Origin: Diploscapter coronatus
Lineage: Eukaryota; Nematoda; Chromadorea; Rhabditida; Rhabditidae
Assembly: GCA_964036155.1 (NCBI GenBank)
Contig: OZ038422.1
Coordinates: forward strand, 68,037,201-68,101,200
DNA: 64,000 nt
Direction of reading: 5' to 3'
Under the pieces are notes generated by a model that was not told where the DNA came from, made no database searches, and saw nothing but the letters and a program-made list of their open reading frames with translations. Position numbers and translations under genes: made by a program. Shown here in pieces: positions 1 to 64,000 of this stretch. How positions within the stretch are numbered: position 1 is the stretch's first letter; every line of letters begins with the position of its first letter.

Positions 1-1600
1 TGTCGACGGAGACTGCAGCGGAGAGCAGACCGGCCCCTCCTCCCTATGGATTCTTCCTGCCCCAGGACTTCCACGCTCCCACTCCCAATGTCGTCGCTCC
101 CAACACTCCCGCTCAGGACATGTAAGCAGTTTTGACGAATGAAATTGCAAATTTATTATTCGAATTACACTAACAAATTGACGTTGTTTTTCTTGAAGTA
201 AATGAGAGAAATTAGGATAGCCTGATGAATTGATTTAGATTGAGCATTATCTCTGCCCATAATAAAGCATAGACACAAGAGCCTCAAGACATATGACTTG
301 TTTAGCTAGCCACTATTCTTTATTTGATAGTCAATGAAAAAGACCATGTTAATTGCAAAAGAAAAAACACAATAAATTTTAGGAGCATGGACGACGAGTT
401 CTCAACCCAGATGGAGTCGATCCGCAAGAGAATGGAGGAACTGGAGGAGCAGAGAAAGCAGCTCCATGAGAAGAAGAAGGAGATGGTTCAGGCTGCCAAG
501 GTAAAAACAATAAGTTCACTTTTCATTTTGAGTTTTGAGAATAAGGATAGTTTGAGACTACGCATGGGAAATGATTTATGATAATTCGAAAATCTGTTTC
601 AGCAAGCCAAGTCCCCTTCCAGCTCGTGCTCTCAAATGCACGCAATGGACAAGACTGCTGAACTGATGGCTCTGTCCACCAACACTGCAATCGAGCCTGA
701 GGAAGAGGCCGAAGCTGAGATGAAGGAGATCAAGAAGGAAGGTAGGCAATTTGCAAAGTGGGCGTTTTGTATTCCGCCCCCACTTTCTGCACAAAATATT
801 CGATGATTATGCAGAAGTGAGGATGGAATACAAATGTGTCTGAATTGCTTTTTGTAAGCTTCACCCATTTCATTCTTCATCTATTTTTAAAATCGCCAAC
901 CATGGAACTAGGCTAGGGTCGTATAGGTTGAACTGTCGAAAAGCCCTATTCGATAAGCTGATGGCGTGTAAATAACACATGACCTGCCTAACTCTACCCC
1001 TACTAGTTACAATAATGTACGAAGGATAAAGTGGATTAATTTTACAAAAAGTCGTCTGGACTACAAAAGACTATGGAAAGATCAAGTAATGAGAGTTATT
1101 GTAGAAGTGGAGCAGAACTCGATGAACTCGTCTCACAGCAGCGGCCACGGAGACTTCCAGCTGTACAACGAGGCTGCCGATTACGTGAGCGACTCGTCCG
1201 CGGATGACGGACTCGAAATCATCAACCAGACCGAGACGCCCGAACCCTCTTCTGATCCATTCACGGTAGACAATTTGATAAATTGAATTTTTATTCATTC
1301 TTTCTAAATAATTTCAAAGATAATCGAAAAGACTAGGGTTTTGGAAAAAGAGATTTATGAAAATCATGATAATGATTGATCATTTTTATGATTCGATAAA
1401 ATAAATAATTCGTCATCTAATTTAAGATTTTATCTTTCTAACTATTAGATTTTCAGGTGATTCAATTGGTGGCAATGGGCTTCCCTCGCCAGGCAGTTCT
1501 GGACGTGCACGAGCTGTACGGGGACAACATCGAGAAGTGCCTCGATGCACTCACCAACTCGCCCCTCCACGAGGGAATCGTCTATCCCTCTCTCGACTGA
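1..1600 (+). CDS. UBA-domain protein, 3' part (5' end outside window)
   Basis: Partial gene; the last 226 codons are visible. Exons are 1-121, 383-500, 603-741, 1105-1265 and 1457-1600, and all phases join without a stop. The first visible exon is Pro/Ala-rich. The second is a charged coiled-coil-like stretch rich in Glu, Lys and Gln (MESIRKRMEELEEQRKQL). The third and fourth are acidic and Ser-rich, of low complexity. The last exon has the signature of a ubiquitin-associated (UBA) domain, with the MGF loop in VAMGFPRQAVLDV followed by a second helix ending in KCLDALTN, and stops 14 codons later. UBA domains bind ubiquitin or ubiquitin-like folds. A C-terminal UBA after disordered sequence would fit an autophagy-receptor or shuttle-type protein, but the family is not settled by what is visible. 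AATAAA occurs at 2188 and 2220. Confidence 0.8.
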
Positions 1601-2315
1601 AACTGTCCACTCTCCTCACGTGGCACTTGGATTTGACGGAATGACGAAATGAAGAAATACATCTTTTATATCCTTTCTCTTTATTATGCGTTTCGTCATT
1701 TCCTCATTCAATCATTTCAAATCTACCCTTCTTCCACATTCTAGTTAATGAGAATCCATTGAAATAGGTAAACTATAAATTGCGAAACCATCACGAGTTA
1801 AAAGTAATTTATAGTTGGCTTATTCTGGTCGAAAATTCTATCAATATTAATGATAAGGAAAACATTTGAAAATCCAAAAAAAATCTATTTATCTTGTTCT
1901 TATTCATTCTCTCGTGTTGTACCATATTTTTATCCTTTTCTTGAATAGTCATGATTTAGAACTTTGAAGGTTCTTGTAAATATGCTCTATTTATCTTGTC
2001 ACCATTCCTATTTTGTTCGTCGTTAGATTCGACTATCTTTTCGCGAATTTATAAACGGGAAAATGAAAGGTAGTGCGTTTTGAGGAAACGAAGACATTTC
2101 TCATTTCGCACCAATTTTCATTCTTATCTCGTTTATTATTCGTGAAACGAAACTATTGTGTTGTATTGATTATCGAAGACCTTTCTCAATAAATTCGTAT
2201 TGCAAACAGTTGTTGGTTGAATAAAATGCAACAAGTTATCGAACTCAATGAGATACTTTATTCTTTACTCATTTATTTCTCAGAAAAAAATTTAAAGTGA
2301 ATTTCCAGAATCAGG
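1601..2315. other. 3' UTR and intergenic gap between the UBA gene and TUG
   Basis: No coding exon seen. Candidate poly(A) signals AATAAA lie at 2188-2193 and 2220-2225. TTTCTCAG and TTTCCAG acceptor-like sites follow at about 2275-2309, just before the TUG start codon. The short distance between poly(A) signal and acceptor resembles a nematode operon junction. Confidence 0.5.
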
Positions 2316-5300
2316 ATGTCTGGAGTGACGGTCATTCTGCCAAATGCACGACGGGTTCAAGTGAGCCCCTTTCTATTTTTAATTAGAAGGGCAATCAATC
2401 AAAATTTTGTATGATAAGTTAGAGGAAGCTGAAAAATATGGAAAGTGCAATTTGAATCAGTGAATGACTAGTAAAAGTTTGGACACCAATGATTATGAGA
2501 AATTCTCATTCAGGGGTGGGCCGGGAGCGACTAAAAAATTCGGAACCGGGACCGGAACTCTCGGCCCATCCCTGTTCTCATTCCTCGATTTATTTTGAAA
2601 AAGAAAAACGTGTTTTCAGGTGAAAACGACTCCGTCTACCCTGCTGAGCCACATTCTGTCGGAGGCGTGTCTGATGGGAGGCTTCGAAGCGTCCGCCTTT
2701 GACCTGCAGACCCAGTCGAGGAAGAAAGTCGACCTCTCCCTGTCCTTTCGCTTGTCGGGGCTGCCAAACAATGCAACCCTCGAGATGATTCCTAAATTGA
2801 CTGCAAACAATGCTCAGGTCGAAATCGCTCTACAGGTATCTTTCGTTCGAATTTACAAATCTGAAAAATAGTTGAAGAGTTTTCTCGGGTTTATGATGAG
2901 CGATATGCTTTATAAGAATTGAAAAGTTATTTTTTTGGATTGATATCATTTTTCGTTTTTAGTTTCCAAGCGGAGCTCGTAAAATTCAACAAACCGCTGC
3001 CTCGTCGAGTCTGTTCGAAATGTTGACTTTGTTCGAGAAAAAGTTCGGTGAAAATCTGACGGGGGAAGTGGAAGGACAATCTCCTTGTGTCGTCTATATG
3101 AACAGACAGGTAGAATGACCATTTTTGATTCCCGAATGAACTCTTTCATGATAAAATCGTCAAATACTCGAAGTCTTAAACATTTTATTCGTATTTTTAT
3201 TCTCATTTTAATAGGAACCGCTAAACCGCATCCCTTATTTAGTGTTCATCCAGCTATGGTTAAAAAAAATTAGAAAACTCCTGCGACCCTGAAAGTAGAT
3301 CCAACATGGGAAGAAATCCAAAGGAAGTCCAAATGAAGGTGAAAAAGAAAACAGATAGTGCGCTATTTTTCTCCACTCTCGCCTTATACTACACACCCCC
3401 TGCGTGTTTAGCATATTTCGTAAATACTCTCGATTATCTATGAGATGAACGTTGCCTAGTGGAAAGGGCAGAGACGCTGGTGCGAACCGCGGAGTGAACA
3501 TAGTGTGAGAAAAAGAAAGAACGCAGACAGACAAGAAGGAAAGGCTTCGCACTGACGTTAGAGTCCAGAGAAAGAGGCAACGTTCATCTCAAAAATAATG
3601 GAAAGTACGAAGCGCAAAAGCGATTTTCGCAAATTTATTTTTTTTAATCAATTATATGCTAATTTCTCCGTTTTTTCCCCATCGAAAATGTATACAGGAC
3701 TCAATTTGGTACTCAAAAATGGATAACCCATCCCTTTTCGGCGCATATAAAAATATGGCTGGCGGTCCCTGCATTTTAGTTATGCTTATCTATTTCCTTT
3801 TATTTCAGTATTCGGGTGAATTGGAGCTGCAAAACAATACTCTTTCTTCTCTGGGAATTTCTGGCAAAGTCCTGATTCGGTGAGAAACATGAAAGATGAA
3901 AATGTAACGGTACACACCTTTCAGATTCATCCGAACGACTTTAACAGAGGAGCAGAAAGAGAGCATTCGAGTAAAGATTGAAGGAGAACAGAAGAAGAAA
4001 CAGGCACTGGCTGTACAGTTCGAAAAGGCGAAGCTAGAGAATGAGGAGAGGGAGAGGATCCAAAGAGAAATGGAAGAGGTTTGACTATATTTCTTTCTAG
4101 TTAGTTCTTTCTCATATCTCTTCTAATATAGAATTTTATCCTAAAACCTCAAACTTGACGGCTAACGATTCGATTTTTTCCTAACTAGACATTAAAAATG
4201 TTATAATCTGTCTTGATTTTTTACTATACACAAATTTGGTTTATTTTGCTAGTTTTGAGCATAACTTTGTATTCCAAAGACAAAAAATCATTTAGACTTT
4301 ATCTGAAACATTCAGTATTCAATTTGTTTCAGAGATTCGCTAGAGAATTGGCTGAAAAGGAAGCTGTCGAAGAAGCGAAAAGGAGGGGGGAAGAAGAGAG
4401 GTGGAGAAAGGAAAGGGAGGCACAGATCGCGAATGGACAAGGTGTAGGACAAAATAAAACGAGGGTTTATGAGTCGATTCCAGAACCGATGGAAGTTGAC
4501 GGAGCAAATCGTTCGAATTTACAGCAGAACATGCCTATGCACAATGGACGAGACATACTCAGTGATATGCCCATGTCTGATCCCAATGCCTGGTACGTTT
4601 GCAAGGCTATGATTAGGAAAAAAACTTTCTAAGATAGTATTATATCTTCATTCATGAATGGAAAAGTCGAAGGAAGCGTATTATTTTAGGTCTTTTGATG
4701 CTCCCGTGTTCTCATTCAACCCAAATCCGTCTCGCCCAATTGCACCTGATCCGAATGCTTTCAATTCTGCTTCGAGCGAGCACATTTCTCAGCTGAACAG
4801 ACTTCTCGAGCAGGTATTTGCTAATTTCAAAATTGCAACCATAAGACAATGAAGTTGAAATATTTCTTTTCTGAATCGCTCCTATTATCCTTTCACACAT
4901 ATCATGATGTATTTATCTTGCGATTTCTAAATAGTCTATTCAAGTTTTTTTTCTTTTCTAAAATAACACTTTCAGATAGACAATTCTCTGCAGAGCCCGA
5001 ATTCTCTGGACAATTTGGTGGACATCGTGGCGAATCAGGGCAGAATTCCGCTATCGCAGATCGCGCAGATTGCAGAGGCACTGCCTGCAGAACCTGAATC
5101 GTTTCATCCGGTTGTCATCGAGCCCTGCGATCGAAAGGCTATCATTTTCGTTAAAGAGTAAGTTACCTCGTCATTGTTATAAGCAGTCATAAACTTATTT
5201 TTAGTAGATTTTAAAGATTCCCATGAATGTTTCGGAGAAATTTTAGTAGAATTTTCACGTTTTTCCGATTTTTGCTTCTAAACAATCATTTCACAGCTCT

Positions 5301-6738
5301 AAATTTGCGTATTGCAGAAAAGATGGAGCATTCGAATCATCTGAACCTGTTCCGGATGAGTTCTTCGAGGTGAAAGTGGAGGATCTGAAGTCGATTCAGA
5401 AGGATTTGCGGGAAGACGTGAGGCAGCAGACACAGAGAGCACTGCTGCCGAAGACCTTCGTTCAGGACAAAAACAGACAACTCAAAATGGCTGCTTACAA
5501 GAACACCGTCATTCGACTGGCTGTGGGGGAACACATTCTGCAATTGCTATTCGATTCTGCTGAACCGAGTAAGAGAATTTTTAAAGGAATTATTCGAAGA
5601 AAAGAAGGCAAATAAGAGGAAAGTTGGTAACGCATTTACATTTTATGGAGATTTATATTCTTTTCAATTTCATAATTTGCATTTGAGCTTCCCGTCTGCT
5701 GGATTTCGTCAAATCTCACGTCTCCAATCAACAAGCCAAGTTCAGCTTCAAACTCGCTCATATCAAGGCAAGAATTCTTTGAAAAGTGATCAAAAATTGA
5801 ATACTTTTCAGATCGAAACTAGCGAGAAGAATTTCATCGAATTGGATTTGGCTCCGAAAGCGACGCTCGTTTTGAAATCAGTTGACGTTGGTTCGGGTAA
5901 GGGAAGAAATTTAATATGAAATTCACACGTTTTCCTCTCTACACATTTGAAACTAGTTTTTATCAGCACTTTCACTGCCAAACCTTATGCATTTCCGAAA
6001 AAGTAGAAAAGAAAAAACTTGAAGAAATTTGTATCGTAATTTTTGTAGAAATTATCTTCAACGAGTTGCGTGAACGTATCAATTCGTCCACTCAGACAGA
6101 GGCAGATCAGCTGAGCACTGAATGGCTTGCTGTCAACACTTCATTCCATCCCTTTACAGGACTCGTTTTGCCAGGTATCAGATTCACGAAATATTTTGCC
6201 TTGGGGTTCGATATTTCTCTATTACAAAGCCAGAAACCATAGACATTTTTGGAGATTTGGATTGTTACGACGTCGTGAACAGGCGAAATAGTGTCGGAAT
6301 AGGAATTAGCTCTCACTTTGCACACGATCCACTATAACAAGCTTTCGCGAAGTCGTGTAGATTTGAGATTTCCTCAATTTCGGTTATGGTCAGGGATTTT
6401 GGTAGTCGCTTTTCGCGTCTCCAGTGAAAGCGCAGATTGTAGAAAAATTTGAATAAAACGAAGATAAGCGAGAAAGGTAGAAAAAAGAATTATTGATGAC
6501 CTCCCGATCCTTATCCTACACTTTCCTTTCGAAACCGACACCGATCGACCCACCAACCTTCGTGGGGTCATGGCTAAATTTAAGCTCTAGTTTGAACAAT
6601 AATGAATATGCGCTTGCAGAAGAGTCGAGACAAACCAAGAGGCCTTCGACTACAGACGGTGGAAATGATGACAAGAGACATAGATCGACGCACGAGACGC
6701 AGAACACGAACTTGCCTAAATGGTTTAAGAGGCAGTGA
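2316..6738 (+). CDS. TUG/ASPSCR1-like UBX-domain protein
   Basis: Thirteen exons give 619 residues: 2316-2360, 2620-2835, 2963-3109, 3809-3879, 3925-4078, 4333-4592, 4690-4813, 4976-5157, 5318-5568, 5688-5767, 5812-5896, 6049-6174, 6620-6738. The total is 1860 nt in frame. The N-terminus (VTVILPNARRVQVKTTPSTL) is the TUG ubiquitin-like domain. A second ubiquitin-like region covers roughly residues 80-160, and a Glu/Arg/Lys-rich coiled coil about 165-240. The conserved region around KNTVIRLAVGE leads into the UBX-like end. The C-terminal LPKWFKRQ matches the LP-x-WLK tail of the family. In mammals TUG tethers GLUT4 vesicles at the Golgi and binds p97/VCP; the nematode role is inferred. An acceptor (TTTCCAG) 7 nt before the ATG could be a trans-splice site. 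Intron 10 (5768-5811) starts with GC (AAG|GCAAGA). Intron 9 ends TTTGAG. Confidence 0.9.
2503..2582. mobile_element. 64-bp hAT-like mini-MITE with 8-bp TSD
   Basis: The element at 2511-2574 begins CAGGGGTGGGCCGGGAG and ends with the inverted copy (CTCTCGGCCCATCCCTG, two mismatches). It is flanked on both sides by the identical octamer TTCTCATT (2503-2510 and 2575-2582). CAGGG-type termini and 8-bp target duplications are characteristic of the hAT superfamily. It lies inside TUG intron 1 and encodes nothing. Confidence 0.85.
3431..3597. repeat. Long inverted repeat in TUG intron 3
   Basis: TGAGATGAACGTTGCCT at 3441-3457 recurs as a perfect reverse complement at 3575-3591. Pairing continues imperfectly outward through an ATTAT core on each side. 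A shorter inner pair (GTGCGAA/TTCGCAC) lies within the 117-nt interior. No target duplication is clear. It could be a MITE relic or a structured intronic RNA. Confidence 0.6.
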
Positions 6739-7309
6739 TTGGCTTGGGCCTTGAATCACTGAATGACAATAAATGTGTACTTAAAATACGGGGATAATTA
6801 TGTGAATTTTTATCTCTTATCATTGCCTTTATTGAAACATAAAATCCTTTCAATCAATAAAAGTTTTATCCTATTTTCTTCTTAAAAAATATACACGCAC
6901 GAAACTTTGTCGTGGAATCTGATAAAAGACAGCAACAAGTTTGAATGTAACGAGACCAGATTTAAGAAAATTAAGGCACGAGAAAAGGAAATATTGTTGA
7001 CTGGAGAGAACGTCAATATTCAAAAAGATTACGCTATGTCTCGTTTCTCTTCTACGCGGCTCACTATTTCACTCCAAATTCGATTTCTAGTTGCTGCATG
7101 GATATCGATTCTTTCTCTCCAATCAATGATACACTGAAGCATTTCTGTTCGATCATCAAAAGTTAACTTCTTCAGTGTAATTCATTTGAATTAGTGACGA
7201 GATGAAATTAGTTGTGCTTTCAATTCTAAATTTTACCTCGTCACTTCTTGAATAAATACTGATTTCTAAATTCTAACAGGAACGATCTCTAGCCACCCAC
7301 AACGTCTGT
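6739..7309. other. Convergent intergenic region TUG / thioredoxin
   Basis: No coding exon accepted. It contains the TUG poly(A) signal AATAAA at 6768-6773 and a minus-strand AATAAA (TTTATT at 6828-6833) that could serve thioredoxin. It also contains one copy of the dispersed repeat described at 6997-7130. Confidence 0.5.
6997..7130 (+). repeat. Dispersed repeat, copy 1 of 2
   Basis: This segment aligns almost end to end with 41424-41555 on the same strand. Shared blocks include TATTCAAAAA, TCTCGTTTCT, TTCGATTTCTA, ATATCGATT and CTCTCCAATCA, with scattered substitutions and few gaps. Neither copy has clear terminal repeats. A short reading frame crosses both copies and its translation is also similar, which may only reflect the DNA similarity. 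Confidence 0.65.
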
Positions 7310-8108
7310 TCACTCCTCACCAAGGATGTTCTCGATGAATTCATCCAGTTCTTCATCAGGAACGGCTCCTTGGAATCGCTCACAGGGCTCCCCGTTCTTG
7401 AACGCGATCACTGTCGGCACAGCTGTCACCTGCAAATTAGAAGAGCGTTAGGAATTTCAAAAATACTGAAAATGTTTTCTTCGTTAAATATTGTTCACGG
7501 AAAGAAACAATTTTGAAAAATATACAATCCGGAATCTAATTACAGATGCCATCTTTATTTGTGAAAGATACCTGATAATCCATAGCTAGATCAGCGGCAG
7601 CATCCACGTTGATCTTTGCCAATTTCACTTCGCCACCGCGGCCCAACACCTTTTCTTCCAGTCGAGGTCCCAACGATTTACAAGGGCCTGCAGAAAGAAT
7701 TAAGTGGGTTCAGCATCACAATTCCTGATCATTACCACACCAGTCTGCATGAAAGTCGACAATGACGGGAGCGGGGGAGTTGATGACTTTATCCTCAAAA
7801 TCCTCCTGAGTTTCCACGTCGAAAATCGGCGAGCAGTACGAGCGATACTGAACGAGAGCGTTTTAAAAGCGACTCTGAATCGTTTGTCCCCATTTTTCAC
7901 TTCTCACACGGTGCTTTATCATGGTAGGAAAAAATGCATAGTATTTTCTTCAAATTAAAAAAAATGAAATAACTAGAGATAACTGTTCTACCTGCATGTT
8001 TGCCAGATTCCGTGCTGTAGAAGGGATCGCTCTGTAGTTGCTGAGGGTGGATTTGAGTGCGGTCGAGCGAACCATCGTCCAGCCGACTCGACTCATCACA
8101 GAAAGCAT
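7310..8108 (-). CDS. trx-2: Mitochondrial thioredoxin (TRX-2 type)
   Basis: Four minus-strand exons, 8108-7992, 7847-7736, 7687-7572 and 7429-7310, total 465 nt and give 154 residues. The first 39 residues (MLSVMSRVGWTMVRSTALKS...) are rich in Arg, Ser and Thr with no acidic residues, as in a mitochondrial targeting peptide. The thioredoxin fold follows, with FDVET, then the redox-active WCGPC at residues 75-79 (split by intron 2). KINVDAAADLAMDYQ and the cis-proline segment AVPTVIAFKNGE come next. The enzyme reduces protein disulfides using mitochondrial thioredoxin reductase. Length and motif order match nematode mitochondrial thioredoxin. The gene diverges from the YIF1 gene with about 200 bp between start codons. 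Confidence 0.93.
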
Positions 8109-8307
8109 TTCGGACTGAAATAATCACCATTTTCAGCAAAAATTACAAAAAATGACGAAATTTTTAAAACGAATGTATTGTTTGTTCACGCCGATTACGC
8201 GTATTTCATGGCGATGTGTCGTTGTCGCTATTTCCCACTTCCAGGTGTCAGTGCTCTCGATTTTCCGTGATTTTTCAATTTTTCTCGATTTCCGCCGATT
8301 TCAGACG
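8109..8307. promoter_or_regulatory. Bidirectional promoter region, thioredoxin and YIF1
   Basis: A gap of 199 bp separates two divergent start codons. No TATA box is seen. A polypyrimidine/TTTCAG acceptor ends 3 nt before the YIF1 ATG (TTTCAG|ACGATG), the layout of a spliced-leader acceptor. Confidence 0.45.
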
Positions 8308-11300
8308 ATGTCAAACGAGTGGGGCAGCAGCTGGGATTCGGGCAGCGAGTGGGGCGCCCCTGCAGGCGGATATGCCAGCCACAATCAGCAGCAGCAGAAT
8401 TACGGGTGAGTTTTTGGGTCATCTAACATTTTTCCCGATTGCATCGAATCGAATTTAAAAAATTATAACCACAAGCAGACATTAAAGATGATTCCATTTT
8501 TGCGACGTCGACATCAACACAGACACTGCAGTGTCCGTGTCAGTGTCAAACTCTTTAATGTCTGATCATGAGCAAAGTTCGAATAATACAGTTTCCTGTC
8601 AACGCACGATTTCATTTCCAGCGACTACTCTCAGTCAGGCGGTGGGTCGAGTGGTTTTTACACGAGTCAGCAGCAGTCGAATGGCTATGCCGGACAGCCC
8701 TCTGCTGGATTCGACTATTACTCGCAACAGGCCCAGCAGCATCACACCGGACAGCAGCAACAGGCGCAAAATGGTACGGATATTTACCTTTTGTGAAATA
8801 TCATCAAACTCGTTATTAGTGAATCAGAGTTGACAGTAATTGCTAATCAGTTTCGATTCTTGAATTTTCAAATTTGCACTTTCGTAAGTTGCTCAACAGG
8901 TAATGCCCGAATTTCATTGACCATGATTCTTGAAAATTCCCGTTTTTCGGGGTAAATCCCAACCATTCTATCAAGTTCCGAAACGAACTGAGCCACTTTC
9001 TCAAGCATTTCTGAGTCGAATACAGGTTCGCTTTCTCTTCTCCGAAATTGCTTACTGCTCCTGATATATTTCAACAATCCAGCATTTCCTTTCAGCATTC
9101 AGTGGTTTCATGCCGCAGAACCTCATGTCAGACCCGCTGATGGCTGCTGCGCAGCAGTTTGGAGGCCAATTCGCTGAACAACACAAGGAGAAGGTCTGCC
9201 AATGTTGTGAATTTCTTCAATTTCAAAGCTACCTTTCAGCTGTCGAAATACATCAGTGGTTTCAACCTGAAGTACTACTTTGCGGTCGACAATTCCTACG
9301 TAGGCAAGAAGCTCTTCATTCTCCTCTTCCCCTTCTTCCATCGGGTATGTTTGTAAAAATACTACGGGAATAATTTTTGCTGATAATTCTAAGCTTGCAT
9401 TTGTTGAAAATTTTGGATAGGATGGTGTGTCCCTGGACAAATGATCAATTCAAAATTCCACATTCGAAACAAGATTATATTTGCTAAATTGTCGTTGCCA
9501 AACTTTGCCGCAGATTGGTCGATGCAGTGATTATGTTTCAGGACTGGAGTCTGAAGTTCAGTGGCGGTTCCGATCCCGTCCCTGCTCGAGAGGACGTGAA
9601 CGCTCCCGATCTGTACATTCCTCTGCAGGCCTTCATCACTTATGTCATCGTGTCTGGGTTCGTTTTGGGCACTCAGGGAAGGTATGGTTTTTTTTTTTTT
9701 TAATTTAAATTTCAGCAAAGTAATTTCTGTAAAATCGCAGATTCTCCCCCGAAATACTGGGAATGTTGACGAGCAATGCCCTGATCTGGGTGATCATCGA
9801 GAACTTCATCATCTTCGTGTCCAAGTACCTCATGAACATCTCGCAGGCCATGTCTGTCTGGCACGCTCTCGCATACAGCACCTACAAGTTCGTCGGGTGA
9901 GTTGCCTTTTTAGTTTTATTTTTGAAAAGCTCATTAACCTATGCTTTTGTAATTTTTATCACTTTAGTTTTCTCATGAAATACCTCGTTATTTATTAGGG
10001 TAACTTTTTGTTCGACCCTAAACGAATTATTTTTTAACGAAACTGTCTAAATAATTTACTAGCACATAATGGGGAATATCATTTCCCTCTTTTTCTCTGA
10101 AATCATGCCAATTTTTGACGATCCACGAAATATAGAAAGTAGGGAAATATTCAAATAAGACGAGTTTCAGGATGATTGTATGTCTGTTGATGTTCATGGC
10201 GGGCGGCAAGTCGTTCTACTATGCAGGACTGCTTTACGTCTCGGTTGCACTCGTCTATTTCTTGGTAAGTTTAAATTCTCATTGGCAGTCGGCAATTTTA
10301 TAAATATATGGAGAGTTCATTTTTTATCAAAAGTAGTCATCTTCTTTTATAGTGACCTTCAAAGGTCTGAAACCAAGCATGAATACTGTTCACTCGTCTA
10401 CACTTCTGATTTAGAATCTAAACATTCTTGAACTTTGAAAATTTTCATGTCTCACTTGTGGCCGTATTTGTGCAAAGTTTCAGTTAAATCGACTTACTAC
10501 AAATGAGTAATTTGTCGCGAAAAATATTATGGCATGAAGTGACTGGTTCCATACTTTTGATCGCCACTGTAAATTTCTTACTGTCTTTCTCTTTGATGCT
10601 ATAGTATATTTTATCGTTTGTTTATTTACAGATCCGCACAGTGCGCAATTTCGTGTTTGACTCGAATCACTATTCTGATGACGACGGCCGCAAGCGCAAG
10701 CTCATGCTCATTCTGTTCATAGTGGTCACGCAGCCCCTCATTCTCTGGTGGCTCACCAGGTGGGTTCACATTTTTGCTTTCACTCAGTGAGCTAATCACA
10801 GCATCTTTTTGAACAATTATGATTACAGTATTCTTCACAAGTTTTATCTTTTTTCCTATAAAAATCATGATATAAAATTCGTAAAGAACGCACGATGAAT
10901 TCAGTACTCAAATATCACCCGATAGAATTCAGCCCGTGGTGAGTAGAAAATCTGTGATGTGATTGATAGTGCAGATTGCAAGAATGCAGTGTAGCATTTC
11001 CTTTGTTATGCGAGGGATTTTTCCTTATATTTTCCCCCACATTTGGTCAAGGCATGCATTGAATAGAGTGGGAAGCCCCTCAACTGATTGATGGTTTTCT
11101 CCATTTGTATGATTCTCCGGAATTCAGTTTTGAATTCAATAGTTTCTGCACTTTAACTTCAATTGTAGTTAAAGCGGCATGTTGCAATTGAAAATGTGTC
11201 AAGTTTCGGCTTTCCATGATCGCTTATTTTTCCCCCCGGCCGAGCTGATTCTCCCCTATTTATGCAATCTGCGTGAATTTTATACCATGAAACTTTACTC

Positions 11301-11688
11301 TTATTTTATTTTCCCCTTGTACGCTTGCGTATTTTTCCCGTGTGAAGTGAAACGATATTTATTTCAAGAGATTTCCTATAGTCGTGTGCAGCAGTATGGT
11401 GAATCGTTAACGTAATCCCTTTATTAGATATTGTTTTTGCGGTGTATTCAGATTTCAAACGCATGAAGTGGTGTTGTGAATCAGAAGTGTTCTCGTCAAG
11501 CATTCGCCTCGGATAAGTAATTGAAGAATTTCAGTGGCGCGACAAGTTTTGATGCTCAAAAGTTCGATTTCGCCCAATTGGCAATGTCAAAAATGGGAAT
11601 GAGCGGGAAGAAGCACGACGTCCCCATGACTGAGGACGGGGAGGTCGACTACGAGGCTCTCCTCAAAATGCCTCATCCCGACGAGTAA
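8308..11688 (+). CDS. YIF1-family ER-Golgi membrane protein
   Basis: Nine exons give 374 residues: 8308-8405, 8622-8773, 9096-9193, 9240-9344, 9542-9681, 9741-9896, 10171-10264, 10632-10759, 11535-11688. The first about 85 residues are a Gln/Gly/Ser/Tyr-rich cytosolic tail. The conserved YIF1 block follows (LKYYFAVDNSYVGKKLFILL, then FPFFHRDWSLKF and YIPLQAFITYVIVSGFVLG). Several hydrophobic membrane segments come next, including MIVCLLMFMAGG and LMLILFIVVTQPLILWWLT. YIF1 works with YIP1 proteins in COPII vesicle budding and ER-Golgi transport. The C-terminal tail is hydrophilic and acidic. A trans-splice-like acceptor directly precedes the ATG. The last intron is 775 nt. Confidence 0.92.
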
Positions 11689-14668
11689 TTTCATTCACTG
11701 TAAGCATTTTACCAGCTGTATCTTGGTCAGATGAATCTCCATTACTTTCGTTATAAAGCACATACTAAAATTACATGAGCGCCCATGAACTAAAATTCAC
11801 AGAGATGATAGAGGTATCAGGATAATATCTCTCGGGAAATTCGAAATTGTGTTCTCTCCTCTAACGCCTCTGCATTTCTGTGTGGTAGATCAGAAGTAGT
11901 CTGACCGAAATGAAAGTATAGGAATTCAAATATGGCCATTTTTAAAGAGTTAGTTGAGAAGTTCACTAATTTATTATTTAAATCTCCAACGATAAACTTC
12001 TATAAAACAAGTCTCTAGTTTATTCAAAACATTTACCTAATTTATGTCACTAAATTATTCAAAATTCGTGCATCGTATACTCGTTGATGATGATAATTAT
12101 GAGCGAGATTCTTTTCTTCTTGTGATATTATGTGTTCTCTTCCAAAATCTTCTAAAATAACGATGCTAATTTTAGCCAAGTTCCGTACTGCAAGATAAGA
12201 TTTGTATCCTTAGTCGAAGAGTAATTTATTCAAAGTGCCTTTCATTGCCTCCAAAATATCAGTTGTTGTTCAAAATTGCAAAAGTTTTGGATAACTTTGA
12301 TATCAATTTCGTCTGTCCCTATTCGATATTTTAGTCATCAATTGTGTGGGTTCAATTCAATTTCTTTGATCGTGCATCATGGTATTTATCATTTATCATT
12401 CGAATAATTATGGGAGTGTCTATGGTTTCGGACGTCATTTTTGTAACTGCAAAAATAAACAAAAGTTTACTAAACTAGTTTATTCCAACAACGATAATAA
12501 TAGGTTGGACAAATAATTAGAGTAGATAGAAAATGGAAATTAGCCCTGGAAACGTCTAACAACCTTGATTTCTAACAATGTTTACCATTAGATCTGATTT
12601 CGAGAGAATTTCCATTCGATTTTCTCGAATCAGATCTGTGTTCACCAAGGGCAATCATGTAAAAGCAAACCATATAGATGATTAGCAGGTAAATAATTGA
12701 AAATATTTGAGATAATGATGGTGAATATTGAATGCAGTTAAAGTAGTACAAATTATGAGGCTTTCGAACATGGAAATGAAGAAACGACTAATTTAACGGT
12801 ATTAGAAGAAGAGTGACATCGATTGTAACACATACCACGAATTATGATGAAATAGGTAATCTATTTTTGCACAAAGGTACATTTTGCTATCTAAGCTAGA
12901 AGACGACAGTGGTAATAGACTTATGGAAGATTTAATAATTGACCGTATTTATGGATCCCTTATAAATGAGAAGCTTGACAAGTTAAGACACTACTAGTGA
13001 AACGTATGCAACTAATTGTTAGGATTATTGATGATAGATAAAAGCCCCTGAGTTAACATTTGCTTATCATGTTCTACTCTATTTGGGAGAATTATATTAT
13101 TTTCCAATAGAAATTGTGTTTAACGGAGGTGATTTGGGAGAAGAAAACAACATCTAAGACGAGTTTGTACTGAAAATTTTAAAAATCGATCGAATAAACA
13201 AAACGAGAGGAAGATTGATTTACGCGCAGTTTCGGATACAAATAATAAAGGAGAGTAGATTTTTTTTTGCACATTTTTCATTTTTTCAATAGTTTAGAAG
13301 AAGATATTGAATGCACAATTCATGCATGACGATACTTGCTGAAAACAAGACATCGAGAGTAACAATTGTAAATACAACAATTAAATAGTTAATTAGAAAA
13401 CAATTAAGGATTAATTATTGTGTGGCTTAAGAGTAACGAATAGAAACAGGGGTTTCACGTGTCCCGCAACGAAATTGTTGTGTTAAAGGTGATGAAGATG
13501 ATTATGTTATCCCATGCTAATTAACTTGGTCATATTTTAGCTGATTAGAGGGTGTGGTCTAACGGTGCTGTAACTGACATAGAGATATAGAGAATTGCAG
13601 CTAACTAGGGCAATTAAAGACAATTATCTTGAACAAATAATTGCTCTACTATGAGAGGGAAGAGGAAATGAGAAATTAGCTACGACGTAACCCGGCTACG
13701 AGGTAAGGTTCTGGTTGTCGATTGGAAGGGAAATTAACTACGTAGGTATAACATAAAGTTGGATATTGCGATAGATTAGAAAGAATCTCTAAGTTATCGA
13801 GGTGCGAAAGGGGTAAGCCTATGCTATGCAGTTCCTTATGATGGTGGATGATAAAGACCTTGATTTGCTGCAAAGCATAGGCGATTCCGTTGAAGAATTC
13901 AATTACAATAAAACAGAAGGTAGATAATTCGAGCGACGTTCGAAATCCCGACGAGAATGAGTTTGTATGGAAAATGCCAATCCGCAAATAGTCGCAGACA
14001 GGAGAGAGAAGTAGAGGAAATTATGTCATCCTTACAAAGAACACGAATAATCAATGAAATAGTGATTACACAAACGCATCATCTAAATACAACATTATCT
14101 AACCCGATTAACTATGCAATAAACTTTTGCTAAATTCAATATCAAGAAGATATCTGATGATAACTTTTTCACACATACACACAATAAAATAAAGTACTCT
14201 ATTTGAGAATCATTAGATAAACTTGTAAATAAGTGAGGCAGATATAAGGAAAAATCTAATATTTGTAAACTTTAACGGACCCAGAAAATAGATAAAGACA
14301 GCATTAGACATTATACTTCTATCAAAATTACAACAAAGTAAAAGATAGAAAATGAGCCAGCAAATTGTCCCTTACAATAAACGTCACTACTATGAACAAA
14401 TGAATACAAACAAAATCGAAAATTCCAACTATTGCCTTATTTGAGTTTGTTTAAGATTGCTGGCAACAATTAGAAGTCGGGAAAGGAGGCGACGTTGCGA
14501 TGATTGACGAGTTGAGCAACGCGTCAGAGAACAAAACTGGACCGAATGTCTTGTTTCGTGAAGTTAGGAGTCAATTAGGTCCAACCCTGTTCGTGAATTT
14601 CGGGGTTTCGAACGGCTCGGGATTATCCTTGGGGGAGAAGAAGAAATTGAGTTGACTTCATTCGTCAC
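11689..14668. other. AT-rich non-coding region
   Basis: About 3 kb downstream of YIF1 and downstream (on the minus strand) of the 321-residue gene. It is AT-rich with no exon I can support. A 103-codon minus-strand frame at 13676-13987 lacks family resemblance and splice context. It contains the hairpin at 12590-12638. Confidence 0.5.
12590..12638. repeat. Short imperfect palindrome (hairpin)
   Basis: AGATCTGATT-T-CGAGA on the left pairs with TCTCG-AATCAGATCT on the right, with one bulged T. The loop is 18 nt or less. No neighbouring gene uses it obviously. Confidence 0.5.
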
Positions 14669-17600
14669 TTATGGCGACGCACCATTGTTATCATTGTCAG
14701 AGTGTTCTGGTATCTCTGCAGTCGAATCCAGACGATGCTGAAAATTTGTATTCAAACAAAGTTTTGCTGACTTTGGGTGATTGCTCTGAGATAGCGATAT
14801 TTGTTTGTCAATATTACTCTCGAAAGGAAGCCGAGAGTCTACTTTGCATAATAAATATCGGGTTTAGGATGAGTGTCCCAGTCTGTCTGTTTGACTAATA
14901 TTGGTATGCGTCACAACACGATTTTATGGCTCGTCTCTCTTTAAATATTCTTTAATTGATTCGATTAGAGCAATGGTCTTTGTTCTAAATTCTGAAAATT
15001 CAATGGGTTTTCATAGAAAAGCAATTTGTACGAGACTGGGACGATTCGAAAAAAAAATCGATTATCGCAGATTTTTGATAAAACACATAATGCAGTCTTG
15101 AAGTAGATTCAGCTCAACTAATCGTTTTTATCAAACTAGTATATTCGGCATAAGATAATTTTTAAAAAATCATTTAAGCTCGATAAAAGGTCTTGCGATG
15201 ACGCTTTCATATTTCAAAATGAAATTAAAATCGAAAGAATCGTCATAAATTTGAAGAAAAAATTCTATCTTCGCGTACTCATTTATTTCGATTTAGAATA
15301 TGGTCTTCATATTCCTCGCCAGCTTAAAATTTTTTCGTCAATTACCTGGTTCATTTTCTCGAAGTCGAGCGATGGTCTCCACGAATTGCGCCGAGTGCGT
15401 TTTGGTGGGGCGGGTCCTGCCGCTCGCACTACTGGCTGTGGCGTACGCGGTGTTTCCTCAGGCGGTGGATGGTTGATCAGAAGACGCACTGGAATGCGAC
15501 GAGCTGCTACTTTGACATTTCGCTGAGAGTCTGAAGGGGTAATTTTATTTTGATTTGACGTCGCTGAAATACCGTCGTTGCTACGGAGTCGGCACGCAAT
15601 GGGCTGTTCATCCTCCTGTGCTCCAGATTTCATGCCCATTGGAGTCGGTTGTCCCTTTGCCAATGAGCCAGAGTATCTTCTCTTCTCCGCACTGGGCATC
15701 AGAATTGGTGACTGTCCGTTCACGTTCATGTTGAGCAGCGGAAATTCGCACTGCTCTTTGGTGTACTTGGCTTCTGGCTTGGCGATGCCAATCGGAGCCA
15801 AGTCTCGCATTCGACGACTAGAAATATTGCTCATTTTTTCCAATCATACCTTGGAAAGATCTTACGGAGTAGGTGTAGTTGCTCCTCCAGTGTCACTGTC
15901 TTCCTCTCCATCACCTGTCATTATTCCAGATTCTCGACCGAACGAGTCCCAGCTGAAATTTAAATATTGTCTTATTGTAGTCATAGACTTTTGTATTCTA
16001 AAGAATCAACTTCCGACATATTTATGGCTTTCCCTATGTAATTATTTCTGAGTTTATTTTCATCCATCTTTTAGTGTAGAATAATCTCCTCCATTGTTCT
16101 TACAGATAACAAATCATTGACGCACTAAAAACAATGGCCCTGGCTACACTTTTTCATAGTCAATATATTCGTGAACAAAATCCCAGCGAGTCGCGGAGGA
16201 AAACGAAACTAGAAAAAACGTAAAAGAAGATGGATTATATGGCCATAAGCAAAGGAAAAAGGCAATAAAATTGGTCCCTCGACAACTATTTTATTGAGAT
16301 TGGATGCAACAAAGCGAGACGCGGCAGGCTATGTGAAGGGGAAAGGCCAGTGATCCTTTGCAATCTATTCCTTCAATCTTTCGAGCTGGCAATTTGTTTT
16401 TGAGATCTTCCACGCTATATTTTTGATAGGGCCTCGTGAGATTCCTGGAAAAGTATTTGCAGGATTCAGATTTTTTTCCGAACTGTTTGGCAATAATCCA
16501 CAAATCCAACGATATGATGTGAAAACACAAAATTTAGCATTTTCTGTGTGCTTCGGAATTTTCGTTTCTGCGATTTCGCAACTCAATTCGGAATCAAAGT
16601 TGAATCGAATAGCGAATTGCATCGAAATGGGTGCGTTTTGCGTTTCGTTCGACTTGAATTGTGTTGTGTCTGCGTCTGGCGGCTCATATATTTTTATGTC
16701 GCTTTCTTTGCATTGGATCGACCGTCGCGTTTCCTCGCAATCGCGTCCTTTGTTTGCAAAGGATTCACACATAGACGCCGAGTGAAGGAGAGATTGGAAA
16801 GAATGGGGAAAGGGGAAGGGACAGACAGATGGGGCAATCAGAGCCAAGTAGGGGGCCGTATACAAATGGATGGTATTCCGCACGTACACAGTCCTCATCC
16901 CACTGGTTCGATCCACCAATTCATTTGCATTATACCATCCTATCGGAATACACTGTTGCATCTTCACCCACGAGTCAATATGGATCCTTCGAGATCAGTC
17001 TCGCTTGTTTTCTATCTCGATCAAATTATAAACTCAAGGAAAAGTCAATAGAAATATAGATCAATCACACATCGCGCAGCGAGAAACGCGAAGATTCGAC
17101 AAAAAGTGACTAACAAAAGTCCGTCTCGCTCGACTTGACTACGGTCGATTTCGTTTTGAACTTTGACCGTACTCTGTTTAGCTTCATTTCTATCGTAATT
17201 CGTGGAAGAGAATCGCGGCGAAATATGGTGCTGAGCTACTGCTGATGTTTCGAGTTTGAAATAAGAAATGCGAAATGCACCAGACTAGAGTATAAACAAA
17301 GTCTTTGTAGTAAAGCGAATTGGCTCGTCAATCGGTTGGAAGAAAGGATAAATTTTCGTGATATTCTCTCAGACACCGAGTCTCAAATGAGTGACAGATG
17401 TATGCGAGTTATCGGTCTTTGAATTCTTAAAAGTTCCAGACTTATTTTTCTTTCCTGATCCCTAGATCTGGTTGTCTGGTAAAAGAGTCTGATTATCAGA
17501 ACATTTTAGTTTAAAGGGAAGGATCCACACGAGATGCTCGACCTTATGCCATGCATATGTCTGGCTTAATATTCTAATTTTATTCAAAATCATACGTGTA

Positions 17601-19864
17601 AGAATTAAAAAAAAAAAGCAACTTTGCTACAATATCGAAAGACCACGACTTTGAAGAATCTTCCCCGTTTCAACTCAAAAATTGTGAAAATGAAACTACG
17701 GTGCCAAGTTTTTTGTTTGTTTTTTTTCAAATCAAAACTTCGTGGATCTCTTACTCAAATCCTATCTTTTCCCCAGCTAACAATCTCAAATTTTCAAAAT
17801 GATATCGATTTTCTGCGTTTCACTTTCTAAATAGGCGAGAAGCTATTCGGAAGGAAGCCTCTTAGCTGTTTTCGTGTTGGAGAAAGGCAAAATGAAAGAT
17901 TGAAAAATTCGTTTTTATCACGCATAAAGAGTTGGAGGGTCCTTTGGGAGTGCAGACGTGGAATGAGAGAATGGGAGACCGATAAGCAAGTATGCGGTAT
18001 TTCTCCGAGCAAAAATGACAAAGAGCGAATGAAACGATGCTAATTTTCTGTTTCCCGAACAATTTTTAAATTTGAAATGAACTTCAGGAAACGTAATCGC
18101 AGAACTCAGTCGATGAATACCGAATGAGGTCATGTAATTTGAGAGTCTTTGATCATCTCGTTTGAATGTTGTTTCAGAAAAAGAAAACTTCATAATGTTG
18201 ATGCAGCCAAACCAATTACTCGAGCAGCTTGCAGCTCATGCTCAGCCCTGCCTCTCCCTTGCCGTCAATCGGCAGCCATTCAATTATTCAGTCATTATTT
18301 GATGCGCTCGCGCGAGCAACTCGAGCGACATCGCCTGTTCGCACCCGGCAGGCCTCCCTTCTCTTCCCCACCCCTATTCCCTTCCCCGCGCTCCCCACTT
18401 TCCCTTCTCCGTCTCTGACCCGCCCTGCTCCCCTGTTGTCTCGCCTCTAGCCTATCCTTCAACACAGCCTCTCTCCCCCTTTCACCTCCACTCTCGTCTA
18501 TCTCATTCTTTTCAATGTAAAGAAAGTCGCTCTTTCTCTCATTCAACGAGGTTTCTTTGCCGTTTTCTTCAAAGTTTATGACAATGAAACGACGAGATTT
18601 TTTGCTTCAATCGACACAGCGATTATGACATCATTCGAGATGTTTTTGAAGGAACGAAACCCAGAAACATGAGATTAGTAAAGGAAAGTTCGGGGAATTT
18701 TCGGAGACTTTAGGCCATCGTCGTGTCTTAATTATGATCATGCGACGAGTGAAATGTAGAATTTTCGACGAAGTAAAATCGATGGCGACAGATTTAGCCT
18801 TGAGATGGTGGTGCAGTGAAGTTACTGTAGGATTAGTAAAACGATGAGTGAAGAAGTTGGTGTGACGAAAGCAGAGAACAGGGAACCGAGGAGAAGACTA
18901 TTGACTATGAGAGATGAGATGAGATGGCTGGTTGAATTGAGCTGCTACAACCAAGCCAACAGCCCAGCAAGCAACAAAATGCTGCTCATTCTTTAGTGGA
19001 TTAGTTCCACTTGAGAGACGTCAGCGATGAGATAAAATTAGATACTGAAAAGGAACGAAGAGATGATATTGCAATTGGGTATGCTGGATTGGGAGCTTGT
19101 AATTCTGAAAGCCTTTCATTTCCTTCTCGTCTCGATTCTCATTTCGTATTTTTCCGATTACACCTCCGCGCAGACTGTTTCGCTAGACAGAATACCGACT
19201 AAACAGCCCGTGTCGTTTTTTACTTCCCCGTTCTGCTGTCTCAATTTCCTCTCATCTTTCCTTCACACACCACTCAGACATTTTCAACCAGACCCGAACA
19301 ATGCGATCAGTTAGTCACCTTCTTTGGCTGTACTCTTGTTATGCAAATAAGGGGTCGAAAAACTCGAAATATTCTAGATTAGTTTGCTGCTGTTACCTCT
19401 CAGTATCAGTGTCATTCGGAATCGGTGGCGAAGCCGAAAGAGCTGGCGGTGAAGCACCACATAGAAAATTCTCGTAACTGGCTTTCCATGCTTCATTCTG
19501 CTGTTGCTCTAAAACAAGTTAATTGAGTCTTCCACTTAATAGAGTCTTTTTATGGCTTTTAATCTCATGGACTCAATTTCCCAAGAGCCAAGGATTAAAG
19601 TCTCAAATTACTTTGAATGATCTGCTCGAGTTCCTCCTCGTCTGATTCAGTGCCAGAATCGTGCAACTCGCTGCTGTTGGTGGTTCCAGTCCTCTTCTCA
19701 GATAGTCTCTTGCTGCTTCGTCTGCCAGGAGTTACTTCATCGAAATTGCCAGCTCTGCGATGCCCACCACGGCCTGTCTCCTCTTCGTGGTGCTCGTTTT
19801 GGGAGAGCGCGCCCATCTCTTTCACGAGACTATGCATTTTTGCGCTTCGATCCCTACCCGTACT
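14669..19864 (-). CDS. Unrecognised Ser/Pro/Arg-rich protein, 321 residues
   Basis: The coding part runs from ATG 19837 through exons 19864-19612, 19508-19397, 15952-15866, 15817-15346 and 14737-14669, ending NNGASP-stop. All four junction phases agree. The 19397-15953 intron is 3.4 kb. A strong donor (CACT|GTAAGTTG) on the minus strand at 20024/20023 suggests a 5' UTR exon. Its in-frame continuation hits a stop four codons before the junction, so the ATG at 19837 is the likely start. The protein has no membrane segment or catalytic motif that I recognise. It is mostly disordered, with an acidic patch (ESDEEELEQIIQ), a Gln/Asn helix (KQQQNEAWKASYENFL) and a Pro-rich part. Basophilic kinase-type sites are present (KRRYS, RRNSWRPS). 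The second may also suit 14-3-3 binding; this is inference. The function is unknown. Confidence 0.75.
15953..19396. other. Large intron (3.4 kb) of the 321-residue gene
   Basis: It contains polypyrimidine-rich stretches (about 18335-18500) and two octamer-type ATGCAAAT/ATTTGCAT sites (16923-16930; 19341-19348). A minus-strand 200-codon frame (16365-16967) overlaps long open frames on the other strand. None is accepted as an exon. Confidence 0.5.
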
Positions 19865-20023
19865 CTGAAACGGAACATGCTTAATGAGAGTCACAGAGTC
19901 ATAGGCACACAAGACAATTATCCTCTCTAGGCCATAAGATGTTTTCACTTCATTACGAAAATGGTGGGGCTTTGAGTCAGCAACTCCCCCTTTTCTTTCC
20001 TTGCAATTATTGCATCAACTTAC

Positions 20024-20230
20024 AGTGAAAAGATGTTATTGGATGTGGACGTGGACTTCAATTCTGCGTTGTTGTGTGGCTATTTGTGTGTAGTGGCTGT
20101 CCTTATCCCAGTCTCTCGGCCAATTGACAGAATTCGATGGACGATGAAATGAGGAGATGAGAAAGGGACGAGGTGTAAAACGAGAACAGAGTGGATAGAG
20201 AGACGATCAGCACACTGCCATCTGCAACCA
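20024..20230 (-). promoter_or_regulatory. Candidate 5' UTR exon and promoter of the 321-residue gene
   Basis: On the minus strand the sequence ends in CACT|GTAAGTTG, a near-consensus donor. The matching acceptor is CGTTTCAG|AGTACG at 19865/19864. The exon carries in-frame stops and no ATG after them, so it would be untranslated. Its upstream limit is not visible. Confidence 0.45.
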
Positions 20231-20992
20231 ATTCCATTATTTTCTATTTCGAACGATATAACATATATGCGATGCGAGTCGAATCGACAAAATACGAGAT
20301 TATGAAATGGGGAATTTGGAATAAGAGCACTCAGTTCAAAAATTGGTTTTACTGGAATTGGGGATGAGATTTGTTGCTAGGAGCATCGAAAGCTGTGGAG
20401 TCAGGAAGAGACGGAGAGAAAGTGAATAGGGCCAAAAATGCACCGTTCAAAGAACTCGAGTGGAAGGAAAACGAAAGGCGAATTCGATACATTCGCAATG
20501 TTTACAAGATAGGAAAATGAGAGATGAAGAGTGTAGAAGAACGAAAGATTGAGAGAAGAAAGCAGGGAAGGGGAAGGGGAGAACACGATCAGAAGAGAAA
20601 TTTGGAGAGCATAAGGAATGAGAGACGATGGAAGATGGAAGGAGAAACACAAGGGCCATGAGCGCGCCTAGAGAGCGCAGAGAGACAAGCTCAGTGCTGT
20701 GTGCGTATTTGTAGAAATTTTAGCCGCTGGGATACCAGCCAATAAACAGACGAAGCAGACTGCAGTCGGTGGGATTCGTCTGGATTTGGAAAGGAGTTCT
20801 CATATGTCCCTTATTCTGAATTCGAAAATTTTCCCTCTGACAACAATGTGTTACACTTCGTCTAAAGATAAGCATTCATGCTCGACTGACATGATTCTAT
20901 GCTGCTTTGCGAAAGACTGCAACCAATGAGAGAATATTCACGCGCGTTGGTGCGAGAAAGTGGAAGCATGGATCGAGTCTCGAAACGAAGTG

Positions 20993-20999
20993 TATAAAT
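20993..20999 (+). promoter_or_regulatory. TATA-like box with GC-rich flank
   Basis: TATAAAT followed by GGGCGGAGCG. About 70 nt downstream comes an (AG)15 run, immediately followed by GGTAAAGAG, a possible splice donor. It could mark a plus-strand untranslated first exon. No downstream exon is identified. Confidence 0.3.
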
Positions 21000-21055
21000 G
21001 GGCGGAGCGACGAAAAAGTGAGCTGAGATGAGCTGAGCAGCGAAACAAAAGGGTC

Positions 21056-21060
<5 letters not shown>

Positions 21061-21090
<30 letters not shown>
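21061..21090 (+). repeat. (AG)15 microsatellite
   Basis: Perfect dinucleotide run of 30 nt. Confidence 0.95.
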
Positions 21091-21094
<4 letters not shown>

Positions 21095-24000
21095 AAGAGA
21101 ACTGTTCGGTAGTTGAGTGGAGATGATGGTACACAATCGACATCACACAGGCATATACAGATGCAATGTCAGGTATTCAGAGGCTGAGTTAGAAATGGTA
21201 ATGTTTTCGTCTGTCATTTATTTGAAAGGTCCTTCTCACTCGATTCACTTCGATCGAAAACCAATCGCACTTTCATTTTCCTTATCTCAGTTTTGGCGAT
21301 TTTTCTTGCAGAAAGGCCGTGTGTCATATGTTGGCTATACACGATCGAAATTGAAACTGCAGTAAAATTTTCAACTTTTTTCCATCGCAAGTTGAAAAGA
21401 CATCAATTTTACACGAATCGGTTACAATTTTGACTATGAAAAACGTGTCAAACTCGGAATTTTCGCGATGAAATTTATATTATCGGGAAAGGTTTCAAGT
21501 CGGTAAAGAATTTTGAGGTCTTAAAATTTTGAAGATATTGGCAAGAGGATAGAAGATGGAAGATACTAGTTGCCGAGCCGAAGACATATTTGACTAATCT
21601 AATCAGTCAAGCGTGTGGTAGGGTATGAGAGAAGAAGCGAAGTGAGATACGAGAGAATTCGAAGGAAAACGGAAAACGAGCTGACGGCTGACTGCTGAAA
21701 GACGGAAAGCAGCGAAATGGTCATAAATAATAAAAGTGCAACTTGTTCGGCTCGCGAGATGCGGGACGATACGAGAGTTGTTTGCAACAAATGAGTGTTT
21801 CGCTTGGCTGCGAAAAGTGACTGGCTGCTATTTGCAAGGAAGCAATTGATCCCTCTTCGACCTCCGAAATACCGTATGCGTTATCAGTAGTTTTCGTCGA
21901 GAACTGTCTATTCTTTTGCCGTTATTTATTCGAAAAAGAATAGCAGCGCACTTCTGTTCTTTGCTCGTTAAAAATCTGGAACTCATGATTATCAGTAGCA
22001 GAATCTCGATAATTCCAGTTTTTCCTCAACTTCACTCATTGCTTTCGCGATTTTCTATTTTCAGCTAAAAGAGTGGATGACCAAATGATATATAGATTTG
22101 CGTTGCTAGTCAAACGGCCGACTATGTTAGAGACAAAAGGAGAGAGAAGAAGGGGGATCCAGAGGCAAGCGGCCAAGCAGCCAACTGGCAACGCCGTGCC
22201 ATTTTTCATCTGTGTTAACCATTTTTCCTCTCCATCAAAGCGAGAAAAAGTTGAGAAAGACGACCAGAAACAACGATATAAACGATGAATTTTGGCACTT
22301 GATCTATGTTTTTAGCAAACTACACTAATTTGGGCAACTCATTACCGTAGAGCTAATATTTCATGTCTACACACTTCTTTGCTACAAACTGATATTGAGA
22401 GCTGAGTTTCATATGAATACAATTACTTTTGAGTTTCACATGAACTATTGTGAGAAAGATGGATTCGAAGAATGAGTGGATAGATTCGTTTTGTGATGCT
22501 AGGATTGCGATATTCCCGGGGTGATGCAATATGACGCATTGAACTGCTCGGAGAGTGTCAATTGTATTCATCTCGCTGAAAGACGGAAGGAAACATTGCT
22601 GCTTCGAGCTAATTTCCTCGCTTGGCTAGTGAATTTTCTCGCCAGCAGGTCTCTCGCTCTCCGTCCTTTCTCTTCTCCTTTGACGCATCGCTCATATTTT
22701 CTCGCTCGAGCTGAATTTCTCCTCGATTCTCACGTTTCTGCTCCCGATATGACCAATTTTTGGATGGCACAAAGAAGTACAAACAACGAAGCGAGCAAAC
22801 GACTACTGCCAAAGGCCTATTTTGGTGAAGGTGTCGGATGAAAAGGGTTGAATAGATTCTTCCTATTCTCCCATCCTCGTTCCACTCACACACCACACAC
22901 AGCCATCCCTGTTTTTCTTCTTTATCGCAAATCTCCTTCCGAATAATAGATAAATGTCAAAATGACTAACTATATTTTACGCAGGAAAAGATTCGAGTCA
23001 AGATAATGAAGCAATGAAGAAAGTGAGGGAAGAGGAGTGCTTGCTGCTAAGATGCTTTCCATTACAAATCTTTTCCAGAGGGTCTGGCCGGCAGTAAATC
23101 GTAGAGTTTTGCAAAAGTGAAATGGGGAGTTTCAAAAGAATTTTGTAAAATTGAGTAATAGATGGAATTTGTTTCACGTTACACCTCTAGATACGAGAAT
23201 CTAAAATTGCATTTCAAAAGAGCTGATCTTCATAAATTTTTCTTAAATTGCTGTAAAAGTATATTGTGCAAGCCTTTGAAATAGAACCTACAGTAATCTG
23301 AGTCTCTCAGATTTGTAGACGAAAAAGAGATTGCATTGATGATAGAATTGGTCACCCAGCACTGAGACACGGACGAGGCTTTTGCGAAAGTTGGACTGGT
23401 GCCAGAATGGATGGATATTTCTTTGCGAGAATGTAAGGTAGAGAAATGGGAATGGAAGAGGGTAAAAGGGCGAGTGCGCATACAAAGCCTTCCTACAGAA
23501 GGAAGATATCCTGGAGAGCAGATTAATGCAATCCACCTATGGAGAGTGCGCAATATCCGACTCGTTAAAAACCTCTGCAAAGCCAGTCTATCGATCGTTG
23601 AACTCCTCTCGCTAACACCCCTTCTACGACACTTATCAATATAACATTATGTAAACAGAGCTGACAGAAATAGCATGAAAGGCAGAGAGTGCAGGAGAGA
23701 GACAATCACTGTAAAGGCTGCTGGCCAATTGCCAGAAGGGCCGAAGGGCCGAAACGAGATCGAGTCTGACCATGGAGGGATGAAATGGAAATGGAGAACA
23801 AAGAGAGAACAGAAAGAGAAGGAGGGGATGGAAGAAAAATGGTCGAGGGATCTCCTTGCGTCTCTGCATATATGAAGTAGCGAGGCTTAACAATGATTCC
23901 TCTCATTAGTCTGTCCGACTCTGCCTCTGCATTATGTATCAACGAGCAAGTGCACTCGCTCTCTTCCCTTCCCTCATTCCTCTTCTCCTCCTTCGTCCCT

Positions 24001-27000
24001 CTTCGACTTCTTTTCGACGGCCTCGTCGCCGATGTGGCTTCAGAGTCGGGAGAAAAAATGGGAAAATTGGAGAAAAATGGCATTTTTTCGATTCGAGAAG
24101 TAAGCGAAAAATAACGAAGGGCGGATGCGAGAGGATGGAGTTTTGAATGAATGAATAGAGAAATGGATGGAGGGAGAGAGATGAGGCGATCGAATAGGAA
24201 ATGGCTCACAATTCAATGAATTATATACGATTTTACACAAATTTAGATGACATTTGCATACTTCGAGGTTAACCACTTTTATTAGGTTATCAGAACACAT
24301 GAGTTAGTTGAAAATTGAATTTTTGGCCTAAAATTTTTAACCCAATTTCTTGTAATAGTGTAAGATGCTTGGCTGGAGATTAGAAATTGTCCCGGCTACC
24401 TTCTAGGAAATTCGAAATTCGTCTTCCTGCTGTTTCTGCGGAAGGAGAAGAAACTAAGCTCCCTCAGGGCCGCCGCTGCTCGTTTTCTCACGGCTCACTT
24501 CAATTAGCGTTATCTCTATTTTTATCCGAAAATGGGAAAGTCTCCCAGCTTCTGCTTTCAAAACGCGGCCACGCAGCTCATGACTCTCCTTTCCCTATGA
24601 TCTGCAACTGCATTTGCGCATTCGAACTACAGCAATGATTTTCAGAATCTCATTTGCCCTAGAAGCAAGGAAAATAAGCTGAAAATTGAATAGCTCTACT
24701 AACTAGGCTGCGCATTTCTACCGAAAAAATGAAATGTGATTTCTCATTAGCGCCTTTACTTCTTTTGTAAATGTTCGTTACACTTTTGAATTAGACTAAT
24801 TTAATCAGCCAATTATTGAATGTTTGTGGCATTTGCAGAATGGATGCTATTTTCGAATCTTGTAATTTGAAATTTTGATAGCTTACTGTAGTCTGAGATG
24901 TGGGCTGTTGATGCAAGTCAGAACGAGAAGCGAGTGAATTGTATTGATTGAACTTCACAAGAAAGGATACTGTATTAGTGTATTGGGAAGGCATATTTAG
25001 CCGAGGTGGATGGCCGAAGACAGATCATCTCATAGACACAGCCCTGTGTTGTTCGCCTTTTTCCTCTCTATCGATTCTCATTCGCAGGCACGCCAATTAC
25101 CTAGAAAACCGCAGCACTGCGGCAGCAGCAGCGGGCAGGCCGCCTTATTCCTAAGATGGGCGACCCGAATGACACAAGAGAAATCGATAATTCGAATTTG
25201 CCGACTCAGGTAACCGGTACAGACAAAACTATAGACAGAAAAGTCTCATAGGCCTGAGACGGTCGTCGATTTGGCCCGGTTAAATCGATAATATTGTTTG
25301 AATTTCAACCGCCCGTAACTTTACGACCATTGTGCCAATCTCCATGGAAAAACAACGGAAGGAAGCCCTAACATAGAGGTAACGGCCTACCTGATCAGTT
25401 TTTGGTTAGCTAGTCAGCTTCTACCTATAAAATTACTTTGAAGAGGGCGAGTCTGAGTTGAATTGTGTATGTGTGAGAAGAAAGCGAGAGAGAAAGAGAG
25501 GTTGGCTGTGTTGAGAGAGGACCTGGGGAAATAGAGGAGGGCAGAGAAAACGACACAGCGAGAGACTGGAAGTGAAAAAGAGCGGCGCGCCTATATGCAG
25601 GCCTATGTCTGGTTTGTCTCTCAATTCCCCTCGCTATTTCTCGTCCCCTGCGTGTCTGAAAGCCCTTAGAACAGAATGGGGCAATGAATTTGTCTTCTCA
25701 AAGATATTTCGTCACGTTTTGTTTCTATCACCACGCACTCTCTCCTTCGCATTCTCACGCTATCTAGCAAACTCTTCCCCCCTCGTCTCTGGCAATTGGC
25801 AATAACTGATCGTTCATCATATTTGTTTATGTAAATTAGATAAATTTTCCTGTTGGACTTATTGAATGGATTTGTACGATTGGGAGAGGGCAATTCGAGG
25901 TTCGATTTGATATGGGTTGTGTGGGGAATGAATGTGATTGGAATGTTTTGTAGGCATTTTGGAAGTCTGCCAGGCTGCATGGCGGAGTGCCAATCTTGCG
26001 ACTGCGACTGCAGTCTCAGCCCTCAGCCCAGCGCCTACCCTGGCCAGCCCTGTGCAGCAGCCCTCTTTCCCTCGCATCTCTCGTCCAGTTCTGCAGTCTT
26101 TCTTCCAGACTCATATCATTCTCTCCTCTCTCCTTCATTTGTTTCCTCTCTTTATCTCTCCTCTCAAACAACGATCAAATAGTTTTTTCTTCGCTGTGAC
26201 AACTATGATTTCAAAAGAGAATGAAAAATTAAGGGCGGCTCTTACAAGTTAGAGTTCGGAGAAAGAGTTGGAAAGGATGCGGAAGCCAATCGAGAACTTA
26301 AAATTCAGCCTGCCAATTAAAAATTGGAAATGCTTTTCATATGTTCGAAGCATGAGCATTCGAGAATTTTATAGTCCACAGAATAATTATAGGTAAAAAG
26401 TCAATTCAAAAACATAACTGGCTCAAAAATAATAAGATGCAAAAAACATCTGCTTAATAAATATGCGGAACGTTACTTGTTAGTGGAAATATCAAGGCAA
26501 AAAGAGCTTAGTCTTCTAGAGCATGATAAAGCGAGTTTGAAGAAATAGCATTTGCAACCATCGAAGTTCTGAGTATAGAAAAATATTTTGGGTTTGATTT
26601 AGATAATGACATGTTGGCATGTTAGCGCGAAAATGATGTGATGTGCGCCATCATAGAGTCTGAAATTTGTAATAAATTCCAAGTTCTTAGTATTGGAAAT
26701 ATTCAAACTTAGCTGCTATTGATAAAAGTAGCGAAAGGGTCGTCGAATTTTTGCTTTTGCAAAATGTTTTTCATTGTATCAAAGTAAGTGTCAGATCAGC
26801 ATCTATTCAAACATTTTTTATCGCTAATATCTCAAAACTAAGAAGTACCTAGATCTCTTCTATGATTTGCTTGATGAGAGGACTATGATTTTCGTCTAAA
26901 CAGACTTGCAAGCTAAAAACCCGTCCAGCATTGCTGCAACGCTGGTACGAGTTTAGAATTTTTAAAGTTGTGGTGCGGTAGGGGTGTACGGTAGAAAAAT

Positions 27001-27140
27001 TAAAGAATCGAATCTTAAAAATCGCATTCGCCCTCAAAATAGCTATGACTTTTTCTTTATAAATTAGCAATCTTAACTAACATGTCATAACTTTTATGAT
27101 GCAGTGCGAGCAAAAAAATTCGAAAAAGTTGTATGTCTGC

Positions 27141-27387
27141 TTTTAAATCAGAGCTGGACGAGAGTATTTTTGCGAAAGTAGCGTTTTTGTTTACGGAAGG
27201 GTCAGGTCTCGGTTGCCTCTGTACTATATTCGATAAACCGAGCTCGATCCGATGGTGCTAGTAGCTACACTATAACTTCATCTCACGTCCCGCAAAAATC
27301 ACTTTCGGTCTAAAAATGAGCCGAAAGTTTCGATCCGCGAAAAACGCTACTTTCGCAAAAATACTTTCGTCCAGCCCTGTTCTAAAT
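27141..27387. mobile_element. 231-bp hAT-like MITE with 8-bp TSD
   Basis: The element at 27149-27379 has about 40-bp terminal inverted repeats starting CAGAGCTGGACGAGAG on the left. The reverse complement on the right starts CAGGGCTGGACGAAAG, and the two are almost identical through the AGTAGCGTTTTT end. The flanks are TTTTAAAT (27141-27148) and TTCTAAAT (27380-27387), an 8-bp duplication with one change. The CAGRG terminus and TSD length point to hAT. There is no transposase frame. Confidence 0.88.
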
Positions 27388-29461
27388 CTGAGCACTTCTT
27401 TCATAGATAGAAATCAGCTTATTTTTATCTTATAAACCGAGGCTAAATGCAAATCGTTACAGACGAGTTCTGATACAGAACCTGGTGTAAAAACGAAAAT
27501 TACCGTCCATTTCAGATCGTTAAATCAGTTTTTTTTCTTTCCACTTTTTGCTGATTGATGTCTCATCTCGATACTTACATTCGGCGCATCGCTCATTGAG
27601 AACAGTTCGAGAAAATAACTGCAATTCTACAATCTGATTAGAGTTACTATTCATGAGCGAAACAGGGATATTTTTCGACTTGTGCAGTCTGCACTCTGCG
27701 TCTCGTTCAGCCATTCTGAATCGAATCGAATCATTGAATCGTTCATTTCAGTTATTGTTGTTTTTGCCTTATTTGGTTAGACAAATTAAGGCAGTTTCTC
27801 AGTCTGCTTCTCTGCCCTTCGCTCCCTCGCACTCTCACCTTTTCATCAACAAGTCAGACATAATTCGAAGTGACATTTGTACTTAAAATGGGCGATCTGT
27901 GAATGGAAACGAAGGAAAGTTGGTGGAAGAGATGATGGGAAGTGAGGAGAGGAAAGAGATGAGCAGAAGTGTCATTTAGACAATTAATGAACACAATTAC
28001 GATAGATGATAGCACAGATGGAGAAGGAAACCGTGGAGACAATTTACGGACGATGATAAGACAGAAGACAGAAGAAGGAGGGGCAGAGGAAATGGGAGAC
28101 GGGATGGGAGTGAGGCGACGGTCGGATGGAAAAGAGGTACGGTAAAATGGCTGCTGGTGTGTGAATTAGTGATCTTATTTACACTGAGTTTTACACATGT
28201 GTTACTTTCACTTGTTATATTTTAGTAAGGAATTTTTGTGGAATTACGATTTTGCATCTGAAATTGTAGATTCAAAAATCAACTTTGAAAGTTGGAATTT
28301 TATCTTTCTTCTCTCATGTCTTATGACTTGGATTGCGTTAATTTTCACAAACAAATGATGGGGGAGTTGATAAAATCTCCCCCAGTCTTCCATTCTCTCG
28401 GTCTCTATCTCATTTTGGCGAACACCTTTCTGCGATATCCCTGCGCGTTCTCTTTTTCTCTCGCGGAAAGGTAGAATCTGCTTCGAAATGAGCGAGAACG
28501 AAAAAGATGAACTGCTGATTGTGAAGCGAGAGAAGACGAAGGAAGCAAGAAGAAGATGGATGAACGCCTTCTTCTCCGAAAGTACAACCTCTTTCTCTGG
28601 TTCGACCAGAAAATGCAGAAGAGAAGGGGAAAGGTCGAACTGAGCATATTGAAAGAAGAAATAAAGGGGAGGAACGAAAACTTTGCAACGCATTAGCCAA
28701 ATAAGCCAACTCACAATCAAAACATCCCACCCTTATTTCTGACGACTGATTGTGAGGCCAAATCAAATAATCCTATTATTCATCGTACATCATTCCAGCA
28801 TTTCAAACCAATTAGTCACTAATAAGCGCGTGAAAAGTTCGTCTGATTTTTATGCATATGAAGAAGAATTGAAATGCTATATTTGTCTGATAATTAGTAA
28901 TTCTTGAACTTCGAAAGAAGGGTAGAAAATACGTAGAATAAGAGCTTTATCGTTATGTTTTGATAGACAGACAGTTTTAATCATAATCACTTGAAAGTTT
29001 ATGCATAATCGCGATAGTACTTTTACAGATTTTACGCTCTAAATTTGTATGCTTGTAGGATTAATAATCTCGAAAATAGTATTAGTTTCCAAGTATTTTG
29101 GATATTTGGCCTGCGGATTAATTATCGGGAGATCATGTGATTCGCGAGTTGCTTTTTCGGGCATAAAACATGGGAATATGGAAAGAAAATTGAGAGAGAG
29201 AGAGGAGGGAAAAGAGGATAACTGACTTTGTGAGCAGCGAAACACGATTTGTTTGTGATTTGGGGGATAAAAAGATTTGCACCAAGGGAAAGTGCATATG
29301 CAGCGGGAAGGCAGATGTTGGAGGGAATAATATGCAGGGAATCTGAAACCGATACATTCGAGAGCACAATTGACTAATGAATGAGGTGAAGGAGCAAAGA
29401 TAAATAAATCGAGTAGAGGTTGAATAGTCAAAGCATAATGCAGTAATGAAACTGAAATAGG

Positions 29462-29540
29462 TATAAAAGTATCATAAAAACGAGTCTCGATCGCGCGCTC
29501 CCTCGGTTGGTCTTTGCTTCGCAAAGACTTCAAAACAACC
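29462..29540 (+). promoter_or_regulatory. TATA-like box plus stem-loop
   Basis: TATAAAA lies at 29462-29468. About 40 nt on, GGTTG and GTCTTTGC pair with GCAAAGAC and CAACC around a TTC loop (29505-29540). The inner 8-bp stem is perfect and a 7-nt bulge separates it from the outer stem. There is no coding frame with family resemblance downstream. It could be a small structured transcript; this is inference. Confidence 0.3.
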
Positions 29541-31919
29541 CAATTTCAAGTCAATCATAGAAACAAACAACGATCAATAGCAAATAAAAAACAAACAGCT
29601 ATATTCCCTCACTCATCCTCCTTTTTGACAATGATCAATTCATCTGCAAAGCTTTGCTATTCATGCATTTTCAATTCGAGACTAATTTGCAATTTTGTAT
29701 TCAAAATTAGCATATCATCTAACCAAAATCGATCTCGACTTTTACATTGCGCACCTCCATTAAATTACTTATCTAATGCTGAAAACTGCATCTCGATCCG
29801 ATAATCATATCACCAGATCTAAGCTTGAAAAAACACAAACAAACAGACAGACTCAACAAAAATACCAATTGTTTGAAGTTCGCAAAATAGCAAAAATTCG
29901 AAGAGTTGGGAACAATAATTCTATAAACTAGATAGAATATCTAAATCATCATTATGAGTCATAGCGCATAATATTTCAAAGAATTAGACGGATGAGTAGT
30001 GAGTTTTTCGTAAACGAACATATACAGACGAGTTTAGTCTAAAATTGTCTCTCACTGATAGATAAACTACAATCTTTCAGAAATTCATCGCTCTCTGAAA
30101 AGATCGAATTTTATATCGGTTTGCTTGTTCTGAAACTGAGACGAAATTCTATTTCTCAAACCAAACAACTTCGCTACAATTGAAAAAGTCGAAGAAAATG
30201 GCTGCTGCTGCTGGACATAAAATATTTAGAGTTCGAAATGAAAAGACTGAGACAGAGCAGAAAGGAAAATGGAAAGGAAATGCTGAAAAAGTGAAACAGA
30301 AACACTTGAGACGATTCACAAATTGCCAAAGGCCATGAATAAAAGACGAATGGAAAGGGAAGGGGAAGTGAGGACAGAAATGCTTCTGACAGAGCCACGC
30401 AGTTCTGATGCTATAATTCTGATAGACGTCATCAAGTTAAGAATGTTCGAGGTTTGAAAATTTTGCAAATTGGATAAATTTAGATCGAAACATTGCGACA
30501 TTCAAGTAATCCAACTGAAAGAAAAACGATAACGACAATTTAGAATATTAATGATAATCATTCATTTTGAAGTTCAGAAAATGTATGTATGCAGAAACGA
30601 TACATTAGACAGTTTTGTAAAAAAAAATAATGAACCGTCAATGTGTTTCATTTGAGTCTTGAAAAATAAAGCATGTATGAAAGTGAAAGAAAACATTTGC
30701 TGATAACCTCAATGAAAATGGCAAGTAACAAACAACACATTGACTCTGCATCACTATCAATTCTTAGTATCAATATCTTTCTTTTGCAATATTTTCATTT
30801 AAATAATCGATGGCAATATCTCTAAAATCGAATAATAGTTGTTCGTTTTGGGTTCGAGAAAACTTTGGTCTGTTATATCACAGTTCGCTTATTGACAGTT
30901 AATAGATCGATGAAGAATGAGAGGTACAGAGAAAAATGGCAGACATTTCCACACTGCGGGTCATAGAAGCAATGAAAGTAGGCCTCGTTTCTTATCAATA
31001 TTATCTGCTCCGCTGCAAGTCTCACACTGCAAATTCGACTATTTTGGTAGTTTAGACCATAATTTAACGATTTTTCTCTTCGTTTTCGCGGTTTGCTCTA
31101 ACCTATTATTGTAGTTAGTTTGTTGTGTTTTGGTATCTCTACACACGTGATTATTATAAATTTCCATGAGTTTTGTCTGCAGAGAATCATCGTAAAATCA
31201 GCGAACCCGAGGAAATAAACATTGCGAACAGAAAATCGCTAGTTTCTACGGGCATCGGCCGCGTTGTACATCTTGATGAGCAATTGGAGAGGAAGACGGA
31301 AAGAAAGCTGAGTCGTAAAATTCTCCGAAAGGTGAAATATTCGGTGTTCTCTCTGCGACCCTCTGCGCGATCTCTCCAATCCATTCTCTATTTCCCCCGA
31401 CTTGTGCCCGTTTTATGAGCGTCTCCCCTTCTTTGTCCCGCGATACCTATCGTCCTCGTAAAGAAGGGCAGCACTCGAAACGTCGGTGTCAAATTTGGGG
31501 CGGATCGCTATGCAAGAGTGAAGAAAGAATTGGAAGTGTGTTCGAATGAATAGCACATGTCAATCAACGATCAATAGAATTGCATATTAGGGCATTGTTT
31601 GATGGCACAGCAATGCAGAATATTCAAAGGAATAGACAAAGCAAAACACAATCAGTCTGGAATAATTAAGAATTAGTCATCGAAACCGAACACTTCCGAT
31701 AAAATTATTGGTTTATCACATGATTGTTGCCTCGAAATTTGTAGTATCTATCGTCTTGTTGTACATCAATATATGCGTATGATCTGCTTTCTTTCTGCAG
31801 ACAATATTTGCGATAAGTAGAGAAAGTTTCTAACAGACCGATATTGATTGACTATTCATACGGGAACTGCGTACATAAATCTCTGATTTTCTCAAATTTT
31901 GAATAAGAAATTTTTAGGA

Positions 31920-34900
31920 ATGACTTATTTGCTATTGCTACTCGTATTCCTAATTTGCTTAGCTTTGTTCTACGTATCGGAAGCATTCAATTTCTATGTG
32001 AAAGTTACATTTTACTACATTTGCATCCTTGGAAATGCGATATGCGGGACCTTCACTATGATTCCTTCCTGGCTGCGAGATGATGTAAGCCCTGCATTTT
32101 TTTAGTAAAAATAACTAGCAAAGTTTGGCTGAGATGATAATTTAGACGTGTGTAAGCGTTATCCTTATACCGTTTTAATGACAAGATGTTCCAACAACAA
32201 CCATTTGAAAATTTTCCGAATTATTACTAGATTTCGGAAGAGGAGCGAAGAAAGTTTTGATATGAAATTTTCCAGTCAGAATCAAAATTTCCTTTTTAAA
32301 CATTCCAAAATCGAAATTTTGAAGCGGAAGTGGGAATCGGCATCTTTCTTCTAAAAATGATCTAATAGTTCATAACTCATCGTAAAAAATAAATTTTGGA
32401 ATTTACAATGGAAGAATTTGGTAAAAAAGTTGATAAATTTTGAGTTATTTTTTCCTCGAGGTATGGAAAAGATATTCGAAACTTTAACCCATTTTTCTCG
32501 AAGTTGAAGTCCCATTTCTAAACTTTTCGAAGTCGAAATCGAAGTAAAAATTTTAATTCTAAAAATTACGACGTCGAGAGTTGTGTGCCTTTGCTTCTGA
32601 AGAAGCCTTCAATTTTGGACAAGAATACGTGAGAAAGTCAAATAGTCTTGGTTAGCCTGACCTCATAGATTGAAAATCGTCTAATGAATTTTCAATTCTG
32701 TTCATGGTTGTCAAGATTTTCGACCCTGCACTTTTACGTGTACGGCAGGAAGCAAAGAGGGCAAAGGGAAAGGTCGGATGGACAGAAAAAAGACACTCAG
32801 GCTGGGAATTCGAACGAACTGTAATTGGAGGGCAATTATGAAATTTGGTGGACGCGCAGTGGAGTGAAGTGAGTGAGGAGACGATAGATGAGAGAAGGGA
32901 AGGAAGAGGATTCAACCATTTCAGTCAATCATTTTATGCATTCTTTTATGGCTATGAACGGTCGTTGCAGTGCTGCAGTCAGTCAAAATAAACGATCAAT
33001 GAACAGCGAAATCCGAAAAATGCGACGATTCCAAATTTTGAGGGAGTCAAAATTATCAGTTTCGAACTTTTTCATACTGTTGAAATTTTGTCAATAGGAA
33101 TTTCTAAGCTACTTCCAGACTTCTATGCCACTTTCAATCTGTATGATTTTCTAGTGGGATAGAAAATTAGCGTAGTTAGATAATATCGACAGAAGTAAAT
33201 AAACATGAAAATGTGCAGAGATAGAATAAACCACGCGAACTAGGTGAAAGACGACTACGCTGTGGACGAACTCGCGAGAGAAAATCCAAAAAGAATGAAG
33301 CAGTGAAAGGTTGAAGTAGACTGGAGAGTATGAATATGCGCGGAATAGCTTCTTTCGATGGAATACGATAAAGTCCCAATACAACACGAATAAATACGAA
33401 TTTCAGGGTGCGGATTTCATATTCTACGCATTTCGATATTTTCAAGGATGGACAGGAATGAATGTTAGTTCTTTTTATATTTTTAACTCAATGTATTTTC
33501 TTAATTTTAGATAGAAATACGCGATTTCGATCGGGTTTATTCGAAAGTAAAGGGACCTGCGGTGGTCATTATGAACCATCAGGTAAATTTACGACACTTT
33601 GAATTAGGCCTCAGAATATTTTTATTCCTGGATAAATTTATGGACTTTGTTAATCTAGCGCAAATCTAGGCTTTATTGCATCAGACACTCCAAATTTAGA
33701 GCATCAAGAAGCATTTTTATTCCTGATTTTCGAGCTTTTAACGTCGAATTAGCACCATAACACAGTGGATTAGCGCGTTGTCTTTGTTGTCTCGCACCTG
33801 CTTATTTTTCTTGTGGGTTCGTCTTTTTTGCCAAAAATCACTGATTTTCTTTAGCAGAGGCTCTGTATACGCAGCTGTTTGGTTCGAGAGAAGAAACGCA
33901 TAAATTCTATTTCTTACTATTAGCCGAAGTGAATAGCTCATTGCATGCAATGATTGAGAAATTGAGTGATGTTCTGGCAAGAAACAAACGGACAATTCTT
34001 TTCTTTCTTCCTAAAATAGATCTATAATCTGCGATGATTGCTAGAATAGTTTTGAAGTAAGGATATTGGTAAACAAAATTTTCGAGAAACTCTAACATCG
34101 TTTTCGTAATCGAGATTGATTTTGTCAATAACCCCTAGAAATTGAAAATCTTCTCGAAGTTAATTCGAAATTTGTATCATCTTTGATCAGATATAGCAGA
34201 CTTTGAATACGAATAAGAATAACTCTCCAAGAGATTTTTATGGATAAAAGTAGCTTTGAAATGAAGTCACGAAGTGAATAGAAGTTCATCGAGACAGCCG
34301 AATACAACTAAATTGAACAGCGAAATATAAAGGTGCAATACAAATTCGTGAAAGATTTTCGAAAGCTGGCAGTGATATTTGAGAGATAAATAGAGCTGAG
34401 TTGGACGAGAATTAAAATCGAGTTTTTTTTTTTTTGTAATTTATGAAACTCGTGAAATTTATTGACGATGAAAGGAAATTGTTTGGAGACTTGGGCAGGG
34501 GGTTTGTATGACACAAACAGGAGAATGGAAACAGAAAGAGGGAGTATGATCGAAACGAATCTCTGGACCTGTGCCAATCACAGTGCAGAGGAAAGAGAAG
34601 AGGAAAATTGGCAGAAGAACAGGGGAAAGAGTTGGCGAGGAGCCAAAATGACAAATCACAATACACCTGAAATGATTCTTGGAAGTGCATCTCTTGAATG
34701 AAGTGAACTGAGGCTAATTTTAGTTTCGATGCAAAGATCAAACTTTGAAATTTCAAGTTTCAATAGTAAACTAAGCTCTTAAAACTATTAGTCAAGCTTA
34801 GCATTCTTCCTTTCAATTTTCATTTCATAATCTTGTCTAAAAATATTCAATTACTAAAAGTATAGCTATTTATCACGTTTTGCAGTCGAATTGACAAAAA

Positions 34901-37900
34901 TATCTGCGTTTAAAATGGCAATAACAATATCAGCAAAGTGATCATAAAATTTTATAGTCGCGTATGAAATAACGGGTAAAACTAATTCCATTTTGAATTG
35001 CTATTTTTCATGAAAGATATGGGCGTTTTAGAAATGGAAAATCGAATTTTAAATGATGAATACGTGAGGGTGGAGATGGGAAGGATATTTCCGGTTTCCT
35101 TCATTGAATTTTCATATCGCGTATCCAGGCAATGAAATGATGCGATTCCAGATCAAAATGGTCCAAATACGCATAATAAATGCGGAATATATTTGGATCT
35201 TTGAATAAGCCGAATTTGCAAAAGTTAATAGTTCTCAGAAATAAACAAAAACGCGCATGTATTGCCAAAATCGCCTCCGAGAGAAGTCTGCTTCTTATTC
35301 TTCGCAAAGGCTACGTTCAGTTTTCGTTTTCCAAGAGCCCTCAACAAAAGCTATGCTTATTTAGTGTTTTTCATGAATAACAAGGCACCTATCTTGCTTT
35401 TTGGCACGTTATGTATGCATAGTATAATTGAACTAACAAATTTAATTTGATACTCAAAATCAATCAATAATATTTAAATTATTATGGGGTTGTTTTGGAT
35501 CAAAGTCCGATTTCTATGTTGTGAAAAAATTTTAGTGGAGGCTGAAGGTTGAGAACAATTCTGATCGTGAACGTAACCTAATAAGCCCAGTAATTGTGAA
35601 CCGAATTGGATGAAATTTTCCGCACATATTCTTCTCATAAAATTGTAAATTACTATCAAGTTTCATTCAAATTGGTCCACGCTAATTGATCATACCATAT
35701 TGTATTCCTAATGGTAATTGCTTCAACTTTTTTTTTTTAAATCTTAACATTATCTATTCCGTTACGAAAATATCCCAAGTTATTTAAAATTAAAATTTAC
35801 TAAAGTCGCGAAAAATTTCGCCATTATCGGCATTACTTGATTTCACAAATAAACTCTAATAATTTAGCTAAAATAGTAGGATCTCTTAACATCATTACAT
35901 TCGGTTTAAAATATGAAGCTACAGCTGGAATTTAAATAATACAAAATTGCTGCTATTGCATATCGCGTTATTAATTATTTCAAACTTGCATCATTATTCG
36001 AATAAGATATTTCTATCGAAAATTCAGAGCACAATTGGAGATGTATTCACGATGTCTTACAGCTGGCCTCCTCGAGGAGTTGTGATGATGAAGAAGTCGC
36101 TGGAATTCATACCTTTCTTCAACACGACCAGTTGGATGGCAAGTTGTTAAAATTGGTTAAATTTATTTAATTAAACGCTTTCTAGAAATCAGACAGAAAG
36201 GTTATAATCTATTTTATGTTTGATAAAAACGGTGAAACACGTGGTAGTAGAGCAAATCGATATTATACTTTCAGAGTCTGATATGGAGATTTTTGGAGGG
36301 TCCTTAATTTTCAAAATACCGGGTCTCGATATCCAAATCTCGCGATTTTTTAGAGTTTTGACGAAAGTTTTCAACTACAAAGTTAGAAGAAAAAATCCAG
36401 AGAGTATCATACAAAAACAATCTCCTATGAGTATCCATTAGGAACCCGGCCAGATGGGTCGGAAAAGTGACCGAAGATTTCTAACACATAATTCAAATGC
36501 TAATTTTGGAATTCTGGCATTTCTAGTTGTAAATACACAAAGTGCGTCCTTGAACACCTCAAAATTTTTGCCATAATGCGATTTCACTGCTCAATCCGAT
36601 TGGACTCTACAATCTACTTTGACTGAATTGAAACGACCTAATCCGATCGTCTCTTTTTCCATGCCTTGAGAAAGAGATTTTCTTGGCGCATAGACTACAG
36701 TCTACGAATTAGTTTTCGCATCTTTTTGCTATTGTGAGGATTAAAATCTGTAGGGCAATATCATGATCCCTTCTCCCTGATCTACAGGGAGAATGTAAAA
36801 TCCAAAATTCTAGAATGATTGGAATTTTTCAACGAATGACGACCATAAATGTGTCCAAATTATGCAATGCACTTTTTTCGAACCAAAATGAAGTGATGTA
36901 TTATGGATGCCGATTAGTTTGCTGTTCTCTCAATTGGATTATTGAATTTTTAGCGTTCACAGACGTGAAATAGACTAAATTGGTTTTATTACGAGGCGCA
37001 CAAAATGACTGCCAATTTTGGAAAAATGGGCAGCAACATTGTTATGAGAGAGCAAAAAGAGTGCAAGAAAGAGAAGAAAAAGTGTATTTCAGATTGAAAT
37101 TTGAAGGTTTTTTGAATGGAAGAGTTTGCCTGCTGTCTGTCTGGTTGAATGTTTTGAATGTGTTGTTGAGGTGCATCTCAAGCCCACTTGAATTCGCATT
37201 TGAGCGTTATTTCCACAGAGCCAGACGAGTTTTTGAGCGGCAAAAGCGAAGAGCTTCTAGAGTTGCAGACAGAACAGAGCAGCGACGATGAGGAGAGAAT
37301 TGACTTCGTGTGAGGTCGAGGGGCACATCCAGAAAAAAATACTGCTCTATTGCATTTACAATGAGAAAAAAAATGAAAAAAACGATAACTTTATGAATAG
37401 CATATACGAATTTTTTCAACATCCACCTTGTGTGTATTTTTTCGTCATAATTGGTGAAATATTCACAATCAAAACTTGTTATCTGCAAAATTAAAAAAAA
37501 AAAAATTTGAAATAATTTTTGATAACGACTAATGATTTCCAGTCTAAAATTTTCTTTAAATTTTGTAAACTACTATGAACTGAATTAACTACGATCATGG
37601 ACAGTATTCAAAATCGAATCGAATCGAAGATTGATCATATCATATTATATTGAGCTTGAAAATTATAACTTATCGAGTCTTTGTTATCCTTTTATAAAAT
37701 ACAATAATGCGATTCATAGGAACATGAAAAATGCTATCCAATAGATGATTCATTTTTATCATCAACTATTCAGTGCAATTCGATCTTCGTTGAACGATTC
37801 AAGAAAACAGACCCGATGAGGGCTGTTGACACATGCGTCGATAAAATGACTAAGAAGAATCTGAAGCTGTGGGTGTTTCCTGAAGGAACTCGGAATCGAC

Positions 37901-39067
37901 ACGGAGGAATGCTGCCATTCAAGAAAGGAGCATTCAATATCGCCATCAAAGTAATTTTATTGAGATACACACACATATGATAGAGAAAGATGTCTAGGCC
38001 CAAGCACCTATAATTCCTATGGTCACTTCTGACTATCGACCATTTTATTCTAAACCACGCAAGTATTTCCACTTTGGCGGAGAAATCATAACGCAAATCA
38101 TGGATCCGATTGAGACTAAAGGGGTAAGTGAAGTCTAAGTTTTTGACATCGATCATTAGTTGAACAATGTATGGCTTCACCAAGTTAATGATAGACACGT
38201 GAAAATAAATTTGTACATCCATATCAAATTCATGGCATGACTCGATGGTCCAGATCATGAGATTTGCAGAATTTATATCGTAAAACCTCTAATTGAAACC
38301 CATGGGCTTCTATTTTCAGAGGTTCAATTTTCGGAAAAATGAAAACTTCAAACCGTCATAACTTTTGATGTGGTGATCATCGAAGCCTAGAATCGAAAGT
38401 AAATATGCTCTAAAGAATGCATAGGAATATTTTACAAGGTGGTTTGAGATGGGTGTTAGGTAGTTATGACATTTTGGGGATAGAGTTCTATTGGAGGGAA
38501 GCTCCAGTTAGTTTTATGATAATTTGAGACATATTGTTACTATCGTAGTTTTTATTCGAGAATTGATTTGAGTGGAAAATTTTTATGAGCATGATTCGGA
38601 AGACACGTAACGAGCATTTTTGAAAGTGAATTTCTGTAATTTGTCATCGTCAAAATTAACTTTCAAAAGCATTTTGCTCATTATGTCAGATTGCTTTTTT
38701 GTGATTAGAATCGTAAACCCGATCTAAAACATTTGAAGCGGAAATTTGGGTTTGTCGCGACATCGCGTCTGACGAATTGTGTGCAAAGTGAGAAAACACC
38801 CCCTTACACCCTCCTAATCCTATAGCCTAGTTCGTCTGGTTGTGACAAATCCAAATAGCCTTTTAAAACTAAATGTTTCGGAAAATCAATTTTATTATCC
38901 CTGATCAATATCAAATAATCAGAGAAATTTAGCTGACACTCGATGACGCTCCAAAGCTAGCTGAGGAAGTGCGTGAGAAGATGCTCAAAGTTTACGAGAC
39001 AATCAGTGAAGAAGCTCGTCGCAAAATGGAAGCAAAAGGCATCAAAACTGCTTTCAAACATCAATAA
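31920..39067 (+). CDS. 1-acyl-glycerol-3-phosphate acyltransferase (LPAAT/AGPAT)
   Basis: Seven exons give 280 residues: 31920-32084, 33407-33463, 33511-33582, 36028-36138, 37774-37950, 37998-38123, 38933-39067. A trans-splice-like acceptor (TTTTTAG) ends 2 nt before the ATG. The N-terminus is a long hydrophobic anchor (MTYLLLLLVFLICLALFYV). The PlsC domain follows: GPAVVIMNHQ, then VVMMKKSLEFIPFFN, LKLWVFPEGTRNR (EGTR at residues 172-175) and APIIPMV. The enzyme makes phosphatidic acid from lysophosphatidic acid in the ER; nematode orthologues are acl-1/acl-2. The usual HX4D motif reads H97-QSTIG-D103, one residue longer than normal. Intron 4 begins with GC (ATG|GCAAGT), which is needed to join FFNTTSWM to CNSIFVERF in frame. 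AATAAA overlaps the stop codon. Confidence 0.92.
32085..33406. other. Intron 1 of the acyltransferase gene
   Basis: 1.3 kb; AT-rich with a GA-rich stretch near 32740-32910. No exon or repeat recognised. Confidence 0.6.
33583..36027. other. Intron 3 of the acyltransferase gene
   Basis: 2.4 kb; contains a GA-rich stretch (about 34490-34640). A weak inverted repeat lies near 35598-35680 (GAATTGGATGAAAT against ATTTCATNCAAATTGG type). No coding exon found that would restore a standard HX4D motif. Confidence 0.55.
36139..37773. other. Intron 4 (GC-AG) of the acyltransferase gene
   Basis: 1.6 kb intron with GCAAGT donor and ATTCAG acceptor. No exon seen inside. Confidence 0.6.
38124..38932. other. 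Intron 6 of the acyltransferase gene
   Basis: 0.8 kb, AT-rich, nothing further recognised. Confidence 0.6.
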
Positions 39068-39730
39068 ATTATTCAAATTTCTAGACTTTGATTTTGAAAT
39101 TTGAAATCAACGATCACAGCACACAAATCAGCAGATCAATTTTGACTGACAAACACATGAACCTTAGACGGAAATATACACCTCCGCTTACAGACAATCC
39201 AAGCTAATCTTTGCCCTGTGCTCATGTTCTGAACTTATTTCATTGTTCCGGTCCAATTCGGCTAATAGCTTTGATTCTCTTCCCTCTCGATTGAATTAAA
39301 CTCTAAGTTCATCGACTGTTGAACTAGCTGTTAGAGGAATCCATCTATAGCAGATCCGGCAACAATCACAAAGTAAACTTGCGTGTTGTCCCGCTTTCAA
39401 CTCGCTTGATGTTTATTTTTTCCTTCGTCGGATAAGCTTACGGACATATTTCCTTTTTCTCGCATTATTCGCCGTTAGCTTAATACACAGATCCTATATC
39501 CGTATCACTATTTTATAACTTTCTGGATGAATGTGAAAACCAGGATAGGGATGGATTCGGTGGATTTGTTTGCTCAGAAGGTCAATCACAGCACGGAAGA
39601 GATTGGTGTTGGGAAATCAAGAAATTCACTATAAATACGAGGAAGGTTGGTTCGTTCGACAAGCAGCTTTCATTCGAACATTCTCCAATTATTCATTCCT
39701 ACTTCCAGTAATCATCACTTCAGCTTTCAG
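39068..39730. promoter_or_regulatory. Upstream region of the exon-repeat gene, with TATA box
   Basis: TATAAAT at 39630-39636 lies 95 nt before the ATG. Two acceptor-like sites (CACTTCAG, CTTTCAG) precede the ATG, the second directly abutting it. Confidence 0.55.
39630..39636 (+). promoter_or_regulatory. TATA box, exon-repeat gene
   Basis: TATAAAT 95 nt before the start codon. Confidence 0.6.
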
Positions 39731-41094
39731 ATGAAGTCTCTTCTTGTCGCTCTCCTCGGTGCTTCCGTCATCGCTGTTCTCGCAGCCCCAGCTCCACCGC
39801 CCCAGGGCGGCCAGCAACCAACACAGGGACAGCAGGGTGGAAATCAGCAGAGACCCCCACCCCCACCTCAGGTATGATAACAAAAGCCGAAGATTTGTTT
39901 ATAAATTATTTTAGGGCGGTCAGCAGCCAGGACAAGGACAGCAGGGCGGAAATCAGAGACCTCCTCCTCCTCCTCAGGTATAATAATAAAAGCCTGATTT
40001 ACCCATTGATGAGTTTAAGGGTGGCCAGCAGCCAGGACAGGGACAACAGGGTGGAAATCAGCAGAGACCCCCACCCCCACCTCAGGTATGATAACAAAAG
40101 CCGAGGATTTATTCATAAATATATTTTAGGGCGGTCAGCAGCCAGGACAAGGAGGTCAACCACCAATGGTAAGTGATTTGTTTCTTCAATTTTTATGAGC
40201 TTTTATGTCATATATAAAATCAAGAGTGAATTTAAGGGCGGTCAACAAAGACCCCCACCCCCACCTCAGGTATAATAATAAAAGCCTGATTTACCCATTG
40301 ATGAGTTTAAGGGTGGCCAGCAGCCAGGACAAGGAGGTCAACCACCAATGGTAAGTGATCTGTTTCTTCAGCTTTGACGAGCTTTTATGTCAGACAAAAT
40401 CAAGGATAAATTTAAGGGAGGCCAGCAGCCAGGACAAGGACAGCAGGGCGGTCAGCAGCCAGGACAAGGAGGTCAACCTCCAATGGTAAGTGATTTGTTT
40501 CTTCAGTTCTTATGAGCTTTTATGTCATATATAAAATCAAGAGTGAATTTAAGGGTGGCCAGCAGCCAGGACAGGGACAACAGGGTGGAAATCAGCAGAG
40601 ACCCCCTCCCCCTCCTCAGGTATGATAATCATAGCCTGATTTACTCATTACTGGACTTAAGGGAGGACAGCAACCAGGTCAGGGAGGTAACATGCCACCA
40701 CCTCCACCTCAGGCATGATAATAAAGTCGAAAATTTGTTTATAGATATATTCTAGGGCGGTCAGCAGCCAGGACAAGGACAGCAGGGCGGAAATCAGAGA
40801 CCTCCTCCTCCTCCTCAGGTATAATAATAAAAGCCTGATTTACCCATTGATGAGTTTAAGGGTGGCCAGCAGCCAGGACAGGGACAACAGGGTGGAAATC
40901 AGCAGAGACCCTCTCCCCCTCCTCAGGTATGATAATAAAAGCCGAAGATTTGTTTATAAATATATTTTAGGGTGGCCAGCAGCCAGGACAGGGAGGAAAC
41001 CAGAACCCCCCTCCTCCACAGGTTTGATAATCATAGCCTAGTTTTACTCATGAATGGACTTAAGGGTGGTCAGCAGCCAGTACCAGCTTATTAG
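39731..41094 (+). CDS. Secreted Gly/Gln/Pro-rich repeat protein from 13 repeated exons
   Basis: Exons are 39731-39871, 39915-39977, 40020-40085, 40130-40168, 40237-40269, 40312-40350, 40417-40485, 40554-40619, 40662-40712, 40756-40818, 40861-40926, 40971-41021 and 41065-41094. Together they give 258 residues. Exon 1 encodes a signal peptide (MKSLLVALLGASVIAVLAAP) and one repeat. Exons 2-12 each encode one GGQQPGQGQQGGNQQRPPPPPQ-like unit or a shortened form. The last exon ends GGQQPVPAY. All introns are phase 0 and 42-68 nt long. They fall in two sequence families that travel with the exon type. In most introns the reading frame meets a stop directly after the donor (GTA TGA or GTA TAA). The donor after exon 9 is GC (CAG|GCATGA). 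It is probably an extracellular or cuticle/secretory structural protein, but no named family is claimed. Poly(A) signal at 41160-41165. Confidence 0.88.
39872..41064 (+). repeat. Tandem exon-plus-intron repeat array
   Basis: About 12 units of one short exon and one 42-68 nt intron. Introns starting GTATGATAA/GTATAATAA share AAAGCCTGATTTACCCATTG-type or AAGCCGAAGATTTGTTTATA-type bodies. Those after the PPM exons start GTAAGTGAT and share CTTTTATGTCA and AAAATCAA segments. The repeat unit is therefore genomic, not only coding. Confidence 0.9.
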
Positions 41095-41620
41095 ACGTTT
41101 ATTTTCTCTCATTCTTGGACAGTCATTTTTGATGAATTTTCGAAATTGTATATTTGATCAATAAACTTCTGTATTGAATTGAATTTGTAAATCTTCCATC
41201 TCTTAGAACAGATAAATCATTCAAGAATTCCAAATAACGAAGATAAAAGCTAAATGCTTCGCGGAATTCAGTACCCTTCCTATTGCTGAGCGACGTTAGA
41301 GACAACACCGATCAATATAAAAGTCAAGTCTCCTGCAATTGCTTTGATGCAATTGATGCATGAGAGCGATATTATATTTTCAAATTCTTATTTCTCATTC
41401 CTCGAGATTATTTTTGATATTATTGATTGGAGTAAACGTCGATATTCAAAAATTACACTATTCGCCTCTCGTTTCTTTTCTGCGCGATTCACTGTTTCGT
41501 TACAAGTTCGATTTCTAATTGCGAAATGCATATCGATTTTCTCTCCAATCATCAATAATAAATCATTCTTTATAGTGAAATGTTTTAAAATCGTCTTATA
41601 TTTGAGATTTTTTTTCAATC
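41095..41620. other. Intergenic region with dispersed repeat copy 2
   Basis: Contains the poly(A) signal of the exon-repeat gene (41160) and the repeat at 41424-41555. No TATA box is seen before the next start codon. Confidence 0.5.
41424..41555 (+). repeat. Dispersed repeat, copy 2 of 2
   Basis: Same-strand homologue of 6997-7130, beginning TTGATTGGAGTAAACGTC and ending CTCTCCAATCATCAATA. It lies less than 70 bp upstream of the next start codon. Confidence 0.65.
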
Positions 41621-43326
41621 ATGGATCATTTGAAACAAATGTTCGCCGAAGCATTCAACGTGATGAGTCCAATTGCAATGAGACTTCAAAATGATTTGGA
41701 TGAGGCAAAATCGTCGTAAGAAAGAATACGATAGTCGATGAACGATAACTTGGAATAAAGTGAAAGGGGTGCGTTTCTTTCTCCCCTTCTGCGAGCTACG
41801 GATCTTCCTCAATTTGACGGCTGTTCTTTGTTGGCCTTTTTCTGTTTCCCTTTCTTTTTCGCGTTTTTAGGAATAATTATCGATAACTGGCCAATTAATT
41901 TTTATCAATATCGATAGAGAAAAATAGTAGGAAGATTTTCATAAAGAAACTCTCTATTAGCTTGGGTGAAAATGCAAAAAGATTATTGTGAAAGATTATA
42001 AACAAAAATTCCAAACGAACAAATGTTGTCAGCGAGCGCATTTCGAGGCTCAAAAGAGGGAGAGAAAGAAGTACTTTTTTTATTCCAAGTTATCGTTTAT
42101 CGACAATAATTTGCCCATACATTAAACTTTGCAAATTTAAGTGGTAATCAAGCTGAATTGGATAGACTGAAACCATATGCTGAAAAAATCCATGAAATAG
42201 CTTTGAGGCATTCTGAATTGAAGAACAATATCGTGGATTTGCTAAAAATGGATTATTTAATCAACATTGTAAGTCAAAGGCTTTATAAATTGAGCATTTT
42301 GTGTTTAGATATTGAAACCGGCTCTTGAGTCTATTCCCATTGCAATCGACAAATGTACAGCCTTGATCAATAAAGTAAGATACTCATAAAACTGATTTTA
42401 TACCATAATTTAGACGAAAGAATTGATCAAGCTATTGAATCGCGCCAATAAAAGAGGAGTTGCAGATGAAAATAATGAGGTTAACAAGACGATAGCGGAA
42501 CAGAACTAGGGAGTATGAACGTCAGCAAGCTCTTGCGACCTGCCTTCCGAAATTTTTTTAAACGAATTTCCCTCTTCAACCTGTAATTAGTCAAAGTTTT
42601 TGTCTGTACGATCTGATATCATAACTATGACTCGTTCGTACGATCTTACCCCTTATAATTTATTGCCGTCTGGCGAAGGTACTCCCTAGATCTGTAGCAG
42701 AAAGATAGAAAATAATCGAATAATTGTTGAATTTCAGGGTGACATAAATATCGCTCTTCAAGAAATGATTGTGGGCTAATGGAATATGTTCCAATTGTAA
42801 TATAAATTTAGAGCTCATTCTTTGATTGTTGGAGCGCACTTGATATAGCAGAGAGGAAAACTGCGGAGAAGAACGAAGCCCAATATCGCGTATCATTTAT
42901 CGCCTATGGCATGGATAAGTGGTCAATTACGGTTACTTTAGCACTTATGATGAGCATAATACCGATTAGTTTAGATATTTCTTGAGAATATCCATAACAT
43001 AGTGAAAGAAATAATTGAATTGATTGGTGACTTTCCAGAAGATTTCGTACGTTTTCAGTGAAAAAAGAAAACATTGAATAATTTTCATTTAGAATCAACG
43101 GACAGTGAAACACAAATCTGATATTCTGGAGAAATTTGAGTACTTTACTGATAAGATAAAAGAATTACAAAGTAACCATAATTTTGAAAACGGAATTAAC
43201 GAATTTCAGACACAAATTAAGGTAAATAATAATTTTGTTTTGAAAGCTCGATAAGTTTATATTTAGGATGCTCAAGATATAGCTGATTCACTGTTTCATA
43301 CTTCAACGAATTTTCAGGTTGACTGA
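41621..43326 (+). CDS. Unrecognised helical protein, 241 residues
   Basis: Preferred model: exons 41621-41715, 42142-42268, 42309-42374, 42414-42479, 42738-42770, 42812-42889, 42975-43046, 43093-43221, 43267-43326, total 726 nt in frame. The alternative ends at TAG 42507-42509 (127 residues). That stop comes from the end of the inverted-repeat element inside intron 4, so splicing past it (GAG|GTTAAC) is more attractive. The product looks entirely alpha-helical, with Leu/Ile heptads (HEIALRHSELKNNIVDLL, IFLENIHNIVKEIIELI, DILEKFEYFTDKIKELQ). It has no signal peptide, Cys pattern or catalytic motif. AATAAA at 43603-43608 lies about 115 nt before the acceptor of the next unit. I recognise no family. 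Confidence 0.6.
42506..42689. mobile_element. Possible 184-bp MITE
   Basis: CTAGGGAGTA at 42506-42515 and its perfect reverse complement at 42680-42689 bound the element. Internally, two GTACGATCT copies lie 35 nt apart. No target duplication is clear, so the identity is uncertain. It lies in intron 4 of the 241-residue gene. Confidence 0.4.
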
Positions 43327-43749
43327 ATGGCATTGATCATTCTCATTTTTTTCAATTCTGAAATTTCGTATATAATATCTATTTTTCTCAAATTATGGCC
43401 AGAACAAGTATTATAAAATTAGTCATCATGATGATAATTTGAGAGTAAACAAGTTTAATGTCATTTCATTTTTAATCTGCAAAATATTTGACTTTCTTGA
43501 CTATTCTTTGTATTTCTGAAAGTCAATCTTAATTTCTGGGGTAGTAATTTTGTCAATCAGGTAATTGTTTATTATTGTGAGCATAGTTTAAAATTCAAGA
43601 TTAATAAAGATCATTCATAATTATAGTTTTTCTGATTAAATACAATATCGGTTAAATATCCGGATTTTTTAATGTAATGTATTATTCCATTAATCTTCAT
43701 AAGCTCAAATTTAGGCATTGAAAATCATCAATCAATTGAGCTATTGACA

Positions 43750-44498
43750 ATGATTGCTATGCATATGGAAGATCATGACGCATTATCACAACAAGATCAG
43801 GTAGATCACGGTCATATAAATAATAAATTAGTTAAAATTTTCCAGTTTTAGGACAATTCAGAACTGGGCTATTCCTACAAATTTCTTTTCCTGCCCAACC
43901 TATTGAGAGCCATTCGCGGAGACACTCGAAGAGCTAATTTTGCCAATTTTATTTTTAGCGCCTATAGCGTGAGTATTAATGTTGTTTGTGAGAGTAAGTA
44001 TACATTAAAGAAAATTAAGTTATGGATAGATACCCGAGGAACTGTTTCCTACCAAATGTATGAACTAGCAAACAAATTTATGTCTGATCCTTGGGACGAT
44101 GCTGGAGAGGAAGAGACGCTTGGCGGTGGAGAGGATATTGAACTGGAAGAAGAAGATGAAGAAGAACGAGAGGATGAAGGAATCGGAGAGGAGCCTGAGG
44201 GTGATCCAGAGTTGAATAATCATGAAGAAGCTGGCAATAATGATGGCGTTGTTTCGGATGATGAAATTGAGATTGAAGAGGCTGGATACGATGAAAGAAT
44301 GGCCATCATAAATGCTATTCGAGGAAATGGGAGATTCGGAGAAGTACATCTTCAGTATTTATGAAAAATGACATAATCGTTTAGCCTCCCATGTCTGTGG
44401 AAGAGTTTGAAGAACTTCAAGAAATTCTGCGCCATCGATTCGAAGGACCTTTGGAGGAGAGATTCAATGTGCCCATAATCAACATCGAACAGCAGTAA
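43750..44498 (+). CDS. Unrecognised protein with a strongly acidic domain
   Basis: Exons 43750-43800 (after acceptor TTTAG at 43724), 43852-43993, 44030-44343 and 44385-44498. The third exon encodes a long Glu/Asp run (EDIELEEEDEEEREDEGIGE) followed by SDDEIEIEEAGYDERM. Intron 2 is only 36 nt; it could be retained, although an unspliced frame is also open there. The end is uncertain. Either CAG CAG TAA at 44498 is the stop, or the strong donor CAGCA|GTAAGT leads into the exons from 44796, but then the phase is off by one. It could be part of one larger gene with the neighbours on both sides. Acidic runs of this kind occur in nuclear and histone-binding proteins; no function is claimed. Confidence 0.5.
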
Positions 44499-44795
44499 GT
44501 AGCATGAGATCATTTACTCTCGTTTTTCCATGAACGCTTACTTTTTCGAGTTTATCGGCATTCTTGTTCAAATCTCTCGCTTATTATCCAAGGCGTGATA
44601 TTCTCACTTCAACTTAACTGCAATTTGAAGTTAGGTAAAATTAAAAAAAAAAAAAAGGTGAAGTTGAAGTTGGAAAAATAGTATTGAAGTCGAATTTTAC
44701 TAGGAGTGGAACGATTTTTAACCTTTTTTCTTTCCTCCCTACTATTTTGCAGAAAAGGGTAAAAACTAGGAAAAAGGGGTAAGAGTAATTTAGGG

Positions 44796-46248
44796 GTGAA
44801 AAGTACAGAAAATTTGAGTTACTTTTATCCTGGTGATGAATTTTTGAAAGGAAGTCAAAAGCGACCCAAACTTTTTACGCACCTCTATGAACATTTTAGA
44901 AAACAGATTGAGAGCGTATTGGATCTGAACTCGAGTGATGTCGCCAAAATCCGTGCAGTTGCCCGATTAGTTTTGAACGTGATAGCGAAGCAAACGGGAC
45001 AGTGGCATTCGAATCATCAGAATATTGAATTTTTTGTGGTACAATATTTAAAAAAAAAAAAAAAAAACTGAAAAGTCAATTTCTTTTCATTTTAGAAAAT
45101 TGTAAAGGATGTTATCAAAGAGCAAATTGAGCAGAGAGGTCTCGCAACATTTCTAAATGAATGCGCCGGGCTAATAGTACCTCAAACAGAATGGATGAAC
45201 TCCGAAGATGCTGTGTTCTTTCGAAATTTAACAGATGAACAATTGCCTGTATAAGCAAAATGAATAAGTGAATAGATCATGTGCGTTAATTTACAGCATG
45301 CTGTACCCATTATAATGTTCCGTGAGAGACTGAATGAAGCGGTAACGCATCTATAATTTATCTGTTTGAATTATACTCTCTATAACTTTATGTTTAGGAA
45401 GCAACTGCATATTTGAGACAATTCCTGAAAAAACGAGTAGCCTAAATTACTTTGTGAGGGAGGTTATTCTGTAAATTGTTTTAGAATTTGCTGCTGGAAA
45501 TGAGACCTTTCGTGATGCGACATGCGATCAAAACGATCTGGGAAGAAGGAGGAATTGAAGCACTTCGAGATGCCAGGCACTTGCTCAATGACCATGCATT
45601 CAGAACTGTCGGAAGACGAGAAATTATGCTGTGAGTGTTATTATAGCTCTACGATAAAATGACTATTTAGATAAATATTATTATATTATTTTGATTTTTC
45701 AAAATGATAAGTTAGTAATTTTACGTATGCCAATTGAATATTGGCAATGGAGATAATTTTATTGAATAAAAAATTCAGCTATGTCACAGCGTAAAATTCA
45801 AAATATTCGAAATGTATTTACAGCAATTCGATTTCAGACATTGCAAGAATCAAGGAGTTCACCTCGCAAGTCTCCAAATGCCAGTTCTCTTTGTGCAAGT
45901 AATAGTTCGAACAAATTTAAAGTAAGAGAAAGTCAGCATTTAGGGAATGCGTATTTTGCAACGGAAGCTGCACAAAGCTCTGTGCACAATAGGTAACGAC
46001 CAGCCAATGGTGGCTGGCTCGATTGACATTGCTCTGATTAGGACGTTCGAAGTTCATCCCGAATCGCTCGAAGGGATCGGTGTTACTTTACACCAGAGAA
46101 TCGTTACTAACGTAATAGTCATTGGAAAGATAATTATTTAAATATATAGGCTGTCATTTAGGATCCCGCTTGGGAAGTGGCCAACTGGGTGCAGACTGTG
46201 TTATCGTTGCTAAGAGGAGATGATCTTCGCCGAGATTTCATGATGTAA
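44796..46248 (+). CDS. Unrecognised 313-residue coding block, start unclear
   Basis: Eight exons: 44796(or 44794)-45038, 45096-45248, 45297-45341, 45398-45436, 45485-45630, 45838-45898, 45944-46111, 46162-46248. They stay in frame to a TAA after GDDLRRDFMM. The first exon begins behind a TTTAG acceptor with no ATG, so it must join an upstream exon. The preceding acidic gene is the obvious candidate, but the phases differ by one nucleotide. A missed micro-exon or a sequence error near the A-runs (44642-44656, 45049-45067) could explain this. The protein is mostly helical (IESVLDLNSSDVAKIRAVAR, AWEVANWVQTVLSLLRGDD). No family or catalytic motif is recognised. Confidence 0.5.
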
Positions 46249-46809
46249 ATAAGTATTTTTGGTCAACAATTTTGTCTTAAAAATTCATATATAAAATAGA
46301 AATGTATGATCAACAACTATTCGCCAAAATGATAATTTGGATATGATTACTTTATCATGTCTGTAGATTCCATGAGATGTTAAAGATTTCAATGAATCAA
46401 ACTGCCTATCATTTCCTAAATCGCCCCAGCTTTCCTCCTAGAAACTTCAGTTTTTCACTTCTTTGCGTTCTCTCAAACAGTGATCCTCTTGCTATAGTCC
46501 AGGAAATGGCAAAGGCCTAACTTGCTATCTACTACATTACGCTACCGTTGAAAGGGATCGCAACTCTTAGCGTTATACGCTTGAAAAAAGAAGACTAGAG
46601 GGCTAGGAACGGAGAGATTTAGAGAGGCTCGAAAAAAAGCTGAAGTCTCTGGGAAATCTTTTATAACTTTGAGTCAAATTTAAAAAATCTAAGGTGACTA
46701 AGAACGAAATTATTGACCATTATTACATTACCTCCAAAATTTGTTCTAGTTTCCGTTTTAGTGTAACAACACGACTATTTTTGTCTCGTCTAATTCACTG
46801 GACCAAAAA
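46249..46809. other. Intergenic region
   Basis: 560 nt without an exon, poly(A) signal or repeat that I can support. Confidence 0.4.
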
Positions 46810-48486
46810 ATGGAAGAAGTCGGAAACTGCAGTCGTCAAAATTCTCAGAGTAACTCATTAAATCCTGAATTTGTTAAAATAAACTTTCAGAGAATCGATA
46901 ATGACTCGACAAATCGAATGCTTCAGCTCTTTCCTTTAATCAAGAAATGGATGGAAGTCGAAAATTGCCTTCATCAGGCAGCTAAATGGGGAAATATTCA
47001 ATTCGTGAATGATCGGAATTTCGGAACTGAAACTCCACGCAACAAAGCCGCTATCATTATCACAGAAAACATTCTCCCAGAAATAAAAGTGAATATTAGT
47101 ACTCGAAACTAATTTTGAATAGTTTAATTTTAGTCATACTGGACATCAGTAATGATTCAACCGTTCGTTGAAAAAGTGCTCGTAAAGGCGACAGATCTTC
47201 GAGCAAGAAACGTGAACGAAGGAAAATTCATCAAGCTGCTTCATGATAAAGCTAGAATTTTAAAACTTAACATTATGAAAATAATCATAATTTAGATGAG
47301 AACTCAAAAGTTCGTTGTTCTAAACCCGCTACAGAAAATCCTAAATGATCAAAGATCCAGAGAGATATTGGGAGAGAACATTCATAGCCGACTGTCGAGA
47401 CATTTACAAGCTTTCGTTCAACAATCAAATCAAGACTATAATTCAAATCTGAATATTCTGCTTCCTGAGGATTCAGAAGATGATGAAGTATCATTTCTTA
47501 AAATTTATTTTCGATTATATCAAAATTTAGGATGAAATGGAGGTTCAGTTTCGAGAATTGGCTGATCAAGTATGAACTTCTCGTTTGATAATTATTTAGC
47601 TTATTTATAAACAATTCAACTCTCAGGCAGAGTTAGACGATGTTGAGATGCAACAGGCGAGAAACAACGAAAATGGAAATCCGATCGATTTTCGCATCGT
47701 CGGAATTAATGTAATTCCAAACGATGTAAGTGATATTTATCGAGAATTTCATGATTGAAAATTTTTTCATTGTTCTTTTTCTATTTTAGGATGATGGTAT
47801 TGCAGAAATTCCCGAAAGGCCATCAAGTAGTAATAATGATCCTAATACTTTACCGAATGTTCCTCAAAATATTCAGATTGAGGTATGCGAATGAGAAATT
47901 TGTTGTGGTTAAATTTATCTTCGACAATTTAGGATGGTAATGGTGAAGAAATTCCAAACGAGTTGCCCAATATCAACAATTTGATAAACTTACATGACGA
48001 TGTTCAGGTGAGGGAGAATGAACAAGAGAGACCAGATGTCGAGAATCAAGTAACAATATATTGAAAACGTTATTATTTCCTAATTAATTCCAGGAACAAG
48101 CAATTCACCCTGTAGTTGATTTTCCAAATGCTCAGAGAATTTCAAGTGAGGCACAGAGAGAAGCGGATCGCTTGACGAATCCACTGAATGAAGATGGATC
48201 GACTAATGAAGCTGTATGACTTTTGTACTATTTTCAAAAGGTGTTCTTTTGATTTGTAGACAAGACCTGGCATGTTAATGAAGACTGATATCTTAACCCA
48301 AACAGCAGATCATGTAATTCGACAGTCAAGTAAGAACATTAAAATATTCGTTTCTCATTTTATCTATTATTAGAAATAACTGAAGCTGGTGAAAATCCTC
48401 AAACCTTACAAGAGTTGGAGGATGCCAAATTTGTAAATAAGGTCATACAAAACCATATGGATCCAGACAACGAAAATCGCCTATAA
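46810..48486 (+). CDS. Unrecognised Asn/Glu/Asp-rich protein, 412 residues
   Basis: Exons: 46810-47088, 47134-47250, 47296-47487, 47531-47569, 47627-47725, 47790-47882, 47933-48049, 48094-48213, 48260-48329, 48374-48486. All but the last junction are phase 0. Exon 2 can only be left through a GC donor (AAA|GCTAGA), because no GT occurs in the needed window. Otherwise it ends at a TAG directly before exon 3, whose first codon is an ATG. The C-terminal two thirds are low-complexity, with small exons starting in Asp, Glu or Ala (DDGIAEIPERP, DGNGEEIPNELPNINNLINL). The N-terminal part is helical with IKKWMEVENCLHQAAKWGN. AATAAA follows at 48500-48505. No known domain is seen. Exon style resembles the preceding unrecognised genes, suggesting a shared origin or one cluster. 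Confidence 0.55.
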
Positions 48487-49639
48487 CAGGCGGTTTGGAA
48501 ATAAAGTAATGACTAAATGGATCGATGAAAAATTATTAAAAGTTTTTGTTTTCTGAATTTAATAAAATGCAAAAATGGCAGAATGCCTTTTTTCTACACA
48601 ATTCTAATCAGTTTCTAATGAGTTCAGCCATTTACTCGTTTCATCGAATCCACAAAAGCTTCTCGCAATTTCTCATTGCATCAATCTGTCATTACGTCTA
48701 GTCCAGATTGCTACCATGATATGTCTACCAATTTGATAGATACTGAATAATATTCCGTTAAAATTTGACGAAATCCTATTCGTGTGTATAATAACAGTAG
48801 AAAAAATTGATGCTTGAATTTATCTGTAAATTGTAATCAATTATGTGAAATTAAAACTGTGGTATAACTCAAAATCGCAGATTGAAATGTAATAAAATCT
48901 ATTGAGGGAGAGTTCAAACAACCAACTTCTATCCGTTTTTGTGACTGTGCTTCCGGTTCAGATCAAAGAATCTTTTTCATTGCCCACAATGCATTCTTCA
49001 TTTCAGATTGTTATTTTAGCTGCCATGAAAATCGGCCGTCAGGTTGAAAAATTCGAAACTAAATTATGTCGATAGTCGCGATTTATTCGACTAAAACATA
49101 ATGATTCCTTTGTCTCATTCCGGAATTAGCCTGAGAGACTGAAATGAAAAAATCTAGTTCAAAGGTCGATGGGAATCCGGATTCAATGATTTTTAGTCGA
49201 AATGTGCCACTATAAATAGGCCACTCTACTTCATATTTTATCAAATTTCAACATTCGTTTTTGTTACAATTTTCATCTCTAATTACTCTCATAAATCCAG
49301 CCATTACAATAATGCGTTTCATTTTTAACCTTAGAGAAGCGTTTCTTTTCACTCACTTTCGAAAAAGTAATTGCTAATATTAGGTTGGTAATAAAATTCT
49401 GTCAGATCCAATCATTTTTGGCTGTTTCAATAAATATTCAAATCAGTTCCCGATGAAACTTTGTTATATCTTCATTGGTAAAGCACTTCTTTCACAAAAT
49501 TTGATCAAGTTCGTTCTTCATTTGTATGAGAAGGACGATACAGAAAATGAAATGTGACAAAACTTTCTTCTTATCAGCCTATTATTTAGCTCTGGAACGT
49601 ATTTTCGCGATTCTTTCATATTTTCTCCATTACTTTCAG
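48487..49639. other. Intergenic and upstream region with a distant TATA box
   Basis: TATAAATA at 49211-49218 stands 420 nt before the next accepted start codon. An ATG 100 nt behind it (49311) opens only about 22 codons (MRFIFNLREAFLF...). This could be an untranslated leader, or the relic of a lost paralogue promoter. Confidence 0.45.
49211..49218 (+). promoter_or_regulatory. TATA box, possibly of the 115-residue secreted protein gene
   Basis: TATAAATA, but 420 nt from the start codon, so a long leader or outron would be required. Confidence 0.4.
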
Positions 49640-50180
49640 ATGAAGTGTCTATTCGTCCTTGCTCTTGGATTGTCTGTTCTGGCTGTCGCTCAGTCTGGCT
49701 TAGTTGTAAGATCGAAAAAAAAACTGATATAAAATAATCAACAATGCTTCAGAAGAAGCGTCAGGTTCTACTTCCACCATCCAATGTCGTCGCTCCCAAT
49801 CAAATATTGCTGCCCGGACAGCCAATAGTAGTTGCTCCTCCTGCAGCCCCTTCGACCGCTCCAAGTGGCAAAGGCTCTCCAGGCGATAAGCAAATCGTTG
49901 ATGGAAAAGTTGGACCTGGTGGAAAAGATCCGGCAAATGTAGCTGGTGCAACTTCCCCGTAAGTTCTTTTCTTCTCAATTATTAATATCGAATAAGCTAT
50001 TTTTTTATTTATCACGACATGAAAATATCAAAACGAATAAATTCATAGATATTGGGCATCAGCACATACTGAAACTAACTGATAATATCAGGTTTTAATT
50101 TCAGAGCAGTCCCAGCCCCAATCCTTCCCGGTGGCGTGCCTGGAAATGCTGTCGTCGCTCAGCCAGTCGTTCTCGGATAA
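49640..50180 (+). CDS. Small secreted Pro/Val/Gly-rich protein, 115 residues
   Basis: Exons 49640-49705, 49753-49958 and 50105-50180 (348 nt). The ATG directly follows a TTTCAG acceptor, as expected for spliced-leader addition. Residues 1-18 form a signal peptide (MKCLFVLALGLSVLAVAQ). A KKR site just after the first junction could be a proprotein-convertase cleavage site. The mature part is Pro-, Val-, Ala- and Gly-rich (QPIVVAPPAAPSTAPSGKG, VGPGGKD) and has no Cys after the signal region. It could be a cuticle/glandular secretion or a precursor peptide. No family is recognised. Poly(A) signal at 50346-50351. Confidence 0.8.
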
Positions 50181-50644
50181 TACTATTATGCATTTGACAA
50201 ACCTCCACTTGCCCATGACTTTGAAAAGAATGGCTTTATATTATGAAGTTACACAATGAGCTGAAGCATCGTAAATTCTATTCATTTGTTAATTGTCATA
50301 ATCTAGAGTCGTATGGTATAAAAATTTTTCAAGTCTATTTTTGCAAATAAATATGTTAATATTTTTTATAATTCTGTAGTGTGGAATAAATGATTTTATT
50401 ATGAAATAATTATGGTAGTACAGTAATTTATTATCGCCAAGGATAATAGAAGATTTTGATGTTTTTCTTTCTATGAATCTCGCTTCGATCTCAGTTTCGA
50501 AAATGATAGGAAGTGTTCAAAAATTCTGATTTCAATTCCTAATTGTCAAGTTTTTTTTTATTAAATTATATCTTGTCCCTGATAGTGACTCATTCTCTTT
50601 GGATCAGAACATCCAGGTCAAACATGCAACAACACACGTTGCAA

Positions 50645-50651
50645 TGAGTCA
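50645..50651. promoter_or_regulatory. AP-1-type site TGAGTCA (paralogue 1 promoter)
   Basis: Perfect TGAGTCA five bases before a conserved CCGATTT...ATATTTGAT block. Spacing is identical to that at 52615-52644. Confidence 0.5.
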
Positions 50652-50873
50652 CTCATCCGATTTCCATATTTGATAACTTCCCTACCTTTGTTCTATTTGC
50701 ACTTTTAGTTTTGACTTTCCATTTCTCTCAAAACTGCTGAACTCTTTTCCAAATTATGGATTATTCACCCTTAAATCATAGTCAACTGCATTACGACGAG
50801 ATTAGTTCAGCCCCCGTATACGGCATAATAAGTTTCATCATCCAACAACAAGCATCTATGGAAGCAATTCGAC

Positions 50874-50880
50874 TATAAAA
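50874..50880 (+). promoter_or_regulatory. TATA box, secreted paralogue 1
   Basis: TATAAAA 89 nt before the start codon. Confidence 0.6.
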
Positions 50881-50968
50881 GAGATGGAGTCTGAGCAATA
50901 GTCGTGTGCTATCATAGCTTGACCTCACTCCAATAAGTTTCTTATTCAAACTACCAATCATCAGGACG

Positions 50969-51601
50969 ATGCATTCATCGATTGTCTCCCTTTTACTTGT
51001 AACTATCGTTTCCGTAGCTGTATCATTCCCGATATACAAGGTAACATCTTGCAGATCTCGAAGGATAGCATTCCAACATTTCAGAGAAATCAATTCGCAA
51101 CTGATTCTTTCGATGGAAATGGTAATTTCCCTGATTGGACCAGGCAAAGTGGAAATGAAGGCAGAAGATTCTCGAAGCAGCCATTTGGCAACAATAACAA
51201 TAACAACAACGGCAACGGCAACGGCAATGCAAGTGGATTCAATCAAAGAGGACGATTCTCTGGACGATTAGGCAACAACAATGTGGATGGATCGAGTGAA
51301 GAAGAAGGACAAATGAGAGGATCCTCGGGCAGATCCAATCAGAATGGGAACAGCTTCGGCAGAAATGGAGGGCAGAACCAAAGAGGAGGATTCGGGGGAT
51401 TCTCGGGCGGATTCAACTCAAATCGGAACGGCAATGGACTTGGAAGCAGCAATTTCCCAGGCAAATTCGCGTTATTTTTAGAATTTCTAACTGGTTTAAA
51501 TTTCAGGTTTCAGTAGAGGAAGTAATTTCAATGGAAACAGCGATAGATCTTCCGGGTCTTTCGGACAGAGTCAAGGATTCGGCAACTTTGGAGGATATTG
51601 A
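50969..51601 (+). CDS. Secreted Asn/Gly/Arg/Ser-rich protein (paralogue 1), 180 residues
   Basis: Exons 50969-51040, 51085-51460 and 51507-51601. The signal peptide is MHSSIVSLLLVTIVSVAVSF. The mature chain begins PIYKRNQF and is repetitive and disordered, with polar NNNNN and GNGNGNA runs, QRGRFSGRL, NQRGGFGGFSGGFNSN and a C-terminal QGFGNFGGY. Intron 2 uses a GC donor (CCCAG|GCAAAT). Reading through it instead would add about 18 residues and stop. Glycine/aromatic/asparagine-rich secreted chains may form extracellular gels or coatings, or be precursors of antimicrobial peptides; this is inference. Poly(A) signal at 51648-51653. Confidence 0.85.
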
Positions 51602-52614
51602 AATTGAATAATGATCTCGATGATTTATTCTTGTAAATATTGTATGAAATAAATTATTGGGCTAATCAATTTGTTCATGATTTACTTGCACGAATTACCG
51701 AATTCTTAAATTGTTCGAGAATGTTGATTAAAGAAAAATGCACTTATACAAATTAAGATAAATGTAAAAATACTAGTTTAATTGAGAAAGAAATTAATAT
51801 TATTTTACACATTATTTTCAGTGATTATATTAGCTGTGAAATAATACAACCGTCATTCGACAACCTTCGGACGATGAACTAATCGTGAATTACAATGAAA
51901 CAATTATCGTCATTACGTTTCAATTGACATGCCTTAACTGTTTCGAATTCGATTTTCGTTTCCTGTGAACATAGTTTGAAAAGTATATAAATGAATATAA
52001 GGTATAAAACTATTTTCTGTCGTTATTATCATGAAAATTAATGAAGTTGTCGTGCTCGATTATATGTTCTTAGTATTTATTATCCGACAGTTAGGGTAGC
52101 AGGTGTAATACAGTCACTAATAGAATATTAACGATGCAATAATAATCCAAAGGGAAAAGGAGAAGCCGGATGAATAATAACGAGGGCCCTTTTATATGCG
52201 GGCTGGAATGTGGGCATATAATGAGAATTAAATTTTGACAATATATTAATTGCTTTTTGTACACGTGTCGGCCCGTCTCGACAGATTATTAATTTAATGG
52301 AAATAAAATCGAAGAAAATAAAAACGTCGCAGACTGGTTGCGACAGAAGTTAAAGAAAAATGTTTTCAATTATCTAAATGAGAACATGATATTTGGATGT
52401 GCAAGCCATAAAGCATGCCTTGAGTTATAAATTTGAGCAAAGAAAATAACAGCTCGTGGAAATTAACTAAAAGTCTTTATTCGCCAAACCTAAATTTTAA
52501 ATATTCTAAACGATTTAAACTTTACAAAATATAAACAAAGTTCAGCTATCGATGAATCATTTCATTCGAGGATAAGATGTCCTGATCAAACATTGCAAGA
52601 AGTGTTCTGATGTG

Positions 52615-52621
52615 TGAGTCA
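52615..52621. promoter_or_regulatory. AP-1-type site TGAGTCA (paralogue 2 promoter)
   Basis: Matches the paralogue 1 site in sequence and in distance to the following conserved block. Confidence 0.5.
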
Positions 52622-52862
52622 TGCTACCGATTTTAATATTTGATCTGATTGTTTCAATTTTCAATGCATTTTTAACCCCACTTTTATCCATTCTCTCTCA
52701 AATTGCGTGTTATTTTCCGACCAGTCTCAATCATCACTAGATCAGTGCCATTCACTAGGCTGCACTATGTTGCTGGCAGTGGGTTGGGAGACAGGCTCTG
52801 CCCCCACCATTTAGCCCCTTGTTTAGACAGAAATGGCAACGAACATCCATGACACATCTACC

Positions 52863-52870
52863 TATAAAAG
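52863..52870 (+). promoter_or_regulatory. TATA box, secreted paralogue 2
   Basis: TATAAAAG 68 nt before the start codon. Confidence 0.6.
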
Positions 52871-52937
52871 GCACCTCAAAAGAATGTCATTCATCCTCCA
52901 ATATTCAATTGCTCTAAGTCAATCCGAAAATTCCAAA

Positions 52938-53672
52938 ATGAACTCCTCCTCATTCGTTATTCTTTTACTGGCTACAATTATTTCATTCGTCGTCTCGTTC
53001 CCAGCTTCTGAGGTTTAATTTCATTTGTTCGCCTTAAATTTTGAAAACGAATTCTAGAATCGCCAATTCTCGCCTGAGCCCTTCGACAGCAGCCGCTCGC
53101 CTCGACCTGGAAGGGGAGATCGACGAGAAGGCGAAGGACGAGAAGTCTCCAGAGGGCCGAACGGAAACGAGACCTGGCCGAGAGTGGGAGAACGAGGACA
53201 GGGACAGAGGGGATTCTCGGGAAGACCGAATGAGGGTGCAAACGGGGAATGGAACAGGGAAGGCAAGCAGCAGCAAGGACAGGGACAGAGGGGGTTCTCT
53301 GGCAGGCCAAACGAAAACGGATTTGGTAAGGGAGAAGATACTAGATAAATAAAATCTGAATTTATCGCAACTTCATAGGTAAAAATTTTGCAATATTTAA
53401 TGGAACATTGTGTGAAGGTCACTTATATCCTAGCTCTCATTGGCTGTGGTATGCCATTATTCATGTTCTTGTGAAGTTACGATAAACCCAAGCTATCGGG
53501 CTAATAGCAGTAAAATTGAATGTCTCAGGAAACGGTCAAGGAGGCAGCGTCAATGGAAATGGAAATGGAAATGGACAGCGAGCTTTCGGTATAAATATTG
53601 CAAAGTTTTCAACTTCTAGCTTCAATTTTAGGTGCTCAAAATACTGGCTTCGGCAATATTAGAAGATTTTAA
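52938..53672 (+). CDS. Secreted Arg/Gly/Asn-rich protein (paralogue 2)
   Basis: Exons 52938-53012, 53058-53325, 53529-53588 and 53632-53672. The signal peptide (MNSSSFVILLLATIISFVVSF) and the exon-1 end match the neighbour at 50969: FPASE|NRQF against FPIYK|RNQF. The mature chain repeats GQGQRGFSGRPNE twice and has an NGNGNGNGQ run, ending in GFGNIRRF. The GRGDRR segment includes an RGD tripeptide. The middle exon is clearly more GC-rich than its surroundings. It is a tandem duplicate that has diverged strongly while keeping signal peptide, junction position, phase and promoter elements. Function unknown. Confidence 0.82.
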
Positions 53673-53760
53673 AATTCTATAATCTTTGCTCAATATTTCC
53701 TTTGATCTTTATTATTTTTGTACATTTATTTGCAGAAAATAATAAATTTATTCTTTCTTG

Positions 53761-55793
53761 TTATATTTTCGAATTTCGTTCTGGAATTATTTTGAAATCG
53801 ATTCCGAGATTCTTCAAATAATCGATAATTCGAGTTTCTGCAAATGCAGCCGAAGTCGTATACACGCCGAACCTTGAATAGAAATTGAATGTTAATTATA
53901 TTTGGAAGTGATTTTTTCCTAGTTCAAGTTCAAATTGAAAGTTCGAACATATCTCATACAAGTGGGTTAAATCAAAACGAACTCTTTAGGCATCTTATCT
54001 CGATCTCTTGTCATTGCTAAAATCGCTGCAGAAAGGCAAATTGATGTGGAGTTGTAAGCATCTGGAGCAGTAATGATCATTTTCATCTGAATGTTGACTT
54101 TTTGCTTTTTTTTCCAATAACTGTTCCTACTTTCTTATCAGGTTGTCCTTTATGCTTCTCGCTAGGAAGTTTTCGATTTGAGTATCCATACCCGATAAAA
54201 TTATAAGTTAGAAAAGTATTCGCCATTTGTTCCGGGGTTGGACCTGATTCCTAGACAGATATTGCTCTTTCAAATAATGAAGCTGATCTTCACTTTGAAT
54301 AGATTGAAGCTCGTAATTTGTGGATACTTCTTCAAGTATCGTCTCGTCATATTGCTACGAGCCAGAATACTGAAACAGAACATCCAAACGACCGTCGCAA
54401 TCGCCCAATGCAGGCCTTGCGTTTTCAAATGCACTTCGAATTGAACCTATGAAACAATCTCGAATTTTAGTTTTTCAACAATTGTTTACCGGTCTGAGAC
54501 CTCGTTTCATGGCATCATAATATTGCGAGCGAGTGACTATCGATTTATCTGCACCCAAAAATGGAATCACCCATCCCTTCACATCTTCGTCCTCAAACCA
54601 CGATATCAATCGACTAAAATTCCGTAAATTAAACAAAAAATAATAATAATCAAATCTCGAGATACCGTTTTTCATTTGTAACCTCGCTTTTCGACAACCT
54701 GTTTGGCATTATGATTTTTCGATAATCCTTCAACTCCTCTGCATGTTGAATGCCCATAATTAGAGTTTGATAAGTAGCTGCACTAAATGAGTAGCCCTGA
54801 AATACTTCACATTTTGCTATTGATATCAACTAAAATGACACTGAATAATAAAATACAACAATACTTTCAAATCGTTAGTATTTCTAATTCGAAATATTTT
54901 TTTCTGAAGAATTCACAAAAATACAAACTTGAGGGCCATATTTTATGGAGAGCACAGCATCTACGTGATTCAAATCTCCATCGAACTTCTGCCTCATGTA
55001 GTGAATCCCCAAATCGGCTGGCATCGAATCCATTCCCGAGGCCCCAATCACGAATAGACCATTTTTCTTTGCAATTCCCGAATATTTAGCTTCGATTTTC
55101 TCGAGAAACTGAATTGATGTTCGTATCTTTTTCAAAAATATGGAATTTCTACAGCAGGTTCCCCAGCCACATCGATGTGATCAGCACCGTTTTCGACACA
55201 AGCCTTCACAACCTGCTCACCGTATAATCGATACTACAATCACCATTCATTCCTTCAACAGTTATGCAAATTCAAATTCAAGTCACCTACAGGTCCAACT
55301 GCATTCACCACGATTTTAGATTGCCTTGCCATTTCTTCGAGGCTTTTCTGATCGTCGTTATTTGCCACGATTATCAATAAATCACTCATGTCTTTTGCTA
55401 AAGAACAACTATTCCAGTATAAATTTGTGGAATTGGAGAAAATCATATTTGGTATGATTCGAAATAAGGTGATGCAATAATAAACTCTAGCATCGCGTAA
55501 TGATAAATTTTTCAACGATCTCAACTTTGTTTAACGTAATGCAATGAAAAATGACAGCATAAACATCCTCATACCAGTGAAATCAGCCAAATGCTGTCGT
55601 AGCTCTTCCAATTTATTCTCGTTTCGTCCAGCGATTCCAATTGACAAATTCTGAAAGGTCAAAATTAAAATTCTCGCTTTCAATCAAACCAATTTACCTT
55701 GAAAATATCGCGTTTTAGGATGAATTCGAGGAATCTGGAGCCAGTGAATCCCGTTGCGCCATAAATGACCAGGTCTATTCGCCTTAGCGACAT
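53761..55793 (-). CDS. Saccharopine-dehydrogenase-like oxidoreductase, copy B
   Basis: Eleven minus-strand exons: 55793-55698, 55650-55575, 55397-55291, 55233-55153, 55108-54929, 54796-54666, 54613-54490, 54446-54294, 54250-54131, 54086-53983 and 53872-53761. They give 427 residues. The Rossmann motif GATGFTG is near the N-terminus. Further family blocks are IVVNAVGPYRLYGEQVV, DVAGEPA and GADKSIVTRSQYYDA. A hydrophobic stretch (HWAIATVVWMFCFSILA) lies in the second half. The family is SCCPDH/F22F7-like, an NAD(P)-binding oxidoreductase often found at lipid droplets or membranes; the substrate is unknown. Copy B is more diverged than copy A: GMDSMPADLG replaces GWDS, and the loop around KMIITAPDAYNSTS replaces CHGPDAGYSGTS. 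The last donor is unusual (AAAGA|GTTCGT). Its 3' UTR meets the oppositely oriented gene ending at 53672. Confidence 0.88.
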
Positions 55794-56241
55794 TCAGATT
55801 CAGAAAAATCAGTCGAACTCCCAGGCAGAGAATATGGATATCTGAATGCAGAGAATGCATTTTTGCTTGTCGTGTTCACTGCTGTTTGACTACACTATGG
55901 CGTAGTCAATAATGTTCGCCAATAAAAATACTCGAGACTTTCGAGGTCAAGGAAGTTCATAGAAAGCACATCTCACATCTTCAAAATATTCTGCATTTTC
56001 AATGAAGTAAACATTTCTTTCATTTGAAAAAATAAAATAGATTTTGTTAAAACGATTCATTTATTCTGTTCGGATAAAATAAATAGTGTAACTTGCAACA
56101 ATAATAAGTTTAGTCAAAGGGAATGTACCCAAGCAAATCATGAATAAATATTGTTGAACTCTGATAAAATCCCTCTTCAGAACAAAATTCTCTTCTAGTC
56201 ATCTCTACACTTTTCTACAGGAATAAAACAATAACGAGTGT
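55794..56241. other. Intergenic region between the two tandem dehydrogenase-like genes
   Basis: 448 bp with a minus-strand poly(A) signal (TTTATT at 56060-56065) for copy A. Promoter elements of copy B not recognised. Confidence 0.5.
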
Positions 56242-59200
56242 TTAGATGCTGGATTCAGAGACGATTTTGTAAGTGACTCCAAGCTGCTCGAGGTACTCAA
56301 AGATCTTAGAGTCGCTGAAACAAGCTGCGGTTGTGAAAACCCCACCGTTCTTGGGCAATCCGTCCTTGTTCTTGAGAATGGTCATGGCAGCCCCCACAAC
56401 GCAGGCGCTTGTACCGGAATATCCCGCATCCGGACCGTGACAGACAGCCACCACCTAAAGATGAACATCATAGAATCATAGAGTCATAGAAGAAGTATGC
56501 AATGCATGAGATAGTTATCATAAAAATGGGAAAAAAATTTCTAGAAAGAAAAATAAGATCGCGAATAAATCTTTTGATAATGTTTTTTTTTTTTGTAAAA
56601 CAAGCCTATTAAAAGTCCTAAAAATGAATGTAAAAATTTACCCGTCTGTTAGGCTTTCCTTCATGCTGCTCATTTACAGGTTTCGTGCTATCATAGCCAT
56701 ACCCGAACAGCCAATAGTTGAACGATGACTGCTTCACTTGCTCTTCAGTGGGGCCGTCTTTCTGCAAACCAAATGTCATGGTGTAATACTTGGGAGTCAA
56801 AATCTGAGCATATTTGGCAAATAAACAGGATGACGTAAAAATTTTAAGACCTATTGCATTACAATGGGAATTTTTAATTACAACCAATAATATTCAGAAT
56901 CTTAATTAGCAAAGATTCAAAAATCAAGTACTGAAAATTTCTAATTGAAACAAAAGCTTCTAAATAAACCTTGAACATGTTGAAGGAGCAGAGATCGGGA
57001 TAATCTTGGAGGAATTTGCGAGTCGGGGCGAACTGAGCGAGGATGGCGAACACAGACAGCCACATGAACAGCATAACGGCCCAGATCATCGTGCCGATAC
57101 GGAAGTAGGTCTCGATGTGCACCTGGAGAACGATATTCGTAAATTGTCATTGATCTTATATCCAGCAATGGATAGAAGATAGCCATAATATGTCATGCAC
57201 ATCGTGAAATCGTGACATTTTTTACTTAGGTAGAATAAAATAATTCAAAATGCATGATATGTAATAGTTACCAGAAAGAATAGGAATTGTGAAAATTTTA
57301 ATTTAAATGCTCTTAAAAACTTTCAGCGTTAATTTATCGTCACTTCATCGTTAATATTCGCTTACGGGTCTTTCCCCTCTGACAGTAGCATCGTAGTACT
57401 GCGATCTGTTGACGATGGCCTTGTCAGAGCCCATGAAAGGCACGGCCCAACCGTCAAGTTCCTTCTCATTGATCGAGAACATCTTACCCCTGAAATTCAA
57501 GTTTCGCAAAAAATTGTATAATACTATAAATTAGAAAAGGAACTATCAGAATCCACAATTCTATGTTTAGTTTAATAAAATTTTCAAATACTTGGCAGGA
57601 GGTTTCTGAGCAGGTTTGGTGATGCGTTCGGGCATGAGCTGCTTCCTCAGCGGACCGAGTTTGTCCTTCGCCATATTTGCGATTCCCAGAACCAGAGTCT
57701 GGTACGTCCCGTTATTAATCGCATATCCCTGAAAAAAAAAACTTTAAAAATCTTCGAAGGTGAACATCAAGGATTTTTATAGTAATCATGGCAATAAAAT
57801 TATTCTAGCTGCGTTCAGGGAAGGTTAAATCTAAATCCATCCTATGATGATATATTTTCCTCATCCTCTTTGCATTTCAGATCTCCAATTTTTCTGTTAG
57901 TGAGTTTTGCAGTTTCAGCTACCCGATGGAAACCGGTCAAGTTGTTGTCGAAATTGCAATTTGCAAAATAGCACGGTTTCAGTCGATTTCTTGACGAGAG
58001 AAACCGCGAAAACAAGGAAACCACCTACGCTCTGATAAGAATTACTAGAAAGGGGGAAGGGAGGGCGATTGATTGAGAATGACAATTGGAAGTGATCAAA
58101 GATAGAATTGAATCAATCAGACCTACCGCAGGTCCATGCACAGTCTGAACGTAGCTCTCAATATAGCTCAAATCGCCGTGGAAGTTCTTCTTGAGGAATC
58201 TGACTCCCAAGTCGCAAGGGACTGAAATTGAGTACTTAAAATTGACTACGATTGAGCAGAAATATACTTGAATCCCAGCCACATGCACCCACGACGTACA
58301 GTCCCTTCTTCTTCGCCTCTTCTCCATACTTCAGGGCCATTTGCTCGAGGAACTGAACTCTTTTATAACTAAAAGCAATACTATGATCAGTTTCTAGAGA
58401 TGATCTTCAGAATATATTACAACATTCAAAATAATTTGGAGAAAATTAATCTTAGCAAAGAAGAATTTCAGCTTACCGCCGGTTCTCCCGAAATGTCGAT
58501 ATGATTGGCTCCATTCTCGACTGCAGCCCTCACCACAGCTTCTCCATACAGACGATACTGAAAGTTGCATTTTTGTCTTCACTCAAATCCCCCTAGTTCG
58601 GATTTTTCTCTTCCACACGAAAACATCGCGTACGACTTGTTTGGTGATTTTGATAGCTTCGATTGCGGGGCTGCGGGCGAATTTTATGATCCAAAAGATG
58701 GCGATTTTTGGGCACTCGAACAAGCAGCCACGCATAAATCAGGCTAATAAATTGTTTGAAATAATGGGATGAAAACGTGATTCCCCTTCAGCGATTTCTT
58801 TCTTCTGCAACCCATTTCCATTTCTCGCATTTTATGTGTTTGATCTAATTGCCTACTTCAAAGAGAATAACAATGAGTTTTGGAAAAGTGATGATAACCT
58901 TCATGGAAACTCCAATAGTTTTAGATTCTTCGAAAAGGTATTCTGATTTTGATATGATCCTTGTCATTGATAAAAAGGGAAACCAGTCCCGTTCTTGCTG
59001 TTATTTCATTTTCTCCCTTTCATAATTTATTCGCACTATCAGTTGATGCAAAGGTCCTCCAAAAATGACAACATTTCGAATGCAACTCATCGATCATTTT
59101 GACGAATGATCAATAGATTCAAAAAGAACAGACATGCAAAATTTCAAGATCAGAAAAATATCTCGCCATGTTGCGTACTATTTTTGAAATTTTGAAATTC

Positions 59201-61222
59201 GATCTCTAAAATAGAACGCAAGTTCCGTCCCTCTGTAAAGGTGCGACAACATACAAAAAGCGGTAGTACAAGGATCCCCAAAATAGAAAGCAAGTCATGT
59301 CTAGTCTGCGAAGGCATAAAAAGGTCCAGTCGCAATCGACGATAGATCCAATGAAAAGTTTCTGTGCCAAAAATCAGCTCATAATTTTGTCGTACAAAAA
59401 TGCACAACCGATTTTCCAATTTCAAAAGCGTTTTTATTTGGGGTCCAGAATTCTGCGATTTGTTCGACCAAATAAATTTTTTATCATTTTTCTTTCTAAA
59501 ATCCTTAGTTATGCTCTAATACTACATACTTTTGAGCGAAAAAATAACTACGGAATATGGTTCTCATGGACCCGTTTGCGCTCTCTATTCTAAAAGCAAA
59601 AATCTAGTTGTTGAAAAGGAAATTTGAAGCCTCAATTTTCAAAATTGCTTGCTTTCTATTTATGAACTGAACAGATACGAATTCTGCATAGCAATTCCGA
59701 GAATGACTCATACGAAAAGTACAATATTTGCATTTCGTATAGAGTTATTTGCACAAACAAAACATCGTTACGCAGTTTTTGATTAGAAAAAAGCTGAAGT
59801 GATTTCTACTTGGTACCTGTAGAAATTATCTCTAAACATTCTTCAATGAGGTTGAAATTATGTTTCAAAAGGCCTAATAAATTAATGAAATAAAACTATC
59901 ACGCCTTTAGAGAAGTTTTAAAAATAATTTTACGTTATCAAATTAGCCAAAGAAATATGAAAATAAAATTCATTAACCTTGCTATCTAATTTGCATGACT
60001 TGAAATTTTCAAGATGTCGTTACAGAATATTTGTTCTCGAAGCAACGATACTATGTCTTGAATACTTATAAAATCAATCATCCTACCGGTCCAACAGCAT
60101 TGATGATGAGATTTGCCTGTTTGGCCATGTTCACGAGACTTGCCTCATCCGAATTGTCCGCGATGATGATCGGCACTTTCGACAAATTAGCTCCTGAAAT
60201 GATGGTTTTTTTTTCTAAATTATGAAAACTAGGTATGCATGTAGCGCTATAAATTATTATAGTTTTTCCTTTATTATAAAGTGGAGTAAAAGCGGAAAGA
60301 TGATGGTATTTTTGTATCATTTTGAAGAAAAAATTAACTTCTTCTGCAGTTAACAGAAAGTCCCTAATTTTTTACAAGAATTCACTGGTTTTTGTCAGTT
60401 AGGTCGTTCTTTTCCACTCTTTTCGTGTAATTGTCAAGTTTGTAAGCGAGCGACCGAATGCGAGGCAAAGAGGTAAAATGTCAGAAAGTGGAGGCGAGTA
60501 ATTCGGAAGTGAATCGCAGTGCAAAAAGTCGTCAATCGTCCCATTTTTCTATCATTTTTTTCGCCGTTTTCAACTCACTTCTCTTCCTGTTTTTCATTTT
60601 TTTTCTTCTCATTCGGCCGCTCCTTTTCTTCTTCTCTCTGCTCTCCTCGTTCTGTTTTCTATTTCTCCTACAAAAGAGCTTTTGCCTTTGCAGTTCCTCT
60701 CTCCTGCTTATTCTTCGAAAAATCTCTCGTTTATTTTCTTCGAAACAGTGATGAAAGCAGAGAGCATTGGAAGTGAGAGAGTCAGGGAAGGGGAGGGAAA
60801 CGATAAGCAGGAATTGATGGGAATGAAGGGGGAATTAAATCATAAAAATAAACAACCACCTGTTTATTGTTCTCTAGCTAGTCCAATCACTATCAAAAAG
60901 TCTACTCACCAGTTCGCTTGGAGACTTCAGCCAGCGTTTTCTTGATCTTCGACTCATTCCTTCCGGCCACGGCAAAGTTCGTTCCCTTAAAACAAGATTT
61001 TTGAAAAATAATTTTTACAAAATTTTTTTTGTAAATGAATAGCAAAATTTACAACAAAAATGGCATTTATTTCTTCTTAAAACTATTTTTTATTTTGAAG
61101 CAAATTGTTTTCGGAAACTCGTAAAATAGTACTTTGCAGAGTTGATCAGTGGCGAGTCTGCCTACAATGTATGCGCCAGTATAGCCTGTCGCTCCATACA
61201 CTACAACGTCATATCGAGTCAT
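56242..61222 (-). CDS. Saccharopine-dehydrogenase-like oxidoreductase, copy A
   Basis: Eleven minus-strand exons: 61222-61133, 60985-60910, 60193-60087, 58557-58477, 58352-58268, 58221-58127, 57728-57592, 57489-57366, 57122-56970, 56761-56642 and 56454-56242. They give 426 residues. GATGYTG (residues 10-16) is the dinucleotide-binding loop. IIINAVGP-type, YRLYGEAVVRAAVENGA, DISGEPA, GACGWDS and VPFMGSDKAIVNRSQYYDA are family blocks. TMIWAVMLFMWLSVFAILAQ is a membrane-like helix. The C-terminal GPDAGYSGTSACVVGAAMT region is intact. This copy looks like the conserved orthologue of C. elegans F22F7-type proteins. Intron 3 is 1.5 kb and contains an orphan coding-like segment on the other strand. 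Confidence 0.92.
58558..60086. other. Intron 3 of dehydrogenase-like copy A
   Basis: 1.5 kb. Apart from the orphan segment at 58586-58747 nothing recognisable is present. Confidence 0.55.
58586..58747 (+). pseudogene. Orphan coding-like exon on opposite strand
   Basis: Behind a CCCCCTAG acceptor-like site, an open frame reads SDFSLPHENIAYDLFGDFDS, continues through FYDPKDGDFWALEQAATHKS and stops. Its base composition is richer in GC than the surrounding intron. No upstream exon can exist nearby on the plus strand, because the neighbouring 5' DNA is taken by copy A exons. It is probably a gene fragment or retained terminal exon. Family not recognised. Confidence 0.3.
60194..60909. other. Intron 2 of dehydrogenase-like copy A
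   Basis: 0.7 kb with a strong T/C-rich block (60540-60730) and then a GA-rich segment. Frames there are low-complexity translations. Confidence 0.5.
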
Positions 61223-64000
61223 TCTGCTGTGTCACCAAAGTTTCTGAAAATTCAACAATTAATAAGACGAGGAAACAGTTTCAATATGAAAACGAATAAG
61301 TTGAACGATTTTGCACTGATGATTCAATCATTTGAACAAGAATGAATCTCTAGAGAAACGAAATAACATGAGTTGGGTCAAAAATCGCAAAACAATAAAA
61401 GTCAAAGAAATAAAATAGTGAGCATGCAATAAATGAACAGTGGGTGATTTTTGAGCGATTTGATTTGATCAACACTGCAATTAAAAATTGCCGCTTGACA
61501 ATGAATCAAACGAAAATTATAGTGAAAAAGAACTAGCAATAAGTGTAAGAAGAAGAAATCGATAGTTCTGGAGGAGTGAATTATTGCGTGATGCACCAAA
61601 ACAACGGCATTATTTTTGCCTGATGAATGATTGCAGAACAGAAAACGAAAAACAGAATAGATACAGGTCAAGGAAAGTGCAGAAATGAGTAAAGATACAA
61701 ATAGAAATGAAGAACAAACAGAATGAAACTAAAGTATGAAGGAAGTTCGATTGAAGTAGCCAAATCAACAACATTCTTCCCTATTTTGAAGGTCTTTCTT
61801 TGTCAGCAATTCACAATATCGATTGAGGACTGGTCTGGCAGGAAAAAACTTCGCAAAAATACGCGCATTTCATAACTTCATAAATAATCTGCATGGGTTT
61901 TTCATTCATAGAAACGAACTTCGATTTAGAAAATCGTAAATCACAGCAAGAATTTCGAGAAAAATTTAGAAATATCATCTTGAATGAAAGAATTGTTGTT
62001 TCTCTCCTAAAATGCTGATGCAACAATTCGAGAAGTGTACCATTAGAACGGTTTGATTTGCTCTTATCATCGCTTTAGTGGCTCATTCGAAACCATCAAC
62101 ACTTTTCCTGAAACCTTGAAGCAAGACAATCAGGCCATTGGAAATTTCCAAGCAACTCTTTCAGTTTCTATGGCTTTTCTCCTTGTCAAAATAAGGTGAT
62201 TCTTGTCACCTCGAATGTAAAGATCGATTAGACTTTCGTATGCATTTCACATGAAATAGTACAGCTGCAGTTGAATAAATACATAATGCACGAGATGCGA
62301 TAAATGCGCGCACTGCAGAAATTAGAAAGAAAATCTGAAATGCTAAGTATAAACGATGAAAAATCATGAGGGTTTCACTTTACCTCGACTTCATTACAAC
62401 TAAACCAAATTCTGATGTTATTAAGATCTAGAAATCGAGTAGAATAAATATTAGGCAACTTTAAAAATCGAAATACACAAAGTTTAAGAGATTGAAATCG
62501 CACGTCATAATAATTTCCTAGATCTTTGTAATATCGTCAATTTGACTGTAAACTAAGTGATAATTTTAGCGCTTTTCAAATTGATTCATCATTTATATCA
62601 ACTCCTTTTCGAATTACGGAGACTAACTTTCACGACTCAAATCTACACCCAGCTTCAATAACTCATACAAACTAATTAATGGCCCCTTTGCCATATTTCG
62701 ATATTTCACTATTGCGTAAGCGAGTAAGCATGTTGAAGCATTTCATATTTCATCAAATCCTCCTAACTTTTGACGTGCTTGTTATTTGTTTTCCGTGGCA
62801 GTTGTCTGGGGATTTCCCTTTCCTCATTCTTTTACTCGAATCCATCACAGCCCAATCGATGGTTATGTTCAAAATCTTTCTTCCATCTCATTTCGCCCTG
62901 CTATTTTCCCTCGTAAACATTTCAATTCTCATTATTTCGCCTTTCCGTTCTTTCCATTTCAAATGTGAACAGCTCGAATTTCCAAGGGGAAAGGTCGCTG
63001 TGCGTTGTGTTGCGTGAGAGACGCGTTCAAAAGAATTCGCTCGAAATTCGAACAGCTTGATCTCAAAGAAAGGAAGGAGAAGAATAAGAGAAGAAATGGG
63101 AAAGGAGGTCGAAGGGCTTCGCTTATGAGCAAGCAAGTAAAATGATGCAAATAGATCGAAGATTCAAACAAAAACAACAACACTCTAGTCTTTCAATGTT
63201 TGTCAACTAGTCAGATATCTGATGTTTGTTAAACATTTCTTGTTTTTATTCTGATAAGACAAAATCATAAAATATCAGCCTTTTCTTCGCTGCTGTATCA
63301 ACACATTCCATCGCAGAAAATGTCAAAAATCGATTGTTTTGATAAAACTTTTATTGAACTCTCAACGACTGATAATACATTACATGCCGATAGAAAGGAG
63401 ATATTTGAAAATCGTCTTTTCGATACAAAGAACATTCTGAAAAGGAAATTGTAAATATTCAGGTGTAACAACTGAAGCTTTACAATTCCCCCAAGAATAT
63501 TCTTATCATCAAAAAGTCTATTTCCAAAAAATCAAATCAATCAGGCACGGGTCAACTATACAACTGTGATTATCACTTATCAATCAGAGATGATCAACAT
63601 ATCTCTAGATGACGGTAATGAGTTAAATTAAAGAAATAGTATGATAATTTGTACACACTGATATCGAATAATAGTCATACAGACGAATGAATATTTGCAA
63701 GGTTTGAGAGTAGAGAGGAGATTGGTAACTGTCACACGCATATCGATGAATGAGATGAGACATCGGAGAAGATTTGCAACTCAAGTCGCCTTTGAAAATG
63801 TGCTCCAACGATAAACGCAAGAGTTGTCTAGCGCTTAGCAATTGAACACATTTTAAAAGTGGATAATTTACGAATCTTCTTCGATGCGAGGATGAAGCCG
63901 AAAGAAGGATACAAGAACAGGGCAATTACCAATGCAGAAATACAACGAATATCGCACGCAATGAGAGACAATCGGAGAAATGAATGAACCGTTTGTAGAA
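61223..64000. other. Right-end region without supported gene
   Basis: 2.8 kb, AT-rich, with a pyrimidine-rich stretch at about 62760-62960 and GA-rich 63060-63110. The first few hundred bp (minus direction) should hold the promoter of copy A. An exact ATGCAAAT octamer lies near 63145. No exon with splice support or family resemblance is seen. Confidence 0.5.

What the first reader, a model, noticed from the sequence alone, without database searches (positions are those of the whole stretch)
39731..41094. Protein built by tandem amplification of an exon-plus-intron unit
Thirteen exons, eleven of them carrying versions of one Gly/Gln/Pro-rich unit, are separated by 42-68 nt introns that are themselves repeated. 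Phase-0 introns let any number of units be skipped or added without a frameshift. The intron type correlates with the exon's C-terminal motif (PPPPPQ exons with GTATGATAA/GTATAATAA introns, PPM exons with GTAAGTGAT introns). Duplication by unequal exchange is therefore likely, and length polymorphism and combinatorial splicing are possible.
Basis: partly seen in the sequence, partly recalled or inferred. Interest (0 to 1): 0.75.

Follow-up and report, generated by a model that had tools for sequence, protein, structure and literature searches.

The report
Worm gene of repeated exon-intron units
A nematode, probably of the genus Diploscapter, carries a gene for a secreted, floppy, glutamine/glycine/proline-rich protein that has grown by copying small exon-plus-intron blocks, and copies of the gene on its two chromosomes differ in the number and order of blocks; this resembles the way some spider silk genes are built.

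Summary
At 39731-41094 lies a 13-exon gene with 12 phase-0 introns of 42-68 nt, every exon a multiple of 3, encoding a 258-aa protein with a signal peptide; the rest is 89% Gln/Gly/Pro. The genome is a nematode, very probably Diploscapter. Four arrays were found: the window, its allele on C2, and a second locus on both chromosomes, with 13, at least 9, 9 and 8 exons in different orders. Exon differences fall mainly on third codon positions (64 of 84), so the frame is probably translated. A two-unit block recurs at 238/249 and one exon+intron at 105/105, closer than the alleles are around the array (about 89%). Introns were found only in the arrays, but those searches were not sensitive. Added: 26 of 26 A/B introns have an in-frame stop at codon 2, against 0 of 6 neighbouring introns. 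Within-array clustering of units is not significant (11 of 29, P = 0.13). Splicing variants and function are untested. New member of a known kind.

The parts
39630..39637 (+). TATAAATA, TATA-box-like, about 100 nt upstream of the ATG
   Evidence: read in the sequence; also read upstream of the ATG in L008, L009 and L010
39725..39730 (+). TTTCAG directly before the ATG: possible trans-splice (SL) acceptor
   Evidence: read in the sequence; same in L008, L009, L010; the SL1 sequence is present 269 times in the genome. Its use for this gene is inferred
39731..41094 (+). Whole gene: 13 exons, 12 phase-0 introns, 258-aa Gln/Gly/Pro-rich protein with a signal peptide
39731..39871 (+). Exon 1: signal peptide (MKSLLVALLGASVIAVLA) plus one fused unit with no intron in between
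   Evidence: signal peptide judged by eye
39907..40155 (+). Two-unit block, copy 1 (end of intron 1 to start of exon 4)
   Evidence: ungapped self-match, 238 of 249 identical to copy 2 (computed from score 205 and length 249)
40748..40996 (+). Two-unit block, copy 2 (end of intron 9 to start of exon 12)
39872..39914 (+). Intron 1, type A; also type A: 40086-40129, 40713-40755 (GC-AG), 40927-40970
39978..40019 (+). Intron 2, type B (GTATAATAA...TTTAAG); identical copies at 40270-40311 and 40819-40860; diverged B copies 40620-40661 and 41022-41064
40169..40236 (+). Intron 4, type C (GTAAGTGAT, 66-68 nt), after a PPM exon; also 40351-40416 and 40486-40553
41065..41094 (+). Exon 13, C-terminus GGQQPVPAY and stop
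   Evidence: same in L008 and L010, GGEQPVPAY in L009
41160..41165 (+). AATAAA polyadenylation signal
   Evidence: read in the sequence
38933..39066 (+). Last coding exon of the upstream acyltransferase gene (PF01553); a match to it also lies upstream of the arrays of the second locus
   Evidence: stop codon read by eye

Best explanation
A real, probably translated Diploscapter gene for a secreted, disordered Gln/Gly/Pro protein. Its middle consists of interchangeable modules of 75-137 bp in the window, each one symmetric exon plus the phase-0 intron behind it. Shown by sequence: modules, or pairs of modules, have been copied (or converted) as DNA, introns together with exons; some copies are more alike than the two alleles are around the array; and four natural copies of the gene differ in module number and order while the signal-peptide part of exon 1 (2-4 differences in 66 nt between any two loci) and the last exon stay nearly constant. 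Inferred: recombination between near-identical modules (unequal sister-chromatid exchange or gene conversion) adds and removes modules, and the frame is not at risk because the modules keep phase 0. Inferred and less sure: the product is a structural matrix or coat protein (cuticle, pharyngeal lining, eggshell or mucus) whose length is under loose selection.
For: Gene model and symmetric exons. Third-position bias of exon differences: 64:13:7 for positions 3:1:2 over 19 nearest non-identical equal-length pairs, 216:45:22 over 51 equal-length pairs (pairs over 20% different were left out); 60 synonymous against 13 nonsynonymous codon differences in the 19 pairs. Like units in two predicted D. 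pachys proteins, fused by annotation to the same downstream and upstream neighbours as in the window (part of the downstream match read by eye). Allelism of the C2 copy: colinear 94-96% matches about 24 kb up- and about 20 kb downstream. Copying: units 2 and 10 identical over 63+42 bp, a 249-bp block at 238/249, introns 2, 5 and 10 identical, against 89.9% and 88.6% between alleles in stretches that flank and reach into the array. Intron hits confined to the arrays.
Against: No transcript was available; splicing is inferred from sequence. L008 holds a 200-base run of N inside the array, so its unit count is a lower bound. Clustering of units within loci is not significant; alternation of intron types is not significant (P = 0.12 in the window, 0.057 over four loci). 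Gaps in pairwise exon alignments were multiples of 3 in only 641 of 1484 cases; I put that down to arbitrary gap placement in such repeats, which was not tested. The role rests on composition only: the window protein hits no Pfam family at E 0.1, P0002's PF15240 match is below its cut-off (27 against 30 bits), and the PGQGQQ motif is absent from the L009 product.
Confidence: 0.82

Rival explanations
1. The introns are mobile (introner-like) and inserted repeatedly into an intronless repeat protein, so that exon repetition came first.
For: Introns of one type are nearly identical; exon 1 has an intron-free PQ-GG or SQ-GG junction in the window, L009 and L010, while L008 has a type-A intron at that place.
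Against: Searches of the genome with one A, one B and one C intron hit only the four arrays. Limits: the A pattern found 5 of the 15 known A introns and the B pattern 3 of the 11 known B introns, so diverged copies elsewhere could be missed; the C search found 6 of 6. Introns and the exons beside them are copied as one block, and intron type follows exon end in 33 of 33 cases.
Confidence: 0.07
2. Intron retention is used: each short intron begins with stop codons so that partial splicing gives a ladder of shorter proteins, or sends unspliced mRNA to decay.
For: 26 of 26 A/B introns have a stop at codon 2 (21 TGA, 5 TAA), 25 of 26 another at codon 3; at codon 2 the only variation is TGA/TAA, although codon 1 varies (GTA 15, GTT 7, GCA 4). 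0 of 6 neighbouring phase-0 introns and 0 of 10 de novo phase-0 candidates have this. The D. pachys model P0002 ends ...SQV, as a read into such a donor would (inference).
Against: The 26 descend from few ancestral introns and are not independent; by eye only about two independent TGA/TAA changes are seen, too few to show selection. The control is small. No RNA data. Stops in retained introns also serve ordinary mRNA surveillance (PMC2911113, passages).
Confidence: 0.12
3. A decaying repeat or an assembly artefact without a functional product.
For: Repeats of this kind are hard to assemble; the allele has a run of N; the D. pachys models in this region are fused or partial.
Against: Four loci in one genome keep open symmetric exons and two D. 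pachys proteins carry the units; third-position bias; conserved first and last exons, TATA-like box and AATAAA.
Confidence: 0.05

Closest known systems
Spider flagelliform and Argiope MaSp2 silk genes with repeated exon/intron units (PMC9779670, passages read)
   Same: Secreted low-complexity protein dominated by a few residues (A, G, P, Q there; Q, G, P here); exons separated by repeated introns; in some genes more than one intron type; unequal crossing-over proposed.
   Different: Nematode; no sequence relation found; gene is 1.4 kb with introns of 42-68 nt; within-locus clustering and alternation not significant here, whereas repeated introns of a MaSp2 gene average 97.6% similarity.
Schistosome micro-exon genes (PMC10526429, start of abstract in a search listing)
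   Same: Short exons in genes for secreted proteins.
   Different: Those have long introns (up to 5 kbp as the abstract says); here introns are 42-68 nt and the exons are repeats of one another.
High-molecular-weight glutenin PGQGQQ/GQQ repeats (PMC13052691, one passage)
   Same: Same short motifs: PGQGQQ 6 times and GQQ 21 times (overlapping counts) in the window protein; PGQGQQ 4, 0 and 2 times in L008, L009 and L010.
   Different: The passage names disulfide bonds as the elastic framework; here there is no cysteine. Resemblance of composition, not homology.
Nematode low-complexity cuticle proteins: APPG, IDPA-C, FIPR, NSPB families (PMC9629831, passages) and epicuticlins (PMC11529277, start of abstract in a listing)
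   Same: Nematode proteins that are low-complexity or tandem-repeat and likely secreted into a cuticle; cysteine-, proline- and glutamine-rich ones peak during cuticle building.
   Different: Not compared directly here; the protein searches returned only two D. pachys proteins, and the window protein has no cysteine.
Nematode polyprotein allergens (PMC3079579, start of abstract in a listing)
   Same: Nematode proteins made as tandem repeats.
   Different: Those are cleaved into folded lipid-binding units; here no dibasic site and a disordered composition.

Membership tests
Repeat-silk type modular exon-intron genes (Flag, Argiope MaSp2) | Coding repeats delimited by introns that are themselves repeated | tested here: met
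Repeat-silk type modular exon-intron genes (Flag, Argiope MaSp2) | Repeats homogenised within a gene relative to other copies of the gene | tested here: not met
   11 of 29 units have their nearest relative in the same locus, 7.3 expected, P = 0.13; single introns are identical within an array (window i2 = i5 = i10; L008 i3 = i7, i4 = i6)
Repeat-silk type modular exon-intron genes (Flag, Argiope MaSp2) | Spidroin terminal domains | tested here: not met
   no Pfam family at E 0.1; that Pfam holds spidroin models is recalled
Introner elements | Near-identical introns in many unrelated genes | tested here: not met
   all hits of the A, B and C searches lie in the four arrays, with the limited sensitivity stated above
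Micro-exon genes | Short symmetric exons in a secreted-protein gene (symmetry as a defining feature is recalled) | tested here: met
   30 of 30 complete internal exons 33-69 nt and 3n
Micro-exon genes | Long introns | tested here: not met
   introns 41-68 nt in the four arrays
Micro-exon genes | Exon skipping giving variant transcripts (recalled) | not testable with these tools
   no RNA data
Nematode cuticle low-complexity proteins | Secretion into a cuticle | not testable with these tools
   signal peptide by eye only; no expression data
Salivary proline-rich proteins (PF15240) | Pfam match above the curated cut-off | tested here: not met
   window protein and P0001 no hit; P0002 27 bits against a cut-off of 30, though the search listing carries PF15240 as precomputed for P0002

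The most novel reading that the evidence does not exclude
Stop codons next to the donor of nearly every short intron make each exon-intron module self-terminating, so that splicing efficiency along the array sets a graded ladder of protein lengths, while recombination between modules sets the maximum length: a tunable material protein in an animal described as parthenogenetic.
Probability: 0.1. Interest if true: 0.75.

Novelty: new member of a known kind. Interest (0 to 1): 0.42.

Why it matters
It shows the silk-gene way of building a protein (exon and intron copied as one module) in a nematode with tiny introns. D. coronatus, the likely species, is described as parthenogenetic with 2n = 2 and 5.7% heterozygosity (PMC5483258, passages), so the two alleles and the second locus give a ready test of how repeat arrays turn over in such an animal. 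The two D. pachys gene models of this family are fused to neighbouring genes (P0001, P0002), a warning for annotation of such genes.

Tried and rejected
Largely rejected: introner origin, within the sensitivity stated. Rejected by eye: the window genome being the deposited D. pachys strain; P0001 and P0002 match no array here exactly, so D. coronatus (170 Mb, 2n = 2, 5.7% heterozygosity; PMC5483258 passages) is the better guess. The species is inferred, not shown. Not significant: alternation of intron types and within-locus clustering of units. Uninformative: pairwise exon gap lengths. Nothing found: Rfam on the window at gathering thresholds, Pfam on the window protein, papers holding all five terms. 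Searches listed 15 of 625 and 10 of 1,824 papers; among those listed only the nematode polyprotein allergen paper bears on repeat proteins of nematodes. I did not find this gene described; the searches for that are (20 of 116 papers listed), in a library that lacks most subscription papers.

Not obtained: a genome-wide control set of introns. The family search for PF00118 did not complete, so the donor comparison rests on 6 introns placed by hand in the two neighbouring genes with P0001 and P0002 as guides (one of them long, only its start read) and 10 phase-0 candidates out of 20 de novo candidates in the window. Allelism of L009 and L010 was not tested beyond their 87.9% match over 4684 columns.

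Full report
What is there. The gene runs from 39731 to 41094 on the + strand. Splitting it at CAG or ATG before a G[TC] donor and at TTTAG, TTAAG or TCTAG before GGNGG gives 13 exons and 12 introns. All exons are multiples of 3 and open; introns are 42, 43, 44, 66 and 68 nt. The protein is 258 aa: a signal peptide by eye (MKSLLVALLGASVIAVLA), then, from residue 20, 33% Gln, 28.5% Gly, 28% Pro, with no Cys, Asp, Glu or Lys. A TATA-like box (39630), TTTCAG directly before the ATG (39725-39730) and AATAAA (41160) frame it. The neighbouring introns that I could place with a protein guide are 39, 40, 41, 47 and 51 nt plus one long one, so short introns as such are not unusual here.

Which organism. 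The genome has 169.7 Mb in three contigs, two of them of 87.7 and 82.0 Mb. It contains 269 exact copies of nematode SL1 (the SL1 letters are recalled). The only two homologues returned from about 5.8 billion proteins are from Diploscapter pachys (in one search only the 7988 candidates sharing most words were scored, 81 candidates). D. coronatus is described as a 170-Mb assembly of a diploid, 2n = 2, with 5.7% heterozygosity (PMC5483258, passages). I therefore take this to be a Diploscapter, probably D. coronatus, with the two haplotypes as C1 and C2; this is inference.

Four natural copies. The window array (C1:68.08 Mb) and L008 (C2:63.64 Mb) are alleles: pieces of the window about 24 kb upstream and about 20 kb downstream match C2 colinearly at 94-96%; identity is 94.5% some kb upstream and 89.9% and 88.6% in stretches that flank and reach into the array. 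A second locus, L009 (C1:45.18 Mb) and L010 (C2:42.32 Mb), carries the array gene and, upstream, a match to the last exon of the acyltransferase, so it looks like a segmental copy. The DNA search returns only the best candidates, so further diverged copies are not excluded. Exon counts are 13 (window), 8 complete plus 1 partial beside a 200-base N run (L008), 9 (L009) and 8 (L010) (the partial exon of L008 was merged by the script into an N-holding intron and is read). The signal-peptide part of exon 1 and the last exon are nearly constant; the middle differs in number and order of units. Intron types in order are: window A B A C B C C B A B A B; L008 A B A A ? A A; L009 A A A B A C A B; L010 B C B B C x A (? 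holds N, x is a 52-nt intron of its own).

Is it translated? Probably, on comparative evidence. 30 of 30 complete internal exons in the four arrays are 3n long with eight different lengths, while 33 introns fall into all three classes (the N-holding intron of L008 was left out, and one complete intron behind the N run was not counted). Over 19 nearest non-identical equal-length exon pairs, differences fall 64:13:7 on codon positions 3:1:2; over 51 equal-length pairs 216:45:22 (pairs over 20% different were dropped). The pairs share ancestry and are not independent. Against: gaps in pairwise exon alignments were 3n in only 641 of 1484 cases, which I ascribe to arbitrary gap placement.

Is it amplified as exon plus intron? 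Yes. The best ungapped self-match is a two-unit block, 39907-40155 against 40748-40996, 238 of 249 identical; units 2 and 10 are identical over 63 bp of exon and 42 bp of intron; introns 2, 5 and 10 are identical. These are closer than the alleles are beside the array, so the copying, or conversion, is probably younger than the split of the alleles. The 6 of 6 and 27 of 27 match of exon end to intron type is the same fact seen from another side. Against a simple homogenising array: nearest units lie in the same locus for only 11 of 29 units (7.3 expected by shuffling, P = 0.13), and some units are shared by different loci (window unit 12 and L009 unit 8, 93 of 94). So unit types seem older than the loci and have been reshuffled, with some recent within-array copying.

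Mobile introns? Types A and B, each searched as one pattern with up to 3 mismatches, and type C, searched as DNA, hit only the four arrays: 5, 3 and 6 places. The A and B searches recovered only 5 of 15 and 3 of 11 known introns of their type, so this is weak for diverged copies and good for close ones.

Stops at donors. All 26 A/B introns begin with one sense codon and a stop (21 TGA, 5 TAA), and 25 of 26 have another stop as the third codon (23 TAA, 2 TAG); the 6 C introns stop at codon 9 or 10; the single 52-nt intron at codon 5. None of 6 neighbouring introns and none of 10 de novo phase-0 candidates has a stop at codon 2. Four of the 26 are GC-AG introns. Shared descent explains most of it; the preserved stop despite change at codon 1 is suggestive only. 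In Yarrowia, in-frame stops arising from intron boundaries make nearly all retained introns carry a premature stop (PMC2911113, passages).

Comparison. The structure is most like repeat silk genes, in particular Argiope MaSp2 and flagelliform genes (PMC9779670, passages), but does not show their strong homogenisation and has no Pfam domain. Motifs PGQGQQ and GQQ are those of glutenin (PMC13052691, one passage), by composition only, and PGQGQQ is missing from L009. The C. elegans pharyngeal cuticle holds secreted disordered proteins, and cysteine-, proline- and glutamine-rich ones peak during cuticle building (PMC9629831, passages): a plausible place for this protein, untested.

Verdict. A sound observation, an essentially right evolutionary reading with the crossing-over mechanism and the splicing claims unproven, and one added feature (stop-leading introns). 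New member of a known kind.

Noticed in passing
L008 4910-5061 and window 39731-39871: Intron presence/absence: L008 has a type-A intron after APAPSQ where the window, L009 and L010 read straight on (APAPPPQGGQQ or APAPPSQGGQQ). The D. pachys proteins P0001 (APAPSQ) and P0002 (APAPPPQ) show similar N-terminal forms, so the two forms may predate the species.
   Followed up: partly
L008 5678-8378 and L010 4921-7605: From the array end downstream the two C2 loci are 93.4% identical over 2729 columns, closer than L008 is to its own allele in the window over a longer overlapping stretch (88.6%): possible conversion between loci on one chromosome.
   Followed up: no
L008 5397-5596: A run of 200 N lies inside the allele's array; whether it is an assembly gap is unknown.
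   Followed up: no
window 50923-51516: Another low-complexity open frame, rich in Asn, Gly, Arg and Phe near its end, not checked for introns or function.
   Followed up: no
window 33511-39066: Upstream acyltransferase gene (PF01553), annotated in D. pachys as one fused protein with the array gene (P0002); its last exon also matches upstream of L009 and L010.
   Followed up: partly
window 42269-44495: Downstream gene with an acidic Glu/Asp-rich stretch, annotated in D. pachys as fused to the array gene (P0001).
   Followed up: no
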